Positions 1 through 64,000 of a stretch of DNA of 64,000 bases are shown here, in pieces (position 1 is the first letter of the stretch; each line of letters opens with the position of its first letter). The stretch spans positions 1 to 64,000 of the forward strand of contig NZ_JBCAUS010000005.1 in assembly GCF_038432375.1 (NCBI RefSeq), given 5' to 3'. The position numbers and the translations under genes are program-made. Origin of the DNA: Methanococcoides sp. LMO-2. GTDB lineage: Archaea; Halobacteriota; Methanosarcinia; Methanosarcinales; Methanosarcinaceae. The notes under the pieces are model-generated. The model was not told the DNA's origin. It worked only from the letters and a program-made list of their open reading frames with translations, and did no database searches.

Positions 1-87
1 TGAATGGATGAATGAATGTATTATAATTTGATAGAATGAACCATCAAATAATCAACGAAAGAAATAACTCGGTTCATCCATGCAATA

Positions 88-96
88 CTTATAAAG
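88..96 (+). promoter_or_regulatory. TATA box of the his operon
   Basis: CTTATAAAG lies about 95 bp before the hisG start, which places transcription start near position 120 and gives a leader of roughly 70 nt. It is the best archaeal TATA element in the first 190 bases. Inferred from sequence only. Confidence 0.45.
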
Positions 97-190
97 GATA
101 AATGTATTTGAGAACATAAATCCCAAAAAAGTTTGACAAATCAATGATCATAAAGAACACAAATATCTTTGTTCTTCAGAAGGACTTCAA

Positions 191-1045
191 ATGATACGTA
201 TTGCAATACCTAACAAAGGAAGATTACACGACCCCACAGTTGACCTGTTCAAAGAAGCAGGCCTTCCGGTACTCGGAGGCTCCAACAGAAAACTGTTCGC
301 AAAGACCACAGACCCTGAAATAACGTTCCTTTTTGCAAGGGCCGCAGACATCCCTGAATATGTACAGGACGGTGCCGCAGACGTAGGGATCACAGGCCTC
401 GATCTCATATCCGAAACAAATTCCGATGTTGAGATGCTGCTTGACCTGAAATACGGTGGAGCAGACCTTGTGCTGGCCGTTCCGGAAGATTCGGAGATCG
501 CATCCCCACAGGACCTCGAAGGAATGAGAGTGGCAACTGAGTTCCCGGTGATCACAGCCAATTATTTTGAGAACCTTGGCATTAGCATTGATGTGGTAAA
601 GGTAAGCGGCGCATGTGAAATGACACCACATGTTGGAATTGCCGATGCCATTGTGGATATTTCAAGCTCAGGAACCACACTTGCAATGAACCATCTGAAG
701 GTGATCGAGAAGGTATTCACTTCATCGATCTACCTCATTGCCAATCACAAGACAGCGGAAGCAGAAGAGAAGGTCCAGCACATCAAAACAGCTCTTGAAA
801 GTGTCCTTCACGCAAAGCAGAAGAGATATCTTATGATGAACGTGCCTTCTGACAAACTTGATGATGTAAAAGAGGAACTTCCAGGACTTGCAGGACCGAC
901 TGTGATGAAAGTGGAATCCAAAGAGAATATCGTGGCAGTGCACGCCGTAGTCGATGCGGACATAATATTTGCCACCATAAACCGTCTCAAAAAAGCAGGT
1001 GCATTCGACATACTGGTCGTGCCTATTGAGAGAATGATCCCATAA
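191..1045 (+). CDS. hisG: ATP phosphoribosyltransferase, long form
   Basis: Catalyses the first step of histidine synthesis, joining ATP and PRPP to phosphoribosyl-ATP. The protein is 284 aa, the length of the long HisG form: two periplasmic-binding-protein-like lobes (DVGITGLDLI near residue 75) and a C-terminal ACT-like regulatory domain that binds histidine. A long-form enzyme needs no HisZ subunit, and none is present. The ATG has AAGGA upstream. hisA follows 12 nt downstream and hisB after that, so this is a three-gene his operon, probably held in check by histidine feedback on HisG. Confidence 0.96.
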   Translation: MIRIAIPNKGRLHDPTVDLFKEAGLPVLGGSNRKLFAKTTDPEITFLFARAADIPEYVQDGAADVGITGLDLISETNSDVEMLLDLKYGGADLVLAVPEDSEIASPQDLEGMRVATEFPVITANYFENLGISIDVVKVSGACEMTPHVGIADAIVDISSSGTTLAMNHLKVIEKVFTSSIYLIANHKTAEAEEKVQHIKTALESVLHAKQKRYLMMNVPSDKLDDVKEELPGLAGPTVMKVESKENIVAVHAVVDADIIFATINRLKKAGAFDILVVPIERMIP

Positions 1046-1057
1046 AGAGGTACCATA

Positions 1058-1798
1058 ATGAGCTTTGAAGTAATCCCTGCAGTTGATATGAAGGGAGGGA
1101 AATGCGTCCAGCTCGTCCAGGGTGTCCCGGGCAGTGAGATGGTCTCCCTCGATGACCCTGTGGAAGTCGCCCTTGACTGGGTAGCACAAGGAGCAAAGAC
1201 ACTTCACCTTATCGACCTTGACGGTGCGATAGAAGGAACGCGCACAAATGCACCCATCATCAGGAACATTGTGGAAAAATGCAAGCCTCAGGGCATATAT
1301 ATACAGGTCGGTGGAGGAATACGTTCCTTCGAGGACGCCGCAACCCTCCTTGAGATCGGAGTGGACAGGGTCATCCTGAGCACTGCCGCATTGAGAGACC
1401 CTGAACTTATCAGCAGGCTATCCAGGGAATTCGGTAGTGACCGGATCAATGTTGCCCTGGATTCCAAGAACGGAAAGATCTCCATTGAAGGCTGGACAAA
1501 GGAGTCCGAACATACAGCGGTCGAGATGGGATCAATGTTCGAAGAGAAAGGTGCCGGAACCATACTGTTCACCAACATAGACACAGAGGGCCTTTTAAGC
1601 GGAGTCGATCCTAAACCTACCGAAGACCTCGTAAAAGCCGTCAATATCCCGGTGATCGCATCCGGCGGGGTCACGACCCTTGATGACATCATCACGCTGA
1701 AGAACACAGGTGCAAGTGGAGTTGTGGTCGGGAGTGCTCTCTACAAGAAAAACTTCACATTGACGGAAGCAATAAATACCATCACTGATGAAATTTAA
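1058..1798 (+). CDS. hisA: ProFAR isomerase (phosphoribosylformimino-AICAR-P isomerase)
   Basis: A cytosolic (beta/alpha)8 barrel enzyme that performs the Amadori isomerisation of ProFAR to PRFAR in histidine synthesis. The 246-aa length is standard. The two catalytic aspartates are visible as D10 (AVDMKGG) and D135 (ALDSKNGK), and the duplicated phosphate-binding loops are GGGIRS at 85-90 and ASGGVT near 202. The start ATG has GAGGT in front. It sits between hisG and hisB with gaps of 12 and 24 nt. D10 and D135 plus the neighbours favour HisA over HisF. Confidence 0.95.
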   Translation: MSFEVIPAVDMKGGKCVQLVQGVPGSEMVSLDDPVEVALDWVAQGAKTLHLIDLDGAIEGTRTNAPIIRNIVEKCKPQGIYIQVGGGIRSFEDAATLLEIGVDRVILSTAALRDPELISRLSREFGSDRINVALDSKNGKISIEGWTKESEHTAVEMGSMFEEKGAGTILFTNIDTEGLLSGVDPKPTEDLVKAVNIPVIASGGVTTLDDIITLKNTGASGVVVGSALYKKNFTLTEAINTITDEI

Positions 1799-1822
1799 GT
1801 ACAGACCGGCAAGGGTAACACT

Positions 1823-2398
1823 ATGAGAAATGCAAAGATCGCACGAAAGACAAAAGAGACGGACATTCGGATGGAACTTGACCTTGACGGCAAGGGTTCA
1901 GCAGAGATCAATACCGGTATCGGGTTCTTTGACCACATGCTCAATTCCTTTGCAAGACACGGGAGCTTTGACCTGAAGATCGATGCAACAGGTGACCTGA
2001 TCGTCGATGAGCACCACCTCATTGAGGATACTGCCATTGTCCTGGGACAGGCCATCGCACAGGCGGTTGGCGATAAGAACGGTATCGCAAGATTCGGCGA
2101 AGCACGCATACCCATGGATGAAGCCCTGGCAGACGTTGTCCTTGACCTTGGTGGCCGTAGCTACCTTGTGATGAACGCTGAGTTCGACTCCCCAAGAGTT
2201 GGTGAGATGAACACGCAACTTGTGAAGCATTTCTTTGAATCCCTGACAGAGAATGCAAAAATGAACCTGCATGCAACTGTTACAGGCTTCAACGATCACC
2301 ACAAGATCGAGACACTTTTCAAGGCCTTCGCCTATGCACTTCGCCGTGCAGTGAAGATCGAAGGCGAAGGTATCAAAAGCACAAAAGGCGTGCTTTGA
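1823..2398 (+). CDS. hisB: Imidazoleglycerol-phosphate dehydratase
   Basis: Dehydrates imidazoleglycerol phosphate to imidazole-acetol phosphate using bound Mn. The 191-aa protein has the duplicated metal-binding signature: DHML around H38, DEHHLIED at 62-69 and a second copy (FNDHHKIE) near residue 155. It is monofunctional, without the histidinol-phosphatase domain of enteric HisB. It is the last gene of the his operon; a hairpin lies just after it. Confidence 0.95.
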
Positions 2399-2425
2399 AG
2401 TCAAATTAACAAATATCAATACCGA

Positions 2426-2451
2426 GTAAGCCCTGAGGAACAGCGGCTTAC
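2426..2451 (+). terminator. Hairpin between hisB and the convergent mutS-like gene
   Basis: GTAAGCC and GGCTTAC form a 7-bp stem with a 12-nt loop, followed on the plus strand by a T-rich stretch (ACTTTTCTTTTAA). It covers the stop codon of the convergent minus-strand gene. A plausible terminator of the his operon. Confidence 0.45.
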
Positions 2452-4553
2452 CGGAACTTTTCTTTTAACCTGTTATAGAACTCCTGCTCGATACCATCAG
2501 ATTTTCTTGACAGCCTTTCCACAATGAGCTCAGGAGTGCTTTTTGCCACGTAATTGTACCTAGGAGTCCTCTCTACTACCAGATTGAGATCACTGTCAAG
2601 ACCACTTGCTTCAATTCCATCAACCCGAACAGGACATTCAGTATTCTCGAGGATCAGCTCTGCAAGATGGGATACGAACACAGACATACTATTGCTATTC
2701 TCAGAAAGCACCTCAAGTATACCCCCGATTATCTTTGCAGAAGCACCTGGCTCGGTGATTGATTCAAGCTCATCTGCAAGCACGATCTTCGAAGAATCGT
2801 CAGCAACCACCGAGAAATCAACAAGTGTTGTCTCGAACGCGCCTGCATCCAGTGTTCCCTTTGATTTCCCGAAATAGTAGAAACCTTCTGTCAGACCGAT
2901 CTCCAGGCGCTTTGCAGGTGTCGGGAATCCCATATGAGCAAGGATTATGCATTGTGCCACAAGCTCAAGCATGGATGTCTTTCCACCGGAATTGACGCCA
3001 CTCAACAGTACAACACGACTATTATTACCATCCGGATCCTGGCTCGTCCCCCCAACCGAATAATCGATGGGAACCACCGAGCCATGTCTTGTCTTTATGA
3101 AAAGGTTACTGGCATCCTCAAAGGCAATTCCGGAACCTTCGATCAGTTCAGGCATCTGAAGATCGAATTCCCGGGCAAAGCAGCCTATTGAAAAGCCGAC
3201 ATCGAAATCCAGTGCCTCACGTACCATTTTTTGTGCAATGTCGTGGTAACCGGAAAGAGACTTCGCAATATTGCGTTTGTGCTCCACCTTCTTTCTCTGT
3301 ATCCGATTGGATATCTGCTGCTTAAAGGCATAAAGATGCTCATGTTGTACTTCAAGAGGATGCGAGATCTCATCAGAGAAGAAAGATTCCAGGAGCAATA
3401 GCTCGGCTTTCTCAAGACTAAGCTCTCCAGCGATCCTTTGCTTTGCATCCTTTACAACGGAATTATAGGAGTGATAAAGCTCCTTTTCAAGCAGGTCCTT
3501 TATCTCCATCTTTCCATTCATGACCTTCAGCATATCCTGACCGCTAAGGGTAAGTTTGCTTTGTTCAAGGCATGAATCAAGGGTAGAGTTGGCATCTGAT
3601 ATTGCCGCTGAAACACATTCGTCCACCTGTTCAGAGATCCTGACAAGGCGATCAATAGCATCATCGGACCCTGCTTTCACATCCCCGCTGCTGTCGATCA
3701 GTGAAAGGGTACTCTTGAGATACTCAAGATCTTCATCTTCAAGATCTCCCAGAAAACTGATCCCTGATGAACGCAGCATCTGCGTCATGAGAATGGTACT
3801 TTCCAGGGATGAAAGGTTCTTTGCGAAAAATGCGATCTCGAGCTCAGGAACCATGTTCCACATATCAACTTTCCTTATATCAGGTATGAACTCAGGATCA
3901 ATATCCTCGGGCAGGTCAAACATCATACATTTGTCATCCGCTGCCACCACGTGTGAATAGCCTCTTGCAGTATCGACAAATTCCCCGGCCCCTTTTACAA
4001 GCTGGACGTCCATCAGGTCGCCATAGGTTTCCTTTGCGATCTCATACTGCTTACTCTCTGTGGTAAGGATTGCACGGTCGCGTATCCGGGGAACCGCACA
4101 TTTGCGATCGATAGCCTTAATGCATGACAGCATTGAGATGAGATCATTATTACCCCCCATGACACGTGCAGTTTCCACATAACCTGCCGTAGCCTTACGA
4201 ACTTCCTCGATCTTATCTCTCTTGCTTTCCGGATATGGGATATAGACATGCAGTTTATCCTTTGCGTATCTTGTATGGCTGAACTGCTTGATGATATCAA
4301 GGAGGTGCTCATAGATATCAACACCCTCTTTTGTCTTAAGAAAATCATTCATGGTCACACCTTCGAACTGTGCCCTCACTTCATGGACCAGGGAGATAGC
4401 ATAACGCTGCCCAACACCTTCAACTTCTGATATACCTGCTATATCGCCACCCAGAATAGCTTCAAGAGCTGCATCTTCACTGCCAAAGTGTTCCTCGAAC
4501 CTCTTTGCCATCTTCTCCCCTATACGCGGAATATCCTTTAGACCATTCATCAT
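2448..4553 (-). CDS. HhH-MutS family ATPase (MutS-related protein)
   Basis: A 701-aa MutS-type ABC ATPase. Residues 3-60 resemble a helix-hairpin-helix DNA-binding domain (DIPRIGEKMAKRF). A long alpha-helical lever/clamp region follows. The ATPase domain near residue 500 to the end has Walker A GVNSGGKT at 519-526 and Walker B IVLADELE at 590-597. The mismatch-recognition domain of true MutS and the Smr nuclease of bacterial MutS2 are not seen. Archaeal HhH-MutS proteins are believed to act on branched or damaged DNA rather than in canonical mismatch repair. It lies 20 nt behind the DUF4130-type gene and the radical SAM gene, so it probably belongs to a repair operon. Two adjacent ATGs make the start uncertain by one codon. 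Confidence 0.85.
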   Translation of the reverse strand: MMNGLKDIPRIGEKMAKRFEEHFGSEDAALEAILGGDIAGISEVEGVGQRYAISLVHEVRAQFEGVTMNDFLKTKEGVDIYEHLLDIIKQFSHTRYAKDKLHVYIPYPESKRDKIEEVRKATAGYVETARVMGGNNDLISMLSCIKAIDRKCAVPRIRDRAILTTESKQYEIAKETYGDLMDVQLVKGAGEFVDTARGYSHVVAADDKCMMFDLPEDIDPEFIPDIRKVDMWNMVPELEIAFFAKNLSSLESTILMTQMLRSSGISFLGDLEDEDLEYLKSTLSLIDSSGDVKAGSDDAIDRLVRISEQVDECVSAAISDANSTLDSCLEQSKLTLSGQDMLKVMNGKMEIKDLLEKELYHSYNSVVKDAKQRIAGELSLEKAELLLLESFFSDEISHPLEVQHEHLYAFKQQISNRIQRKKVEHKRNIAKSLSGYHDIAQKMVREALDFDVGFSIGCFAREFDLQMPELIEGSGIAFEDASNLFIKTRHGSVVPIDYSVGGTSQDPDGNNSRVVLLSGVNSGGKTSMLELVAQCIILAHMGFPTPAKRLEIGLTEGFYYFGKSKGTLDAGAFETTLVDFSVVADDSSKIVLADELESITEPGASAKIIGGILEVLSENSNSMSVFVSHLAELILENTECPVRVDGIEASGLDSDLNLVVERTPRYNYVAKSTPELIVERLSRKSDGIEQEFYNRLKEKFR

Positions 4554-4573
4554 TTCACCTTACAGCTCACCCT

Positions 4574-5413
4574 TCATGCAAAACTGTCAAGCCTGCAGCT
4601 GGCTATACCTCTCTCGACCTTATACCGGTCCTTCTTTGACATCTTGCTCATGGACGCTGAGAACTTTGGCTGCATCTTTTTAGCAAGACCAATATTTCGA
4701 CGCGAATCTATCATCTGGGAATCATAGTAGATATCCCATAGCCCATCAACTTCATCGTCCTCAGATGTTGACCTCAGGCTTTCAACGAAAGCCGCGGTGA
4801 GCTTTGAAAATCGATCCAGCCCCAGAAGGTCACCATTGCCAACCCATGCATTCGTTTTCACGATAACAGCTACAGGAACATCAGGATTCTTTCTTGACAG
4901 CCACCTGCAGAACAGGTCCCCGATATTATGAGGAGAATCAATCTCAACGGAAAGTATACCGCCTTTGAACTCGGGGCGCGAGAACATGCACAGTCTCTCA
5001 TATGCTCTTGAGACATCACGCATGTAATTATAGTACTTTTTTGCCAGTTTCCCCTTGCCTGAATAAAGCTGGTCAGTATCTCCATTGCATGAGATAATAA
5101 GGTGTACAAGCTCAACAGGGTCACAATTCCTGTGCCTGAGAAGAAGATCAAGATATCTCAGAGGATTCGGATCAAAACGTGCCATACGTGCCTTTCTTTT
5201 TCCAAAGATCTCTTTTGAAAGGGCTTCGGTACTGCCACAGGGAGTGAATCCCAATCGCCTTACCTCCCCTTCGGAGCACGAAAAACCAAGCTTGCGATTA
5301 AGTTCATCCTGATTCTTTGCAGATATAAGCTCAGATTCAGGATGTTCCCTGAAATAGGAACAGGCGAGCAGAACACCATCCACATTAGCATTAAAAGCCA
5401 GTATCATGAACAT
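4574..5413 (-). CDS. DUF4130-type protein (TIGR03915-like), putative DNA repair partner of radical SAM protein
   Basis: A 279-aa protein whose C-terminal part (about residues 85-250: PLRYLDLLLRHRN, RAYERLCMFSR) matches the DUF4130 family as I know it. In bacteria this family is encoded next to the rSAM_link_UDG radical SAM protein, and some members are fused to a uracil-DNA glycosylase-like domain; no glycosylase motif is evident here. Its start overlaps the radical SAM gene by 10 nt, which indicates translational coupling. HhH-MutS follows after 20 nt. The biochemical activity is unknown; a role in DNA modification or repair is inferred from partners. Confidence 0.8.
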   Translation of the reverse strand: MFMILAFNANVDGVLLACSYFREHPESELISAKNQDELNRKLGFSCSEGEVRRLGFTPCGSTEALSKEIFGKRKARMARFDPNPLRYLDLLLRHRNCDPVELVHLIISCNGDTDQLYSGKGKLAKKYYNYMRDVSRAYERLCMFSRPEFKGGILSVEIDSPHNIGDLFCRWLSRKNPDVPVAVIVKTNAWVGNGDLLGLDRFSKLTAAFVESLRSTSEDDEVDGLWDIYYDSQMIDSRRNIGLAKKMQPKFSASMSKMSKKDRYKVERGIASCRLDSFA

Positions 5414-6546
5414 GCCCCCAGGAAAGATGCGAGGTTAGACTGCCTGGAACCGTTTATAGAGATGTATGGACGTGCATGTGTCACAACAACACCCATGCGT
5501 GCAAGCTCCTGCTCGGAAGCTATGGGGCGGGAACGTACTATTCTGTTAGCACTTATCGGACCGATTCCGGGAACCAGAAGAAGGTCAGGCATGTCTGCGG
5601 AATTAACATCAACCGGGAACCTGTCAGGTTGTGATTGGGCGAGCATTACTTTCGGGTCTGCATTTCCAAGGAAACCTTCCTCATTATAGATCTCATCAAA
5701 GTCATTTGCCCTCAGACCGTAATCCTTCAGCAGGAAAGACATTTGATACAATCTCTGCTCACGCCATTTAGGAGATGCAATTCCATCCTCAAGCGGAGTA
5801 TCGGGAACAGGGTCGAAACTCATAAAATAAGGCCTCCGAAGTTCGTATTTGTCCATGAACCTGTCAACGGTTTTCACAATATCCCTGTCAGGTTCCGACA
5901 CCGCTCCAACTACGAACTGCGTGTCATTTGCTCCTACAAGCCTGCCCATTCCTGAATATTCCCTCCTCTTTTTGTGTATGAGGTCCTTTGTCCATTTGAG
6001 CCTCTGGAGAACATCGTTCTTGTAATCGAAATTGGGGCAGATCTCAGAATAGTTCACTGAATTTGTGGTCTCTGCATTCACACCGAACTTGTTCGCATGT
6101 TCGGCGATCTGCTCAAGTAAATATTTAGGAGTGCCCGGCATCACACGGATGTTGATGTAGCCCTTGAAACCCTGACCTCTCAAAAGTTCGACCACTTCCA
6201 GTTGTTTCTGTGATGTCTGCTCGGCATCACCCATTATGCCGGAAGAAAGGAACAAACCCTCGATAGCATTTCTTCTGTAAAATGACCAGGTGATCTTTGC
6301 GATCTCCTCAGGATCAAGAGTTGCTCTCATAGTATCCCGTTCACAACGGTTCGGGCAATATGCACACTCGCCTGCACAGGAATTAGATAGCAATGTCTTA
6401 TACAGCTGTATGCATCTTCCGTCGGGACCGAACGCATGGCATACTGCACTCTGGTTGCAGCTGTCATATTTAGTTCCTGAGGAGAGCAATTGCATTCTCT
6501 CCGATAATGTCAGGTGTTGTTCGTTCCTTCTTTCCGCAATCATCAA
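5404..6546 (-). CDS. Putative DNA modification/repair radical SAM protein (rSAM_link_UDG type)
   Basis: A 380-aa radical SAM enzyme. The cluster cysteines are C57, C61 and C64 (CAGECAYC), preceded by further conserved Cys at 30, 36 and 45. The C-terminal region from about 325 carries a helix-hairpin-helix (LLVPGIGPISANRI), expected to contact DNA. This combination matches the family called rSAM_link_UDG (TIGR03916), whose substrate is unknown. It is the first gene of a three-gene minus-strand run with DUF4130 and HhH-MutS. SplB-type photoproduct lyase is a more distant alternative. Confidence 0.87.
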   Translation of the reverse strand: MMIAERRNEQHLTLSERMQLLSSGTKYDSCNQSAVCHAFGPDGRCIQLYKTLLSNSCAGECAYCPNRCERDTMRATLDPEEIAKITWSFYRRNAIEGLFLSSGIMGDAEQTSQKQLEVVELLRGQGFKGYINIRVMPGTPKYLLEQIAEHANKFGVNAETTNSVNYSEICPNFDYKNDVLQRLKWTKDLIHKKRREYSGMGRLVGANDTQFVVGAVSEPDRDIVKTVDRFMDKYELRRPYFMSFDPVPDTPLEDGIASPKWREQRLYQMSFLLKDYGLRANDFDEIYNEEGFLGNADPKVMLAQSQPDRFPVDVNSADMPDLLLVPGIGPISANRIVRSRPIASEQELARMGVVVTHARPYISINGSRQSNLASFLGACS

Positions 6547-6620
6547 TTGTTAGATTGCAGCATAGCTATATAACCAACAGCCAAGCGGTGTGAAAGTATT
6601 ATTTAGTAAAAAAAGAGAGA

Positions 6621-7136
6621 TCATTCCTTGACATGAATGTCAAGCTTGATCTTTGTAACAGGTTCCAGTTTCTTCCATTCTATAGTTGTATCTTCATCAA
6701 TGATACAGTTCTGAACAGATTTCTCCGAGAACTCACCATTTATCTCATAAACGTAGAGCCCTTCATCCCCGTCTGTTGAAACGATAACTTCCCTGTCACC
6801 TTTCTTCTTAACCTTTACAGCTGCAACACCACGAAGAGCATCAAGCAGGCTCGTTCCTTTTTCAACCTCAATTGACTTTGTAGGAGCGAACACGTTCATT
6901 GCAAGATAGATATTCTCCCTGTTCGGTTTCAGAACATGGGTCTTTCCAAAGATCCTTCGCTCAACAAGGTCGGCCTCTTCCAGTATCTTAACGTGCTTTG
7001 CAGCCACCGGAACGGAAATCTCCAGTTCCCTTGCAAGTTCAGATATATGGCGTTCGGATTCATCAAGTAGCTCAAGCATCCTTATACGTGTGTCACTTCC
7101 CAGAGCATGGAACACTTTATTATCTATCTGACTCAT
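6621..7136 (-). CDS. ArsR-type regulator with DUF4430-like C-terminal domain
   Basis: A 171-aa protein. Residues 1-80 form an ArsR/SmtB-type winged helix (ALGSDTRIRMLELL, then ELEISVPVAAKHVKIL as recognition helix). Residues 85-165 (TSLLDALRG, GLYVYEINGE, DTTIEW) resemble the DUF4430 beta-grasp domain also found in cobalamin-binding proteins and surface proteins. The HTH assignment is firm; the C-terminal one is my reading of the pattern. There is no Shine-Dalgarno and a TATA element sits about 25 nt upstream, so the mRNA may be leaderless. A palindrome upstream of the TATA suggests autoregulation. Target genes and ligand are unknown. Confidence 0.75.
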   Translation of the reverse strand: MSQIDNKVFHALGSDTRIRMLELLDESERHISELARELEISVPVAAKHVKILEEADLVERRIFGKTHVLKPNRENIYLAMNVFAPTKSIEVEKGTSLLDALRGVAAVKVKKKGDREVIVSTDGDEGLYVYEINGEFSEKSVQNCIIDEDTTIEWKKLEPVTKIKLDIHVKE

Positions 7137-7155
7137 AATTGAAAAGGGAACTTTA

Positions 7156-7180
7156 TCATATATAAACCTGTTGTCACAAC
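7156..7180 (-). promoter_or_regulatory. Promoter and operator-like palindrome of the ArsR-type gene
   Basis: Read on the minus strand, the palindrome GTTGTGACAAC (7170-7180) lies directly upstream of a TATA box (TTTATATATGAT, about 7156-7167). The start codon at 7136 follows at about TSS distance, consistent with a leaderless transcript. Confidence 0.45.
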
Positions 7181-7223
7181 GTTAACAGTCAAATGCCTTT
7201 TGCCTTGTTGAGGAAAAGCAAAT

Positions 7224-7952
7224 TCACTTAATACCCATTCTTTTTAAAGCATCCAGACTGCTTAGCACGTCCGCCTCACTTTTATTTTCAATGATCTTAG
7301 TTGCTTTGCTTTTCTTAAGCAACCCGGAAAATGATCCGAAATCAATGTTCCCGGTCCCAATGGAAAAATGATCATCAATATCCCCATTGTTATCATGTAA
7401 GTGGAAGTGTGAGACAGAATCCCCCATTGTTTCCAGGAATTCATTCAGGTTACCCAATGTGTTCGCATGACCCACATCCAGAGTAAAACCATTATCTCCA
7501 AGATCAAATCCCGGGTGCCTGAACAAAAAACAATCCCATTTTGGCATATTCTCGATACATATCCTGACACCCGTATCTTTTGATATGTTCTTAAGGTCAA
7601 CTACTGATCTTTCAAATGCCTTCTGTGCATATGGCATATCAACTGGATAGGAAAAATATCCGGGATGTACCACCAGGATATCTGAATCCAGATCATTGCA
7701 TATGTCAGCCATCTGTTGGACCACATTAATAGCTGCAAGGCGCATAGGTTCCCTCAGGCTGGACAGGTTCATATCAGTGCTCGGAGCGTGGACCGTGTAC
7801 TTCAGGTCATAGGAGTATGCCAGTTCTTCCTCACGAATGAGATCATGCCTTCCTTCGGAGAAGATTTCTGCGCAATCCGCCATTGGTTCTATTTTTCCCA
7901 GTGCTTCTGAAAGTGAAAGTTCGTGAAAAGCAAAGGATGAGATACCTATCAT
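7224..7952 (-). CDS. Sugar phosphate isomerase/epimerase family TIM-barrel protein
   Basis: A 242-aa protein of the xylose isomerase-like/AP endonuclease 2 TIM-barrel superfamily. Metal-ligand motifs in the expected order are visible: HPGYFSY near residue 91, ICIENMP, LDVGHAN and HFHLHDNNGDIDDH near residue 190. Substrate cannot be told from sequence; members act on sugars, inosose or DNA. The context of two ADP-dependent sugar kinases upstream on the same strand hints at carbohydrate metabolism. Endonuclease IV is less likely, since the protein is short and lacks its full set of nine ligands. Confidence 0.75.
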   Translation of the reverse strand: MIGISSFAFHELSLSEALGKIEPMADCAEIFSEGRHDLIREEELAYSYDLKYTVHAPSTDMNLSSLREPMRLAAINVVQQMADICNDLDSDILVVHPGYFSYPVDMPYAQKAFERSVVDLKNISKDTGVRICIENMPKWDCFLFRHPGFDLGDNGFTLDVGHANTLGNLNEFLETMGDSVSHFHLHDNNGDIDDHFSIGTGNIDFGSFSGLLKKSKATKIIENKSEADVLSSLDALKRMGIK

Positions 7953-8053
7953 ATTAACAACTCTTCAAATTATGATAAAATCAATTTAGCAATTAAGTTC
8001 TTCAAGATAATGTCTAATGCACAGAACCAATCCATGATTACAGACACTTCCAA

Positions 8054-9397
8054 TCAATATTCACTTCCAATCTCCAGCCACCTCAAGAAAGTAGCTGAAG
8101 ACACCGTATCCCCAAGCCCCACAGTGGACACCGGTTCCTCACAGATGATGGTCGGCAGGATGCACACCGAATAACCTCTGTACTCCCCAAATACACCGCC
8201 TTCGAACTCTTCGCCCCCGATAAGATCCTGCAATCTGGTTACCTGCTTCAACCCTTCCTCACTTCTGGCAAGACCCCTTACAGAATCCACGAGTTGTGAC
8301 CGTTCAGGCAGTCTTCCTGATGCTGCGAAAGCTGCTGCACACATCACACCGAACTGCATGCTCTCCATCTCCCGGGCCGGGCTGGAAGTCCTTTCCGCAA
8401 AAATGCTCATCACGAAATCACGTGTGTGCAGGACGATCTTCTTCAGGCCCGTCGATGAAGCACACCTCACACAGGCATCGAGGATGGCGCAGGCATCCAT
8501 TTTCCGTATCATGTCCGATGGAACCCCATGCAGCTCAGCAAGCATGAACAATTCATCTTCGTTCATTCCAATGCTATCGACTGTTCCGGCAAGTTCGCTG
8601 AAGATTGCCACACCCATATCCATACTCATGAAATGACCAAACTCAACATGGATCGGCAAATCCGGATTGAGAGCTTTCCAGCCCTCCAATTGTGAATGTG
8701 CCTTTTCAAACCGTTCCTTATATCCGGAGCCATCAGGATAAAATTTCTGTAACTGGTTGAAACCGGAAATGATAGCACCGTCCATCTCATTTACATGCTC
8801 ACGGCTGTACTCCTCAAACTCAGGAGTTATAGTAAGCTCCGTATTGATGTCATCATATGTGGCAATGAAACGGTTCTCTCTGGGCACTGTAACTTCATCT
8901 CCGAGAACCTTGAACTGCGCTCCATTACTGAAATCAAAGACAAAATGGATGATCTCATTTGCATCTTTGGACATAGAAGCATTCTGTGGAACGGACTCAC
9001 CTGCAAAAACAATGTTCTCACCTGACATCAATGGTTTTATCGAATTGATGTCACCTACAGCATTCATGACAACCTGCTCTGCGCCCATATGGGACATGAC
9101 GTTTGCCATTATACCCATATTTCCCCCAAGGCGTATCTCACATTTATCATAATAGCGGCCTTTCAGGAAACGGAAAACATCATCTGAATAAATGAACCAT
9201 TCCCCACCTGTGCCTTTTTGCATGTGCAGCACCAATCCTGCCACAAGATCGGATAGCGATCTTATCTCCCCCGGAGGTTCACATAATTTCTCCCGAAGCT
9301 CTTCCCTGTCCAACATATGCAGGAGCTCTGAGATCTCCTCACCGGTCATCCGGTACACAGCATCGATGTTCACATTGTATCCGCAAAGGACCTTCAT
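8054..9397 (-). CDS. ADP-dependent sugar kinase (PfkC/GlkA family), second paralog
   Basis: A 447-aa member of the archaeal ADP-dependent glucokinase/phosphofructokinase family (ribokinase fold), which phosphorylates glucose or fructose-6-phosphate with ADP as donor. The catalytic motif GLGD is at 427-430 and a sugar-binding NMG/GG region (LGGNMGIMANVMSHMG) lies near residue 130. It is a diverged tandem copy of the next gene upstream (9 nt gap) and starts at an ATG preceded by GAGG. Whether it is a second phosphofructokinase, a glucokinase or has another substrate cannot be read from the sequence. Confidence 0.82.
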   Translation of the reverse strand: MKVLCGYNVNIDAVYRMTGEEISELLHMLDREELREKLCEPPGEIRSLSDLVAGLVLHMQKGTGGEWFIYSDDVFRFLKGRYYDKCEIRLGGNMGIMANVMSHMGAEQVVMNAVGDINSIKPLMSGENIVFAGESVPQNASMSKDANEIIHFVFDFSNGAQFKVLGDEVTVPRENRFIATYDDINTELTITPEFEEYSREHVNEMDGAIISGFNQLQKFYPDGSGYKERFEKAHSQLEGWKALNPDLPIHVEFGHFMSMDMGVAIFSELAGTVDSIGMNEDELFMLAELHGVPSDMIRKMDACAILDACVRCASSTGLKKIVLHTRDFVMSIFAERTSSPAREMESMQFGVMCAAAFAASGRLPERSQLVDSVRGLARSEEGLKQVTRLQDLIGGEEFEGGVFGEYRGYSVCILPTIICEEPVSTVGLGDTVSSATFLRWLEIGSEY

Positions 9398-9406
9398 GCA
9401 AATCCC

Positions 9407-10867
9407 TCACTTAAGCTTAGAAAGAAATCCCACAAATGAAGCCGCAGAGATAGCATCTCCGATACCCACGGTTGCAACAGGTTCACTTACCACCTTTGTC
9501 GGGACAATGATCGCATCATACCATGGAGTGCAGATGCATCCGTTCTCGAAATCCTCCATGCTGGACATCCCGCTTCTTACAAGGTGTTTCTCAAGCTTTT
9601 CAAGCTCCCCGTGCCCTTCGTCGGACACAGGAACATTAAGACCTAACTCCGTACTTTCCAGGGAAAGGATCTCACCCAGGGATGCCTTTGCGGCTGCAAC
9701 TGTTGATCCGAACAACAGGGCATTGCGATGGTCCTCAACGGATACCGGACAGTCCTTCGATACAAGACATATGTAAAACCCGAGGGAATGGATGTGCACC
9801 CTTTCAAGGTCAAGGTCCCTCAAAAGCTTCACAGCCCCCTCATAAAGTGAAATGATAGCATTCTCACCCTTATTGATGACAGAATAGGCCAGCTCCTCAA
9901 AACCGAGAACGTTCAGTGCATTGGCAACCTCAACGGTGTCAAGTCCTAGGGAATGCACATGCTTTCGGACGATATGATTGAGTATTGCTGTCCTGATAAC
10001 CTTGTTCTGTATTGAGGTGAATTCCACATGTATGCGGATGTCAGGATTGCCCTCCTTGAGCTCTTCGATGACATTCACGGCCTTTTCAACATAGTCCATG
10101 TAGGTGGAACCGTCCTCATATTCCTCCTTGATCATCTGGTAGCCTGCCAGTATAGCACCGTCAATGTCCGCCTTCAACTGAGGTATCTTTTCGTAGATCT
10201 CGGGGGCCATATCGATACGTATCCACTTCGGTCTGGATGAAATGATCAAACGGTTGTCCCTCGGGATAACAAAATGCTCACCCGCGAACTTCACCTCCAT
10301 TCCCTTTGAGAATTCCAGGATCCAGTTGACCTTTGGGCTATTATCAGGATCAAACGCCTCTTTCGGATGCCTGAGCACAAGTTTCTCATCCTCCACCACA
10401 GGGAACAGCAGGTTATCGGAATCAACAAAATACTCTGCCTGCTCCTCAGAAAGCCATGGTACATAGGAAATGACCTTCTCGACCCCCATGGATGCCAGAA
10501 GGTTTGATATGATGCCAGCCTGACCACCCATTCTTGCAGAATCAAAGACCAGATGGTCCGTGAGCCAGTCATGAATCTCTGTCGTGTTCGTTGGCACCTC
10601 GGCGGCCTTCCCGTCACGCATGGCTATGATAAGCCTTGCAACAAGGTCAGAAGGAGAATCGATCTGCCGCGGATACTCGAAAACCTTCTCCCGAACCTCA
10701 GAGATATCCACATTCATCAACAGATGCTCAATATCCTCAGGTCCTACGTGCTTGATCGCATCGATGTTGCTGTTGTATGCAACAAATATCCCCCTGACAT
10801 TTCCAATAGAAGAACGAATGTCCTCATAGGACTTATGATAAACAGAATCCCACTCCCCAATTTCCAC
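9407..10867 (-). CDS. pfkC: ADP-specific phosphofructokinase
   Basis: A 486-aa ADP-dependent phosphofructokinase/glucokinase of the modified Embden-Meyerhof pathway used by Methanosarcinales for glycogen breakdown. Motifs: MGGQAGIISNLLASMG near residue 117, the HVEFTS segment near 275 and catalytic GIGD at 468-471. The start is a GTG with AAAGGTGATC upstream. It is followed by a paralog after 9 nt. Its length and motif set are closer to characterised methanogen PfkC than the downstream copy, so the symbol is given here. Confidence 0.87.
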   Translation of the reverse strand: MEIGEWDSVYHKSYEDIRSSIGNVRGIFVAYNSNIDAIKHVGPEDIEHLLMNVDISEVREKVFEYPRQIDSPSDLVARLIIAMRDGKAAEVPTNTTEIHDWLTDHLVFDSARMGGQAGIISNLLASMGVEKVISYVPWLSEEQAEYFVDSDNLLFPVVEDEKLVLRHPKEAFDPDNSPKVNWILEFSKGMEVKFAGEHFVIPRDNRLIISSRPKWIRIDMAPEIYEKIPQLKADIDGAILAGYQMIKEEYEDGSTYMDYVEKAVNVIEELKEGNPDIRIHVEFTSIQNKVIRTAILNHIVRKHVHSLGLDTVEVANALNVLGFEELAYSVINKGENAIISLYEGAVKLLRDLDLERVHIHSLGFYICLVSKDCPVSVEDHRNALLFGSTVAAAKASLGEILSLESTELGLNVPVSDEGHGELEKLEKHLVRSGMSSMEDFENGCICTPWYDAIIVPTKVVSEPVATVGIGDAISAASFVGFLSKLK

Positions 10868-10906
10868 AAGATCACCTTTTAAATCATAACAGCCGGAACG
10901 GCTGCT

Positions 10907-12091
10907 TCAAGTTGTATACTCTGCATTTATCCTCACATAATCATACGTCAGGTCGCAACCCCATGCTGTTGCAGACGAATCCCCAATGCCAAGGTCAACC
11001 CTGATCATAACCTCCGGGCTGCCCATGATGGAAGCTAGCTTACCTAGCATTTCGCTGTCCTCTGATATGATCTTGCCATTATCTACAAGGACTGCAGAAT
11101 CCGAACCATTAGAAAATGCAAGTGAGATCTTTGACTGATCAACATCCGCACCGGAATAACCTGCCGCTGCCACGACACGCCCCCAATTCGGATCTTTTCC
11201 GAAGATTGCGGATTTGACAAGCGGTGAACGGACAATGGCCTTTGCAACAAGCCTGGCGTCTTCCAATGAAACTGCACCATTTACCTGCGCCTCGATAAGC
11301 CGTGTGGCACCCTCACCGTCCTTTGCGATCTGCTTTGCAAGGTCTGTCAGCACATGTTCAAGACCCTGCTGGAACTCGTCGATGTCAGGCCTGACCCCTG
11401 ACGCACCGGTGGCTGTAAGCAATACCATATCATTGGTACTGGTATCACCATCCACCACAATCATGTTGAAGGTTCTGTCCACAGCTTTTTTCAGGCAACT
11501 GTCAAGGACATCACTATCAACCTCAGCATCCGTATAGACAAACCCCAGCATTGTTCCCATGTTAGGCTCGATCATTCCGGATCCCTTGGCAATGCCTCCA
11601 ATGCAAACATTGGAACTCAGCTCAACGGCAGCCATCTTCGGAACTGTGTCCGTTGTCATGATAGCACGTGCTGCCTTGCTGTTTCCCTGAGCTGATGAGG
11701 TAAGCGAATCCACAACTTCCCCGACGTTTTCATTGATCCAGCCAACATCAAGCTTGCGTCCGATAACACCTGTGGATGCTACACCAATAAGTTCACTGTC
11801 AACCCCGAGTTTGCCTGCAAGAATAGATGCCATTTCCCTGGCATCGGCTAAACCTTCCTCGCCGGTAAAAGCGTTAGCATTACCACTGTTGGCTATTATT
11901 GCAGCCAGCTTTCCGTTCTTCTCAAGAGCTTCACGGGTTACGATAAGGGGAGCAGCTATCACTTTGTTCCTTGTGAAAACACCTGCTGCATTACCCTCGG
12001 CTACGATCACCGCAAGTCCCATCTTTCCCGGCTTGATACCGTAGGAGCGAACTCCTTTTACTGAACATATCCCGCCATCTATCACTTTCAT
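10907..12091 (-). CDS. argJ: Glutamate N-acetyltransferase / ornithine acetyltransferase
   Basis: Transfers acetyl from N-acetylornithine to glutamate in the cyclic arginine pathway and may also make N-acetylglutamate from acetyl-CoA. The precursor self-cleaves before a threonine nucleophile, seen here in [16 protein letters not shown]; Gly precedes the Thr where many family members have Ala. The start chosen (ATG, MKVIDGG) fits the family; a longer frame begins at 12115 inside the CBS gene. It gives 394 aa. argC and a CBS-domain gene lie upstream on the same strand, so the three appear co-transcribed. Confidence 0.95.
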
Positions 12092-12101
12092 TTGAACCAC
12101 A

Positions 12102-12566
12102 TTAAATACCTGCAAGACCGCGAATTATATCCCCGCGTGTGATAATACCTACAAGTTCATTACCATCGAGTACAGGAAGTCTGTTAACCTTATGCTTTGT
12201 CATTGATCTTGAAGCATCTTCAACGGAACTTTCCGGACCAATGCTGAAAACATCCTTCTCCATGATATCACGGATAGGTTTTGACCCTATGTCTGAAAGC
12301 ATCCTCTTTGTATCTTCCCAGCTGATGAGCTCACGTATTGGTATTTCGATGACCTCGAAAGGGCTTGGAAGCCACAGCCCGCCGTGTTCCGGGACGTCCA
12401 GAAGCTTTAACAGGTCCCCCTCTGACACAATGCCTACGACATCACCATCAGAGACCACAGGAACTCCACTGATGTTCTCTTTTTTCAGCAACTGTGCAAC
12501 ACTGCTGATAGGATCTTCAGGACTGCACACAATGACACTGCTACTCATAATATCCTTTACTTTCAT
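12102..12566 (-). CDS. Two-CBS-domain protein
   Basis: A 154-aa stand-alone CBS-pair (Bateman) protein. CBS1 covers about residues 1-60 (IMSSSVIVCSPED, GVPVVSDGDVVGIVSE) and CBS2 residues 95-152 (IMEKDVFSIGPES, RLPVLDGNELVGIITRGD). Such modules bind adenine nucleotides, including SAM, AMP or ATP, and regulate partner proteins. It lies between argC and argJ in one strand-consistent run, with 10 nt to the argJ ATG, so an effector role in arginine synthesis is possible but unproven. Confidence 0.88.
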   Translation of the reverse strand: MKVKDIMSSSVIVCSPEDPISSVAQLLKKENISGVPVVSDGDVVGIVSEGDLLKLLDVPEHGGLWLPSPFEVIEIPIRELISWEDTKRMLSDIGSKPIRDIMEKDVFSIGPESSVEDASRSMTKHKVNRLPVLDGNELVGIITRGDIIRGLAGI

Positions 12567-12597
12567 GATCAGATCTCCTTTTTTGTTCCTACATTAT

Positions 12598-13620
12598 TTA
12601 TGGCGAAGTTGCCGGTGTCCAGATACCGGTGGTCTCATCAAGACCACACATCACGTTCATGTTCTGGATAGCCTGCCCTGAAGCACCTTTTACAAGATTG
12701 TCAATCGCTGAGATAACAACGATACGTCCATTATTAGCATCCACTTCAAATCCGATATCACAGAAGTTCGAACCCCTTACAGCACCAAGAGAGGGGATGT
12801 CATCCAGTACCCTTACAAAGGGTTTGTTTTTGTAGAACTCTGAGTAGATCCCCCTGACATCTTCCACTGATAGATCATCATTTACGAAAAGATGAGCAGT
12901 TGTCAGGATCCCACGAATGGACGGAACAACATGTGGTGTGAAGCTCACGTTTGTCAGGTTGGCATCCAGACGGTTCAGTTCCTGGAATATCTCAGCCCTG
13001 TGCCTGTGCGTCGTCAGCTTGTATGCCTGCACGTTCTCTGCCATATTGGGATAGTGGGATGCAGGTGTCGGATTTATGCCTGCACCAGTAATCCCGGATT
13101 TGGAATCGAATATCGCCATATTAAGAAGACCGGCATCCGCAAGCGGTGCAGCTGAAAGGGTTGCTCCTGTGGGATAGCAACCGGGATTTGCAATGAATGA
13201 CTGATCTTTTATCTCAGGATGGAGCTCCACAAGACCAAAGACCGCATCTCTCGGGTCTGCATGTTCCATTCCATAGACCTGTTCGAAAATATCTGTCTTC
13301 AAACGGTAATCTGCACTCAGGTCAATTACCTTCACATCGTTGTCGATAAGCTCAGGAACTATGTTCATTGCAGTTCCATGTGGAACAGCCACAAATACGA
13401 CATCGCAACGCTCTTTGATCTCCTCAGGATCAAGGTCTTCGAATTTAAGGTCAATAAACCCACGCAGGTGTTTGTGGGTATCACTTACAGCTTCCCCGGC
13501 TAAACGGCGGGAAGTTGCTGCTTCAATATTAACGTTCGGATGGTTCAAAAGCAGGCGCATCAGTTCGCCACCTGTGTAACCGGAGGCACCGACAATTCCT
13601 GCATTGATCATATCGGTCAT
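12598..13620 (-). CDS. argC: N-acetyl-gamma-glutamyl-phosphate reductase
   Basis: NADPH-dependent reduction of N-acetylglutamyl phosphate to the semialdehyde, third step of arginine synthesis. The 340-aa protein shows the nucleotide-binding motif GASGYTGGEL at 11-20 and the catalytic cysteine C148 in FIANPGCYPTG. Length is typical. It is the first gene of the argC-CBS-argJ run. Two ATGs (residues 1 and 4) compete as start without a clear Shine-Dalgarno, so the exact N-terminus is uncertain by three codons. Confidence 0.96.
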   Translation of the reverse strand: MTDMINAGIVGASGYTGGELMRLLLNHPNVNIEAATSRRLAGEAVSDTHKHLRGFIDLKFEDLDPEEIKERCDVVFVAVPHGTAMNIVPELIDNDVKVIDLSADYRLKTDIFEQVYGMEHADPRDAVFGLVELHPEIKDQSFIANPGCYPTGATLSAAPLADAGLLNMAIFDSKSGITGAGINPTPASHYPNMAENVQAYKLTTHRHRAEIFQELNRLDANLTNVSFTPHVVPSIRGILTTAHLFVNDDLSVEDVRGIYSEFYKNKPFVRVLDDIPSLGAVRGSNFCDIGFEVDANNGRIVVISAIDNLVKGASGQAIQNMNVMCGLDETTGIWTPATSP

Positions 13621-14049
13621 GCATTTATGTATAGTTCCAAGATTAATTAAGGTTGTTATTTTTATGCTATTTTTATCGGCTGTGCCTTATCGCCGATCCC
13701 GGAATTTTGTCTTTCAAACCTGCACTACAACAACAGATGAAATTTCTGGTTACACACTTCTTTGAACCGGATCCTCAAAATACATTTGATCTTTTCGATC
13801 CGGCAACCAACATTACGCATATTTTTGCGATGAATTTATCTATATGAAAATTAGATATAATGTGAACTGAATATTTAGTAAGTGCAGGCATAAAAAAATT
13901 ATAACTTTTTGGTTTGAACTGCAAAGATCGAATCCAAAAAAGCTTTAAACATATTTATAAAGGTATAACACATAAATTAGATGAGTAGCAAAAATGGTCC
14001 ATTGAGTAGTGATGGTTCATAGAAATAACAGTGTCCTATAGAAATAACA
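13621..14049. other. AT-rich intergenic region between divergent argC and DUF1616 gene
   Basis: A 429-bp gap with no convincing gene. It holds the argC promoter region at its left end, a good plus-strand TATA box (ATTTATAAAG, 13953-13962) and a near-perfect 16-bp direct repeat TAGAAATAACARTGTC at 14020-14035 and 14039-14054, the second copy running into the DUF1616 start codon. A 64-codon plus-strand frame at 13653-13847 shows no family resemblance and was not called. Confidence 0.6.
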
Positions 14050-14934
14050 ATGTCACATAGAGATCGTATTCCTTCTGATATCCAGGTTGTCGTTGCAGTT
14101 GTTATGCTCACCTGCATATTCATTGTAGTACCTGCTTTGAGCAACACGCCCATAAGAACTGTGCTTGGGCTTCCAATGTTGTTGTTCTTACCGGGGTATT
14201 CATTGATAGCAGCACTTTTTCCAGCCAGGGATGATCTGGACGGGATAGAGAGATTTGCACTTAGTATTGGCCTGAGTATTGCGGTAGTTCCACTAATCGG
14301 ACTTGCACTCAATTACACTACATGGGGGATCAGACTCTTTCCCATATTGATATCAGTTTCAGCCTTTACAATAATAATGTGTATAGTGGCAGTTTTCAGA
14401 AGAAGGTCACTTCCGGAGGATGAACATTTCACCGTCCCATTTTACAAGACCTATCTTTCGTTAAAGGAAGAGATCTCAAAGAAACCGGAGAACAAGCTTG
14501 ACAGGATACTAACGATCCTTCTGGTGATCTCAATAGTAGCATCAATAGTAACTCTTGCCTACGTGGTCGTTACACCAAAGGAAGGGGAAAAGTTCACCGA
14601 GTTCTACATCCTGGGACCTGGTGGAATGGCTGAAGGTTATCCAACCGACCTGGAGCTTGGTCAAAACGGTACCGTGATCATTGGGGTTGTAAACCACGAA
14701 TATGTAGATACGGATTATTCTATAGAGCTAATGCTTGAAAATAATTCGCAACTCACGGATCAGGAATCTCTTCAAATAATACTCCAACATAATGAAACGT
14801 GGGAAAAAGAAATTACATTTACACCAGCCTCAGCAGGTGAGAACATGAAACTGCAATTCCTGCTATACAAAGACAGGGACATGGCAGAACCATATAGAGA
14901 CCTCCATTTATGGATCGACGTAAGGGAGATTTGA
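14050..14934 (+). CDS. DUF1616 membrane protein
   Basis: A 294-aa protein with about five predicted membrane spans: four within residues 10-120, including LPMLLFLPGYSLIAALFP, and one near residue 155 (ILLVISIVASIVTLAYVVV). This is followed by a 130-residue extracytoplasmic beta-rich domain (EFYILGPGGMAEGYPTDLELG). The layout matches DUF1616, a family common in Methanosarcinaceae and associated with the cell envelope; function unknown. The start ATG lacks an obvious Shine-Dalgarno. The CPBP protease starts 1 nt after its stop, so the two are co-translated. Confidence 0.8.
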   Translation: MSHRDRIPSDIQVVVAVVMLTCIFIVVPALSNTPIRTVLGLPMLLFLPGYSLIAALFPARDDLDGIERFALSIGLSIAVVPLIGLALNYTTWGIRLFPILISVSAFTIIMCIVAVFRRRSLPEDEHFTVPFYKTYLSLKEEISKKPENKLDRILTILLVISIVASIVTLAYVVVTPKEGEKFTEFYILGPGGMAEGYPTDLELGQNGTVIIGVVNHEYVDTDYSIELMLENNSQLTDQESLQIILQHNETWEKEITFTPASAGENMKLQFLLYKDRDMAEPYRDLHLWIDVREI

Positions 14935-14935
14935 A

Positions 14936-15883
14936 ATGGATAATGAGGCTGAATTTGAAGATATTGTTGTAGAAAACGGATTCTTTGATAAAATGGAAAC
15001 ATTAGACAAAATCCAGATTGACCTTCTTGTTGTTGCTATACCTTCTGTAATGGTAATAATTGCAGAAATGTTATTGTTTGCCGGCCTGACAAAGTTCACT
15101 ATCTGGACACATTTGATCCTGCTGATAACTTTAACTTTTTCTACAATGATATTCAACGACAGAAAACAGCAGCACATAATCTATGCATTCATTCTATTGT
15201 CCCTGTTAAGGATACTCAATCTATCAATGCCGGTTTTCTTTGAGATACCACTTTATTCCTTTGTATTCAACTATATACCATTAACAATTCCAATATATGT
15301 TCTTGTTAAGGATCAGCATCTTACACTATCAGACCTTGGAATTAACAGGAATATAAGATACTATGATCTTCCGCTTATCCTTATAGCAAGCATTGTGATA
15401 GCCTCAGGCGAATTCCTTATAATCAGACCAGATTACCTCATTCCTGACCTGTCATTACTGAATTTATTAAAGTTAGCTATTGTAATGATATTTTATGTCG
15501 GATTGATAGAAGAACTGATATTCAGACCAATACTGCAAACGAAGCTTCAAGAAATAGTAGGCAAATACCAGGGATTGACCCTTGTATCCATAATTTTTGC
15601 AGTTATGCATTCCGGATATGGCACACCATATGCAATCGTCTTTGCCGGTTTTGCAGGTCTTATACTCGGCACTATATACACACTAAGAAGAAATCTAATA
15701 CTTGTGACCCTGACACAGGGATGCACAAACGTAATGCTTTTTGGAATAATGCCTCATATGTTAGCTCCCGAATTGGAGACATCAGATATTATTAGAGAAA
15801 ATGGCATGATCATAATCGGATCAATATTGTTGATAATATTGATACTTTCAATTGGCTACATTAAATTAAAAAAGGAAAAATAA
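14936..15883 (+). CDS. CPBP family intramembrane metalloprotease
   Basis: A 315-aa polytopic membrane protein with about eight hydrophobic segments. The CPBP/Abi signature is present: EELIFR with E192, E193 and R197, and FAVMH with H225, the expected glutamate and histidine ligands of the intramembrane protease active site. Archaeal members are homologous to CAAX-processing Rce1, but substrates are unknown. It begins one base after the DUF1616 stop, which suggests the DUF1616 protein is its partner or substrate. Translation appears coupled, since no separate Shine-Dalgarno is evident. Confidence 0.85.
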   Translation: MDNEAEFEDIVVENGFFDKMETLDKIQIDLLVVAIPSVMVIIAEMLLFAGLTKFTIWTHLILLITLTFSTMIFNDRKQQHIIYAFILLSLLRILNLSMPVFFEIPLYSFVFNYIPLTIPIYVLVKDQHLTLSDLGINRNIRYYDLPLILIASIVIASGEFLIIRPDYLIPDLSLLNLLKLAIVMIFYVGLIEELIFRPILQTKLQEIVGKYQGLTLVSIIFAVMHSGYGTPYAIVFAGFAGLILGTIYTLRRNLILVTLTQGCTNVMLFGIMPHMLAPELETSDIIRENGMIIIGSILLIILILSIGYIKLKKEK

Positions 15884-16007
15884 GCCAAAATAAAATCATT
15901 TAACAAATGTAAATTCAGTTTCAATTAATGATCAGAAAGATAAAAAAAATACTAAATTTAATAAAGTCTTTAAAGTATAACACTAATTTAAATTAAGGGA
16001 GGGACAA

Positions 16008-16259
16008 ATGCTAACAAGCATAATTTCAGCTACCAGTCTTGTATCATCCACTGTAGTGGTAATGATGAATGAGATCGGATTACTTGAATATGAAGTGCTT
16101 ACAGTTATTGTTCTTATAGTTCTCGTGTACGCAAAAGAGATCCTATCCGCATCTAACTGCTGGACGAAATCATTAGCTACTTCTTTTAAAATGGGAATAT
16201 TTACACTTCTCGTAGTCTTTGCAAGCATTGTGACCTTCAAGATTACTGAAATAATTTAA
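16008..16259 (+). CDS. Small two-helix membrane protein, unknown
   Basis: An 83-aa protein not assigned to a family. It has two hydrophobic helices, roughly residues 28-46 (VLTVIVLIVLVYAKEI) and 60-78 (KMGIFTLLVVFASIVTF), joined by a short loop with a Cys. The gene is credible because a strong Shine-Dalgarno GGGAGG precedes the ATG by five nt and AT-rich promoter-like DNA lies upstream. It follows the DUF1616-CPBP pair after 124 bp on the same strand. Confidence 0.65.
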   Translation: MLTSIISATSLVSSTVVVMMNEIGLLEYEVLTVIVLIVLVYAKEILSASNCWTKSLATSFKMGIFTLLVVFASIVTFKITEII

Positions 16260-16498
16260 AAAATAAATATGTTCAGAGATAAGTGCTCTCATTATTTTTT
16301 TAAATATGATAAGAAATTAGGATTTTTAGTTACTGATTTTTGTGACATCTTTTGTTAAAAAAGTGGGTTAATTAGTAGTGACGTCCAGAGGAAATCAAAA
16401 ATTCGATCCTGATTATTAAATATAGTTAAAAGTCTCCAGAATCGTTATGAAGCTTAAGTTACATTACATAGAGGGCAGAATAAGACAAAGGAGATAAA

Positions 16499-16927
16499 AT
16501 GAGCATAACTAAGAAAATATATCTTGCAGCACCACTTTTCTCTGTAGCTGAACAGGAATTCAATAAGAAACTGGAAAATGCACTGGAAGATCTTGGATTC
16601 TCGGTCTTTGTGCCCCAGGAGGACTCCAACGACACCGAAGCAGCAAGAGAGGAGATGGACTCCAATAATATCTTCAAATTGAACGTTGAGGCTATCGACA
16701 CCTGTGATATACTGGTAGCTGTTCTTGATGGCGGTACTGATGTGGATTCAGGAACTGCGTGGGAGATTGGGTACGCCTATGCAAAAGAGAAGACAGTAGT
16801 AGGCATTAAAACAGATTTCAGGACACTGGGACCCGAAGGTCTTGTAAACCTTATGATCGAGGAATCTGCTGACGAGCTTTTGACCAGTGTCGAAGATCTT
16901 CTGGAAACTATGAAAAAGTACAGTTAA
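16499..16927 (+). CDS. Nucleoside 2-deoxyribosyltransferase family protein
   Basis: A 142-aa Rossmann-like protein. N-terminal KKIYLAAPLFSVAEQEFN and the catalytic region DVDSGTAWEIGYAYA, with the nucleophilic glutamate in TAWE, are typical of nucleoside 2-deoxyribosyltransferases, which exchange or hydrolyse the base of 2-deoxynucleosides. Archaeal members often act as nucleotide N-glycosidases in salvage or pool cleaning. The ATG is preceded by AAAGGAG. A TATA-like TTAAATATAG lies near 16416, so it has its own promoter; it converges on the AMMECR1 gene. Confidence 0.88.
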   Translation: MSITKKIYLAAPLFSVAEQEFNKKLENALEDLGFSVFVPQEDSNDTEAAREEMDSNNIFKLNVEAIDTCDILVAVLDGGTDVDSGTAWEIGYAYAKEKTVVGIKTDFRTLGPEGLVNLMIEESADELLTSVEDLLETMKKYS

Positions 16928-16944
16928 GAGGAAATGAATCCTCT

Positions 16945-17547
16945 TCACTTACAACATGAATTGAACTTTTCTTCTTCAACCTCGCCCCGCGGAGCGATCT
17001 CTTTGAATATCTGCCCTTCGAACCAATATACCTGCGCACCTGTAAGCCAGGCATCATGCGCCAGACCTGCCTTCAGGCATGTATGGTTAAGGAAATCGAT
17101 AGCATCAAAATCATTCTCCGGAGCCACCTGTGGCAAAAGCAGACCCTGGTAGAATCCATCCTTTGCAATAAGTCCATGACGACCTATCTCAATAACCTCC
17201 GGTAACTGTTCAGGAGGAACATCGATAAGCTCTGGTTGTGTAAGGATGGTCACCTCCACAACAATGTCATCCATCTCGGAAATATCCACAACAGGAAAAC
17301 GAGGATCCCTTGTTGCTGCCGAGATCGCAGAATCGATTATAGCCTCACTTAATGGTGAATCCGGATAGGGATGACCGATGCATCCCCTCAGTTCACCATC
17401 AATTGTCAGCGTCACAAAGACCCCGCGCAATTCATCGAACACTTCCATCAATCCAGGGGCCTGCATCTTCTTACCACTCTCAAGGAACATCTCGATGGTA
17501 GCCCTTGCAAGATTTACAGCATTCTTACCTTCGGAATCACTGAGCAT
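16945..17547 (-). CDS. AMMECR1 domain protein
   Basis: A 200-aa protein of the AMMECR1 family (TIGR00296), conserved across archaea and eukaryotes. Family motif [14 protein letters not shown] is near residue 55, and [17 protein letters not shown] and [20 protein letters not shown] follow in order. The biochemical role is unresolved; RNA- or tRNA-related and radical-SAM/MEMO-partner roles have been proposed in the literature. Start ATG chosen because GGGGGTT precedes it; an upstream TTG at 17562 is less likely. It lies 22 nt behind pgk on the same strand. Confidence 0.92.
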
Positions 17548-17568
17548 ATTCAACCCCCACAATAATAA

Positions 17569-18810
17569 TCATTCAGTTTCCTGATATCTTTTTGCAGCCA
17601 CTTTTAAGGCATCGATGCCTGGCAGTTCGTCCCCTGCAAGGAAATCTATACATGCTCCACCACCGGTACTGATATGTGAGAACTGGTCCTCATATCCGAT
17701 ATTTCGCACCTCTGCAGTGATGTGACCGCCGCCAGCAATGGAATAGCCGGCATTTGATGCTGCCTTTATGATCTCGAAAGTTCCGATCTCAAATCCGTCG
17801 AGCTCCGCAACACCTGCAGGACCATTAAGGACAACGGTCTTTGCGTTCTCGATCTCACTTGCGTATGCAACAATGGTCTCAAGACCAATATCATTTATCG
17901 GAAGGTTCTTTGACGCAACCTCTTCGATCTTCACATCGATCCTCTTGCCTTTGTCGTTCAGTGCAGCATCACGAGGAAGGCCGATCTTCCCTTCAAACCT
18001 ATCAAGGACGTCCTTTGCCCTGTCTATCTGTTCAAGATAGCCCTGCGATTCGATGAACTTCATATTCGGCTCACCAATATCAACTCCTGATGCGGCAAGC
18101 ATGACATTTGCAACGACACCTGTGACAAGAACCCTGTCAGCACCACCACTTGAGAGAACGTTCTCTGCAACCTTGATGGAATCATCGACCTTTGCACCTC
18201 CAAGCACGAATATGCAGGGGCACTCATTACCCTGAAGGCTCTTGTTAAGTGCTGTTATCTCCCGCTCCATCAATCGCCCTGCACCACTTGGAAGCAGGCC
18301 GGTGAAGCCAACGATGGAAAGTTGTGAGCGATGAGATACTGCAAAAGCATCATTAAGGAAAATATCAAAGAGAGGAGACAGTTGTCTTACCATGTGAGTG
18401 CGCTGCTGTTCGTCCACAGGCCTTTTCAGGGACTCTTCTGAATAGAAACGCACATTCTCAAGAAGGATCACATCCCCTTTTTTCATTGCAGATATGCTTG
18501 ACCTTGCATATGTGCCAAAGATATCATCAATATAGGTCACTTTGCGACCAAGGTAACCGGACATTATCCGGGCATGTGCTTCCATGGTGGAAAAGTCATT
18601 CTTCCCCGGACGGCTCTGGTGGGCAAGAAGTACCACTTTCGCATCTTCGAGGTCACGAAGAGTTTGGATGTGGCTATGGATCCTCATATCATCAAGGATG
18701 CCTCCCTCCGGGTCCATGGGAGAGTTCAGGTCCACCCTCACAAGAATTGTTCTGTCCTCAATATCAAAATCGTCGATCGTGAGAAAATCTTTAGCAGTCA
18801 AGGTATTCAT
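17569..18810 (-). CDS. pgk: Phosphoglycerate kinase
   Basis: Interconverts 1,3-bisphosphoglycerate and 3-phosphoglycerate in glycolysis and gluconeogenesis. The 413-aa protein has the N-terminal substrate motif TILVRVDLNSPMD, a GGAKVDDSI segment in the middle and a C-terminal GGGHITAEV/TGGGACIDFLAG nucleotide-loop region. ATG at 18810 was chosen over an in-frame GTG at 18822. A TATA-like stretch near 18850 gives a very short leader. Its partner pathway enzymes here are the ADP-dependent kinases and GlpX FBPase elsewhere in the window. Confidence 0.95.
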   Translation of the reverse strand: MNTLTAKDFLTIDDFDIEDRTILVRVDLNSPMDPEGGILDDMRIHSHIQTLRDLEDAKVVLLAHQSRPGKNDFSTMEAHARIMSGYLGRKVTYIDDIFGTYARSSISAMKKGDVILLENVRFYSEESLKRPVDEQQRTHMVRQLSPLFDIFLNDAFAVSHRSQLSIVGFTGLLPSGAGRLMEREITALNKSLQGNECPCIFVLGGAKVDDSIKVAENVLSSGGADRVLVTGVVANVMLAASGVDIGEPNMKFIESQGYLEQIDRAKDVLDRFEGKIGLPRDAALNDKGKRIDVKIEEVASKNLPINDIGLETIVAYASEIENAKTVVLNGPAGVAELDGFEIGTFEIIKAASNAGYSIAGGGHITAEVRNIGYEDQFSHISTGGGACIDFLAGDELPGIDALKVAAKRYQETE

Positions 18811-18929
18811 CACCAGTGTCACTAATTGGATTAGTAAGATAATTTTATTTTTAAATTCGAATGAATGCGATGCACGTCACTATATAGCAATTGTATATTT
18901 ATCTATATCCATCTGAGATTGTTCGACTA

Positions 18930-19997
18930 TCACAGACCTATAATTGAAAGAAGGCCATCAACATCCACATTGTTCTCAATAAGGTCGACCATGCGGCCAA
19001 GTTTGTGTTCTTTCCTGAACCTTGCACGCCCGATAAGCCCCTCCATCCTGCCTATTGTGGACATGGTATCACCGCGAACAAGTATCACAGGTATCCCTGC
19101 CTCGTCCGCACTTCCAAGTACTGCGGCACTTGGCTGGAGATTGCCCGTAAGTACAAGGCCTTTCACATGCGCTTCAATTGCTGCCATCTGAATATCAGAC
19201 CTGTCACCACCGGTTATGACGATCGAGTCAGGAGTACGTCGGAAATACTTGATCGCCGCGTTAACTTCCATTGCACCTACAAGGTAATGGTCCACGAGAT
19301 CTTCAAGGTGCTCTGAACCGGCAAGAACCTCTGCATGGAGGTCTTCCACGATCTCAGAGATAGGAACTGAGCGAAGTGTCGAGTCCTTTGGGAGAACGCC
19401 AATGACTTTGATACCTCTTTCCTCCAGGAAAGGCACCACCAGTTCGCAGACATATGACATCTGGCTCTCATCAACCTCGTTGAGGATGACACCTGCAAGC
19501 ATTTCCGGATCATGTATCAACTCAATGTCACAGAGGATACGGTCCACAGCATAGACTGAATCATAGCGTGTTACCAGGAGCATCTTTGTCCCGAGTATCG
19601 AACTGACCTGTGGATCGGAAAGACCATACATTGCACCTCCGCCGATACCGCCGGTGCCTTCGATGAGAACGAAATCCCTATCCTTTGAAACTGCAGAGAA
19701 TGCATCAACAAGGGTCTTGTCGAAATGTTTGTCAACACCTGCAAGGGCATCATGTGCCAGGTTGTCGGTCAGTAATATGGGAGTGATAAATTTTGGTTCA
19801 TCCTCCAGCTCGAAGACCCTGCGCATCTGTTCCGCGTCCTCATCGGAAAGGACACCATTAACATCCACCAGCATATTGCCGATCGGTTTCATGTAGCCCA
19901 CAGAATATCCCTTATTCCGAAGGATCATACCTATTCCCGTACAAAGGGAACTCTTTCCCGAATATTTCTCAGAGGAACTTATCAATATAGAAGCCAC
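18930..19997 (-). CDS. Pta-N-terminal-like protein (P-loop AAA_26 plus DRTGG domain)
   Basis: A 355-aa protein of the cobyrinate synthase/BioD-like P-loop class: Walker A SSEKYSGKSSLC near residue 8 and FVLIEGTGGIGGG near 110. A DRTGG-type domain follows (about residues 210-330; VITGGDRSDIQMAAIEA). This is the architecture of the N-terminal regulatory half of long phosphotransacetylases, without the acetyl-transfer domain. GTG at 19997 is preferred because AGGTGG lies 5 nt upstream. It is encoded 54 nt behind the ADP-forming acyl-CoA synthetase, so a regulatory link to acetyl-CoA metabolism is likely but not shown. Confidence 0.82.
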   Translation of the reverse strand: MASILISSSEKYSGKSSLCTGIGMILRNKGYSVGYMKPIGNMLVDVNGVLSDEDAEQMRRVFELEDEPKFITPILLTDNLAHDALAGVDKHFDKTLVDAFSAVSKDRDFVLIEGTGGIGGGAMYGLSDPQVSSILGTKMLLVTRYDSVYAVDRILCDIELIHDPEMLAGVILNEVDESQMSYVCELVVPFLEERGIKVIGVLPKDSTLRSVPISEIVEDLHAEVLAGSEHLEDLVDHYLVGAMEVNAAIKYFRRTPDSIVITGGDRSDIQMAAIEAHVKGLVLTGNLQPSAAVLGSADEAGIPVILVRGDTMSTIGRMEGLIGRARFRKEHKLGRMVDLIENNVDVDGLLSIIGL

Positions 19998-20051
19998 ATT
20001 AACCACCTTTTCATCCTACTATAATAATATCAAATATCAAAGTCAGCATGT

Positions 20052-22142
20052 TCATTCACTCCCCAGGGTGAGCCTGATATCCATTGCAACACAACCCTGA
20101 CCTTCTGGCATCACCATCAGTGGGTTGATCTCAAATTCGAGGATCTCAGGAAAGTCCATGACCAATTGCGAGATCCTGCAAAGCGTATCTGTTATTGAAC
20201 CAAGGTCAGAAGGATTCTCACCACGCACACCTGTCAGTAACGGATATGTCTTGATAGAAGAGATCATCTTTCTGCAGACATCCTTTCCTATGGGAGCAAC
20301 ACTGAAAGAAACATCCTTGAGCACTTCCACATAGGTACCGCCAAGACCGAACATCAGCAAAGGACCGAACTGGACATCCCTGTTCATTCCAATGATAACC
20401 TCCTTACCTCCGGTGACCATCTTCTGTATCTGCACACCTGAAACAACAGCATTTGGCATATATCGCTTCACATCCGACATCATGGTATGGTATGCCCTTT
20501 CTACATCATCCCGGTTCTCCAGTCCAATGCGGACACCTCCAACATCTGTCTTATGGGAAATGTCAGCTGACAGTACTTTCATTACCACAGGATAACCCAT
20601 CTCCTCACAGGCATCGATAGCCTCCTGAAGGGTCTTCACATTGGATGTACCCACGGTAGGAATACCATATGCCTTCAGGATATCAAACGATTCCAGTCCG
20701 AGAGTATGCCTGTTCTCGGAACGTGCCTTATCAAGAATGGAAGATACAACTCCCCTGTCAACATCAAATTGTTCAATTTCCGGATCACTGCGTTTCCTTA
20801 TAACACCATAATTACAAAGGGCTGCCATGCTTGAAACAGCTCTTTCCGGGAAAGCATAATTGGGGATCTGGTGCCGGTCAAGTATAGTCTCACCTTCCTC
20901 GATCCTGGTGCCACCAACAAAACTGCACAGGATAGGTTTCTGCGAGGAACCTGCCTTTTCTGCAACCACTTCAGCTATGTTCTTTACATCTGTCATTGCC
21001 TGTGGAGATGTCAGTACGATTATGCCATCAACATTGGGATCAGCGAGGATCGTTTCAAGTGCATACCCGTAGATATCCGAAGGTGCATCACCAAGCACAT
21101 CCACAGGATTATAGAGATTCGCCGCAGGCGATAGTTTCTCCCGAAGACGATCTATTGTGGATTCATCAAATGATGACAGTGAAAGACCTGCATAATGGCA
21201 GGCATCAGCTGTCAGTATGCCCAGACCGCCGGCATTGGTGACTATGGCAATGTTCTTTCCTTCAGGAACCGGCTGGCTGGAAAAAGCACGTATGTAGTCA
21301 AGCATCTCTTCCACAGAATCTGCCCGCATCACACCACTCTGTGAAAATGCAGCATTATATGCCTCATCGGAACCTGCCAGCGTACCGGTATGTGAGGACA
21401 CTGCCCTTGAACCCACGGCAGTCCTACCGGACTTTAACACAACAATAGGCTTTTTGTGTGACACCTCACGGGCGATCCCCATGAACTTCGGGCCGTCCTT
21501 CACGCCTTCGAGATAAGCTGCTATCACAGAGGTATTATCATCATCGGCCATCTCCAAAAGAAAATCATTCTCTGAAAGGTCGGCCTTGTTCCCGAGACTT
21601 ATGAATTTCGAAAATCCAACCCCTCTGGCATCCGCCCAGTCAAGCGCCGAAGTACATATCGCACCGGACTGGGACATCATTGCAATATTTCCTTTCTTTG
21701 CCATGGATGCAGCAAAGGAAGCGTTCAGGCCGGAGCCTGTGTCAATGATACCAAGGCAGTTGGGACCTACCATCCGCATCCCGTACTTATTGACGATCTC
21801 AATGCACTTGCGCTCCAGCTTTGCCCCTTCGATACCTGCCTCCTTGAAGCCTGCAGAGATCACTACAACATTGTTCACTCCTGCAAGACCACACTTTTCC
21901 AGTGCATCCGGAACCAAAACTGCAGGAAGGACGACCACTGCAAGCTCAGCTGCATTCGGAGTGTCAAGTATGGTCGGATAACACCGCAAACCAAGGATCT
22001 CATCAGCCTTCGGGTTTATAGGAAGAATCTCGCCATTGTAGCTCTCTATGAGGTTATCAAGTACCGCCCGCCCCACTTTACCCTTAGTACGGGAGGCACC
22101 AATTACCGCTACAGATGCTGGTTCAAATAATTTTTCAAGCAT
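20052..22142 (-). CDS. acd: Acetate/acyl-CoA ligase (ADP-forming), fused alpha-beta subunits
   Basis: Converts acyl-CoA, ADP and phosphate into the acid, CoA and ATP, or the reverse. The 696-aa protein joins the alpha part (CoA-binding Rossmann fold at 1-135, GASRTKGKVGRAVL; succinyl-CoA-ligase-like domains to about 460) and a C-terminal ATP-grasp beta part (YPVVMKVLSADISHKTDVGGV near 520). The phosphohistidine segment is SSHTGTLAGSD near 252. This energy-conserving enzyme is widespread in archaea. The DRTGG protein follows on the same strand. Substrate range (acetate, branched-chain or aryl acids) is not evident. Confidence 0.9.
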   Translation of the reverse strand: MLEKLFEPASVAVIGASRTKGKVGRAVLDNLIESYNGEILPINPKADEILGLRCYPTILDTPNAAELAVVVLPAVLVPDALEKCGLAGVNNVVVISAGFKEAGIEGAKLERKCIEIVNKYGMRMVGPNCLGIIDTGSGLNASFAASMAKKGNIAMMSQSGAICTSALDWADARGVGFSKFISLGNKADLSENDFLLEMADDDNTSVIAAYLEGVKDGPKFMGIAREVSHKKPIVVLKSGRTAVGSRAVSSHTGTLAGSDEAYNAAFSQSGVMRADSVEEMLDYIRAFSSQPVPEGKNIAIVTNAGGLGILTADACHYAGLSLSSFDESTIDRLREKLSPAANLYNPVDVLGDAPSDIYGYALETILADPNVDGIIVLTSPQAMTDVKNIAEVVAEKAGSSQKPILCSFVGGTRIEEGETILDRHQIPNYAFPERAVSSMAALCNYGVIRKRSDPEIEQFDVDRGVVSSILDKARSENRHTLGLESFDILKAYGIPTVGTSNVKTLQEAIDACEEMGYPVVMKVLSADISHKTDVGGVRIGLENRDDVERAYHTMMSDVKRYMPNAVVSGVQIQKMVTGGKEVIIGMNRDVQFGPLLMFGLGGTYVEVLKDVSFSVAPIGKDVCRKMISSIKTYPLLTGVRGENPSDLGSITDTLCRISQLVMDFPEILEFEINPLMVMPEGQGCVAMDIRLTLGSE

Positions 22143-22353
22143 TGTGATACCTGTAATTTTATACTTGATATTGAAGATAAAGGTAGATAACAGTTTTTAT
22201 TTACTGTTGCTTAAAATATTAAGATGAAAAAAAGACCGAAATCGCCTGAAAACTTCTGGAAAAACTGCTAATCAACAGGTTTAAGAAGTTACAGCCCGGA
22301 AACGGTACCCAAAAACTAATAATATTGCATCAATAATGCGTATCGGTGATCAT
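22143..22353. other. Divergent intergenic region, acd / flavoprotein
   Basis: About 200 bp separating divergent genes. It is AT-rich and must carry both promoters; I see no clear operator, RNA gene or open frame worth calling. Confidence 0.5.
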
Positions 22354-22917
22354 ATGAAGATACTTGGAATATCCGGAAGTCCCAATAAAGAAGGAAACAA
22401 TGAGAAGATCATAAACAATGTTCTTGAGATCGCAGGAACAAAAGGTTTTGAAACAGAAAGCATCCTCCTTTCCGAGAAGAAGGTAAACCCATGCATTGCA
22501 TGCGGTACCTGTGCACGCGGTGAAAAATGCCCTATCAACGATGATATGCAGGACATTTACGGCAAGCTCGCAGAAGCAGATGCCATAGTGTTCTCATCCC
22601 CGGTATACTTCGGCGGAATGACAGCACAACTTAAAGCGCTCTTCGACAGGAGTGTCCTTCTCAGAAGGCAGGGATTCCAGCTCAAGGGTAAGTTCGGTGC
22701 AGTCATGGCAGTTGGCGGATCACGTAACGGCGGGCAGGAAAAGACCATTCAAGGAATTCATGACTGCATGCTTGTCCATGGCATGATGCCTGTTGGTGAC
22801 GGTGCACACTTCGGTGGAATTGCACAGAAGCCTGTGGACGACGATGAGATCGGAATGAAGACGATAATCGATACTATCGAGAACCTCTGTGAAACACTGA
22901 AAAGGCTGGAAGCCTGA
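22354..22917 (+). CDS. Iron-sulfur flavoprotein / NADPH-dependent FMN reductase family
   Basis: A 187-aa flavodoxin-fold protein. The FMN phosphate loop is GISGSPNKEGNNE at the N-terminus. A compact cysteine motif follows (PCIACGTCARGEKCPIND), matching the cluster-binding region of methanogen iron-sulfur flavoproteins (Isf), which carry electrons between ferredoxin and other acceptors, including O2 or H2O2 detoxification in M. thermophila. FSSPVYFGGMTAQLKALFDR is the second FMN contact. The ATG at 22354 has GGTGAT upstream; an in-frame ATG at 22336 has none. Confidence 0.87.
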   Translation: MKILGISGSPNKEGNNEKIINNVLEIAGTKGFETESILLSEKKVNPCIACGTCARGEKCPINDDMQDIYGKLAEADAIVFSSPVYFGGMTAQLKALFDRSVLLRRQGFQLKGKFGAVMAVGGSRNGGQEKTIQGIHDCMLVHGMMPVGDGAHFGGIAQKPVDDDEIGMKTIIDTIENLCETLKRLEA

Positions 22918-23028
22918 ATGGTCTCACATATTTGAAGATCATACAAAGGAGCAGGTAATACCTGTTCTTTTCAATTTTTTCTTAATGGCTCTTTCAAAGA
23001 ACCATTTAGACCTTTTAAGAGGCACTTC

Positions 23029-24771
23029 TTGAACAACAGGCTCTCCAGATGGAACATAAGGGATGCAATATTCAGGGGACTGCATTCCGAACCGGGAATA
23101 TCGAACAACCTGGCGGTACTGATAGGTATCTTCACGGGACTTACCATCGTAGCATATGACCTCTGCCTGAAATATGCAGAAGGCGTTTTCTGGAATGGTG
23201 CGGGTACAACCGGCCATTACTACGTGATATTCATTCCTGCTATCGGCGGACTGTTCGTAGGAGTGGTCACCCACCTCTACAAAGACCTGAAACGCTGCAA
23301 TGTAGCTGAAGTTATTGAAGGCACTGCCCTGCATGGGGGAAGGATACGGATACGTGAAGCTTTCCGAGAGGTATTCCTTTCCATAGTATCCATTGCAACC
23401 GGCGGTTCCGTGGGAAAAGAGGCACCTGGAATCCTTGCCGGAGCAGGCATCGGGACAATTTTTGCAAAAACGATACATGCACCTGACAACCGTTACAGGA
23501 TCTTCCTTGGATGTGGTGCCTCCGGAGGCATAGCTGCTGCATTTAATGCCCCACTTGCAGGAGTTGTCTTTGTTGTGGAAGTTATCCTGGGAGAACTTGA
23601 AACAAGGACTTTCATCCCGATAGTACTCTCATCTGTCTTCGCAACACTTGTTGCAAACCTCATTTTTGAAGTGCATCCCATTGAGGTTTCCTACTACGGT
23701 CTTGTGGACCCCATCAGGGAATCTGGCCTCTACCTTGTCCTTGGCATCCTTTGCGGGATCGCTTCGGTCATAATAATACGGACCCTATACATCACCCATG
23801 ATGTCTTCCAGAAGATCCCGGTACATCCGGGTTTCAAGCCAGCTATCGGAGGACTTTTTGTTGGTTTTATCGGCTACTTCTATCCACAGGTAAGGGGTAT
23901 CGGATACAATGTGATCACAGAAGTTCTGGCCAACAACTTCACACTCCAGTTGCTGCTTATACTTCTTGTCCTTAAGGTACTGGCATTTTCCTTCACCATC
24001 GGTTCCGGAAATGCAGGAGGTTCCATTGTCCCTTCGATGTTCGTAGGTGCCATGCTGGGCGGGGCCTATGGAACAATAGTTCACCAGCTTTTCCCCGCAA
24101 GCACAGCGGTCTCCGGAGCTTATGCACTGGTAGGGATGGCTGCTACCCTTGCCGGCACCGTGAGAGCACCCCTTACATCCATGCTGATCCTCTTTGAGCT
24201 CACTAAGGACTATAATCTTATACTGCCGCTGATGTTCGCATGTGTTGTCAGCAACTCTATCTCGAGCGGTCTTCATGAAGAATCCATATTCACAGAAGTC
24301 CTAAAACGTCGTGGCTTCACAATTCGCCGTGGAAAAGAGATCAACGTAATGGAATCCATGCTTGTAAAAGGCAATATGATAACAGACGTACATACACTCT
24401 CAATGAACGATACTGCAAAGGACCTGCTCGACCTTATGCAGTCAAGCCGTCATGCAGGATTCCCGGTCCTTGACGAAAATAAGAAGCTACGTGGAATTGT
24501 GACTCTGGAGGATATGAGAGAAAAAGTGAACTACGGGGAACTTGATACGAGGATCAGCGAGATCGCAACACTTGGTCCTGTGGTGGCATATCCAGATGAA
24601 TCACTGGACGTTGTCCTTAAAAGACTTGCAATGAAGGACATCGGGAGACTGCCTGTTGTTTCCAGGACCGATGAAGCAAAACTACTGGGAATTATCACAA
24701 GAAGTGATGTTGTCAAATCCTACAACAAGGAAATTGTCAAGAGTGTTCATGAAAAGGACATTCAAAAATAA
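23029..24771 (+). CDS. ClC-type chloride channel/antiporter with CBS pair
   Basis: A 580-aa polytopic ClC family protein. Signature loops are visible: GSVGKEAPG near residue 128 (with the gating glutamate) and GSGNAGGSIVPSMFVGA near 326. Residues about 445-575 form two cytosolic CBS domains (HAGFPVLDENKKLRGIVT, RLPVVSRTDEAKLLGIITRSD), which in other ClCs sense nucleotides. The start is a TTG preceded by AAGAGG; no in-frame ATG exists nearby. Whether it is a channel or a chloride/proton exchanger cannot be told without the proton-glutamate alignment. Likely involved in anion balance or osmotic and acid response. Confidence 0.9.
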   Translation: MNNRLSRWNIRDAIFRGLHSEPGISNNLAVLIGIFTGLTIVAYDLCLKYAEGVFWNGAGTTGHYYVIFIPAIGGLFVGVVTHLYKDLKRCNVAEVIEGTALHGGRIRIREAFREVFLSIVSIATGGSVGKEAPGILAGAGIGTIFAKTIHAPDNRYRIFLGCGASGGIAAAFNAPLAGVVFVVEVILGELETRTFIPIVLSSVFATLVANLIFEVHPIEVSYYGLVDPIRESGLYLVLGILCGIASVIIIRTLYITHDVFQKIPVHPGFKPAIGGLFVGFIGYFYPQVRGIGYNVITEVLANNFTLQLLLILLVLKVLAFSFTIGSGNAGGSIVPSMFVGAMLGGAYGTIVHQLFPASTAVSGAYALVGMAATLAGTVRAPLTSMLILFELTKDYNLILPLMFACVVSNSISSGLHEESIFTEVLKRRGFTIRRGKEINVMESMLVKGNMITDVHTLSMNDTAKDLLDLMQSSRHAGFPVLDENKKLRGIVTLEDMREKVNYGELDTRISEIATLGPVVAYPDESLDVVLKRLAMKDIGRLPVVSRTDEAKLLGIITRSDVVKSYNKEIVKSVHEKDIQK

Positions 24772-24821
24772 AGAAAAGGTCGGTCATAAAGATAACCGAA
24801 GCCACGAATTCCACTGAAAGA

Positions 24822-26114
24822 TCAGTCCAACAACCTTGCAAGGAAATATCCTGAAGTTGTATCATAGATCTCAACATTACAGGAACTGCCTGGCCTGACA
24901 GAACCCTCAGGGATCACCACCGGTTTGTACGAACCTGTACGTGCCATCACTCCCTTTACCTTGGCATCCATGGACACGAAGACCTCGCCCTTCCAGCCTA
25001 TCATCTTTTGCTTCGATGCCAGCTTGACCTCATCACAGAGGCTGTGAAGCTCACCAGACCTTTTGACAACGATCCGACTGTCGATATTGCGATATTCGAG
25101 TGCCTTTGTGAGAGGACGCGGGGTGTAGCGGGATATGTTCACCTTGTCAGGCCTGATGTCCTTTACCCATTCCAATGTCCTGTTGAAGTCCTCATCGGCC
25201 TCTCCGGGAAAACCGACAATGATATCTGTAAAAACGGTGAGCTCCGGGAAGACTTCCCTGAAGCGTGCAATGATGTCATTGGTTTCCTCTATGTTGTGGA
25301 AACGGTTCATTTTTTTCAGGACATCATTGGATGCGGACTGTATCGGCAGGTGAAGGATCTTATAGATCTTGTCCGACCTGAAGACCTCAATGAGATCATC
25401 GATGATCGGAGTTACTGAAAAGGGATTCATCATGCCCACACGGACCTTGAACTCGCCAGGGATCGCCACGATACGTTCCAGAAGTTCCGGAAGCAGAACA
25501 TCCCTGTCAGTCCCGTACTGTCCGTTGTCCTGTGAGGTCAGCCATATCTCACGGCAACCTTCGGAAACGGCCATACGGACATCATCAACTATGGAATCCG
25601 CATCAAAGGACCTCAGGTTTCCCCTTGCAATTGTCACAATGCAGTAAGCACAGCTGTAATTGCAACCCTGTGATATCTGACATATGTGGATGTTCGGATT
25701 GAACCTTGAATGAGCAGTCTTAAGGAAGCCTTCCGGTTCACTGCTCAGCAGTTCCACCCTTTCACGTGAACCGCCATTGCGCGTATTCTCGATGATATTC
25801 AGGACCTTGCCGATCTTTGCGATGGAGTTCACACCAAGTATATGAGCATCAGGGTTCTTCTCAAGTATGGCTTCCAGTTGTACCTGTGGCATGCAGCCGG
25901 TGACGATCACATCCACAGCCCTGTTACCGAGATCCTCTATTTTGTGGAGGATCTTCTGCTCGGTTGCATACTTTACAGTACAGGTGTTGATAACAACAAC
26001 CTCGGCATCTTTTTCAGCAACAAGCTCATGCCCGAGATACCTGACCGCTGCGATCATGATCTCGGACGAGGCCTGGTTTGCCGAGCATCCGTACGTCAGG
26101 ACATGTACTTTCAT
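24822..26114 (-). CDS. tRNA t6A37 methylthiotransferase (archaeal MtaB)
   Basis: Radical SAM methylthiotransferase that converts t6A37 to ms2t6A37 in tRNA. The 430-aa protein has the three domains of the family: N-terminal MTTase with cluster cysteines C10, C45 and C74, radical SAM core with C151, C155 and C158 (CNYSCAYC), and a C-terminal TRAM domain (GWKGEVFVSMDAKV to the end). It follows the FBPase gene by 11 nt, and cgi121 of the t6A-forming KEOPS complex lies just upstream on the same strand. Confidence 0.9.
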   Translation of the reverse strand: MKVHVLTYGCSANQASSEIMIAAVRYLGHELVAEKDAEVVVINTCTVKYATEQKILHKIEDLGNRAVDVIVTGCMPQVQLEAILEKNPDAHILGVNSIAKIGKVLNIIENTRNGGSRERVELLSSEPEGFLKTAHSRFNPNIHICQISQGCNYSCAYCIVTIARGNLRSFDADSIVDDVRMAVSEGCREIWLTSQDNGQYGTDRDVLLPELLERIVAIPGEFKVRVGMMNPFSVTPIIDDLIEVFRSDKIYKILHLPIQSASNDVLKKMNRFHNIEETNDIIARFREVFPELTVFTDIIVGFPGEADEDFNRTLEWVKDIRPDKVNISRYTPRPLTKALEYRNIDSRIVVKRSGELHSLCDEVKLASKQKMIGWKGEVFVSMDAKVKGVMARTGSYKPVVIPEGSVRPGSSCNVEIYDTTSGYFLARLLD

Positions 26115-26125
26115 TTTTTCAATTA

Positions 26126-27214
26126 TTATAGACGCAGAGGAGTATCCTCTTTGTCACCTATGTAAATGGAATCGGTGAACTTGACAACACCGGAACTACC
26201 CATGGAGATGCTGTTCACCCTTGCATCACCGCCACCAAAGAGGTTGACCTGGTGCAGGAACTGACCCGGCGTGATACCGGATGCTGCAAAGATGACATCC
26301 TTTCCGGGAACAAGCTTGTCGGTGTCAAGTACATCATTGATGTTATCCTCGGTGATTCCCATGGTATTGAGCCTTGGCATCTTCTCTGCCTTCTCCGCTT
26401 CGATCTCTTCCTGGGATTTTCCGTTGGCGACCGTTGGAAGCACAAGCCTTGCAAGGACCTTTCCGCCAAGGATCTTCATGGCAGAAGCCGTCAGCACAGC
26501 CTCGCCTGAACCGCCTGAACCCATTACAACGTGCACGCCTGAACCCCTGATAGATGTGGACACACCTGGCATGAGGTCGCCGTCACTGACAAGACTTACA
26601 CGTGCACCGGTTGCACGGATCTCCTCTATCTTGCTCTTGTGCCTTTCCCTGTCAAGGATGACCACAACAAGTTCCTCGATGTCCCTGTTCAGGGCCTTTG
26701 CGACGATCTCAAGATTGTCCTTGACCGGAGCATCGAGATCGATCTGTTCATCGGGGTGCTCTTTCTCGTATTTCACTACCTGGGAACCCACGACGATCTT
26801 GTCCATGTAGACGTCAGGACCGTGGAAGAGCCCTCCGGGTTCTGCCATTGCCATGACAGAGATGGAACCGGGAATTCCGTCTGCAGTAAGGTTCGTTCCC
26901 TCGAGAGGGTCCACTGCAATATCTACTGCAATGTCGCCTTTGCCTGTACCTACTTCCTCACCGATGTACAGCATAGGAGCTTCATCGCGCTCCCCCTCAC
27001 CGATCTTGATCGTACCTTTGAAATCAAGACAGTTCAGCATTCTTCGCATGGCTTCCACAGAAACGTGATCTGCATAGTTCTTGTCCCCTCTTCCCATCTG
27101 GTAGGAAGCGGCGATAGCTGCAGCCTCGGTTACGTGAACGAGGCTAGGTAACAGGGCAGTCTCAATAGGACCTGCACTTTTCATCATGTTCTCTGCTGTC
27201 TTTGGGTGAGGCAA
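26126..27214 (-). CDS. glpX: Class II fructose-1,6-bisphosphatase (GlpX type)
   Basis: Hydrolyses fructose-1,6-bisphosphate to fructose-6-phosphate in gluconeogenesis. The 362-aa protein has the metal-binding motifs GEGERDEAPM at 72-81 and DPLEGT at 102-107, plus GSGGSGEAVL near 236, characteristic of GlpX. The TTG start is supported by GGAG eight nt upstream. GlpX enzymes are typical of bacteria; most archaea rely on the bifunctional FBP aldolase/phosphatase, so horizontal origin is possible. It lies between cgi121 (89 nt) and mtaB (11 nt) on one strand. Sedoheptulose-bisphosphatase activity cannot be excluded. Confidence 0.9.
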   Translation of the reverse strand: MPHPKTAENMMKSAGPIETALLPSLVHVTEAAAIAASYQMGRGDKNYADHVSVEAMRRMLNCLDFKGTIKIGEGERDEAPMLYIGEEVGTGKGDIAVDIAVDPLEGTNLTADGIPGSISVMAMAEPGGLFHGPDVYMDKIVVGSQVVKYEKEHPDEQIDLDAPVKDNLEIVAKALNRDIEELVVVILDRERHKSKIEEIRATGARVSLVSDGDLMPGVSTSIRGSGVHVVMGSGGSGEAVLTASAMKILGGKVLARLVLPTVANGKSQEEIEAEKAEKMPRLNTMGITEDNINDVLDTDKLVPGKDVIFAASGITPGQFLHQVNLFGGGDARVNSISMGSSGVVKFTDSIYIGDKEDTPLRL

Positions 27215-27303
27215 AATATCATCTCCGATAAATGTATGTAGTTGACTAATGTTTCAAAGCTATTAATATTTTCCACCGGTTCCATTTTCCCGGCGGAGTG
27301 GAC

Positions 27304-27837
27304 TTATTTCAGGACATCCACAAGAGCAACGCGTTCCAGTACGAGATCAGGGATCTTTTCATCCCCGACTGCATCAAGTTCATCAGTTGTGATACAGAAC
27401 TGTGAAACAATGTCAGCCTTTTTCGAATCTGAATATGGCATTACTGAAGAGGGTTCAATTGATCCGGAAAGATCGATCACGGCCCCTTCCACTGAAGCGG
27501 TTTCCCCGATAACGATGAACAGCACGTTCATCTGACCTTCCATAAGGCCGATGGAAAAAGCTTCTCCTATCTGCCGCTTTCCGGAAGCATAGCGCATGAT
27601 CTCAACACCGAGGTCATTGGCAACGTTCGTACCGTTATCCATTGACCGCATGGCCTTTATGATGGCACTGTCCACATGTTCTCTGCCTGCGACCTTGTCC
27701 GCATTGACCCCCTGTATGATAACATCGTGTTCTGATGCCATTGCGGAAAGTCTTCCAAGGTACGGGCGCAGTTCATCGATGAAGATCGAACCTTCTACTA
27801 GCCGGATATCCATAGGTGTAAAGGATACCATTTTCAT
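27304..27837 (-). CDS. cgi121: KEOPS complex subunit Cgi121
   Basis: A 177-aa protein matching the Cgi121/TPRKB family, the KEOPS subunit that binds Bud32 and recruits the tRNA CCA end for t6A37 formation. Family features are the central helix with NADKVAGREHVDSAIIKAM and the segment NVANDLGVEIMRYASGKRQIGEAFSIGL. No Shine-Dalgarno precedes the ATG. It heads the run cgi121-glpX-mtaB, which brings t6A formation and its later methylthiolation together. Confidence 0.87.
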   Translation of the reverse strand: MKMVSFTPMDIRLVEGSIFIDELRPYLGRLSAMASEHDVIIQGVNADKVAGREHVDSAIIKAMRSMDNGTNVANDLGVEIMRYASGKRQIGEAFSIGLMEGQMNVLFIVIGETASVEGAVIDLSGSIEPSSVMPYSDSKKADIVSQFCITTDELDAVGDEKIPDLVLERVALVDVLK

Positions 27838-28019
27838 TCAATAAGTATAACGGTCGGGACAGGAAAATGAAAGAAAATTTGTTGGTGAAAAACGTTTTTT
27901 CCGCTTCTTTTATTTAGGTTGTCATTTATTAAACACACTATAATAGATACTATTATCAGATAATATAACCAGACATAATCGATCAGACCATTGATGCTTT
28001 TATTTTGAGGAGACCTGTG

Positions 28020-29228
28020 ATGTACCACCTGGAATGCATAGAATGCGGTCAAAAGTATACCGATTCGGAAGTCGTCTATACCTGCAAATGTGGCGGGCTG
28101 CTCGACGTCATCTATGACTATTCTGCAATTCAACTCGATATGGAAAGGCTCCGAACAGAAGCACCATCTGTCTGGAAATACAAAGCACTATTACCTGTGG
28201 AAGGAAAGCCTGTAAGCATTCATGAAGGTGGCACACCACTCTACCGATGCGATCGCCTTGCCGAGAAGATCGGCATCAAGGAACTTTATGTAAAGCATGA
28301 AGGTCTGAACCCCAGCGGTTCTTTCAAGGACCGTGGAATGACGGTCGGGGTCACAAAGGCAATGGAGCTCGGGATGAAAACGCTTGCCTGTGCATCCACA
28401 GGAAACACATCCGCATCCCTTTCAACCTACGGTGCCAAAGCAGGACTGCCTGTCATCGTATTGCTTCCGGAAGGGAAAGTAGCTCTTGGTAAGGTCGCAC
28501 AGGCATTGATACATGGTGCAAAGGTCTTAAGCATCAGGGGAAATTTTGACGAAGCAGTGGTCCTTGTACGTCAGCTTTGCGATGAAGAGAAGATCTACCT
28601 GCTCAATTCAATTAACCCATACCGTCTTGAAGGTCAGAAGACGATCGGCTATGAGATATGCGACCAGCTTGGTTTCAATGTTCCTGACAGGGTGATCGTA
28701 CCTGTGGGAAATGCAGGAAATACTGCTGCTATCTACAAAGGTTTCAGGGAGTTAAGGGAACTTGGCGTCACTGAAAGCGTCCCGAAAATGACCGGGATCC
28801 AGACAGAAGGAGCATGCCCGGTAACAAAAGCATTCAAAAAGGGTGTTGAAGAGATCATTCCTGAAAAGAACCCGGAGACCATTGCAACGGCAATACGTAT
28901 CGGCAACCCGGTCAATGCAAAGAAGGCCTTAAGAGCGATCTATGGATCCGGCGGATATTCAGAAGCAGTATCGGATGAAGAGCTGATAGAGGCACAAAAG
29001 GACCTTGCACAGCTTGAAGGCATAGGTGTTGAACCTGCGAGTGCTACTTCCGTGGCAGGACTTAAAAAACTTATAGATTCAGGTGTCATTGACCGTGATG
29101 AAACGGTTGTCTGTATTACAACCGGCCATCTGCTAAAGGACCCTGAAGAAGTTATTAACATATCAACAAAACCAATTACAGTGGATGCTAATATAGAAGC
29201 GGTCCGCAAGGCGGTTTTCTCCAGATAA
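28020..29228 (+). CDS. thrC: Threonine synthase
   Basis: PLP enzyme that converts O-phosphohomoserine to threonine. The 402-aa protein has an N-terminal zinc-ribbon-like element (C6, C9, C22, C24) and the PLP lysine K103 in GSFKDRGM, with phosphate-loop glycines PVGNAGNT further on. The ATG at 28020 is chosen because AGGAG lies upstream; a frame from 28005 uses a TTG. leuS follows after 27 nt on the same strand, so an amino-acid/translation operon is likely. Confidence 0.94.
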   Translation: MYHLECIECGQKYTDSEVVYTCKCGGLLDVIYDYSAIQLDMERLRTEAPSVWKYKALLPVEGKPVSIHEGGTPLYRCDRLAEKIGIKELYVKHEGLNPSGSFKDRGMTVGVTKAMELGMKTLACASTGNTSASLSTYGAKAGLPVIVLLPEGKVALGKVAQALIHGAKVLSIRGNFDEAVVLVRQLCDEEKIYLLNSINPYRLEGQKTIGYEICDQLGFNVPDRVIVPVGNAGNTAAIYKGFRELRELGVTESVPKMTGIQTEGACPVTKAFKKGVEEIIPEKNPETIATAIRIGNPVNAKKALRAIYGSGGYSEAVSDEELIEAQKDLAQLEGIGVEPASATSVAGLKKLIDSGVIDRDETVVCITTGHLLKDPEEVINISTKPITVDANIEAVRKAVFSR

Positions 29229-29255
29229 CGAAAAAATGTTGGAACGGTGTAATTC

Positions 29256-32138
29256 ATGCAACAAGATTATAGTTCACATGATATCGAACAGAAATGGCAG
29301 CAAAAATGGAATGAGAGCGGGGTCTTTGAAGCTGAACCTGACGACCGCGAAAAGTTCTTCATAACCATCCCGTACCCATACCTGAACGGGAACCTCCATG
29401 CAGGTCACACAAGAACATTCACCATTGGTGATGTTGTTGCAAGGTACAGGAGAATGCTCGGATATAATGTCCTCTACCCAATGGGATTCCACGTAACAGG
29501 AACACCTATCGTGGGACTTGCCGAACTTATCCAGAACCAGGATCCTCAGACCATGAAGGTATATTCCCAGTTCCACGGTATACCAATGGAAACACTAACA
29601 GGACTTGATACACCAGAAAAGATCGTGGAATACTTTAGTGTGGAAGCCGAGAAAGCCATGCGTTCCATAGGATATTCCATTGACTGGAGACGCAAGTTCA
29701 CCACCACCGATCCAACTTACAAGAAGTTCATTGAATGGCAGTTCAACCTCCTTTACGAAAAGAACCTTATCGTAAAGGGCTCCCACCCTGTAAAGTGGTG
29801 TCCTAATGATAACAACCCTGTGGAAGACCATGATATCCTCCACGGTGAAGAGGCAACTATCGTCGATTATACCCTTATCAAATTCAAGTACGACGATATC
29901 GTATTGCCATGTGCAACCCTAAGACCTGAGACCACATTCGGCGTGACCAACCTCTGGATCAATCCCGATCTGGAACATGTCAAGATCAAGGTGACCTTCG
30001 AAGGCAGGGAAGAGTTCTGGGTGGTCAGCAAAGAAGCATACCACAAGCTCACATTCACCGACAGGGAGGTCGAGTTCATCGAGGATGTGGACGCAAGATC
30101 ACTTATCGGCATCAAGGTAAAGAACCCTCTTACAGAAGCAGAGGTCATCACACTTCCTGCATCATTCGTCAAAGGTGAGAATGGAAGCGGTATCGTCATG
30201 AGTGTCCCTTCACATGCACCTTACGATTATCTTGCTGTACGCGACCTTTATGAAGCTGACCTCAGCGAATATGGTATTACAGAGGAACTTCGCGACCTCA
30301 AGTTCATTTCACTCATTAAGGTCCCGGAGTTCGGCGATCTGCCGGCAGTGGAAGCTGTGGAGCAGTTCAATGTAAAGGACCAGAAGGACCCTAAGGCAGA
30401 GGAAGCAACAAAGATGGTCTATCGCCGTGAGTTCCACGGTGGTGTGCTTAAAGAGAACACCGGTAAGTACGCAGGAATGGCTGTCTCAAAGATCAAGGAC
30501 GTACTTACAAGGGATCTCATCGAGCAGGGACTCGGGGAAGTGTTCTACGAGTTCAGTGAGCCTGTTGTCTGCCGTTGCGGAACTCCCTGTGTTGTCAACA
30601 TGGTCAAAGGACAGTGGTTCCTTAACTATTCCAACCCTGAATGGAAGGACAAGGTCTACCGCTGCATCGAGAACATGGATATCATCCCTGAGGAACTCAG
30701 GGTCGAGTTCAACAACAAGGTCGACTGGCTCAAGGACAAGGCATGTGCCAGGAAAAAGGGTCTTGGAACACTTCTTCCATTTGACAAGAACTGGCTTATC
30801 GAGTCCCTTGGAGATTCCACCATCTACATGTCATACTATGTGGTTGCCAAGTTCATAGCAGCAGGAATCGAAACGGAACAGCTGGTTCCCGAACTGTTCG
30901 ATTATGTGCTTCTTGGAAAAGGAACTGCACAGGATGCTGAAGCAGCAAGTGGTGTCAGTGCAGATACCATTGAACAGATCCGCAGTGATTTCGAATACTG
31001 GTATCCTGTTGACCTGAGATCATCAGGAAAGGACCTGATACCAAACCACCTCCTCTTCTTCCTGTTCCACCACGTTGCGATCTTTGATGAGGATAAATGG
31101 CCACGTGCTATCGCCATCAATGGTTTCGTATCACTTGAAGGACAGAAGATGAGCAAGTCCAAGGGACCATTGCTCACACTCAGCGAAGCTGTGGGTTCCT
31201 ACGGTGCAGATATTTCAAGGATGTACATCCTCTCCAGTGCTGAACAGATGCAGGATGCTGACTGGAAGAACAGCGGCATAGAATCTGCAAGAAAGCAGAT
31301 CGACAGGTACTACAAACTTGCAAAGGAGATCATCGGATCAGGTGCCACCTCAGGTATCGGAAGCGATATGAAAGGCATTGACAGGTGGATGCTGAGCAGA
31401 CTGCAGCAGCGTATCCTTGAGACGAACGAAGCCCTGGGAACCATCAGGACAAGGCATGCATTACAGAACTCCTTCTTCCTGCTGCTCAATGATCTGAAGT
31501 GGTACCAGAAACGTGGCGGAAGCGTGCTTCTCTATGACATACTTGAGACCTGGGTACGCCTTATGGCACCGTTCACTCCTCACGTATGTGAAGAGATATG
31601 GGAAGCAATGGGCAAGGAAGGAATGGTATCTCTTGCAGGTTACCCGGCATATGATGAAACACTTGTAGACACCAGTGCTGAGTTCACAGAAGAACTTATC
31701 AGTGGTACAATATCAGATGTTGACGAGATCATCAGGGTCACAAAGATAACACCACAGAAAGCAGTCCTTTACACAGCACCGGAATGGAAGACAACGGCCT
31801 TTAAAAAAGCACTTGCAATGCAGAAGGAAGGCGACCTCAACCCCGGCGTGCTGATAAAGGAACTTATGAGCGATCCGGAAATGAGACGCTATGGAAAGGA
31901 AGTGCCTAAATTTGCACAGAAGATCGTTGGAGATATCACTTCCATGAGCGAAGAGTCGTTCAACACACTGACAAGCTTCGAACTTGATGAAAAGGTTGCT
32001 CTTGAAGAGAACAAGGATTTCTTTGAGAAGGAGATCGGATGTCCTGTTGAGGTATATTCAGCTGACGATGCAGAATATGACCCTGAGAACAAGGCAAAGT
32101 TCGCCTATCCATTAAGGCCGGCGATCTATCTGGAATAA
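29256..32138 (+). CDS. leuS: Leucyl-tRNA synthetase, archaeal type
   Basis: Charges tRNA-Leu with leucine. The 960-aa class Ia synthetase has HAGH (HIGH signature) at 48-51 in YLNGNLHAGHT, an inserted CP1 editing domain with the threonine-rich ATLRPETTFGV loop, and KMSKS at 631-635. The C-terminal tRNA-binding domains extend to the end. Length agrees with archaeal/eukaryotic-type LeuRS. It follows thrC and ends at a strong terminator hairpin. Confidence 0.97.
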   Translation: MQQDYSSHDIEQKWQQKWNESGVFEAEPDDREKFFITIPYPYLNGNLHAGHTRTFTIGDVVARYRRMLGYNVLYPMGFHVTGTPIVGLAELIQNQDPQTMKVYSQFHGIPMETLTGLDTPEKIVEYFSVEAEKAMRSIGYSIDWRRKFTTTDPTYKKFIEWQFNLLYEKNLIVKGSHPVKWCPNDNNPVEDHDILHGEEATIVDYTLIKFKYDDIVLPCATLRPETTFGVTNLWINPDLEHVKIKVTFEGREEFWVVSKEAYHKLTFTDREVEFIEDVDARSLIGIKVKNPLTEAEVITLPASFVKGENGSGIVMSVPSHAPYDYLAVRDLYEADLSEYGITEELRDLKFISLIKVPEFGDLPAVEAVEQFNVKDQKDPKAEEATKMVYRREFHGGVLKENTGKYAGMAVSKIKDVLTRDLIEQGLGEVFYEFSEPVVCRCGTPCVVNMVKGQWFLNYSNPEWKDKVYRCIENMDIIPEELRVEFNNKVDWLKDKACARKKGLGTLLPFDKNWLIESLGDSTIYMSYYVVAKFIAAGIETEQLVPELFDYVLLGKGTAQDAEAASGVSADTIEQIRSDFEYWYPVDLRSSGKDLIPNHLLFFLFHHVAIFDEDKWPRAIAINGFVSLEGQKMSKSKGPLLTLSEAVGSYGADISRMYILSSAEQMQDADWKNSGIESARKQIDRYYKLAKEIIGSGATSGIGSDMKGIDRWMLSRLQQRILETNEALGTIRTRHALQNSFFLLLNDLKWYQKRGGSVLLYDILETWVRLMAPFTPHVCEEIWEAMGKEGMVSLAGYPAYDETLVDTSAEFTEELISGTISDVDEIIRVTKITPQKAVLYTAPEWKTTAFKKALAMQKEGDLNPGVLIKELMSDPEMRRYGKEVPKFAQKIVGDITSMSEESFNTLTSFELDEKVALEENKDFFEKEIGCPVEVYSADDAEYDPENKAKFAYPLRPAIYLE

Positions 32139-32161
32139 GGTGAAAGGGTTGTCCCTTCACC
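32139..32161 (+). terminator. Terminator hairpin after leuS
   Basis: GGTGAAAGGG and CCCTTCACC pair around a TTGT loop with one bulged A, followed by AT/T-rich DNA (AATTTTTAAAACTATTTTTT). It begins at the leuS stop codon and separates leuS from a convergent gene. Confidence 0.65.
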
Positions 32162-32201
32162 AATATTAATTTTTAAAACTATTTTTTAGAAAAAGAGTAG
32201 C

Positions 32202-32810
32202 TTAGATAAGGGTTACCTGTTTGGTCTTAGGTACAAGACCGCTCAGATCTGACATGTCCTTTGCCAGCGCGATCAAAACAGAATTTGTCAGCTCATTGAG
32301 CTTGTCCGTTGTTGAATTTAGATCGATCTCATATGCAGGATCGGAATCCGGGACCTTTATCCTTTTAATTGACCTTCTAAGATCGCGAATATCCTTACCG
32401 GTTGTTTCTTTGACCGCTACCAGAGAACTACGATGCTTTCTTATGTGTGGGTCATTCACACCCATGATCTTTAGTTCTTCCTTAAAAATTGGCCTCTCAA
32501 ATATGGAAGATAAAATGCAGACCGCTACGGGGAAACGGGCATCCGGATCCAGTGAATGCAGGTGTTTAGCCATCAGGGAATAAAGATCATTATCCAGTGT
32601 TTCGGATCCTTCCACACAGACATAGATCTTTGAGGGAGGAATTTCCACCTCATTGAGCTTGTTCATATCTCTGAGCGCGCGAAGATAACCTGTCAGAATA
32701 AGACGATGTTCATCAAAACCCTCTGCTTTCAGCTCTCTGCTAATCCCGCTGATGGACAGTTGCTTCTTTTCGAGTATCCTGCATATCTTCGTGTAGAGGT
32801 CTTCAGTCAT
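32202..32810 (-). CDS. Conserved unknown protein with N-terminal HTH-like segment
   Basis: A 202-aa protein that I do not recognise. Residues about 1-75 are helical and resemble a winged helix (LYTKICRILEKKQLSISGISRELK, then DMNKLNEVEIPPSKIYVCVEG as a wing). The rest is helical and charged, with DIRDLRRSIKRIKVP and a C-terminal NELTNSVLIALAKDM helix; no enzyme motif is visible. ATG at 32810 is preferred to a 42-residue longer frame whose N-terminus looks like untranslated DNA. A 12-bp palindrome lies 9 nt upstream of the start. It converges on leuS and is possibly DNA-binding. Confidence 0.6.
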   Translation of the reverse strand: MTEDLYTKICRILEKKQLSISGISRELKAEGFDEHRLILTGYLRALRDMNKLNEVEIPPSKIYVCVEGSETLDNDLYSLMAKHLHSLDPDARFPVAVCILSSIFERPIFKEELKIMGVNDPHIRKHRSSLVAVKETTGKDIRDLRRSIKRIKVPDSDPAYEIDLNSTTDKLNELTNSVLIALAKDMSDLSGLVPKTKQVTLI

Positions 32811-32818
32811 AATAACTA

Positions 32819-32830
32819 ACCAATATTGGT
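32819..32830. promoter_or_regulatory. 12-bp palindrome upstream of the 202-aa gene
   Basis: ACCAATATTGGT is a perfect palindrome immediately upstream of the start codon at 32810, where an autoregulator would bind. Confidence 0.35.
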
Positions 32831-32950
32831 AACAGAATTGGATAAATGTATCGGTCAATTTAAATGGTAAAGCATCATTACAACAGCCATCATAAAGCAA
32901 AAAAATGAGCCCGGGAATGACCTTCCCACAACACATTTATTTACTTAGAG

Positions 32951-33011
32951 TTGTATATGTACCCTAGCACAGTCAATTCTAGAACTTGACTTTACTTTAA
33001 TCAACGTTGAT
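32951..33011 (+). promoter_or_regulatory. Promoter/operator region of the HTH gene pair
   Basis: A TATA-like TTGTATATG (32951-32959) is followed by an inverted repeat AGTCAA/TTGACT (32971-32976 and 32986-32991) across the expected transcription start, and by the perfect palindrome ATCAACGTTGAT at 33000-33011. The arrangement suits repression by the HTH protein encoded downstream; this is inference. Confidence 0.4.
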
Positions 33012-33045
33012 CCCCCCACACTTACCCTAATACGAGGTATTGATA

Positions 33046-33555
33046 ATGCCCAAAAGGACTCGAATTATAAATGATCCCTCAGAACTAGTTCCCCTTCTCC
33101 AAACCTTTCAGTCAGCGCAACACAAACAGGTGTTCAATCTTCTTTTAGTCGAATGGATGACAAAAGGAGATCTTGAAGAAAAAATGGGTTGTGATGTTTC
33201 CGAAAGTATCACAATATTAAAAGAATGTGGCTTACTCGAAAGCCAGTGGCATATGCCGGAACCGGGCAAAAAACCTGAAAAAGAGTACCATTCATCTTAT
33301 TCTAAAGTACAGTCAAACTTCCAGTGTTCTTTTGAAGACCTTAGCGATATCATAATGCTCACATTCCATCCTTACGACGAAATAAAAGATCTCATCGAGG
33401 AACTGGAAGAACTTGTCGAGAAGGGCAACCATTCCATGAGCAGCCTGACACGTTCAATGAACAAGAGTCCGATATATGTACGTGCTCTGGCAAGAAGGTC
33501 ACCAAAACTCACTGTAATGGGACAGAGACTTAAGATCAATGAGGAAACTGAATGA
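33046..33555 (+). CDS. ArsR-like winged-helix regulator
   Basis: A 169-aa protein. Residues about 25-80 form an ArsR-like winged helix (HKQVFNLLLVEWMTKGDLEEKM, then SITILKECGLLESQW). A second HTH-like helical segment near the C-terminus (SMSSLTRSMNKSPIYVRALARR) suggests two DNA-binding elements. ATG at 33046 has GAGG upstream. The downstream regulator overlaps its stop by the ATGA arrangement, so both are made together. Candidate operators precede the gene. The target is unknown. Confidence 0.7.
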   Translation: MPKRTRIINDPSELVPLLQTFQSAQHKQVFNLLLVEWMTKGDLEEKMGCDVSESITILKECGLLESQWHMPEPGKKPEKEYHSSYSKVQSNFQCSFEDLSDIIMLTFHPYDEIKDLIEELEELVEKGNHSMSSLTRSMNKSPIYVRALARRSPKLTVMGQRLKINEETE

Positions 33556-34340
33556 TAGACATTCTTCAAAGCAAAAGCGGCATCACCAAATTTCAGATAC
33601 TGACTGAAGTTGCTGCCCATCAACCAAATGTTCGCCAGAAAGAGATCGCTGAAAAGATTGGTGTGACACCACAAGCTGTTTCCGAATATATCAAGGAACT
33701 TACAGCAGAAGGTTTCATCTATTCCGATGGAAGGGTAAGATACCGAATTACAAAAAAGGGTGTCGAATGGGTTCTTGAAAATGCAGCCGACATGAAGCGT
33801 TATGCTAATTTTGTCATGAGTGACATCATCAGTCATGTCTCCACATGGACAGCCATAGCAGACGAAGATATCGAAAAGGGGGAAAATGTATATCTTCAAA
33901 TGAGAGGCGGCTTACTTTATGTGAGTAAAACGACCGAGACCGGGGCAACAGGAATAACCATATCAGCCGCTGAAAAAGGCGATGATGTGGGTGTCACCAA
34001 CCTTTTGGGCATGATCGATCTTGAGAATGCCAGTATTACGGTCTGCAAAGTACCACGCAGTGAGCGTGGAGGTTCACGCAATGTCGACCTTGAAAGACTG
34101 CAAAAACTTGCCAGTTCAAAATCATATATAGCAGCCATAGGTGTCGAGTCCCTTGTTGCTATGAAAAAGGTTGACATAATACCAGACGTCATGTACGGTG
34201 CAAAAGAATCAGTTGTAGAGGCAGCCTTCCACGGCTTATCATCCCTGGTACTTGCAATTGATGAAGAAGTACCCCAGATCATGAGCAGACTGGAAATGGA
34301 AAATCTGGAATACGAACTGGTTGACCTTACCCTGCAGTGA
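33552..34340 (+). CDS. MarR/Lrp-type winged-helix regulator with C-terminal sensor domain
   Basis: A 262-aa protein. The N-terminal winged helix (residues 10-85; VRQKEIAEKIGVTPQAVSEYIKEL, wing YSDGRVRYRITKKG) is clear. The remaining 170 residues form an alpha/beta domain with ITISAAEKGDDVGVTNLLGMIDL and LASSKSYIAAIGVESLVAM, conserved among methanogens in my judgement but without a ligand I can name. Its ATG overlaps the stop of the preceding regulator by 4 nt. A phosphodiesterase gene follows after 39 nt. Confidence 0.72.
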   Translation: MIDILQSKSGITKFQILTEVAAHQPNVRQKEIAEKIGVTPQAVSEYIKELTAEGFIYSDGRVRYRITKKGVEWVLENAADMKRYANFVMSDIISHVSTWTAIADEDIEKGENVYLQMRGGLLYVSKTTETGATGITISAAEKGDDVGVTNLLGMIDLENASITVCKVPRSERGGSRNVDLERLQKLASSKSYIAAIGVESLVAMKKVDIIPDVMYGAKESVVEAAFHGLSSLVLAIDEEVPQIMSRLEMENLEYELVDLTLQ

Positions 34341-34379
34341 ACCGTCAGCATACACTTTAAGCAGAATTAGGACCCCAAT

Positions 34380-34910
34380 ATGAAGATCATTGCTGTTTCT
34401 GATACACACCTCAGGGGAGGTACCATCCCCCCTACGTTCAAGAGCCTCATTGATGATTGCGATATATTGCTCCATGCAGGGGATTTTACAACAATGGAGT
34501 GTTACCAGGCCTTTGCTTCCACAGGTAAGCTCAAAGCGGTACACGGGAATTCTGATGATCGTGAACTAAAGGAACTGTTGCCTGAGAAGCTCGTGTTCGA
34601 TGTTGATGGTGTGAAATTCGGGCTCGTCCATGAAGGAGCACTATCTATTATGGACACAACCCCACTGCGTTACCTGGCACTCGAAATGGGAGTGGACGTC
34701 CTCGTATTTGGACATATACACAGACCACTTATCGAACAGAGTGATGTGATACTTATCTGCCCAGGCTCTCCCACAAGCCCCCGTATGTCCGACCCATCTG
34801 TTGTGGAAATCACTATTGACAATGGTAATGTCTCTGCGAACATAGTAGAGATAGAAGGACATTCATGCGGATATATTGATTTTTCCCGCAAGCTTAAGGA
34901 TAAAAGCTGA
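34380..34910 (+). CDS. YfcE/MJ0936-type metallophosphodiesterase
   Basis: A 176-aa calcineurin-like phosphoesterase. The metal-ligand blocks are complete: VSDTHL at residues 6-11, LLHAGDF near 31, GNSDDRE near 57, LVHEG near 80 and VFGHIHRP near 115. Homologous MJ0936 and YfcE hydrolyse phosphodiesters in vitro; the physiological substrate is unknown. It lies behind the two regulators on the same strand. Confidence 0.9.
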   Translation: MKIIAVSDTHLRGGTIPPTFKSLIDDCDILLHAGDFTTMECYQAFASTGKLKAVHGNSDDRELKELLPEKLVFDVDGVKFGLVHEGALSIMDTTPLRYLALEMGVDVLVFGHIHRPLIEQSDVILICPGSPTSPRMSDPSVVEITIDNGNVSANIVEIEGHSCGYIDFSRKLKDKS

Positions 34911-34930
34911 AAAGAATTAAAGGATGCGGT

Positions 34931-35167
34931 TTACACGTCCGCACCATTAATTGTTTCTATTTTGAACATAGTACCCGTATCAAGAAGACTTAAGTGTACT
35001 TTGTCACCGAATCCAAGGATCTCGTCAAGATCAACGCTGTTACCCCAGTCATAGACATAATCGTATGCCCCCTGGATCGGTTTGAAACCCATTGACATCA
35101 ATCTTTTGTTTACTTCTGAAGGACTGGCACCATCGCTACTGAACCATATCAACAGGTATGTCTTCAT
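34931..35167 (-). CDS. Conserved small protein, unknown
   Basis: A 78-aa soluble alpha/beta protein (TYLLIWFSSDGASPSEVNKRL, then GAYDYVYDWG, VHLSLLDTGTMFKIET). ATG at 35167 is supported by GGTGAT just upstream. No family can be named with confidence; the fold pattern beta-alpha-beta-beta-beta resembles small ferredoxin-like domains. It converges on the phosphodiesterase gene and lies downstream of the RPA operon, from which a strong hairpin separates it. Confidence 0.6.
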   Translation of the reverse strand: MKTYLLIWFSSDGASPSEVNKRLMSMGFKPIQGAYDYVYDWGNSVDLDEILGFGDKVHLSLLDTGTMFKIETINGADV

Positions 35168-35227
35168 GTTATCACCCAATTATAAGAACGAGAACCGGAT
35201 TTATCATTTTTGTGGTTAAAAAATAGC

Positions 35228-35250
35228 TACTGCACACATAATGTGCAGTA
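35228..35250 (-). terminator. Terminator hairpin after the RPA operon
   Basis: TACTGCACA and TGTGCAGTA form a perfect 9-bp stem with a 5-nt loop. On the minus strand it is followed by GCTATTTTTTAA, as in an intrinsic terminator, 17 nt after the stop of the RPA-associated gene. Confidence 0.7.
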
Positions 35251-35266
35251 TACATAACTTGGATTT

Positions 35267-35833
35267 TCAGATCGTTTCCTTCAGTGATACAAGGGCTTCT
35301 TTTACCATCGAGGAATACTTTACAGCGTCTGTATTGTAGTGTTCCTTTGCCTTGACCACATTCGGATCCATACTGTCAAGCTCCCTGATACGTTCAAGGG
35401 TCCTTCTTGCAGTGTCTGCAACCCAGAGATCACGTGTTGCACCATCCACCAGTGAAATCGATTCAGGCCTGACGGATGTCAGGACAGTACCCTCCGCTGT
35501 TGCATAGGTACTTGGCTTTCCTACTATCGCAATAAAGGCAGGTGTCTCACATTCTGAAAGGAACTGCGCTGCCTCGGGCTGATACTGCCCTGCATATATC
35601 ATAAAGGAACCAGTTGGATCTGATACCCGACCCCTCCAGTATTCTGAATCAGTCCCTATATCCTCTTTTTCTATCAGAGTACCCACGATGAAAAGGCGAT
35701 TGACCTTTGCACCGGTAGGAGTTAAAAGATACTGTGGAGAGTACTGGTCATCACCGTCCTTGAACGTCAGACTGGATTCCCTTAGTTCCTGTGCAAAGAT
35801 ACGACGTGAAACTTCCCTTACATATCCGGCCAT
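35267..35833 (-). CDS. RPA-associated protein (COG3390 OB-fold), short form
   Basis: A 188-aa partner of archaeal RPA. An OB-fold spans about residues 10-130 (EVSRRIFAQELRES, FIVGTLIEKEDIG, DPTGSFMIYAGQYQPEAAQFL). RPA-associated proteins form complexes with their cognate large RPA and contribute to ssDNA binding in replication and repair. It begins directly after the RPA stop, with no spacer. The winged-helix tail seen in its paralog at 49310-50173 is missing here. Confidence 0.88.
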   Translation of the reverse strand: MAGYVREVSRRIFAQELRESSLTFKDGDDQYSPQYLLTPTGAKVNRLFIVGTLIEKEDIGTDSEYWRGRVSDPTGSFMIYAGQYQPEAAQFLSECETPAFIAIVGKPSTYATAEGTVLTSVRPESISLVDGATRDLWVADTARRTLERIRELDSMDPNVVKAKEHYNTDAVKYSSMVKEALVSLKETI

Positions 35834-37096
35834 TTACAACACCTCCGCCTCTGAAATAAGTTCATCAATCGTTTCCGGACTCAGCTCCGTCTGATCTTCG
35901 ATAGAATCAACAAGGATGTAACGATCCATCTTGGAACCTGTAACAGTGAAATACCTGCCCAGAAGCTTAAGCCTCATCTGGTCAAGGACAACGCCCTGGT
36001 CAAGAGCATCTGCTGCCATGGAGATAGCCTCATCGAGGGTCATGCCGGACAATTGTTCTGCAAGGTCTCTCTTCAGAATTGCTTCCTGTGCAATGTTCCC
36101 GTCATCAATAACTGCCTTGATACGAAGGTCATAGACACCATCCACCTTTCCATGCTCCATGCATGCTCCTTTGGTCAGCGCCCTGTTGCACTCAGGACAG
36201 CGTTTTATGAGACCGGACCCTGACTGGACATCCACCATCACACCACTGAAGGTAAGAGATGAATTACCAACCTCAACATCCTCATCAAGCTCCTCAATTG
36301 AACTGTTCTTGTTAAGAGTAACCTCGAACCGGTCATTCCATTCCTGTGCAACCACGTTATTTAAAAGATAACTTTTTCCCTCTTCAAAGTCAGCGAGATC
36401 AGCACTTGTCCATTTAATGAATTTGATAGTACCGGTAGCATCACCTATCAGACCTACCTGGGATATTGATTCATGGGTATTGTCCCAGAGCTGTGATAGT
36501 TTCACCCTCATGGAGATCCATTTCCCATCTTCCGTGATATCAGAAACATTCACCATTGGTGCAGGCTGGCCTTCTCCCGGAGAGGACATAACATTGGAAA
36601 CAACATCGATATCATCAGAGATCTCTTCAATTACAGTGTTCTTGTTAAGGGTTATCTCGAACCTTCCGTTCCATTCATTGATAACAACATTATTGAACTG
36701 GTAGCTTTTTCCTTCCTGGATATCGGGGATATCATCACGTGCCCATTTAATGAACTTGATCGTTCCGGTATCATCGCCTATAAGGCCCACCTGGGAAACC
36801 GACTCATGGGAATTGTCCCAGAGCTGTACGACCTTTCCCCTGACGTTTACCCATTTTCCGCCCTCATTTACCTCATTGATCTTCACAAGAGGGGTTGATC
36901 CTGAGCTTACAAAAAAGTCGTTCCGGTCAATGTTATACTCTTTCAGGAAATATGCTATGACACTTCTGCGGGCCTCGTCCAGAGGGACCTTGAACTTTGT
37001 GATAAGTTTGTCAAGCCTTTCGGTAATGTTCTCAATTGGTATGTCCACACCAAGTTCCAGGAACCTGTTCTTGATATTCTCTGCTGTTTTATCCAT
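35834..37096 (-). CDS. rpa: Replication protein A, tandem OB-folds plus zinc finger
   Basis: A 420-aa single-stranded DNA-binding protein. OB1 (70-160) and OB2 (181-271) are near-copies of each other: both contain SQVGLIGD, TGTIKFIKW and EGKSY at equal spacing. A zinc finger follows with C300, C303, C312 and H315 (CPECN, CMEH), then a C-terminal OB-like domain. It corresponds to the RPA2/RPA3 class of Methanosarcina. It is co-transcribed with its RPA-associated partner, whose ATG abuts its stop codon. Confidence 0.92.
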   Translation of the reverse strand: MDKTAENIKNRFLELGVDIPIENITERLDKLITKFKVPLDEARRSVIAYFLKEYNIDRNDFFVSSGSTPLVKINEVNEGGKWVNVRGKVVQLWDNSHESVSQVGLIGDDTGTIKFIKWARDDIPDIQEGKSYQFNNVVINEWNGRFEITLNKNTVIEEISDDIDVVSNVMSSPGEGQPAPMVNVSDITEDGKWISMRVKLSQLWDNTHESISQVGLIGDATGTIKFIKWTSADLADFEEGKSYLLNNVVAQEWNDRFEVTLNKNSSIEELDEDVEVGNSSLTFSGVMVDVQSGSGLIKRCPECNRALTKGACMEHGKVDGVYDLRIKAVIDDGNIAQEAILKRDLAEQLSGMTLDEAISMAADALDQGVVLDQMRLKLLGRYFTVTGSKMDRYILVDSIEDQTELSPETIDELISEAEVL

Positions 37097-37201
37097 ATTA
37101 ATTCCTCAAGCCTCTTGTTTGTTTTCGATTGAGAGGCAAGTCAAGATACTCCTCATAGCTATATAAAACTAAAGTTAGCAAGGTGAAAGTATTCACCTTA
37201 C

Positions 37202-39037
37202 TTATCGTCCCAACAGGTCTGCAACGATCTTTGCAGCATCCCCTTCCCCTATGACGGTCACCATATCATCGAACTCAAGCACAAGGTTTCCGTTCGCAAT
37301 GAATGATTCCTCGCCCCTTCTGACCATAAGCAAAAGGCTGTCCTCGGGAAGTGACAGCTCTTTGATGGCCTTGCCGGCAACCTTCGGGTTCGTTACCTTT
37401 ACTTCAAGGATGTCCCCTCCTTCGCCAACTTCACACATGGAGAACATGTGCGGCCTTCCCACCATATTATCAAGGAAAAGAGCGGTACTCATCGCAGGGC
37501 TCATAGCACGAATCTCAAGGTCCCAGAATGCATGGAGGTTCTCCATGTTGTTTACCCTGGCAATTATCTGGTCTTCCTTGAAGCCGAACTTGGTCTTGGC
37601 TATCTGGCTGACCAGAAGGTTAGTGTTGTCCTGATCAGTGCTTGCAATAACATACTTTGCATTTTCGATGCCTGCTTTCTTAAGTACGTTTACATCTTCG
37701 GCATCTCCGTGTATCACACGTATTCCGGATTTCATCAAACGCTGGCAGTTCTCTTCAGAGGATTCAATGACAATTACATTCTCCCCCCTCTTTTCGAACC
37801 TTTCAGAGAGTATCCTTCCGACCTCTCCGCCACCTACTACAAGAATTTCCATAGGGATCACTCCTAAAAATCTAGCCACATATTTTGACAGGAAACCTGT
37901 CATGAACACAGTAATAATTACAGTAAGGAATACCAGGCCAACAAGTTCCTGCCCGCCAGCCATATTTAGACCATTTAGCTTGATAGCGAAATAGGTTGCA
38001 ATGGATGCAGGAACTACACCACGTGGTCCTACAAATGATATGAAGAGCTTCTCTTTCGTCCTGAAGGTAGTCCTTGCAGTACTGGCGAACACAGCAAGTG
38101 GCCTGACAAAGAATATAAGCAGCAATACAACAACAATTCCGGCAGCGCCTATCCTGAAGATGTCCTCGAACTTCAGCATCGCAGCCAGTAGAATGAATAT
38201 CAAAGAAAGCATCATGACCACAAGGTCTGATTTGAATTCCTTCAGCGCTGCCTTGTAAGGAACATTGGAAGTACCTACAATAATACCGAACAGGGCTACT
38301 GCAAGAATTCCTGATTCATTACCCAAAGACTCTGCTATGACAAAGACCGTTATTACGGATGTAAGTGTCACAAAACGGACGACCTGTTCCGAAAGGACAG
38401 AATGAGACAGGAACCGGGTAAGCAAAAAGCCTCCTGCTGCACCCATGATAAGACCAAGTAGAGCCCTGTAGAGCAAAAATCCAACTACCTCAAACCCTGT
38501 TAGTCCGGAAATTATGACCTCAAAAACAAGTGCTGCCAGTATCACGCACACAGCATCGTTAAGCACACCTTCAAGTTCAAGTGCTTTGCTTACCCTGTGA
38601 TTTACACGCACCTGCCTTACAACAGGAGTTATGACTGTCGGACCTGTTGCGGTCACCAGGGCACCAAATGCAGCAGAGATCTCCAGAGGAAGACCAACTA
38701 TCAGATGGGTAAAGAGTGTCGCACATACAAAGGTAATTATAACGCCTACAGAGATTAGACTGACAACACCCTGCTGGATAGACCTCACTGATTTTATATC
38801 AATATGAAGGCCACCGTCGAAAACAATAACTGCCACACATAACGAAACGATAGCTGTCAGCCCCTCACCAAGAAGAGTAGGGTCCAATATTCCGAGCACC
38901 TCCGGTCCAATGATGATACCTTCGATCAGAAGGAAGATAAGAACAGGCATCTTGAACAATTTGCTCAGACTCTGGGCCACCAGGCTCATTACCAATACAG
39001 CAAGTGCGATCTGCAATAAGTATATAGATGATTCCAC
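37202..39037 (-). CDS. Cation:proton antiporter with TrkA-N/TrkA-C domains
   Basis: A 611-aa protein. Residues 1-385 form about 12 membrane spans of the CPA family (LFGIIVGTSNVPY, SFVGPRGVVPASIATYFAIKL). Residues about 395-520 are a TrkA-N/RCK Rossmann domain (ILVVGGGEVGRILSERFEKRG), and the last 80 form a TrkA-C domain. Probably a K+ or Na+/H+ exchanger gated by nucleotide. The GTG at 39037 has CAGGAG seven nt upstream and is chosen over a frame starting at 39061. Confidence 0.88.
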   Translation of the reverse strand: MESSIYLLQIALAVLVMSLVAQSLSKLFKMPVLIFLLIEGIIIGPEVLGILDPTLLGEGLTAIVSLCVAVIVFDGGLHIDIKSVRSIQQGVVSLISVGVIITFVCATLFTHLIVGLPLEISAAFGALVTATGPTVITPVVRQVRVNHRVSKALELEGVLNDAVCVILAALVFEVIISGLTGFEVVGFLLYRALLGLIMGAAGGFLLTRFLSHSVLSEQVVRFVTLTSVITVFVIAESLGNESGILAVALFGIIVGTSNVPYKAALKEFKSDLVVMMLSLIFILLAAMLKFEDIFRIGAAGIVVVLLLIFFVRPLAVFASTARTTFRTKEKLFISFVGPRGVVPASIATYFAIKLNGLNMAGGQELVGLVFLTVIITVFMTGFLSKYVARFLGVIPMEILVVGGGEVGRILSERFEKRGENVIVIESSEENCQRLMKSGIRVIHGDAEDVNVLKKAGIENAKYVIASTDQDNTNLLVSQIAKTKFGFKEDQIIARVNNMENLHAFWDLEIRAMSPAMSTALFLDNMVGRPHMFSMCEVGEGGDILEVKVTNPKVAGKAIKELSLPEDSLLLMVRRGEESFIANGNLVLEFDDMVTVIGEGDAAKIVADLLGR

Positions 39038-39225
39038 GGTCAGTCTCCTGAAGGCTGTCAATTATGTACAAACCTAAATAACGTTGTGTAAATAACGCCA
39101 TTAAAATATAAATTGTTTTTCAAAACTAAACACTGACAGAAGTTATCAGTGGAATTATAGTTCTGCAGAATGCATACCATACAAGGTATAAACAGAGTGA
39201 AAAAGCTATTTCAAAAAGAAGAAAT

Positions 39226-39250
39226 GTAGACCGGGATAAAGCCGGTCCAC
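39226..39250 (-). terminator. Terminator of the methylamine operon
   Basis: On the minus strand GTGGACCGG and CCGGTCTAC form a 9-bp stem with one G-U pair and a 7-nt loop, followed by ATTTCTTCTTTTTG. It lies 10 nt after the mtbB stop codon. Confidence 0.65.
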
Positions 39251-39259
39251 TTATTGAAT

Positions 39260-40663
39260 TTATGCGATGGTTTCCCTGAACTTGTCACAGCAGTTGATGT
39301 TGATGCCGAGGAGCTTCTCGATGTTCATCTTAGCTGCAATACCCTTTGCACAGCCTGGTACAGAGGTGATTACACCGATGTCGAGCTCTTCCCTGACTTC
39401 CCTCATGACGTACTCGTCTGAAAGGTCAGCATTCTCTACACCGAGCTTCTTTGAAACGTAGTCCTTTGCTTCGCCGATTCTCATGCTCTTTGTGAACTGC
39501 ATCCTTGCAACAAGGTCACCAGCTGCTCTCATACCGGTCATACCGGAAGCCATGATGTGTGCAATTGGCATACCGAGTGGGTCACCGACTCCGATCTATA
39601 TACCGTCGACGCCTGCGATCTCGACCATTGCCTTGCTTGCCCTGGTTACTGCATCTATTGGTGGTGTCTCAAGCATTGGGATACCGCCGACACCCATACC
39701 CATATCGACGTGACATGGAATTGGAGATGCCTCAACAGCTGCCTTCATGAATGTAACTGCACGACCAAGGTTCCATGCGGAGGTCTTGCTTGTGTTGGTG
39801 TTACATACTGGACCGAAGGTGTTTGCTCCTGCCTTTGCTGCAAGTGGTGCCTGCTGGTGTGGCCAGAGACCTGCAAGAACTGTACCATCATACTCAAGCT
39901 GTCCGTGCATACCGAGAACAAGTTCTCCTGCCATACCAGCGTTGATGTACATGTTAGGGAATTCCTTCCTGAGTGCTTCGATTGAGTAGAAGGAAGCGTA
40001 TGCGTCACCGTCACCAGCTGCACCGATGGTATCGAAGTTGACACCGTCACAGCCGACGTGCATAAGTCTCTGCATGATCCAGGTCATGTCACGGATTCCG
40101 TGGTCACCAGCTTTCTGGATGGATTCCTGAGCTTCAGAGATCTTGAAAGCCTTCATGAGGTCGCCTGGGTTCTCGAATGGACCATCAGGAGTGTAGTACA
40201 GACCCATGTTTGGCATTGCACCGTAGAGCATAGGGATAACCATGTTCTGCTGGCAAACTTCCATTGTCTGCTGTTCCTGTGCGATAACTGGCTTGACTGG
40301 CTTGAAACTGTAGTCGATGTGACCGAGTTCCATTGTGTCTGCACCAAATGCACGCTCGTGCATCATGGAACCGACAAGTCTGCTTGCAGGAATACCTACA
40401 CCGCTGTTACCCTGGTCACCATCGATCCTGATTGCACCGATATCGTGGGTTACAGGAACTTCCATACCTGGCTCTACACCAACGATCCTGTTAGGGTTGA
40501 TGATGATCTCGAGCATCTTCTCCATTTCATCTTCGGAAAGTGCTGCAATGTCACCAAGGTCTGCTGCATCTGCACAACCTGCTTCGATGTCAGCCATGAT
40601 GTCTTCCTTGTTCATGAAGATCTTTGCACCATCGCCCATTCTAAGGGAATATTCTGTTGCCAT
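39260..40663 (-). CDS. mtbB: Dimethylamine:corrinoid methyltransferase (pyrrolysine-containing)
   Basis: Transfers a methyl group from dimethylamine to the corrinoid of MtbC, starting DMA-dependent methanogenesis. The frame is interrupted only by an amber TAG at 39596-39598 (codon 356), matching the pyrrolysine position known for MtbB; read through, the protein is 467 aa, full family length. The sequence on both sides (EIAGVDGI, then [15 protein letters not shown]) continues without a break, so this is not a pseudogene. ATG has AAGGTGT upstream. It is the last gene of the operon, 27 nt after mtbC. Decoding needs the pyl genes, which lie outside this window. Confidence 0.97.
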
Positions 40664-40690
40664 GTTTACACCTTAAATTAATTGATGAAC

Positions 40691-41335
40691 TTATAAGAGA
40701 AGCTCTTTTGCTTTTGCTACTGCTTCACTTGCATTTTCTGCATAGCAGTCTGCGCCGATCTTCTTTGCCCATGCATCTGTTGCTGGTGCGCCACCGACCA
40801 TGACCTTAATGCCATCTCTCATACCGTTCTCCTTGAGGAGTTCGATAACATCTTTCTGGCCCTGAAGTGTGGTTGTCATAAGTGCGGAAAGACCGACCAT
40901 GTCAGCATCTACTTCCTTGCACTTGTCGATGAAGTTCTGGAGTGGGACATCCCTTCCGATATCGTGGACTTCGAAACCTGCTGCCTGGAGCATTGTTGAT
41001 ACGATTGCCTTACCGATGTCGTGAACGTCACCCTCGACGGTACCGTTGACAATTACACCGAGTTTGGAGCCTGCGCCTTCGCCGGATGCAAGTTCATCCT
41101 GAAGCATTTCTACACCAGCAGTCATTGCGTCAGCTGCCATCATGACGTGTGGAAGGAAAAGCTTTCCTCTCTCGAAGAGGACACCGACTTCGTTCATACC
41201 TGCTGCAAGACCATTGTCGATAAGTTCTACTGCTGGAGCCTGGCCCTTTGCCTTCTCTACTGCAGCTACTACATCATCTTTCTTGCAACTTACTACCGCA
41301 TCGGATAGTGTCTTGAATAATTCTTCGTTTGTCGT
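40691..41335 (-). CDS. mtbC: Dimethylamine corrinoid protein, apparent ACG start
   Basis: Carries the methyl group from MtbB to MtbA. Over 214 codons it matches MtbC in full: helical cap domain, then the B12-binding domain with D103, H105 and G108 (DVHDIG), H105 being the lower cobalt ligand. No in-frame ATG, GTG or TTG exists between the upstream TAG and Met47, which lies inside the conserved cap. An ACG at 41333-41335 begins at the expected N-terminus (then TNEELFK), seven nt after a perfect GGAGG. I therefore call ACG the start; a sequence error of ATG is the alternative. Followed by mtbB. Confidence 0.92.
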   Translation of the reverse strand, partial: TTNEELFKTLSDAVVSCKKDDVVAAVEKAKGQAPAVELIDNGLAAGMNEVGVLFERGKLFLPHVMMAADAMTAGVEMLQDELASGEGAGSKLGVIVNGTVEGDVHDIGKAIVSTMLQAAGFEVHDIGRDVPLQNFIDKCKEVDADMVGLSALMTTTLQGQKDVIELLKENGMRDGIKVMVGGAPATDAWAKKIGADCYAENASEAVAKAKELLL

Positions 41336-41398
41336 TTTACAACCTCCTTTGAAAACAATTCTATGATGATCCCGAAAAAGGACCTATAGAAAATGGAA

Positions 41399-41459
41399 AT
41401 GTAGTTGGCGGGTACCCCCGGCAACTTATCCCGGTGCTTACCCAAAAGTCCAACTACAT
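41399..41459 (-). promoter_or_regulatory. Large inverted repeat in the mtbC leader
   Basis: Perfect 10-bp arms ATGTAGTTGG (41399-41408) and CCAACTACAT (41450-41459) enclose a GC-rich core with further pairing (GGGTA/TACCC and CCGG/CCGG). It lies between the 52-aa gene and mtbC and could fold as RNA in the operon transcript or serve as a protein-binding site. Confidence 0.55.
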
Positions 41460-41471
41460 ATATATATTTTG
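41458..41471 (-). promoter_or_regulatory. Possible internal promoter of mtbC-mtbB
   Basis: On the minus strand AAAATATATATATG is a strong TATA-like element about 125 bp before the mtbC start. It partly overlaps one arm of the inverted repeat, so a factor bound there would interfere with or help TBP. Confidence 0.45.
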
Positions 41472-41483
41472 TGTTTTGCGTCC

Positions 41484-41642
41484 TTAGAATTGGGACACAA
41501 ATGTCCTTGCCTGCCATAATGCAATCAATGCAATAACAACGATTGCAACCATCCAGGTGTATTCTGCTGCCGGTATAGGGGCCATGGTCATATCGAAACC
41601 TTCGCCATAGTAACCTACCATAAAGTCATTCATTGCTCCCAT
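41484..41642 (-). CDS. 52-aa membrane microprotein of the methylamine operon
   Basis: A small gene with AAGGAGG before its ATG. The product starts MGAMNDFMVGYYGEG, has one hydrophobic helix (residues about 30-44, WMVAIVVIALIALW) and ends QARTFVSQF. It lies 12 nt after the 97-aa gene and two genes after the permease mttP, so a role as a permease subunit or modulator is a reasonable guess. No family could be assigned. Coding is supported by the Shine-Dalgarno, the operon position and the clean transmembrane profile. Confidence 0.72.
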   Translation of the reverse strand: MGAMNDFMVGYYGEGFDMTMAPIPAAEYTWMVAIVVIALIALWQARTFVSQF

Positions 41643-41654
41643 AATCAAACCTCC

Positions 41655-41948
41655 TTATACGTACTCCAGGCATGCATCGGATGCACGAACCTTTCCGAAG
41701 TCAGTGATCACATATTTGTGCAAGAGGAAGCCTTTCTTGTATACGCCATCCTCATCAACCTTTGACTCTACAGACTTGAGCATACCACCTGAAGCAAGCT
41801 CAAGGATATCGAAGTTGATCGAATCCCTACCGAAATTGCTGTTCATGTTGTACTCTTTCTGGACCTGTGTGACTATCTCATTGTTCCAGTGCTCTTTCTC
41901 ATCAGAGAATAGCTCAAGTAACCTAAATTTAATTGGACGTTGTGCCAT
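41655..41948 (-). CDS. 97-aa winged-helix-like protein of the methylamine operon
   Basis: A 97-aa soluble protein (MAQRPIKFRLLELFSDEKEHWN, then FDILELASGGMLKSVES, a beta-hairpin and YVITDFGKVRASDA). The helix-helix-wing order resembles a small winged helix. It starts at an ATG with GAGGTG upstream, the GAGGTG itself being the last codons of mttP, so it is coupled to the permease. Function unknown; a local regulator is a possibility. An upstream GTG at 41957 is the alternative start. Confidence 0.75.
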   Translation of the reverse strand: MAQRPIKFRLLELFSDEKEHWNNEIVTQVQKEYNMNSNFGRDSINFDILELASGGMLKSVESKVDEDGVYKKGFLLHKYVITDFGKVRASDACLEYV

Positions 41949-41949
41949 T

Positions 41950-43014
41950 TCACTCACCTCTCAGAGATTCTGCTTCACCTGTTTCTTCAGAGATCATTAC
42001 AAAGCTACCGAGGACACAAAGTGCACCACCGACAAGTACTGTCCATGCTGGAACCTGTGCAAGGAACAGGTACATGAAGATCACAGCACAAAGACCGTAC
42101 AGGTTACCAATACCCTGACCTCTTCCGACACCAATGAGTGGGAATGACTTGTACCAGGAGACATAACAGTAACCAAATGTGATACCTGCGAATCCAAGTA
42201 CCAGTATTGACAGTGGGTTGAATGCCTGAATTGCATACTCAAAGATTGGATATCCAGCAAGTGCGACTGCAGGTACAAGGATGATCCACCAGATAAGGTT
42301 CTCACCAAGGAATCTGATTGTAATACCTACATCAGGCTCTGCAATGTCAAGACCCTTACCAGCAATTGCGCCTTCAATACCCCATCCGAGTGCAGCCATC
42401 AGACCACCGACGTATCCAATATAGTTGATACTACCAGCGGAAATCTCAGCGATTGCTCCACCGACGAAGATGGTTAGACCACCAATAATGATAACAAAGA
42501 TACCTGCCCAGGCTCTCTTGGAGATCTGTTCACCATACCATTGTCTTGCAAGGATGGAACCGATCACAGGGTACAACAAAGCAGCGACTGCTGCGAATCC
42601 TGCTCCAATGAATCCAATAGCGATGAATGAACCAAGGATAGCCATAGGTCCACCGAAGATTGATGCAAGGAAGAACCACTTACTGCATGGGTGGAATTCT
42701 TTCAATGTCCTTGACATTTCGCCGAACTTACCGAGCACACCATTCCATAACAGAAGTGCAAGGATAACAGTTAACGCATTGAATGCGGAAATAAGGACAG
42801 CGACCACAAGCGTTGCAGCGGTACCGTTTTCATATGTTCCTGCGCCTGTAGGATCAGCGATGTTGATCCACATTGCATCGAATGGAGGTAATGCCCAGAT
42901 AATTGTACCTGGAATATACCAAATACCCCATAGGATTGCACAGAAAAGGGCCCACATATAACCCTTGTTCATCTTTCTTTTATTTTCTAGTTTCTTTAAC
43001 TCTCTTATGTCCAA
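41950..43014 (-). CDS. mttP: Trimethylamine permease
   Basis: A 354-aa membrane protein with about ten hydrophobic helices, the proposed TMA importer of Methanosarcina (MttP), distantly like the RhaT/EamA drug-metabolite transporters. Residues 18-40 (NKGYMWALFCAILWGIWYIPG) form the first helix. The start is a TTG with a strong GGAGGAG five nt upstream, which may keep permease levels below those of the abundant methyltransferases. Its stop overlaps the region of the next gene's Shine-Dalgarno. A large hairpin lies between mttC and this gene. Confidence 0.9.
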   Translation of the reverse strand: MDIRELKKLENKRKMNKGYMWALFCAILWGIWYIPGTIIWALPPFDAMWINIADPTGAGTYENGTAATLVVAVLISAFNALTVILALLLWNGVLGKFGEMSRTLKEFHPCSKWFFLASIFGGPMAILGSFIAIGFIGAGFAAVAALLYPVIGSILARQWYGEQISKRAWAGIFVIIIGGLTIFVGGAIAEISAGSINYIGYVGGLMAALGWGIEGAIAGKGLDIAEPDVGITIRFLGENLIWWIILVPAVALAGYPIFEYAIQAFNPLSILVLGFAGITFGYCYVSWYKSFPLIGVGRGQGIGNLYGLCAVIFMYLFLAQVPAWTVLVGGALCVLGSFVMISEETGEAESLRGE

Positions 43015-43092
43015 ATTAACTCCTCCTCCAACTCTTTTATAATGATAATAATTGACACAAGTAATATTCTATACGACTCCAATTTACTTAAA

Positions 43093-43134
43093 GAAGTACA
43101 GTGAAGGGTTCTTACGAACACTCCACTGTTCTTC
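43093..43134 (-). terminator. Long hairpin between mttC and mttP (attenuator or processing site)
   Basis: ACAGTGAAGGGTTC (43098-43111) and GAACACTCCACTGT (43116-43129) form a 14-bp stem with one mismatch and one wobble and a TTAC loop; flanking GAAG/CTTC extends it. It follows the mttC stop by about 10 nt. No T-run follows closely on the minus strand, so a stability or processing element is as likely as partial termination. Confidence 0.6.
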
Positions 43135-43144
43135 CAAAGCAGAT

Positions 43145-43795
43145 TTACTCAGCAGCTGCGTTGCATTTAACGACAGCGTCTGTTGCGTTCTCAGCGTAGA
43201 TGTCTGCGCCGATCTTGTCTGCCCAGTCCTGGGTAACAGGTGCGCCACCGACCATTGTCTTTACGGTGTCACGTACACCAGCTTCCTTGAGCTGCTCTTC
43301 GACCTGCATCTGAAGGACCATTGTGGTGGTCATGAGTGCGGAAGAACCGATCACGAGTGGCTTGTGTTCCTTGACTGCATCGACGTATGTACCGATTGCA
43401 ACATCTCTTCCGAGGTCAACGACCTTGAATCCAGCGATCTTGAGCATTGTTGCGACAATGTCCTTACCGATGGAGTGGATGTCACCCTCGATGGTACCGA
43501 TGACGATTGTTCCCTTGTTCTTAGCCTCTGCTCCCTGTGCCTCAAGGACAGGGGTAAGGACTGCTACACCAGCGCTCATTGCTTCGGATGCTGCAATGAC
43601 GTGTGGAAGGAAAAGTGTACCCTGCTCGAACTGGTCACCGACTTCGTTCATACCTGCGGTAAGACCATCCTGAATAAGGGATACTACATCGACACCTGCA
43701 TCGACTGCTTCTTCACAAATCTCTTCTACTGCCTCGTCATCGAAATCCATGACAGCAGCTTTTGCTTTTGCGTTAATTTCATCCTGTGATACCAT
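43145..43795 (-). CDS. mttC: Trimethylamine corrinoid protein
   Basis: Accepts the methyl group from MttB and passes it to coenzyme M through MtbA. The 216-aa protein has the four-helix cap (residues 1-90) and the cobalamin domain with D105, H107 and G110 (DIHSIG), S/T loop SALMTTT and GGAP motif GGAPVTQDWADKIGAD. ATG with AAAGGAG. It is a paralog of MtbC downstream and follows mttB by 41 nt. Confidence 0.97.
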   Translation of the reverse strand: MVSQDEINAKAKAAVMDFDDEAVEEICEEAVDAGVDVVSLIQDGLTAGMNEVGDQFEQGTLFLPHVIAASEAMSAGVAVLTPVLEAQGAEAKNKGTIVIGTIEGDIHSIGKDIVATMLKIAGFKVVDLGRDVAIGTYVDAVKEHKPLVIGSSALMTTTMVLQMQVEEQLKEAGVRDTVKTMVGGAPVTQDWADKIGADIYAENATDAVVKCNAAAE

Positions 43796-43836
43796 TTTTA
43801 AAACTCCTTTATTTTTGTAAATTATTGTTGAACAAT

Positions 43837-45333
43837 TTACATGCTGGCTCTGAAGTCAGCATCTGCCTTGTCAACGATTGCCTGCATGTCCTTTAAGAGG
43901 TCAGCTGCAATTGGCTTTACCTCGTGGTTCTTCATGATGTCGACATACTTCTCGTGTGCGACGGTTGCGATATCCTTGGAACCTGCTGCTTCCCAGTCTC
44001 CGAACATGTCCCTGTCGAAGATGTCTGGAGCGGATACAATACCGATGTTGTTCCTGGTTTCCTTGTGTGCAAGGAAGTTGTTACCGATTCCTACCTTCTG
44101 GATAGATGGTACACCAAGGGTCTGGTCGGTTACTGGGACACCACGCATTGCGGACTTTGTCATCTTGATGATGTCGTTATCGATGATGAACTGCTCCTGG
44201 GAGAAGGTCATACCGAGCTCAAGCATTCCACCACCATAGAGGGTGTTACATCCTGCGAATGCTGGAAGAAGTGTGGTCATTGTCTTCTCGTGACCTGCCT
44301 GTCCGTCTGGGACTTTAGCATCTGCCTAGGTACCTGCAACATAGGTTGGAAGGCCATAGAACTGACCCATCTTACCGACTGCAGCGCTGATAAGACCGAG
44401 TTCTGGTGCACCGACTGGAGCGGTTCCCTTTCTCAGGTCGAAGGTTGTGGTTGAGCTACCGTAGAATACTGCTGCACCTGGCTGGACGAGCTGTGCAAGT
44501 ACGATACCTGCAAGGATCTCAGCGTTGTGTGTAACGAGTGTACCTGCCCTGAATACTGGGGAGGATCCACCGGACATTGCCATACTGAGTACGTTTACTG
44601 GCATACCGAATTTAGCACCCTTGATGATGACCTGACATGCGTTGACACTGAGCTCGAGTGGGCTGGTTGGGCAGAGAAGCATGGAGAAGATTGGCTTCTT
44701 GCGAGCTTCCTCGGAGTCGCCACCGTAGTATGCGTCGACAATTCCCTTGTAGTACTCGACGTTCTCACCGACAGGGTCGATGTGGTGGAAGTGTTTTGTT
44801 GTGTTTGCGAGAGGTGTGAGTGTCTCGTGGACATCCTGCATACCCTTGCCTGCCCAGTCCCTTGCGGAAACGGTAAGTGAGAAGTAGCTGAAACCGTCGA
44901 GGTAGTCACAGACCTTTGCGGTATCTGCAATATCCTGCTCAACAGAGTCGACTGTCTCGTATTTACCTGGTGCGACGTAGTTGCACATCTTGACACCGGT
45001 ACCGAAAGGAATCCAGTGGACCTTACCCTTGTGCTCCATGTCGACGGTGTTCTTCTTGTCACGACCGTAGAGCATGAATCTGGATGGTGCGTCCATAAGT
45101 GCCCTGTTTACAAGGAACTCTGGGATCTTTACGACCTGGGTCTTCTCATCGACTTCACAGCCAGCTTCCTTGAAGATTGCCCTTGCGTCTGCATCAGATA
45201 CCTGAATACCAGGGTTCTGGAAAACTTCCATTGAAGCGTAGTGGATTGCTCTCATGTCATCTTCGGAGAACAATTCTAACTGGACACCCTGAAGTGGGAA
45301 TCTAGCTGGGTAAAAAGTTTCGCTATATGCCAT
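43837..45333 (-). CDS. mttB: Trimethylamine:corrinoid methyltransferase (pyrrolysine-containing)
   Basis: Demethylates trimethylamine onto MttC. The only interruption is an amber TAG at 44326-44328 (codon 336), close to the known Pyl334 of M. barkeri MttB; read through it gives a 498-aa full-length protein with conserved sequence on both sides (YVAGT, then [11 protein letters not shown]). It uses an ATG with AAAGGAG upstream and is the first gene of the operon. The promoter appears to lie about 400 bp upstream. MtpB/MtgB-type members without Pyl are excluded by the amber codon. Confidence 0.97.
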
Positions 45334-45742
45334 TTTCTTTACAACTCCTTTATTTGTCTTTTTTTAGTAAGGCCTGCACCATTCAACCTGAATGTTGCCG
45401 CCCATAATTCTGGCAGTTCCAATACATCCGGAGGGACCTTGAAGGCAGATCGCCCATCAGGCAAACAGATGTGTTCGGAAATGTCAATTAATTCCATCGA
45501 CATGAAACACGAATGAACAGGATTGCAAAACGCACATCAGTGCAAGCCTCGTACAGGAGAGCATGCAACCATCCATTATTGTATCTCACATGGCACACTG
45601 CAACATCTGTGAAAACCGGTATCAAACCCCGGGTACATATCTACAAGAGACCTGTACCACCAGGACACATTCCGGACTTGCCAACAAAATGCTGTAATGT
45701 ACACATTCGATTTAATTGATAATACCCTGTTTTCAACACGCG

Positions 45743-45753
45743 TATATATATTT
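45743..45753 (-). promoter_or_regulatory. Probable mttB operon TATA box
   Basis: On the minus strand AAATATATATA with a purine-poor BRE-like GACCAGC before it. Start of transcription would be near 45718. It is the strongest TATA element of the leader region. Confidence 0.5.
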
Positions 45754-46122
45754 GCTGGTCAGGCCAACAAAAAATATATCTAATACAATGTCCTGAAAAG
45801 GACAAAATTTGGATGAAATACACACATTTTTTTTTTGCCATACTGGCAAATCAAGATTAATTGCCCATCGAATCAGAACAGTAACAATTCGCAATTATTG
45901 CCAGAAAACACGATCATAAGCCGCTGGTATAAAATATATGAAAATTGTGGCCAAAATAACACAAGAAAAGTTGCTCCTGATATTATAGTATACACATGTG
46001 CCAATTGACAGGTGCATTAAATTTGATGTGTTGTTGCCAGCATAACACCATTTTTCCAAAAGACCAAATTTTGAAAAAAAAGAAGAAGAATTCAACAAAA
46101 GCCTTAAATAAGAAAAGTAAAT

Positions 46123-46144
46123 GCCGCCCTGACTCGCGGGCGGC
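46123..46144 (-). terminator. ramA terminator
   Basis: GCCGCCC and GGGCGGC make a perfect 7-bp GC-rich stem with an 8-nt loop; on the minus strand it is followed by ATTTACTTTTCTTATTT. It lies about 35 nt after the ramA stop. Confidence 0.7.
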
Positions 46145-46176
46145 AGAGAAGATATGCAGCCATACCAGAGGCAGGC

Positions 46177-47799
46177 TTATTCCTTAATGGAAATGGTCTT
46201 GTAATGGATCGCATCCACCGGGCAGACTGAAACACACCGTCTGCAGCTCGTACCAAGACATCTTTCACTATTATAGTTAGCAAATATCTCACCATCACGT
46301 TCGATTATAGTAATGGCATCCTCAGGGCACTCCTCTTCACATTTGTGACAAAGTATACATTCCTGTGCCTTTTCCTCGATGATAATTCCAAGATCGCTGA
46401 CGATCTTCAGGCCTTCCTTACCCACCTCATCGATGTCCTTTGCAACCCTCTTCTCAATACCCGGATTCTCATAGGTCTCTGGAAGAGAAGGAAGATTATA
46501 CATTTCAAGCATCTGGTTGTACATATCAAGAGGCATACCCTGAGTCCAGTAGGAAAGCTCACACACATAGATGTTTGAGAACTCAGTACTTGTAGCCATC
46601 ATAAGGTGATCTGCCTTGATCTTCTTTGCCACCTCGATAACCTCGTCAAGTTTGGACTCATCCATCACCAGATCCCTTGCAAGAGCAACTGAAGTGTTAC
46701 CAAATTGTACAATATTGTGTGCAAAGTTTGGACATGAACCAAGCTTTCTTGCCTTATCCGCATTTACATATGCACCGGTTGCACCGGCCATATACATGAA
46801 CTCGAGGTCCTTATACTCAACACCAGCTGCCAGCATAAGGGTCAGCTGGGCAGCCCTGATAGCACCAATTGCCTTTCCTGCCTCTTCAATATCCTTCTCA
46901 TTGATCTCGATCTTATCCCCGAGAATAAGTTTGCCCCCAGGGATCTCCGGGATCTTAGTAATAATACCGGACTCGATTGCCAGTGAAAGTGCAGCAATGA
47001 CACCTGTTCCGGTCACACCTTTTGCAACGATCTCAGAAGGTTCAGTGATGACACCGGTTTTCGGATCGATAAGATGACCCTTGCGCTCGTTCATAAGCCC
47101 ATCGAGGACCGTAACTCTCCAGCAGTCACCCTCAGGATTCACATCAGAGATTGCACCCGGACTGGCAAGCATACCACAGCTGATACCCTGACCTTCGATA
47201 GCAGGACCTGCTGCAGCACTTCCGGTTATGATCTTGTCACCGACCTTGATGGCCATTTCTGCATTGGTACCATAATCAGTTACCATGGAAGGAATATCCT
47301 TGTCCATGAAATCCGTCTTGATCATCATGGCAAGTGCATCTGCGCCGATCTCATGTTTGATAGCAGGAGGTACGATCACAGTACAATTTGGAAGGTCTGC
47401 TATGCCTTCGAACAGTTCACTTGCAGGAAATACCCTTGCATCACGACTAACGTTCTCAACACCAAGCTTCCTCTGTTTGTTCTCACCTGCATATGCAAGA
47501 TCCCTGATCTCAATGTTCTGGAAAAGTGACAACTGAATAGGATTACCACAAACAGCAAGTCTGCGGACAAGAGAGGTATCAACATCAAGCTCCTCAAATA
47601 TCCTGGCAATTGTATCCATCATGATCTCATGTGCAAGATCAGTACCCACCTGAATAGCAAAATCCAGATGATCCATAACGTTCCCACCAGGAAGAGGATG
47701 CCTCATAGTGATAGCAGTCTTTAAAACCTCCTTAGCTTCCAGGTCGATCAATTGAGCACGAAAACCACTTGTTCCCAGATCCAATGCAATACCATACAT
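46177..47799 (-). CDS. ramA: Methylamine corrinoid reductive activase RamA
   Basis: Uses ATP and low-potential electrons to reduce inactive Co(II) corrinoid proteins (MtmC, MtbC, MttC) to Co(I). The 540-aa protein has the ASKHA ATPase-like core beginning YGIALDLGTSGFRAQ, and two C-terminal [4Fe-4S] motifs (CILCHKCEEECP near 484 and CLGTSCRRCVSVCP near 516). This matches RamA of M. barkeri. ATG has GAGGTAATC. It is transcribed toward mttB but separated by a terminator and a long leader, so it is an independent unit. Confidence 0.95.
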   Translation of the reverse strand: MYGIALDLGTSGFRAQLIDLEAKEVLKTAITMRHPLPGGNVMDHLDFAIQVGTDLAHEIMMDTIARIFEELDVDTSLVRRLAVCGNPIQLSLFQNIEIRDLAYAGENKQRKLGVENVSRDARVFPASELFEGIADLPNCTVIVPPAIKHEIGADALAMMIKTDFMDKDIPSMVTDYGTNAEMAIKVGDKIITGSAAAGPAIEGQGISCGMLASPGAISDVNPEGDCWRVTVLDGLMNERKGHLIDPKTGVITEPSEIVAKGVTGTGVIAALSLAIESGIITKIPEIPGGKLILGDKIEINEKDIEEAGKAIGAIRAAQLTLMLAAGVEYKDLEFMYMAGATGAYVNADKARKLGSCPNFAHNIVQFGNTSVALARDLVMDESKLDEVIEVAKKIKADHLMMATSTEFSNIYVCELSYWTQGMPLDMYNQMLEMYNLPSLPETYENPGIEKRVAKDIDEVGKEGLKIVSDLGIIIEEKAQECILCHKCEEECPEDAITIIERDGEIFANYNSERCLGTSCRRCVSVCPVDAIHYKTISIKE

Positions 47800-47870
47800 T
47801 TTGATTACCTCTGATTCATAACATTTTATTTCAGTAATAAATCGACATACACACTAAAAAGAACAAGTTA

Positions 47871-47937
47871 CTGATATATAAGGGCTTTGTATAAACCATA
47901 CAAAACCCCGTAACATGCGTTAACATTCGCTAACAGG
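47871..47937 (-). promoter_or_regulatory. ramA promoter with phased TAACA repeats
   Basis: Minus-strand TATA box CTTATATATCAG (47871-47882), preceded by the inverted repeat TTTGTAT/ATACAAA (47886-47892 and 47898-47904). Further upstream TAACA recurs at 47911, 47921 and 47931, exactly 10 bp apart, each preceded by CG or CGY. One-helical-turn spacing suggests a multimeric regulator site. Confidence 0.5.
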
Positions 47938-48017
47938 AGAGGATAAGAAATATAATGGGAAAAGAATAGAAAGCAAACAATAAAAAGATTTCTTAAAAAA
48001 ATAGAAGAGTATACGAG

Positions 48018-48605
48018 TTACTCGCATCCACATTCAAAGTCAAACCCAAGAAGGAAACTGCCAGTGCCATGTTCGCTCTCCAGACCCATCCTTTCCTTAA
48101 GATACTCATCGGTCGGAGGTGAAGGCGATGCCAGGGTAGCGTTACACACATGAGGTAAACACTCAACATCATCACATGGCTTAGGAGGCATTACCACCAC
48201 AAGAGGTTCGGACTTGCAATTAAGTGATGTCAGGACACTCTTGTCATATATCACAATGTTACCGATCACAAGGCATTCACTGTTCTGCTCCATTGACTTG
48301 AGCTTATCTGCATCATCAATGTCTTCACCAACTACCTTGCCATCATGCATAAGTACAACATTTGGCCCGCATGGCCACTCATATTCCATTGTGGTCTGGA
48401 AAGGTATGATCACATCACGCTGAAGAACGGTCTTTACACCTTTATTGTCACCCCTGCCAAGCCCCATGAGGGTCATCTGGTCAGCTTTTTCTTCAAGTTG
48501 AGCTATGATCTTACGGTCCTCCTCATTAAGTACCAGTGTCCTACCAACACCGACCATTTGTTCTAATCCTTCACGTACCGTTTTGATAATCTCGTCTTTA
48601 TCCAT
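48018..48605 (-). CDS. Cys-rich protein upstream of ramA, unknown
   Basis: A 195-aa protein that I do not recognise. Residues 1-120 are alpha/beta (EIIKTVREGLEQMVGVGRTLVL, then GLGRGDNKGVKTVLQRDVIIPFQ). The C-terminal part holds cysteines in CKSEP, CDDVECLPHVC and a final CGCE, spaced as for a metal or cluster site. It has a GGGAT Shine-Dalgarno and its own TATA box. Its place between ramA and a second small Cys protein, in a methylotrophy region, suggests a role tied to corrinoid metabolism; this is inference only. Confidence 0.65.
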   Translation of the reverse strand: MDKDEIIKTVREGLEQMVGVGRTLVLNEEDRKIIAQLEEKADQMTLMGLGRGDNKGVKTVLQRDVIIPFQTTMEYEWPCGPNVVLMHDGKVVGEDIDDADKLKSMEQNSECLVIGNIVIYDKSVLTSLNCKSEPLVVVMPPKPCDDVECLPHVCNATLASPSPPTDEYLKERMGLESEHGTGSFLLGFDFECGCE

Positions 48606-48939
48606 GGTAATCCCTATACTGCTTGTCAGTTCAAATTAACATGATCACAGAGGCAATTTGAAGAGATATAATATTGAGAGTACCTATTCAACTTTGTTTA
48701 TATAAGCATATCGAACACATTTCGATGAATAAGCAGGAATGAGACCAAAAAAGACAAGATGAAAAGGAATAAAGAAAATATAATAGAGCAGAAACCACAT
48801 AGATAAAAGATTTTTTGGTTTTGCACCCATATCACAAAACCCTTATATAGAAAGTTTATCATATTAATAACATATTGTCAAAATAAAGACCAGTATTACT
48901 TTTAATTAAAGTCCAATATTAACAATACAGAGGATCAAC
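48606..48939. other. Divergent promoter region of two Cys-protein genes
   Basis: A 334-bp AT-rich gap. On the minus strand a TATA box (CTTATATAAA, 48697-48706) serves the 195-aa gene; on the plus strand CTTATATAG (48843-48851) serves the 104-aa gene. No open frame or RNA gene seen. Confidence 0.55.
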
Positions 48940-49254
48940 ATGACAGACATCACAGTCAATTCAAGGATTTGTGGCTTTACCCACAAAATAAGTGGGGTCA
49001 AAGATGGAAAGAACGTTAAGGTAAAAGTTGAGACCCAATGCCCAAAAGTAAAGAACATTTCTGAACTTGAAGTGCCAATGATGGAGCTCTTTGGAATAAA
49101 AGAAAATGCAGTAATAGCTAAAGCACAGGAAGGAAACTGCTGTGCAACATGCCTGGTACCCTGTGCCATCCTCCACGCCTGCAACATCGAGCTGGGGCTG
49201 ATCTCCGCAACACTTGCAAAGGATGTAGAAAACCTTAGCATCGATTTCAAATAA
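48940..49254 (+). CDS. Small Cys-rich methanogen protein (possibly DUF6951)
   Basis: A 104-aa protein with five cysteines in the sequence order C11, C34, then the cluster EGNCCATCLVPCAILHAC. The fold appears alpha/beta with FTHKISGVKDGKNVKVKVET as a beta-hairpin. I associate it with DUF6951, a small family seen near methyltransferase genes, but cannot verify this. It has its own promoter, divergent from the 195-aa Cys protein. A role in metal or corrinoid handling is conceivable; no activity can be named. Confidence 0.62.
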   Translation: MTDITVNSRICGFTHKISGVKDGKNVKVKVETQCPKVKNISELEVPMMELFGIKENAVIAKAQEGNCCATCLVPCAILHACNIELGLISATLAKDVENLSIDFK

Positions 49255-49309
49255 ACGACAAATGGAAATATTACATATTATAGTGCACACCCGGATGTAA
49301 AGAAGGAAA

Positions 49310-50173
49310 TTATGATATGGGCCTTATAATCCCTATTTTTGGCTCATAACATGATCCCTTTGCAAGCAAGGACCTGACAGCTGAATCCACTGCTTTTTCA
49401 TTGATATTTCGGGATTTTGCAACTGAAAGAAGATGTAAATAATCCACGCCTTTTCCCTCATCAAGCTCTTCCAGCAGTTCCATGACAACGACATCCATAT
49501 CTTTTTCGCCATTACCGGGAGGTGCAAGCTCAATGGAAACAATGCACTTTTTAATAACCGACCTCATCTCATCCAGGTAATCAGAACCAGTACCATAATT
49601 ATCAATTGCAAGGCATATTCCTTCGGATATTTCAGAAAAATCCGCCTTGTCCTTAATACACTCACAAGTGTCAGGAACACTTTTGCACGAGGACACCATT
49701 TCTGAAACTGCTTCCACCCGGTCAAGAGTTAGTTCAGCTGTGTCAATTACCCAATCATTGCGCATTTTTTCATCGGCCAGGTGGATCTCCTCAGGCCTCA
49801 GGGAAATAATTGATGTCCCCGGATCCGGCTTGTACACACGCACTTTCCCCACAACGGAAACGAATGCAGGAGTCTCGACGGATGAAAGGAAGATAGCTGC
49901 CTGTGGCTGGTACTGCCCCGCATATATAGTGAAAGCACCTGATGGGTCAACTATGCGGGCCTTCCATGTATCAATATCATTGCCAACATTGTCAACCTCA
50001 GTAATGACACCTACAATAAAAACACGATTCACCATTGACCCCAACGGAGTAAGCAGGTAATTCGGAGTGTGTCCTTCGGAATTTATCGCCTCATCTATAG
50101 TAGAATGTATCGTAAGACCTGAGTCGTTCAATTCCTTTGCAAACATACGGAATGCAACTTCACGTTCCACCAT
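49310..50173 (-). CDS. RPA-associated protein (COG3390), long form with winged helix
   Basis: A 287-aa partner of the second RPA. The OB-fold (residues 1-135) parallels the short paralog at 35267-35833 (GSMVNRVFIVGVI, DPSGAFTIYAGQYQPQAA). The C-terminal 65 residues (VVVMELLEELDEGKGVDYLHLL, AVDSAVRSLLAKGSCYEP) look like the winged helix of eukaryotic RPA32, a protein-docking module. The start ATG overlaps the RPA stop by one base (TAATG), so the pair is translationally coupled. Confidence 0.87.
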   Translation of the reverse strand: MVEREVAFRMFAKELNDSGLTIHSTIDEAINSEGHTPNYLLTPLGSMVNRVFIVGVITEVDNVGNDIDTWKARIVDPSGAFTIYAGQYQPQAAIFLSSVETPAFVSVVGKVRVYKPDPGTSIISLRPEEIHLADEKMRNDWVIDTAELTLDRVEAVSEMVSSCKSVPDTCECIKDKADFSEISEGICLAIDNYGTGSDYLDEMRSVIKKCIVSIELAPPGNGEKDMDVVVMELLEELDEGKGVDYLHLLSVAKSRNINEKAVDSAVRSLLAKGSCYEPKIGIIRPIS

Positions 50174-51477
50174 TATACCTCAACCCCTTCCAGTCGCTCC
50201 AAAAGTGCAGATATCCTATTTTCAGGATCATCTGAGGGAGCCCACACGGATTTTGCTACAAATGTGACGCCATATTCGACCCTTGAAGTATTCCCGCGCA
50301 CACCAAGATAGCGACCCGTGAGGATATTTTTCATATCATCATAAACAACATTTGCAGACATCGATTTGCCCATGACCAGTTCACATTCCTGAAGTGTTTT
50401 ACCATAGACGATCTCGGAAAGTTCCCGGTTCAGCATCACAAGAAGAGAACCGGTACCGTCATCAAGGATGAGCTTGATGCGCATGTCCTGAATACCCTCC
50501 ACCACACCATGGGAGCGACAGGCATTCTTCATAATTACCCTGTTACATTCAGGACAGCGGGTTATCAGCCCGGAACCCGGCCTTACAGATACAATGTTGC
50601 CCTTTACCGATACATCGAACATGCCTTCGTTTTGCAGAACTTCCTTGATAGGCAATGGTTCCGGTGGTACGTTCACCGAATCAAAAGTGAAGGACAGTTC
50701 TTCATCAGGACCTACGATCCGGACCGGAGTGGATTCATTAAGATGTATTGAAGGCACACCCCTGTACATGCTGACCGATGCATCCTCAAAACGTAAGATA
50801 CTGCCAATATCAACACCATCAAGAAGTGACCATGAAACAAAAGGCAACCTTCCGGTCTCATCAGCCAGTACCCCCTCTATAATAGTAAGGTTGTGTCCTT
50901 TTACATCGACCTCCCTGTGATATAGTTCTATCACGGCAGCCACCGAACTTACGAACATATCAGAATATCCGATCTCGCTCAGTTTTTTTACAGGAGTTTC
51001 AGATAGCTCACTTATATCAGGAAGATCAGTATCCTGAAGAAGTTCAACTTCCGAGCGATCCCCGATGTTGACCTCCGCCCTGTTGCGCCAGGACCTTACA
51101 GAGGCATTCAGGATCTTTACAGCATCCCCGGAGTTCAGTGAGATCGGCTTCCATGAAGTGAATGAGCACATACCAGTCTCATCCCCAAGTACACCAGAGA
51201 ATATAGTAGCGGCCTCACCACGCAAATTGACGTCTTTCTCATTTATCTCAAGAATACGGACCTCAAGAGCTATACCTTTGTCACCAATGACAAGATCATT
51301 TACCTTTTTCGTAACAGGAGAACTATCCCGGAATTTCTTAAGAACAGACCTTTTTGCTTCATCGATCGGTACACGATACTTTAACAACAATTCCAGTTCA
51401 TCCTCTATTACGGATCTGCTTACATGTCCCAGCGCCCTTGTTAACTCTTCAATATGAGGCGCAAATTTTTCGTCCAT
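50173..51477 (-). CDS. rpa: Replication protein A paralog with zinc finger
   Basis: A 434-aa ssDNA-binding protein, diverged paralog of the RPA at 35834-37096. OB-folds lie about 66-145 (GDETGMCSFTSWK) and 176-255 (EGVLADETGRLPFVSW); the zinc finger has C308, C311, C320 and H323. Unlike the first copy its two OB-folds are not near-duplicates. The ATG at 51477 follows GAGGG; the longer frame to 51570 is rejected. It is coupled to the long RPA-associated gene. Confidence 0.9.
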   Translation of the reverse strand: MDEKFAPHIEELTRALGHVSRSVIEDELELLLKYRVPIDEAKRSVLKKFRDSSPVTKKVNDLVIGDKGIALEVRILEINEKDVNLRGEAATIFSGVLGDETGMCSFTSWKPISLNSGDAVKILNASVRSWRNRAEVNIGDRSEVELLQDTDLPDISELSETPVKKLSEIGYSDMFVSSVAAVIELYHREVDVKGHNLTIIEGVLADETGRLPFVSWSLLDGVDIGSILRFEDASVSMYRGVPSIHLNESTPVRIVGPDEELSFTFDSVNVPPEPLPIKEVLQNEGMFDVSVKGNIVSVRPGSGLITRCPECNRVIMKNACRSHGVVEGIQDMRIKLILDDGTGSLLVMLNRELSEIVYGKTLQECELVMGKSMSANVVYDDMKNILTGRYLGVRGNTSRVEYGVTFVAKSVWAPSDDPENRISALLERLEGVEV

Positions 51478-51606
51478 ACTGTATTCCCTCGCGTATGAAA
51501 TGTTTACATAATCTAGTCCATACACACATAAATAAGATATACCCACATCCTCAGGGAAGGACATTATCAAAAATACATTATTGAAGTTTATTTTGAGTAT
51601 ACAAAC

Positions 51607-51618
51607 ATATTTATAGAT
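51607..51618 (+). promoter_or_regulatory. Histone gene TATA box
   Basis: ATATTTATAGAT lies about 70 bp upstream of the histone start; the region between two divergent genes is short and this is its best element. Confidence 0.4.
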
Positions 51619-51685
51619 TTTTAGATAGATAAAGACAGCATATTCAATTAATTAGTTATAAAAGACAGAAAAGAGGTTTAAAAAA

Positions 51686-51907
51686 ATGCCTATACTACCA
51701 TTAGCTTCCGTCGAACGTTTGATCCGAAGTGCCAATGCAGAAAGGGTCAGTGAGTCTGCAGCATCCATCCTTTTGGAGATACTCGAAGATTACGGAGTAA
51801 AGATAGCAAAAGAAGCTATAATATATGCAAATCATGCCGGAAGAAAAACAGTAAAAGATGAAGACATAAAACTTGCCTTTGACATGCTCACGAAACCCCG
51901 TGATTAA
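51686..51907 (+). CDS. Archaeal histone
   Basis: A 73-aa single histone fold: LPLASVERLIRSANAERVSESAA, a long central helix ILLEILEDYGVKIAKEAIIYANHAG and KTVKDEDIKLAFDML. It forms dimers that wrap DNA into extensible nucleosome-like hypernucleosomes. The length is close to the usual 66-70 residues with a short C-terminal extension. GAGGT precedes the ATG. It lies between RPA and RFC genes, but divergently from RPA. Confidence 0.95.
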   Translation: MPILPLASVERLIRSANAERVSESAASILLEILEDYGVKIAKEAIIYANHAGRKTVKDEDIKLAFDMLTKPRD

Positions 51908-51921
51908 TGTCACCTTCTTTT

Positions 51922-52428
51922 TTATAGTAACAGATCTATCGCGCCCATTCCGGCAAGAGTGACTATCGTCACAACAATGCCTGATATCAGGACGCCTGCG
52001 GTGATCGCCATGAGGGCATGCCTGAACTTCACACCGAACACAAAAGCAGCTGCACAACCGGTCCATGCACCTGTAACCGGCAACGGAATGGCCACAAAGA
52101 GCGTTAATGCCAGTGTACCATAACGATCCATGCTTTCAGAATGTTTTCGGCGGGTCCTTGTGAAAAGCCAGGTGAAGAAAGAATCACCAATTTTGAACCT
52201 CCTGAGGTAAGAAGACACCGGATCCAGGAAAAGTAAAAGAGGGATCACCGGGAGGAGGTTCCCTATGATCGCAAGCAGATAAGCATCTACCGGATCAATT
52301 CCATATATCCCTATAGCAACAGGGATGGCACCACGAAGCTCGGATACCGGCAATGCACTGAGCACTACCGTTGCCAGCCATGAAGGCACACTTGCGAGTG
52401 CATCCAGCAGTTGCTCTTGAAAAGGCAT
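51922..52428 (-). CDS. Small multi-drug export family membrane protein (COG2426)
   Basis: A 168-aa protein with four to five membrane helices and the family-typical segments ALPVSELRGAIPVAIGIYG (residues 25-43), AIIGNLLPVIPLLLFLDP and VAIPLPVTGAWTGCAAAF. The family is named for putative small multidrug export, but transport has hardly been tested. It starts 4 nt after the RFC stop, so it is co-transcribed with rfcS. Confidence 0.82.
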   Translation of the reverse strand: MPFQEQLLDALASVPSWLATVVLSALPVSELRGAIPVAIGIYGIDPVDAYLLAIIGNLLPVIPLLLFLDPVSSYLRRFKIGDSFFTWLFTRTRRKHSESMDRYGTLALTLFVAIPLPVTGAWTGCAAAFVFGVKFRHALMAITAGVLISGIVVTIVTLAGMGAIDLLL

Positions 52429-52432
52429 TGCC

Positions 52433-53407
52433 TTATTGCTCCTTGGTCAGGGCAAAATGTGCCAGCAAAGCATCAAGCTGTATTCTTTCGTTCGCACCTT
52501 CAGTAAGCCTGAAATCAACCTCGCCGATCATATCCATAAGGTCCACCATACGCTGGCCTGCTACATCCATGTCGAAAATAGCACGATAGATCTGCCCGAC
52601 GACATCCTCTCCGGAAAGACCCTTTTCCAGCATAAGAGTATCAAGTTTCCTGCGCGCCAGCACAAAATTACCGGATAATGCGGTTTTAAGCAGTTCCATG
52701 ATCTCTTCAGGATGGGCTGTTGCAGTTATCCTGTATATGGCATCCCTGTGGATGGTCTTATCAAAAAGAGCAGCTGCCTGAAGTGCATTTATTGCCTTTC
52801 TCATGTCACCCTGAGCAACGTACTTCAGTGCTTCCATTCCATCATCAGCAATTTCAAGCCCCTCTTTTTCAGCAATATGCCTGCACCTTTCAGCCACGGA
52901 ATCCTCAGTAAGGTGGCGGAAACGGTAAACAGCGCACCTGGACTGAATAGGTTCGATGATCTTTGAAGAATAGTTACAGGACAATATGAAGCGGCAGTTA
53001 CCCGTATAGCGCTCCATCGTACGACGCAGTGCTGACTGCGCATCGGACGTTAAAGCATCTGCTTCATCAAGGAAGATTATCTTGAAATCGGCACCTCCGA
53101 TAGGGGAGGTCTTTGCGAAGTTCTTGATCTTGGTCCTTACAACATCAATACCACGCTCATCCGACGCATTGAGTTCTGTGAAGTTCTCCCTCCAGTCATC
53201 CCCGAAAAGTTCACGTGCAATAGACACAGCAGTAGCTGTCTTTCCAACTCCGGGAGGACCTGAGAACAATAAGTGAGGAAGATTACCGGTCTTTACATAT
53301 GAGATCAGCCTTTCTGTAGTCTCCTTTTGACCCACAATATCTTCAAGCTTAAAAGGCCTGTATTTCTCGATCCATATCTCTTCTTTTATTTTAAACCCTC
53401 CAGCCAT
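52433..53407 (-). CDS. rfcS: Replication factor C small subunit
   Basis: AAA+ subunit of the clamp loader that places PCNA on DNA. The 324-aa protein has Walker A GPPGVGKT at 50-57, DEAD at 114-117, the SRC motif at 156-158 (QSRCAVYRF) and the C-terminal collar helices. ATG start [12 protein letters not shown]. Its neighbours are the small export protein downstream and RPA and histone genes nearby. Confidence 0.96.
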
Positions 53408-53502
53408 TACTGCTGACCTGCAATATCAATGCAGGAAGAATAAGGTTGATTTTACTTTTTAATCTTTCGTGACATAAAGAAAATATAAAAATAATATAGC
53501 AT

Positions 53503-53555
53503 CATGTGAACGAAACACATGACCCTAAAAGAGGAATCCGGAATATTCCGGACTC
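53503..53555 (-). terminator. Tandem hairpins ending the Rnf operon
   Basis: A perfect 16-bp palindrome TCCGGAATATTCCGGA (53537-53552) lies at the stop codon of the last gene, and a second hairpin CATGTG/CACATG follows (53503-53521, 7-nt loop). On the minus strand T-rich DNA (ATTATTTTTATATTTTC) comes next. Confidence 0.65.
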
Positions 53556-53886
53556 ACTTGTACGCGTGGTTGTAAGCGATCTTACCAATAACCGGTACCT
53601 TAAGCTTTGAACCTCTCCATGCAATGAACATGAAAGATATCCACACAAAGAGGGAAAAGAAACCTCCGAAATCAGCAAGTATCCACCCCACATAAGGGAT
53701 CCATGCCACCAGGAAGACAACTGCGGTCAGAACCATGAAAAGCATTGCTGACTGGAATGCGTGGAAGCGGACGAACTTGTTCTCCTTTTCAATAAAGAGG
53801 AAAAGGACACCTGTGATCCAGAATCCCAGATAGCACAGTATACCCACAATGTTCTCATTCAGTCCAATGGAAGTCTTGTATGTCAT
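53554..53886 (-). CDS. DUF4870-type membrane protein, last gene of the Rnf operon
   Basis: A 110-aa protein with three to four hydrophobic segments (NIVGILCYLGFWITGVLFLF; FHAFQSAMLFMVLTAVVFLVAWI; FFSLFVWISFMFIAW) and the HAFQS motif of DUF4870. The equivalent position in Methanosarcina acetivorans is occupied by a small membrane protein gene (MA0665) co-transcribed with rnf. A role in assembly or stability of the complex is possible. It is 12 nt behind rnfB. Confidence 0.82.
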   Translation of the reverse strand: MTYKTSIGLNENIVGILCYLGFWITGVLFLFIEKENKFVRFHAFQSAMLFMVLTAVVFLVAWIPYVGWILADFGGFFSLFVWISFMFIAWRGSKLKVPVIGKIAYNHAYK

Positions 53887-53898
53887 ATGATCACTCCG

Positions 53899-54696
53899 TT
53901 ATCTCATCTCAATACAGTTCTGCGGGCATTTCTCAACACATATTCCGCATGCTGTACATTTATCCTGATCGATCTCGGCAAGGAACTTTGTGACCTTGAT
54001 AGCATCTTCAGGACAGTTCTTCTCACAGATCTTACAGCCGATACATCCTATCTCACAGACTGCCTTTACGGTCTTACCCTTGTCATGTGAATTACACTGG
54101 ACATGCACCTTCTCGGAGTCCTTTGCGAACATAAGCACATCATTTGGACATGCATCAATACAGAGACCACAGCTCTTACAGAGGTTCTTGTTCACATCAG
54201 GAAGACGGTCATCACCGATAGTGATAGCATCAAAAGGACATGCACGTACACAGGTCCCGCGACCCATACATCCATAATTACATCCCTTCTCACCATCAGA
54301 GAGCATGATCACGGCAGTACAATCCTCGATACCCACGTAATCGAACCTGTCGACGCAGTTGGTACCACCATTACACCTGAGGTACGGATATTCTTTCTCT
54401 GCCTCTGAAACATCCTGGCCGAGAATTCCACCGATCTCCTTTGCAGTCTCAAAACCACCCACAGGGCATCCATCCAGAGGAGCATTATCTTCCACGACAC
54501 GTTCCGCGAAATCCGCACATCCTGCAAAACCACAGGCACCACAGTTGGCACCCGGGAGGACCTCAACAACCTCTTCAACAAGAGGATTGGTTTCCACCTT
54601 AAACAGCCTTGAGGCTGCGATCAGCATGATACCGATCACAAGACCAAGACCACCAAGTGTTGCCATTGCCTGGATAAGTAAAGTTGTCAGACTCAT
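53899..54696 (-). CDS. rnfB: Rnf complex subunit RnfB (polyferredoxin)
   Basis: Takes electrons from ferredoxin into the Rnf complex. The 265-aa protein has an N-terminal membrane anchor (residues 5-27), the Fe-S domain GANCGACGFAGCADF near 50 and several ferredoxin-like motifs: CNYGCMGRGTCVRACP, CKSCGLCIDACP, CEIGCIGCKICEKNCP and CTACGICVEKCP. The start overlaps rnfA by ATGA. Confidence 0.95.
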   Translation of the reverse strand: MSLTTLLIQAMATLGGLGLVIGIMLIAASRLFKVETNPLVEEVVEVLPGANCGACGFAGCADFAERVVEDNAPLDGCPVGGFETAKEIGGILGQDVSEAEKEYPYLRCNGGTNCVDRFDYVGIEDCTAVIMLSDGEKGCNYGCMGRGTCVRACPFDAITIGDDRLPDVNKNLCKSCGLCIDACPNDVLMFAKDSEKVHVQCNSHDKGKTVKAVCEIGCIGCKICEKNCPEDAIKVTKFLAEIDQDKCTACGICVEKCPQNCIEMR

Positions 54697-55283
54697 AATG
54701 GGATCACTCCGAAGTAGTTAACAAATGCCATTGAAAGCATTGTTGCTATAAGGAATGCCTGCGGAAGACCACGGACCGCAGACGGAACATTTACAAGAGT
54801 ACTACGTTCCCTGATACCGGACATCATCAACATTACTATAGTGTAACCAAGACCTGCTGCAACTCCGAAAACAACACTCTGTATGAAAGAGTATTCATTC
54901 AGGACATTAAGAAGTACAACACCAAGAACTGCACAGTTGGTTGTGATAAGCGGGAGGTAGATACCAAGTGAACGGTACAGTGAAGGAACGTTCTTCCTGA
55001 CAACGAACTCCACAAGCTGCACAAGGGCAGCAATCACAACAATGAAACTGATCAGACTAAGGAACTCAAGCTTCAACGGGATCAATACGAAAGAGTAGAT
55101 CAGATATGACACCGTTGCCGCCATAGTCATTACGAAGATGACAGCACCGGACATTCCTGCAGCGCTCTTTGTATCCTTGGTCACACCCACGAATGAACAC
55201 AGGCCAAGGAACTGGATGACAAGGAAGTTCTTAATGAACACACCATCCATAAATATCTGGAATAAACTTACGTCAGCTGCCAT
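54693..55283 (-). CDS. rnfA: Rnf complex subunit RnfA
   Basis: A 196-aa integral membrane subunit with six helices, homologous to RnfE and NqrE; together they form the transmembrane core with a [2Fe-2S] cluster. Signature segments are FLGLCSFVGVTKDTKSAAGM and TNCAVLGVVLLNVLNEYSFI. ATG at 55283 is chosen with GAGGTGG upstream; a GTG three codons earlier overlaps rnfE. Confidence 0.93.
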   Translation of the reverse strand: MAADVSLFQIFMDGVFIKNFLVIQFLGLCSFVGVTKDTKSAAGMSGAVIFVMTMAATVSYLIYSFVLIPLKLEFLSLISFIVVIAALVQLVEFVVRKNVPSLYRSLGIYLPLITTNCAVLGVVLLNVLNEYSFIQSVVFGVAAGLGYTIVMLMMSGIRERSTLVNVPSAVRGLPQAFLIATMLSMAFVNYFGVIPL

Positions 55284-55284
55284 A

Positions 55285-55896
55285 TTATCCACCTCTTGCG
55301 AGCTTCCTTGCTCTTCTATAATTGACTATTGCCATCAAAATACCTATTGTGAGGAAAGCCCCCGGTGAAAGGATCATGTAGGTGATCGGATTGATCGGGA
55401 TACTGATAACTTCCAGACCAAATACCACGATCTGGCCGGTTCCCAGAAGTTCCCTGATACCTCCAATGAGCACAAGGACAAGAAGGAAACCTGTTGATAT
55501 ACCCAATGCATCGATCAGAGAATAGAACATGTTGTTCTTGTTAGCATATGCTTCAGCACGTCCAATGATGATACAGTTGACAACAATAAGAGGAATGAAA
55601 ACACCCAACGCCGCATACATCGGTGGGAAATAAGCCTTCATAACCATCTCTACGATCGAAACGAACGTTGCTATTATCAAAATGAATATTGGCAATCTCA
55701 CAGAAGCAGGGATCTGCTTCCTCAGGCCAGAGACCAGAAGGTTGGAACAGATAAGTACAAAAGCCGTTCCAGCTGACATACCAATAGCATTATCAATGGA
55801 CGTGGTAACTGCCAATGTAGGACAAAGACCCAATACCAAAGCAAATACAGGGTTATCCTTTGTAATTCCACGAATAAATTCACTTAAAGCATTCAT
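55285..55896 (-). CDS. rnfE: Rnf complex subunit RnfE
   Basis: A 203-aa membrane subunit, six helices, pseudo-symmetric partner of RnfA. Family segments: NPVFALVLGLCPTLAVTTS at residues 16-34 and VNCIIIGRAEAYANKNN with the cluster cysteine region. AAAAGGTGAT precedes the ATG. Gene order D-G-E-A-B agrees with the M. acetivorans operon. Confidence 0.94.
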   Translation of the reverse strand: MNALSEFIRGITKDNPVFALVLGLCPTLAVTTSIDNAIGMSAGTAFVLICSNLLVSGLRKQIPASVRLPIFILIIATFVSIVEMVMKAYFPPMYAALGVFIPLIVVNCIIIGRAEAYANKNNMFYSLIDALGISTGFLLVLVLIGGIRELLGTGQIVVFGLEVISIPINPITYMILSPGAFLTIGILMAIVNYRRARKLARGG

Positions 55897-55907
55897 AACA
55901 TCACCTT

Positions 55908-56480
55908 TTAAGCCTCTGCTACCTGTATATCTCCAATCTGGGCATTCAGGGCATCTACCACTGCCTGAGATGATATCGTGGCACCGGTAATTGAATCAAT
56001 TGCACCACCAGACTTTGACAAACTCAGGTCTGCTACTTTCACATTATTGAACTGGTCCCTGAAAGGTGGTTCAGTGATCTTGGACCCCAGACCAGGAGTT
56101 TCAGCATGAGACATGATACTCATGCCAGTAACTTCATTGAATGAAGCATCAACCCCTCCGGCAACTTCCAATAATCCCTGTGCACCAGGGTGTTGCCTGA
56201 AGAAAGCATATCCGATAAGATTCCCGGAACTGTCTTTTGCACGGTAATACAATATTTCCCGGTCACCTTCATCGTTAATGATCTCATCACCATACACAGC
56301 TTCAAATTCTGCAGCTTGAGGCATCAATTCAGCAAGCGTTGAAGTTCTCGCTTCTTCATAATTCTTCTTTAATTGTTCACTTGTAGGCACATATGTTACA
56401 GCCAGAAGTGCTGAAGCAATGACAGATATCAACACCAGCTTACCTATGATAACTACTACATCCTTGTTTGACTCAGTCAT
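55908..56480 (-). CDS. rnfG: Rnf complex subunit RnfG (covalent FMN)
   Basis: A 190-aa subunit with one N-terminal membrane helix (residues 8-30) and an extracytoplasmic FMN-binding domain. The flavinylation motif D162-SITGAT is intact, so T168 should carry FMN attached by ApbE, whose gene lies divergent to this operon. It probably passes electrons to MmcA outside the membrane. The ATG overlaps the rnfD stop by 8 nt. Confidence 0.94.
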   Translation of the reverse strand: MTESNKDVVVIIGKLVLISVIASALLAVTYVPTSEQLKKNYEEARTSTLAELMPQAAEFEAVYGDEIINDEGDREILYYRAKDSSGNLIGYAFFRQHPGAQGLLEVAGGVDASFNEVTGMSIMSHAETPGLGSKITEPPFRDQFNNVKVADLSLSKSGGAIDSITGATISSQAVVDALNAQIGDIQVAEA

Positions 56481-57402
56481 TTAATAGCACCTCCAGGCGA
56501 TCCTTGAAAGGAACCTTTGAAAGGATACGCTTGTACTTGCGCTGTAAGAAAGTCTCTGAACCATAAGAACCAGGAAGTGTGTTATTGTCTATCAATGATG
56601 AAACACAGTTTGCAAGGAACAGACCATAGAAGATCGCATCAACATAATTTGCAAAATGGCCATATACTACGACAAGAACACCACAAACAATTCCATAAAT
56701 AACACGACCGTTCTTGGTGACAGGTGAACTGGAAGTATCCGTTGCAAGGAACAGGATACCAAACAGGACAACACCGAGAACAACGTATGACAGACTATCA
56801 CCAACAAGAACTGCAAGCAGGATCGTGGTCACAAAGAATGAAACTGGAATTCTCCATTCCACATAGCGCAGTAATATAAGGATACAACCTGGGATCAACA
56901 ATGCGAGAGGTGATACACCTGCGATGTGACCTGCACCTGTTTCCAATATCAGGTCAGACAGAGCAGTAGTCTGAGGATAGGAATACGGACTCATTATTGA
57001 CCACCATGCAAGGCTCAGGAATACCCATGCTGCAAGTACCGGGTTGAAAACATAGGATCCGATACCTCCAAACGCATGTTTTCCTATTCCGATCGCAAAG
57101 ACAGAACCGATCATAGGAATCCATAAAGGAGCTTCCGGTGGTATAATCATCGCAACCATCAGACCAATGAGAATTGTGTTTCCATCATCGATCGTTATCT
57201 TCTGATTAAATGCTTTCTGTATTGCGACCTCAGTCACTACTGCTGCAAAGATACTGGCAATGACCAGCCCTATTGCAGGAACACCAAATAAATATACAGA
57301 TAACAAGAATACTGGCAGAAGAGCAATTATCTTCGCCCAGGTCATCTTCTTGAAAGTAATATTCTCTTTTCTGTGAGGGGGAGCTGAAATAGTAAATGTC
57401 AT
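56473..57402 (-). CDS. rnfD: Rnf complex subunit RnfD
   Basis: A 309-aa membrane subunit with about nine helices (LLPVFLLSVYLFGVPAIGL, GKHAFGGIGSYVFNPVLAAW). The ATG at 57402 has GGAGG upstream within the rnfC end. Bacterial RnfD binds FMN covalently at SGATPLA; here the aligned stretch reads IAGVSPLA (residues 160-167), with Ser164 in place of Thr, so covalent flavinylation is doubtful. Confidence 0.93.
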   Translation of the reverse strand: MTFTISAPPHRKENITFKKMTWAKIIALLPVFLLSVYLFGVPAIGLVIASIFAAVVTEVAIQKAFNQKITIDDGNTILIGLMVAMIIPPEAPLWIPMIGSVFAIGIGKHAFGGIGSYVFNPVLAAWVFLSLAWWSIMSPYSYPQTTALSDLILETGAGHIAGVSPLALLIPGCILILLRYVEWRIPVSFFVTTILLAVLVGDSLSYVVLGVVLFGILFLATDTSSSPVTKNGRVIYGIVCGVLVVVYGHFANYVDAIFYGLFLANCVSSLIDNNTLPGSYGSETFLQRKYKRILSKVPFKDRLEVLLND

Positions 57403-57403
57403 C

Positions 57404-58762
57404 TTATTCGCCTCCACTGCATCCACATCCTAATTTAAGATTAGCAGGGGATTCTTTTGGAGCTAAGTCTTCATACGCCTTTTCGATAGAATTCTTTGCA
57501 TATTTTATCAGTTGCAGAACATGTATCTTCGAAGGACACACTGCTGCACATCTGCCACATTCCACACAATTCATGATATGCATCTGGCGGCATTCATCAA
57601 AGCGTCCCTGATCGGATAGTGCTGCGATCCTGCTTGGAACAAGATTCACAGGACACACATCTATGCATCTTGCACAATGAGTACAGTCAACGGATTCGCC
57701 TCTTACAACCTCATCAGCCGACTGGACGTATATGGATGTCGTTGTCTTGCTCACCGGCACTTCATCGGTATACTGTGCAACACCTGTGATAGAACCATTT
57801 GCAATGAGCTTGCCAGGTTCACCGATGTACCCACCACATGCCTCAATTACATCTTTGAATGTAGTTCCGATCTTCACAAGGATCTTCTGTGGGTTATTCA
57901 CTTTTCCGGAAACAGAGACCACGGTCTCGATATATGGTTTCCCTGCATTTACTGCATCATAAAGTGCTTTTGCAGATTTTACACTGCATATCGCAACACC
58001 AACATCAGTAGGCACACAACCAAAAGAAACCTTCCTTCCTGTAACATTAAAGGTGAACAAATCAAGGATCTTCTTACCGTAGATGTGTTCCTGTGATACG
58101 ACCACAATGTCAGATGCCATATCCTTGAAGTAATAGCTGACCTTCCTCTTGCCGACAAGTGGAGCAACAGTTATTGGCTTTCCATCATAGTTCAATCCGT
58201 CAAAAGAATTGATGGATTCAAGGTCATCGTTCCTTAGTACAATAGCACCCTTTGAGGCACCTGAAGCCTTCATCAATAACTTCAGTGCATCAAGCATCTG
58301 TGATGAATACTGGGAAGGTGTATCATAATGACCACCGATCCATTCAGATGAAGTGGCATTTACCAGTACGATATCTACCTTTTTGCCTTCCGGCCTGAGT
58401 ACCATATGTGTAGGGCACCCATAATGCTCAACGATACCGGCTTCCTTTATGAGATCTGCAAGTTCACCGGATGGAACTTCCTTTGGCTTGAGATCGGCAC
58501 ATTCAGCCTCTTCAGATGGCTGAATTATAACGCTGTTTACCTTGTTTCCGTTTGGATGAGGTGCTTCCTCAACGGAAAGAACTTCCCCGGATACGCTTGA
58601 ATGGACAGATGCGGAATTATAAGCTCCGCATTCGCCTATCTTCTGCCCTTCACAGACCATATCCCCTTTCTTCACAAGCGGTTCACATGCAGTGCCGTCA
58701 TGTTGCTTTAAGGGAATAATGACCTTTTCAGGTATATTTTTCATTATATTGACCTTTGTCAC
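57404..58762 (-). CDS. rnfC: Rnf complex subunit RnfC
   Basis: A 452-aa peripheral subunit. It has an N-terminal barrel-sandwich domain (VIIPLKQHDG), a flavin/NAD-type Rossmann region resembling NuoF, an SLBB domain near 290 and two [4Fe-4S] motifs (CTHCARCIDVCP, CVECGRCAAVCP). In methanogens no NAD is involved and its electron partner is unresolved. A GTG at 58762 with AAGGAG nine nt upstream is preferred; the longer frame would overlap mmcA. Confidence 0.94.
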   Translation of the reverse strand: MTKVNIMKNIPEKVIIPLKQHDGTACEPLVKKGDMVCEGQKIGECGAYNSASVHSSVSGEVLSVEEAPHPNGNKVNSVIIQPSEEAECADLKPKEVPSGELADLIKEAGIVEHYGCPTHMVLRPEGKKVDIVLVNATSSEWIGGHYDTPSQYSSQMLDALKLLMKASGASKGAIVLRNDDLESINSFDGLNYDGKPITVAPLVGKRKVSYYFKDMASDIVVVSQEHIYGKKILDLFTFNVTGRKVSFGCVPTDVGVAICSVKSAKALYDAVNAGKPYIETVVSVSGKVNNPQKILVKIGTTFKDVIEACGGYIGEPGKLIANGSITGVAQYTDEVPVSKTTTSIYVQSADEVVRGESVDCTHCARCIDVCPVNLVPSRIAALSDQGRFDECRQMHIMNCVECGRCAAVCPSKIHVLQLIKYAKNSIEKAYEDLAPKESPANLKLGCGCSGGE

Positions 58763-58775
58763 AAACACCAACTCC

Positions 58776-60251
58776 TTAGAACGCAGGCTCCCTTTCAACT
58801 TCAGGAGGCTTTGCTCCCGGTATGGTCACACCGATCGTCTTTGTTGTGAAATCTGTTGGCGGATCTGTCTCTGCAGGATCGGAATCGTAGCCAATAACCT
58901 CCCAGTCGATCGCTGTTGCAGTTGAACCGTGGCAATCAGCACACTCCAATGGGTCTGCCATTCCAACCTCTGAACCTGCGATATTGTGACTCAGCCTGTA
59001 ATGAAGGTCAACTGTCCTGAGAACAGCATTCGGATAATCAGCTTCACCATCAGCATTTCCATCATAGCTTCTCATTTCTTCTACAGTAACAGCACCGTCC
59101 TGATCTGCATCAGCGGCTTTCACGTGTGCCACAGGTATCGCATCACCAGATTCCTTGCTGGTGTCTGGTGCTTCTGCGACCTCAGGGTTTACACCTTCGT
59201 CCCACCAGATACCTGTCACAACATTGAAAGGTGCGAGTTTCACGTCCGGATCATCCTTCTCATCAGGGATCCTCAGTTCATCTTCTCCGACACCATTGGA
59301 CCATGCGACCACAGGTTTGATCGTGTCCATCTTGTAGGAATCAACACGTTCGCCGTTTGACCAATCAAAGGACTCAAGGGTAGTTCCAGCTGGAAGTTCT
59401 CCTCCCGGAAGTGCAGGAATGTGACATGTTTCACATTCTACGGCCTCAAGGTGAGCATCTGCAATAGGTCCATGTGAAATACCTGCGTGGCATTCTGCAT
59501 CATCGCAGCTGCGAGTTTCAGCTTCCAGTTCATGGATATCTTCAACATCTGACTTTACGAAAAGACTTGAATGCGATATCTCATGACACTCAGCACATTC
59601 AACCTCAGCATGTACATCGAACTCCTCATAATCAGGTGCAGACCACATTACAGCTGTTGTAGGAACATTTGCCACATGGCAGTTATCAGAACATGATTCC
59701 TTCGTAGGTGCACCGTTTACGGTGTCGTGGAACAATAGTAACAGTGGAAGTGGAGTAACAGCATTTGAGAAATAGGTGAATTTCCTGATATTATCTTTCT
59801 GCACTGCAGCATTTGCATCGATCATTGCTGCTTCATTTGCATTCTCAAAGTCCCCTTCGCTGAACTTCATAGCACGTGCTTCAAAATCATACATGCCATA
59901 TTGCTCATGGCAGACCATACAATCCACATCTACGCCATACTCTTCTAGTGCTCCTCCACCCGGATGATAAGCACCATAGAGTTCGAGCCACTCTTCTTCT
60001 CCTTCTGTCTCAATGTCAAAGTTTGTAAGTGGATCCCATTCATCAATATCCCTCTGAATATGGGTATTGGTATCCACATGATCAGCTACTGTGAAGTGAC
60101 ATCCTCCACAACTTGAGTCCGACCATTCCCCTTCGGTCATATAGTGATGAGCGATCGCGTCATTGCCACTGTAACCCAGGCTAGCGAAAACTCCTGCAAA
60201 TGCGAAGATGAAAATGGCGGCTGCCAGTAATATAACTTCTAATCTTGCCAT
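58776..60251 (-). CDS. mmcA: Multiheme c-type cytochrome MmcA
   Basis: Membrane-tethered extracytoplasmic cytochrome of the Rnf complex; in M. acetivorans it reduces methanophenazine or external acceptors. The 491-aa protein has an N-terminal signal/anchor (residues 5-24) and seven heme motifs: five CXXCH (48, 111, 219, 273, 437), one CX3CH (187-192) and one CX4CH (249-255). Residues 381-392 (DADQDGAVTVEE) form a canonical EF-hand loop and 397-405 a second partial one. ATG with GAGGGG. First rnf-associated gene after the 139-aa unknown. Confidence 0.93.
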   Translation of the reverse strand: MARLEVILLAAAIFIFAFAGVFASLGYSGNDAIAHHYMTEGEWSDSSCGGCHFTVADHVDTNTHIQRDIDEWDPLTNFDIETEGEEEWLELYGAYHPGGGALEEYGVDVDCMVCHEQYGMYDFEARAMKFSEGDFENANEAAMIDANAAVQKDNIRKFTYFSNAVTPLPLLLLFHDTVNGAPTKESCSDNCHVANVPTTAVMWSAPDYEEFDVHAEVECAECHEISHSSLFVKSDVEDIHELEAETRSCDDAECHAGISHGPIADAHLEAVECETCHIPALPGGELPAGTTLESFDWSNGERVDSYKMDTIKPVVAWSNGVGEDELRIPDEKDDPDVKLAPFNVVTGIWWDEGVNPEVAEAPDTSKESGDAIPVAHVKAADADQDGAVTVEEMRSYDGNADGEADYPNAVLRTVDLHYRLSHNIAGSEVGMADPLECADCHGSTATAIDWEVIGYDSDPAETDPPTDFTTKTIGVTIPGAKPPEVEREPAF

Positions 60252-60262
60252 CTGATCCCCTC

Positions 60263-60664
60263 TTAATCCTCTGCTACGTCCTCCAATTCCTTGAGGACAA
60301 CACCGATAATTGTAGTAAGATGCTGTTCTTCCAGAACGGTCATGTTATCAGATACATATTTGTGAAGGTCGAAGCTCTTGGGTATTTCCCTTACATTAAA
60401 ATCAAAGACCTTGTCCAGAAGACCTTTCTTTGGCGTTATGCCCAAAAAATTAACATCAAGGCGTTTTCCGACCTTGTGTGCTTTCACTTCGATCTTATCC
60501 AGCGGAGAACCGGATTTTACATAGATCATGTGATGATCGGCACCAAATTGTTTTTCGATGCCTTTCCAACCATATTCCTCTATGATCTGATGAATTGCAA
60601 CGGCGAGATACTTATCCTTCCCTGTATTTCCTCCCGACGCAATTCCTGCACTAGAATCACTCAT
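60263..60664 (-). CDS. Unknown protein heading the Rnf operon
   Basis: A 133-aa soluble protein, not recognised. It has a Gly/Ser-rich N-terminus (SDSSAGIASGGNTG) and then alpha/beta structure (YLAVAIHQIIEEYGW, HHMIYVKSGSPLDKIEVKAHKVG, LLDKVFDFNVREIP). ATG at 60664 has AGGATGTG upstream. It lies 11 nt before mmcA and directly after the operon promoter, so it is made with the Rnf complex. No signal peptide or cofactor motif is visible, so a cytosolic accessory role is likely. Confidence 0.65.
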   Translation of the reverse strand: MSDSSAGIASGGNTGKDKYLAVAIHQIIEEYGWKGIEKQFGADHHMIYVKSGSPLDKIEVKAHKVGKRLDVNFLGITPKKGLLDKVFDFNVREIPKSFDLHKYVSDNMTVLEEQHLTTIIGVVLKELEDVAED

Positions 60665-60705
60665 TCTTACACATCCTATCATGAATAATAATTAACATCC
60701 GTCGA

Positions 60706-60716
60706 CTATTATAATT
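60706..60716 (-). promoter_or_regulatory. Rnf operon promoter
   Basis: On the minus strand CAATTATAATAG is a TATA-like element; transcription would start near 60685 and the first ATG is at 60664. Confidence 0.45.
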
Positions 60717-60737
60717 GCCAGAATCATTGATTGTGAA

Positions 60738-60773
60738 TATTTATAGGTTTCGAAATAAGCTTAATATTAAGCA
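60738..60773 (+). promoter_or_regulatory. apbE promoter with 14-bp palindrome
   Basis: TATA element ATATTTATAGG near 60738-60748 and the perfect palindrome GCTTAATATTAAGC at 60760-60773, located at the expected transcription start 17 nt before the ATG. Confidence 0.45.
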
Positions 60774-60789
60774 CATATATCCCTAAGGC

Positions 60790-61821
60790 ATGGACAAAAA
60801 AACAGTTCTATTGCTAGTATTAATCGTTATAGTTACCGTTTCATTCAGCGCATTATATGAAGAGCAGGAGAGCAGTTTTCCAATACAGAATGAAATATTT
60901 AACACAGATTCCCGCAGCATAATGGATACAACAGTTACAATTTCGATCTATGATTCTGACGGGGAACACGCGGGACAGACCATAGACAAGGCTTTTGAAA
61001 GAGTTGAGAACGTCGATGGCATCATGAGCACTTACAAGAATGAAAGCCAGGCAAGTGCCCTTAATGAACATTCAAAGCTTGAAGGAGCTTCACCTGACCT
61101 GATCTATGTTGTTGAGCGCTCACTATATTATTCAGAGATAAGCAATGGTGCATTTGATATCACGGTCATGCCGATACTCGATCTCTGGGCAAGCAAGTTC
61201 AGCCCCGGTGGAACATACAAGCCGCCCACACAGGAAGAGATAGACACCACCCTTGAGCTTGTTGATTACAGAATGATCACCATCGAAGGTGACAATATAT
61301 ACATGGAACCAGGCATGAAGATCGCCCTTGGAGGAATAGCAAAAGGATATGCTGTTGACCAGGCCATAGAAGTGTTGCTCTCAGAAGGCATAACCAGTTG
61401 TTTTGTTGATGCCGGAGGAGACGGAAGGTACATTGGCACAAAACCAGACGGAAGCCAGTGGACAGTTGGACTCCAGAATCCCGACAAGCAGGGAGATTTC
61501 ATCACCGTCATGAAGCTTGAAGATATGGCCGTTGCAACAAGCGGCAACTATGAACGCTATTTCAGTGATGCTGCAAAGGTCTCACACATTTCCGACCCAA
61601 GGACCGGTTACTCAGTTAAAGAACTTATCAGTGCAACGGTAATTGCAGGAAGCACAATGGATGCCGATGCCCTTGCAACCACCGTATTCGTCCTCGGAGA
61701 AGAGGAAGGCATGCAGCTGATCGAATCCCTTGAAGGAGTGGAATGCCTGATCATCACATCGGACAAAAGGATACTTCGCTCAGAAGGCTTTGCAGAATAC
61801 GAAACAATAATTGAACAATAA
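60790..61821 (+). CDS. apbE: FAD:protein FMN transferase ApbE
   Basis: Attaches FMN from FAD to threonine residues of target proteins outside the membrane. The 343-aa protein has an N-terminal signal anchor (residues 5-22) and ApbE motifs: MDTTVTISIYD near 41, IALGGIAKGYAVDQAIEVL near 178, DAGGDGRYIG near 210 and the TTVFVLGEEEGM segment. The target is probably RnfG, encoded in the divergent operon, whose DSITGAT motif matches the family consensus. Confidence 0.94.
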   Translation: MDKKTVLLLVLIVIVTVSFSALYEEQESSFPIQNEIFNTDSRSIMDTTVTISIYDSDGEHAGQTIDKAFERVENVDGIMSTYKNESQASALNEHSKLEGASPDLIYVVERSLYYSEISNGAFDITVMPILDLWASKFSPGGTYKPPTQEEIDTTLELVDYRMITIEGDNIYMEPGMKIALGGIAKGYAVDQAIEVLLSEGITSCFVDAGGDGRYIGTKPDGSQWTVGLQNPDKQGDFITVMKLEDMAVATSGNYERYFSDAAKVSHISDPRTGYSVKELISATVIAGSTMDADALATTVFVLGEEEGMQLIESLEGVECLIITSDKRILRSEGFAEYETIIEQ

Positions 61822-61909
61822 GGAGTTTGAGAGATTGTAGGAGTGGTGGCCAAAAAGCCATGCTCCTGCACATTTTTACGGCATTTATGCGAAATGGTGC
61901 ATGACCTGG

Positions 61910-62455
61910 TCATTCCAGCATGACCTCATGAAGGGTTTCATATATAGGACCCTGAGGGGTCAGAGTGCTCTTCTTCAAACTTATCCTGTCAACCACCATT
62001 TTACCAAGCTCAACATCGCCTAGCTCGTCAAGCAGTTCCAGGAATTCATCCTTCTGGCCTGCAGGCATAAATTTTATTCTTGCCAGTGTAGCATGTGCAG
62101 TGAACTTCTTCTTATCCTTCTTGAACCTGAACTTTGAGAGGCTTGATTCGACCTCATCATGAAGAAGCTCAAAGTTACCTTCCGCACCCAACCATAGAAC
62201 CCTTGGAGCTTTAGGTTTTGGAAAAACCCCGATGCCCCCTATAAGTGCATCGAATGACCTGCACCTAACATTCCCCAATGCTTCCGCAACCTCCGGTACA
62301 GCGGACTCCTTTACTTCCCCGATGAACTTCATGGTCACATGTACAAGTTCCGGGTCCACCAGTTTCAATTTCAGACCGGAAAAACGTGATTGTATGCTAC
62401 GGACCTCATCACGGAACTCCTCCGGCAGATCGACTGCAACAAATATTCTGGCCAT
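61910..62455 (-). CDS. thpR: RNA 2',3'-cyclic phosphodiesterase (2'-5' RNA ligase family)
   Basis: A 181-aa 2H phosphoesterase with both HXTX motifs: HVTMKF near residue 40 and HATLARI near 124. Family members hydrolyse 2',3'-cyclic phosphate RNA ends and show 2'-5' ligase activity in vitro. N-terminus ARIFVAVDLPEEF is typical. Divergent to dacZ, with about 110 bp between. Confidence 0.92.
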   Translation of the reverse strand: MARIFVAVDLPEEFRDEVRSIQSRFSGLKLKLVDPELVHVTMKFIGEVKESAVPEVAEALGNVRCRSFDALIGGIGVFPKPKAPRVLWLGAEGNFELLHDEVESSLSKFRFKKDKKKFTAHATLARIKFMPAGQKDEFLELLDELGDVELGKMVVDRISLKKSTLTPQGPIYETLHEVMLE

Positions 62456-62576
62456 ATTAACAAAATAGATAGTATACCTGTTAAAGAATACTGTTGTGCC
62501 ATATGGGATACATTATAGATAATATATATAATCGATAATTTCCATAATTAATAATACAGAATATATGAGGGAATGG

Positions 62577-63476
62577 ATGGATACTAACACTACAGCAAAA
62601 GTACTGGCAGGACATGCGGTCCGGATCGCTGAAGAACTTGGAGCTCCTGCCATAATAGTATCCGGGGACATTGAACTTGAGGATTTTGAAACAGACATTC
62701 CCATATATTATGTAACCAGACGTCAGAAAAGCATAATCGATAACCTGATCTCCGACACTGTCGATGAGGGCGACCACCTGAAGAAGATAATCGAACCCAT
62801 TAACAGGGAAACATCAGGAAATGTCCAGTATATCGAAGAGGCAGCAGCTATTGAACATATCATAGGGGAGCTTAGAGAAGGTACCATCGTCGGATTGATC
62901 CAGACAAAGGAATCAAGCGCAATAGTGATCCACGAAATATCCCAGAGCCCCCTTATCAGGATACTTCAGGAATGTGAAGAAAGGATCGAACCCGAGGTCA
63001 TGCGTGCGGCACTCACCATAGCATTTGATATTGCTGCAAGTGGAAGGGAAGGTCACAAGATCGGAACTGCTTTTATCCTGGGTGATACCGAGGAGGTAAT
63101 GGAGCGTTCCCACCAGATGATACTCAACCCATATGCAGGTCACAAGGACGAGCACAGGAACATACTGGTAAAAAAGAACTGGGAGTCGATCAAGGAATTT
63201 GCCCTTCTTGACGGGATTTTTGTAATATCCAAAGAGGGTCTTGTCCATGCTGCTGGCAGGTACCTTGATGTTGATGCAAAAGATGTCGACATTGAAAAGG
63301 GCCTGGGTGGAAGGCATGTATCAGCCGCTGCCATCACAAGGGACACTTTCGCAATAGCTGTGACAATATCCGAATCCGGTGGTACTGTCAGAGTATATAT
63401 GGATGGAAAAGAACTGCTTTGCCTGGACTACATCGAAAGGCCTGCATTGGGCAGTGCCAGACAAAGACTTCGATGA
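62577..63476 (+). CDS. dacZ: Diadenylate cyclase DacZ
   Basis: Makes c-di-AMP from two ATP. The 299-aa protein has an N-terminal pyruvate-kinase-C-like domain (NTTAKVLAGHAVRIAEELGAP) and a C-terminal DAC domain with DGIFVIS near 213 and GGRHVSAAAIT near 247, where the usual DGA and RHR motifs sit. This is the architecture of archaeal DacZ. ATG at 62577 is preceded by GAGG; ATG at 62565 is an alternative. c-di-AMP in archaea is linked to osmotic and K+ balance. It converges on pelota. Confidence 0.9.
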   Translation: MDTNTTAKVLAGHAVRIAEELGAPAIIVSGDIELEDFETDIPIYYVTRRQKSIIDNLISDTVDEGDHLKKIIEPINRETSGNVQYIEEAAAIEHIIGELREGTIVGLIQTKESSAIVIHEISQSPLIRILQECEERIEPEVMRAALTIAFDIAASGREGHKIGTAFILGDTEEVMERSHQMILNPYAGHKDEHRNILVKKNWESIKEFALLDGIFVISKEGLVHAAGRYLDVDAKDVDIEKGLGGRHVSAAAITRDTFAIAVTISESGGTVRVYMDGKELLCLDYIERPALGSARQRLR

Positions 63477-63488
63477 TAGCTGATTCTA

Positions 63489-64000
63489 TCAGATCTTGAA
63501 TCTCAACATGGCTGCAATGCCACCAAGAGAGTGCAGCTTCTCACCTGGCTCGAACTCTGTGCTGAACACTACCATGGTCCCCTGCGCATGTTCTACCTCC
63601 TGTATCATAGCATCGATGTTGCCCTCTTCCCGCTCCAGCCGGAGCAGCTCATCAGCTATCAGAAGTGTTTCCACGGCACCATAATCGATGGCCTTTTTCA
63701 CTTCATCCATACCATAGGCGACCTTACCCCCAAGAGCCATTTCCTTTAAGAGCTCATCCATCAGAGAGGATTCCCTTGCGATCCTGGACTCTTCCATGAT
63801 CCTGTCAACAGCACCCCTTCTAAGCACTTCCTGAAACCCGGACATGCCTATGGACGATGTGTCCTCAACAAGAATACCCGATGCCAGTTCCTGGTCCTTC
63901 GAAGAGATGTATTTCATCAGGTCATCCTTTGTAAAACCCGGTCCTGCAACCACAACAGACTCAGTCCCGCACATGGCATGCTTCAATTGCTCCAGTATGT
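63489..64000 (-). CDS. pelA: mRNA surveillance protein pelota (3' part, cut by window edge)
   Basis: Rescues stalled ribosomes together with aABCE1. Only the C-terminal 170 residues are in the window: end of the central domain (VVVAGPGFTKDDLMKYI) and the eRF1-like domain 3 (GGKVAYGMDEVKKAIDYGAVETLLIADELL, GEKLHSLGGIAAMLRFKI). Stop codon at 63489; the start lies beyond 64000. Archaeal release factor aRF1 is excluded by the short C-terminal domain and the LHSLGGIAAMLRF ending. Confidence 0.92.
   Translation of the reverse strand, partial: ILEQLKHAMCGTESVVVAGPGFTKDDLMKYISSKDQELASGILVEDTSSIGMSGFQEVLRRGAVDRIMEESRIARESSLMDELLKEMALGGKVAYGMDEVKKAIDYGAVETLLIADELLRLEREEGNIDAMIQEVEHAQGTMVVFSTEFEPGEKLHSLGGIAAMLRFKI

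Follow-up and report, generated by a model that had tools for sequence, protein, structure and literature searches.

A conserved EF-hand-type loop points to a probable structural calcium site in the Rnf-associated multiheme cytochrome MmcA

We analyzed a stretch of 64,000 nucleotides from Methanococcoides sp. LMO-2 (contig NZ_JBCAUS010000005.1, positions 1 to 64,000; hereafter the window). Its minus strand encodes MmcA, a cytochrome c with seven heme motifs that is the first gene of the Rnf operon (Table 1). The protein matches the NCBIfam model TIGR04314 (methano7heme, equivalent to MmcA) over residues 3-491, scoring 830 bits where the cut-off is 250. The genes rnfC, rnfD and rnfG follow mmcA in that order, with rnfA further along, and MmcA orthologues are in Rnf operons wherever the related loci extend far enough to check. 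In our tree, the closest kin of the window protein are from Methanococcoides. The heme motifs comprise five CXXCH, one CX3CH and one CX4CH, and the same set has been published for MmcA of Methanosarcina acetivorans (PMC11024163). The hydrophobic N-terminal helix, a signal or anchor, places MmcA outside the cytoplasm; signal processing has been described for the M. acetivorans protein (PMC11024163). Directly upstream of mmcA, a 139-residue protein (60263-60682, minus strand) without a Pfam or NCBIfam match is kept in this position in many related loci. An ApbE family flavin transferase (60790-61821, plus strand; 290 bits) is divergent from the Rnf operon and probably flavinylates RnfG/RnfD.

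Table 1. Features of mmcA and of the encoded protein, in window coordinates
Feature	Residues	Coordinates	Strand	Basis
mmcA, seven-heme cytochrome c, first Rnf-operon gene	491 aa	58776..60251	-	TIGR04314 and operon context
N-terminal hydrophobic helix (signal/anchor)	1-27	60171..60251	-	sequence; model helix 2-27
Heme motif 1, CGGCH	48-52	60096..60110	-	
Heme motif 2, CMVCH	111-115	59907..59921	-	
Heme motif 3, CSDNCH (CX3CH)	187-192	59676..59693	-	
Heme motif 4, CAECH	219-223	59583..59597	-	
Heme motif 5, CDDAECH (CX4CH)	249-255	59487..59507	-	
Heme motif 6, CETCH	273-277	59421..59435	-	
Entering helix	374-380	59112..59132	-	AlphaFold2, pLDDT about 90 or above
Loop 1, predicted EF-type Ca2+ loop, DADQDGAVTVEE	381-392	59076..59111	-	PS00018; ligand set complete in 48/52 MmcA
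Exiting helix	390-395	59067..59084	-	AlphaFold2, pLDDT about 90 or above
Loop 2, DGNADGEAD (DxDxDGxxD), probable second Ca2+ loop	397-405	59037..59063	-	full pattern in 38/52
Beta strand joining the loops to H422	410-419	58995..59024	-	AlphaFold2
H422, invariant in MmcA and OTR, probable distal heme ligand	422	58986..58988	-	invariant in all three alignments
Heme motif 7, CADCH	437-441	58929..58943	-	

The MmcA sample combined 60 relatives, named genomes (58 loci), and order- and phylum-level searches. Full-length matches were found only within the order, and beyond it these searches returned one weak partial match. The alignment used below (A3) holds 52 MmcA proteins with identities to the window protein as low as 36%. 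We considered whether the window protein could instead be an octaheme tetrathionate reductase (OTR) and rejected this identity: the OTR model TIGR04315 scored 42 bits against a cut-off of 375, and there are seven heme motifs, not eight. Heme 2 of OTR and its Lys ligand are missing from MmcA (PMC11024163). MmcA is not invariably heptaheme. Counting CX2-4CH motifs in 57 orthologous sequences gave seven motifs in 29 of them, eight in 19 (L066, L068, L084, L092, L098 and L102 among these), nine in six of ANME-2 type (including L107, L109, L111 and L117), and six in three fragments. The eighth motif is often an additional CXXCH about 18 residues past motif 7, and the additional motifs of the nine-motif proteins lie within the N-terminal half. 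The two atypical motifs are unequally stable: motif 3 is CX2CH rather than CX3CH in 5 of the 52 aligned proteins (L062 and four from Methanolobus), and CX2CH replaces CX4CH at motif 5 in 12 of the 52, including ANME-2 and ANME-3-like loci.

The original prediction placed a canonical 12-residue EF-hand loop at residues 381-392, between the sixth and seventh heme motifs (273-277 and 437-441), and our analysis bears out both points. The segment has Asp at positions 1, 3 and 5, Gly at 6, a hydrophobic residue at 8 and Glu at 12. It fits the PROSITE pattern PS00018 and is the sole match to that pattern in six frames of the whole 64 kb window. Of the shuffled versions of the acidic MmcA sequence, 0.57% contained PS00018 and 0.035% the strict pattern D.D.DG.[LIVM]...E. 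The Pfam EF-hand_5 and EF-hand_1 models (PF13202, PF00036) matched residues 378-395 of the window protein at 15-20.2 bits, under the gathering score of 25.9, and the equivalent segment of one homologue (L070) reached 26.0 bits, over that score. EF-hand_1 matched 44 of the 52 proteins at E ≤ 0.1. Genome-wide, loop 1 was the top EF-hand_5 match (E 0.005), and there was one further weak match (E 0.41).

The complete ligand set (D1, D/N/S3, D/N5 and E12) is present in 48 of the 52 proteins. Among these carriers, D1, D/N/S3, D/N5, V8 and E12 were each found in 48 out of 48, and G6 in 47. The conserved loop positions are 1, 3, 5, 6, 8, 9 and 12, with swaps that EF-hands tolerate (position 3 may be N or S, position 5 may be N and position 9 may be S), and positions 2, 4, 7, 10 and 11 are free to vary across the 52-protein alignment. 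The mean entropy in the carriers is 0.39 bits at ligand and structural positions versus 2.36 bits elsewhere in the loop. We slid a 12-residue mask along MmcA and computed the entropy contrast between mask and non-mask positions at 455 placements. The contrast peaks at residue 381 (1.98 bits, rank 1 of 455; the runner-up has 1.26), which indicates the signature of a metal loop and not a generally conserved segment. Loop 1 spans genera of the Methanosarcinaceae, extends to ANME-2 and ANME-3-like loci, and is present in all 30 loci from the order- and phylum-level searches (L119-L148). A loop that varied within the genus would have spoken against the original prediction; we found the opposite, with loop 1 kept across genera and into ANME lineages. 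A related locus that we take to be from M. acetivorans carries DANGDGEVTVEE as its loop 1 and has both loops intact. This family-wide conservation makes a chance origin of loop 1 untenable.

Four of the 52 proteins lack loop 1, and all four are from ANME-2 loci (L109, L111, L115 and L117). They have Gly at position 1, Ser, Ile or Thr at 3, Ile or Ser at 6 and a charged or polar residue at 8, and in three of the four position 12 is Asn or Arg. In the tree, they form one clade (support 100/99) nested among carriers, which points to a single joint loss of the ligands and not to an alignment error. Because mmcA is still followed by rnfC, rnfD and rnfG in these loci, loop 1 is not strictly required. 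The clade conserves DFNYDK[IT]PDYP at the place of the second loop described below. Its sister loci L107 and L114 show the reverse, with loop 1 kept and loop 2 lost. Loss of loop 1 showed no link with the number of hemes: nine motifs occur both in L107 and L114, which keep loop 1, and in the loop-less clade. The OTR of S. oneidensis (1SP3) has no such loop, and neither do 11 archaeal OTR-like paralogues (L031-L041). This distribution ties loop 1 to the MmcA branch, as a lineage-specific structural gain that sets MmcA apart from its OTR relatives.

A second loop, DGNADGEADYPN (59028-59063, minus strand), starts at residue 397. It had been described in the original prediction as a second, partial loop. 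The loop is real, but the calcium-blade spacing of DxDxDGxxD fits it better than a degenerate EF-hand does: two residues separate the DG from the next acidic ligand, as in integrin-like calcium blades and unlike EF-hands (PMC3123361). The pattern is degenerate in 14 of the 52 proteins, including L103 (near-complete deletion), L107 and L114. FG-GAP and TSP_3 models matched a few members below threshold. Judged by its sequence, loop 2 is probably a second calcium loop with calcium-blade spacing, less constrained than loop 1. A canonical EF-hand pair was rejected, as loop 2 starts five residues after the end of loop 1, has another ligand spacing and is dispensable. Both loops contain the Dx[DN]xDG core and a later acidic ligand, in a protein with an N-terminal signal or anchor helix. 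The Dx[DN]xDG motif has a strong bias to secreted and surface proteins, where it often stabilizes structure or folding (PMC3123361).

Structure prediction had been proposed as a check, and AlphaFold2 run with the family alignment gave a confident helix-loop-helix at loop 1. The mean pLDDT was 74.8 overall and 92-97 over residues 381-410, and the helices that flank the loop are shorter than usual EF-hand helices. Segment 364-424 modelled alone retained the helix-loop-helix (pLDDT about 90-93). A Foldseek search with the isolated segment returned 11 matches, mostly EF-hand proteins, including EhCaBP1, EhCaBP5, CDPK2, soybean calmodulin, NCS-1 and a calcineurin fusion. These superposed at 1.2-2.3 Å over 17-25 residues with E-values of at least 3.9, so the matches are consistent with an EF-hand and are not proof of one. 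With VIA-align, the loop segment reached no Z of 2 or above. Searched against the PDB, the family profile for this segment matched an Entamoeba calcium-binding protein (E 1e-9, summed over four repeats) and calmodulin (E about 1e-3), and a phmmer search of the PDB with the window protein alone found nothing. A joint MmcA and OTR profile found 1SP3 in the PDB. OTR was also the only real match in fold searches with the whole model (VIA Z 14.4 over 327 residues against 1SP3), which makes these searches uninformative on loop 1 itself.

Besides the seven histidines of the CXnCH motifs, MmcA conserves seven others (residues 36, 64, 96, 214, 260, 267 and 422). Given this count and its invariance, H422 is probably a distal heme ligand. 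It lies three residues past the end of the strand that follows the two loops.

Family conservation, the ligand contrast, the joint loss in one clade, profile likeness and the predicted helix-loop-helix together make the reading of loop 1 as a calcium-binding EF-type loop well supported. Our preferred explanation, to which we give a probability of roughly 0.78, is that MmcA carries a conserved structural EF-hand-type calcium site. Outside the cytoplasm, D381, D383, D385 and E392 would grip a Ca2+ ion through their side chains, and residue 387 (by its backbone) and the position 9 residue or a water would be further ligands. The ion would be seated between the short entering and exiting helices. 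A second ion would probably occupy loop 2 in most species. Both ions would stiffen the helix-loop-helix-loop-strand module leading to strand 410-419 and H422, which would keep the heme chain folded and in register at its C-terminal end. We infer the metal binding, the identity of the ion and the effect on the hemes from the sequence, its conservation, the loss pattern and the predicted fold. In simulations of another heme conduit, MtrCAB, bound Ca2+ holds heme-heme distances (PMC12076491). Against the site, MmcA that was purified and studied by spectroscopy and voltammetry in buffers without added Ca2+ was still redox-active, although these buffers contained no chelator; the cell suspensions of the same study contained 2 mM CaCl2 (PMC11024163).

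Stabilization is the likely role of the predicted site, and this part of what had been proposed for calcium stands. A further-reaching version would make Ca2+ a working part of the wire: occupancy of loops 1 and 2 would determine where the C-terminal heme or hemes sit, their potential, or the docking to Rnf, electron export in methanogens and ANME would depend measurably on Ca2+, and one ANME-2 clade would have replaced the device. We regard this version as doubtful. The original prediction had also suggested that calcium might tie electron export to the ionic environment. Such regulation, in which changes in environmental Ca2+ would alter occupancy and so gate or tune electron flow through MmcA, seems improbable to us. 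Extracellular Ca2+ in sea water is millimolar, which would keep an EF-type site filled. Loop 1 is kept alike in marine, hypersaline and other members, every carrier has E12, the Ca2+-type ligand, and there is no sign of a conformational switch. With an extracytoplasmic protein, plentiful Ca2+, an invariant E12 and no visible switch, the proposed tie is unsupported, although EF-type loops are able to switch conformation, loop 1 adjoins strand 410-419 and H422 in the model, and Ca2+ changed the spacing between hemes in the MtrCAB simulations (PMC12076491). A similarly low probability attaches to an interface role, with the loops as a dockerin-like, Ca2+-dependent docking surface for Rnf subunits, a second MmcA or a surface partner. 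MmcA must touch Rnf, with which it is encoded (PMC11024163), and Dockerin_1 matched 16 of the 52 segments below threshold; however, a second dockerin-type segment was not seen, and in many of the proteins loop 2 is degenerate or has been deleted. MmcA as a dockerin proper was rejected, since that identity needs two duplicated F-hand segments and none is duplicated here.

We consider it very unlikely that loop 1 binds no metal and is an acidic loop on the protein surface whose likeness to an EF-hand arose by chance or through halophilic composition. Although MmcA is very acidic and the Pfam EF-hand scores of the window protein are sub-threshold, shuffles seldom yield the loop pattern, the ligand positions stay invariant while the residues around them vary freely (rank 1 among 455 placements), and the ligands were lost jointly in one clade. 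Halophilic acidity alone was also rejected as the source of loop 1. The least probable reading is that another ion, Mg2+, Mn2+ or a lanthanide, occupies loop 1 in vivo. Glu at position 12 of an EF-hand favours seven-coordinate Ca2+. All 48 carriers have this Glu, which argues for the larger, seven-coordinate Ca2+ over these ions, although crystals do show EF-type loops with other metals (PMC3123361).

MmcA is the electron path of Methanosarcina in methanogenesis and to Fe(III), and ANME have relatives of it. A conserved Ca2+ site implies that redox titrations, structures and mutants of MmcA should control for Ca2+, and the genetic system of M. acetivorans offers an immediate way to test the predicted site. 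The original prediction knew of no description of the loop in MmcA, and we likewise found none in the literature accessible to our search. Searches for EF-hands together with multiheme cytochromes or for MA0658 found no paper in a scope that lay mostly outside subscription literature. Judged by titles and abstracts, papers on MmcA with Rnf and calcium, or on Methanosarcina with EF-hands, were not about Ca2+ binding by MmcA. PROSITE or InterPro database annotation may already flag loop 1.

Calcium in multiheme cytochromes is known already, and it is the predicted site in the MmcA family that appears to be new. NrfA and octaheme nitrite reductase, and MtrB/MtrC, have Ca2+ on multiheme cytochromes or their complexes, where it is needed for activity or was simulated to hold heme spacing. 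The NrfA ion is at the active-site heme and the MtrB ion on the porin, and the accessible parts of these sources describe neither as an EF-type loop (PMC12285233, PMC12076491). The M. acetivorans MmcA (MA0658; TIGR04314), of the same family and operon position and with both loops intact, has been compared with OTR in a study that leaves calcium and EF-hands unmentioned (PMC11024163). OTR (1SP3; TIGR04315) shares its fold and invariant histidines with MmcA, and only MmcA has the loop. With EF-hands, such as those of calmodulin and Entamoeba CaBP1, MmcA has in common the 12-residue loop, the same ligands and the flanking helices; it differs in having a single such loop with short helices and no canonical pair, inside a multiheme cytochrome. 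The Dx[DN]xDG loops of dockerins, integrin-type calcium blades, thrombospondin type 3 repeats and archaeal subtilisin have the same six-residue core, extracellular setting and later acidic ligand, and the survey of their structural contexts names no cytochrome or heme protein (PMC3123361). Loop 2 of MmcA has the two-residue gap of the calcium blades, and what distinguishes MmcA from other proteins with Dx[DN]xDG loops is the presence of two unlike spacings side by side.
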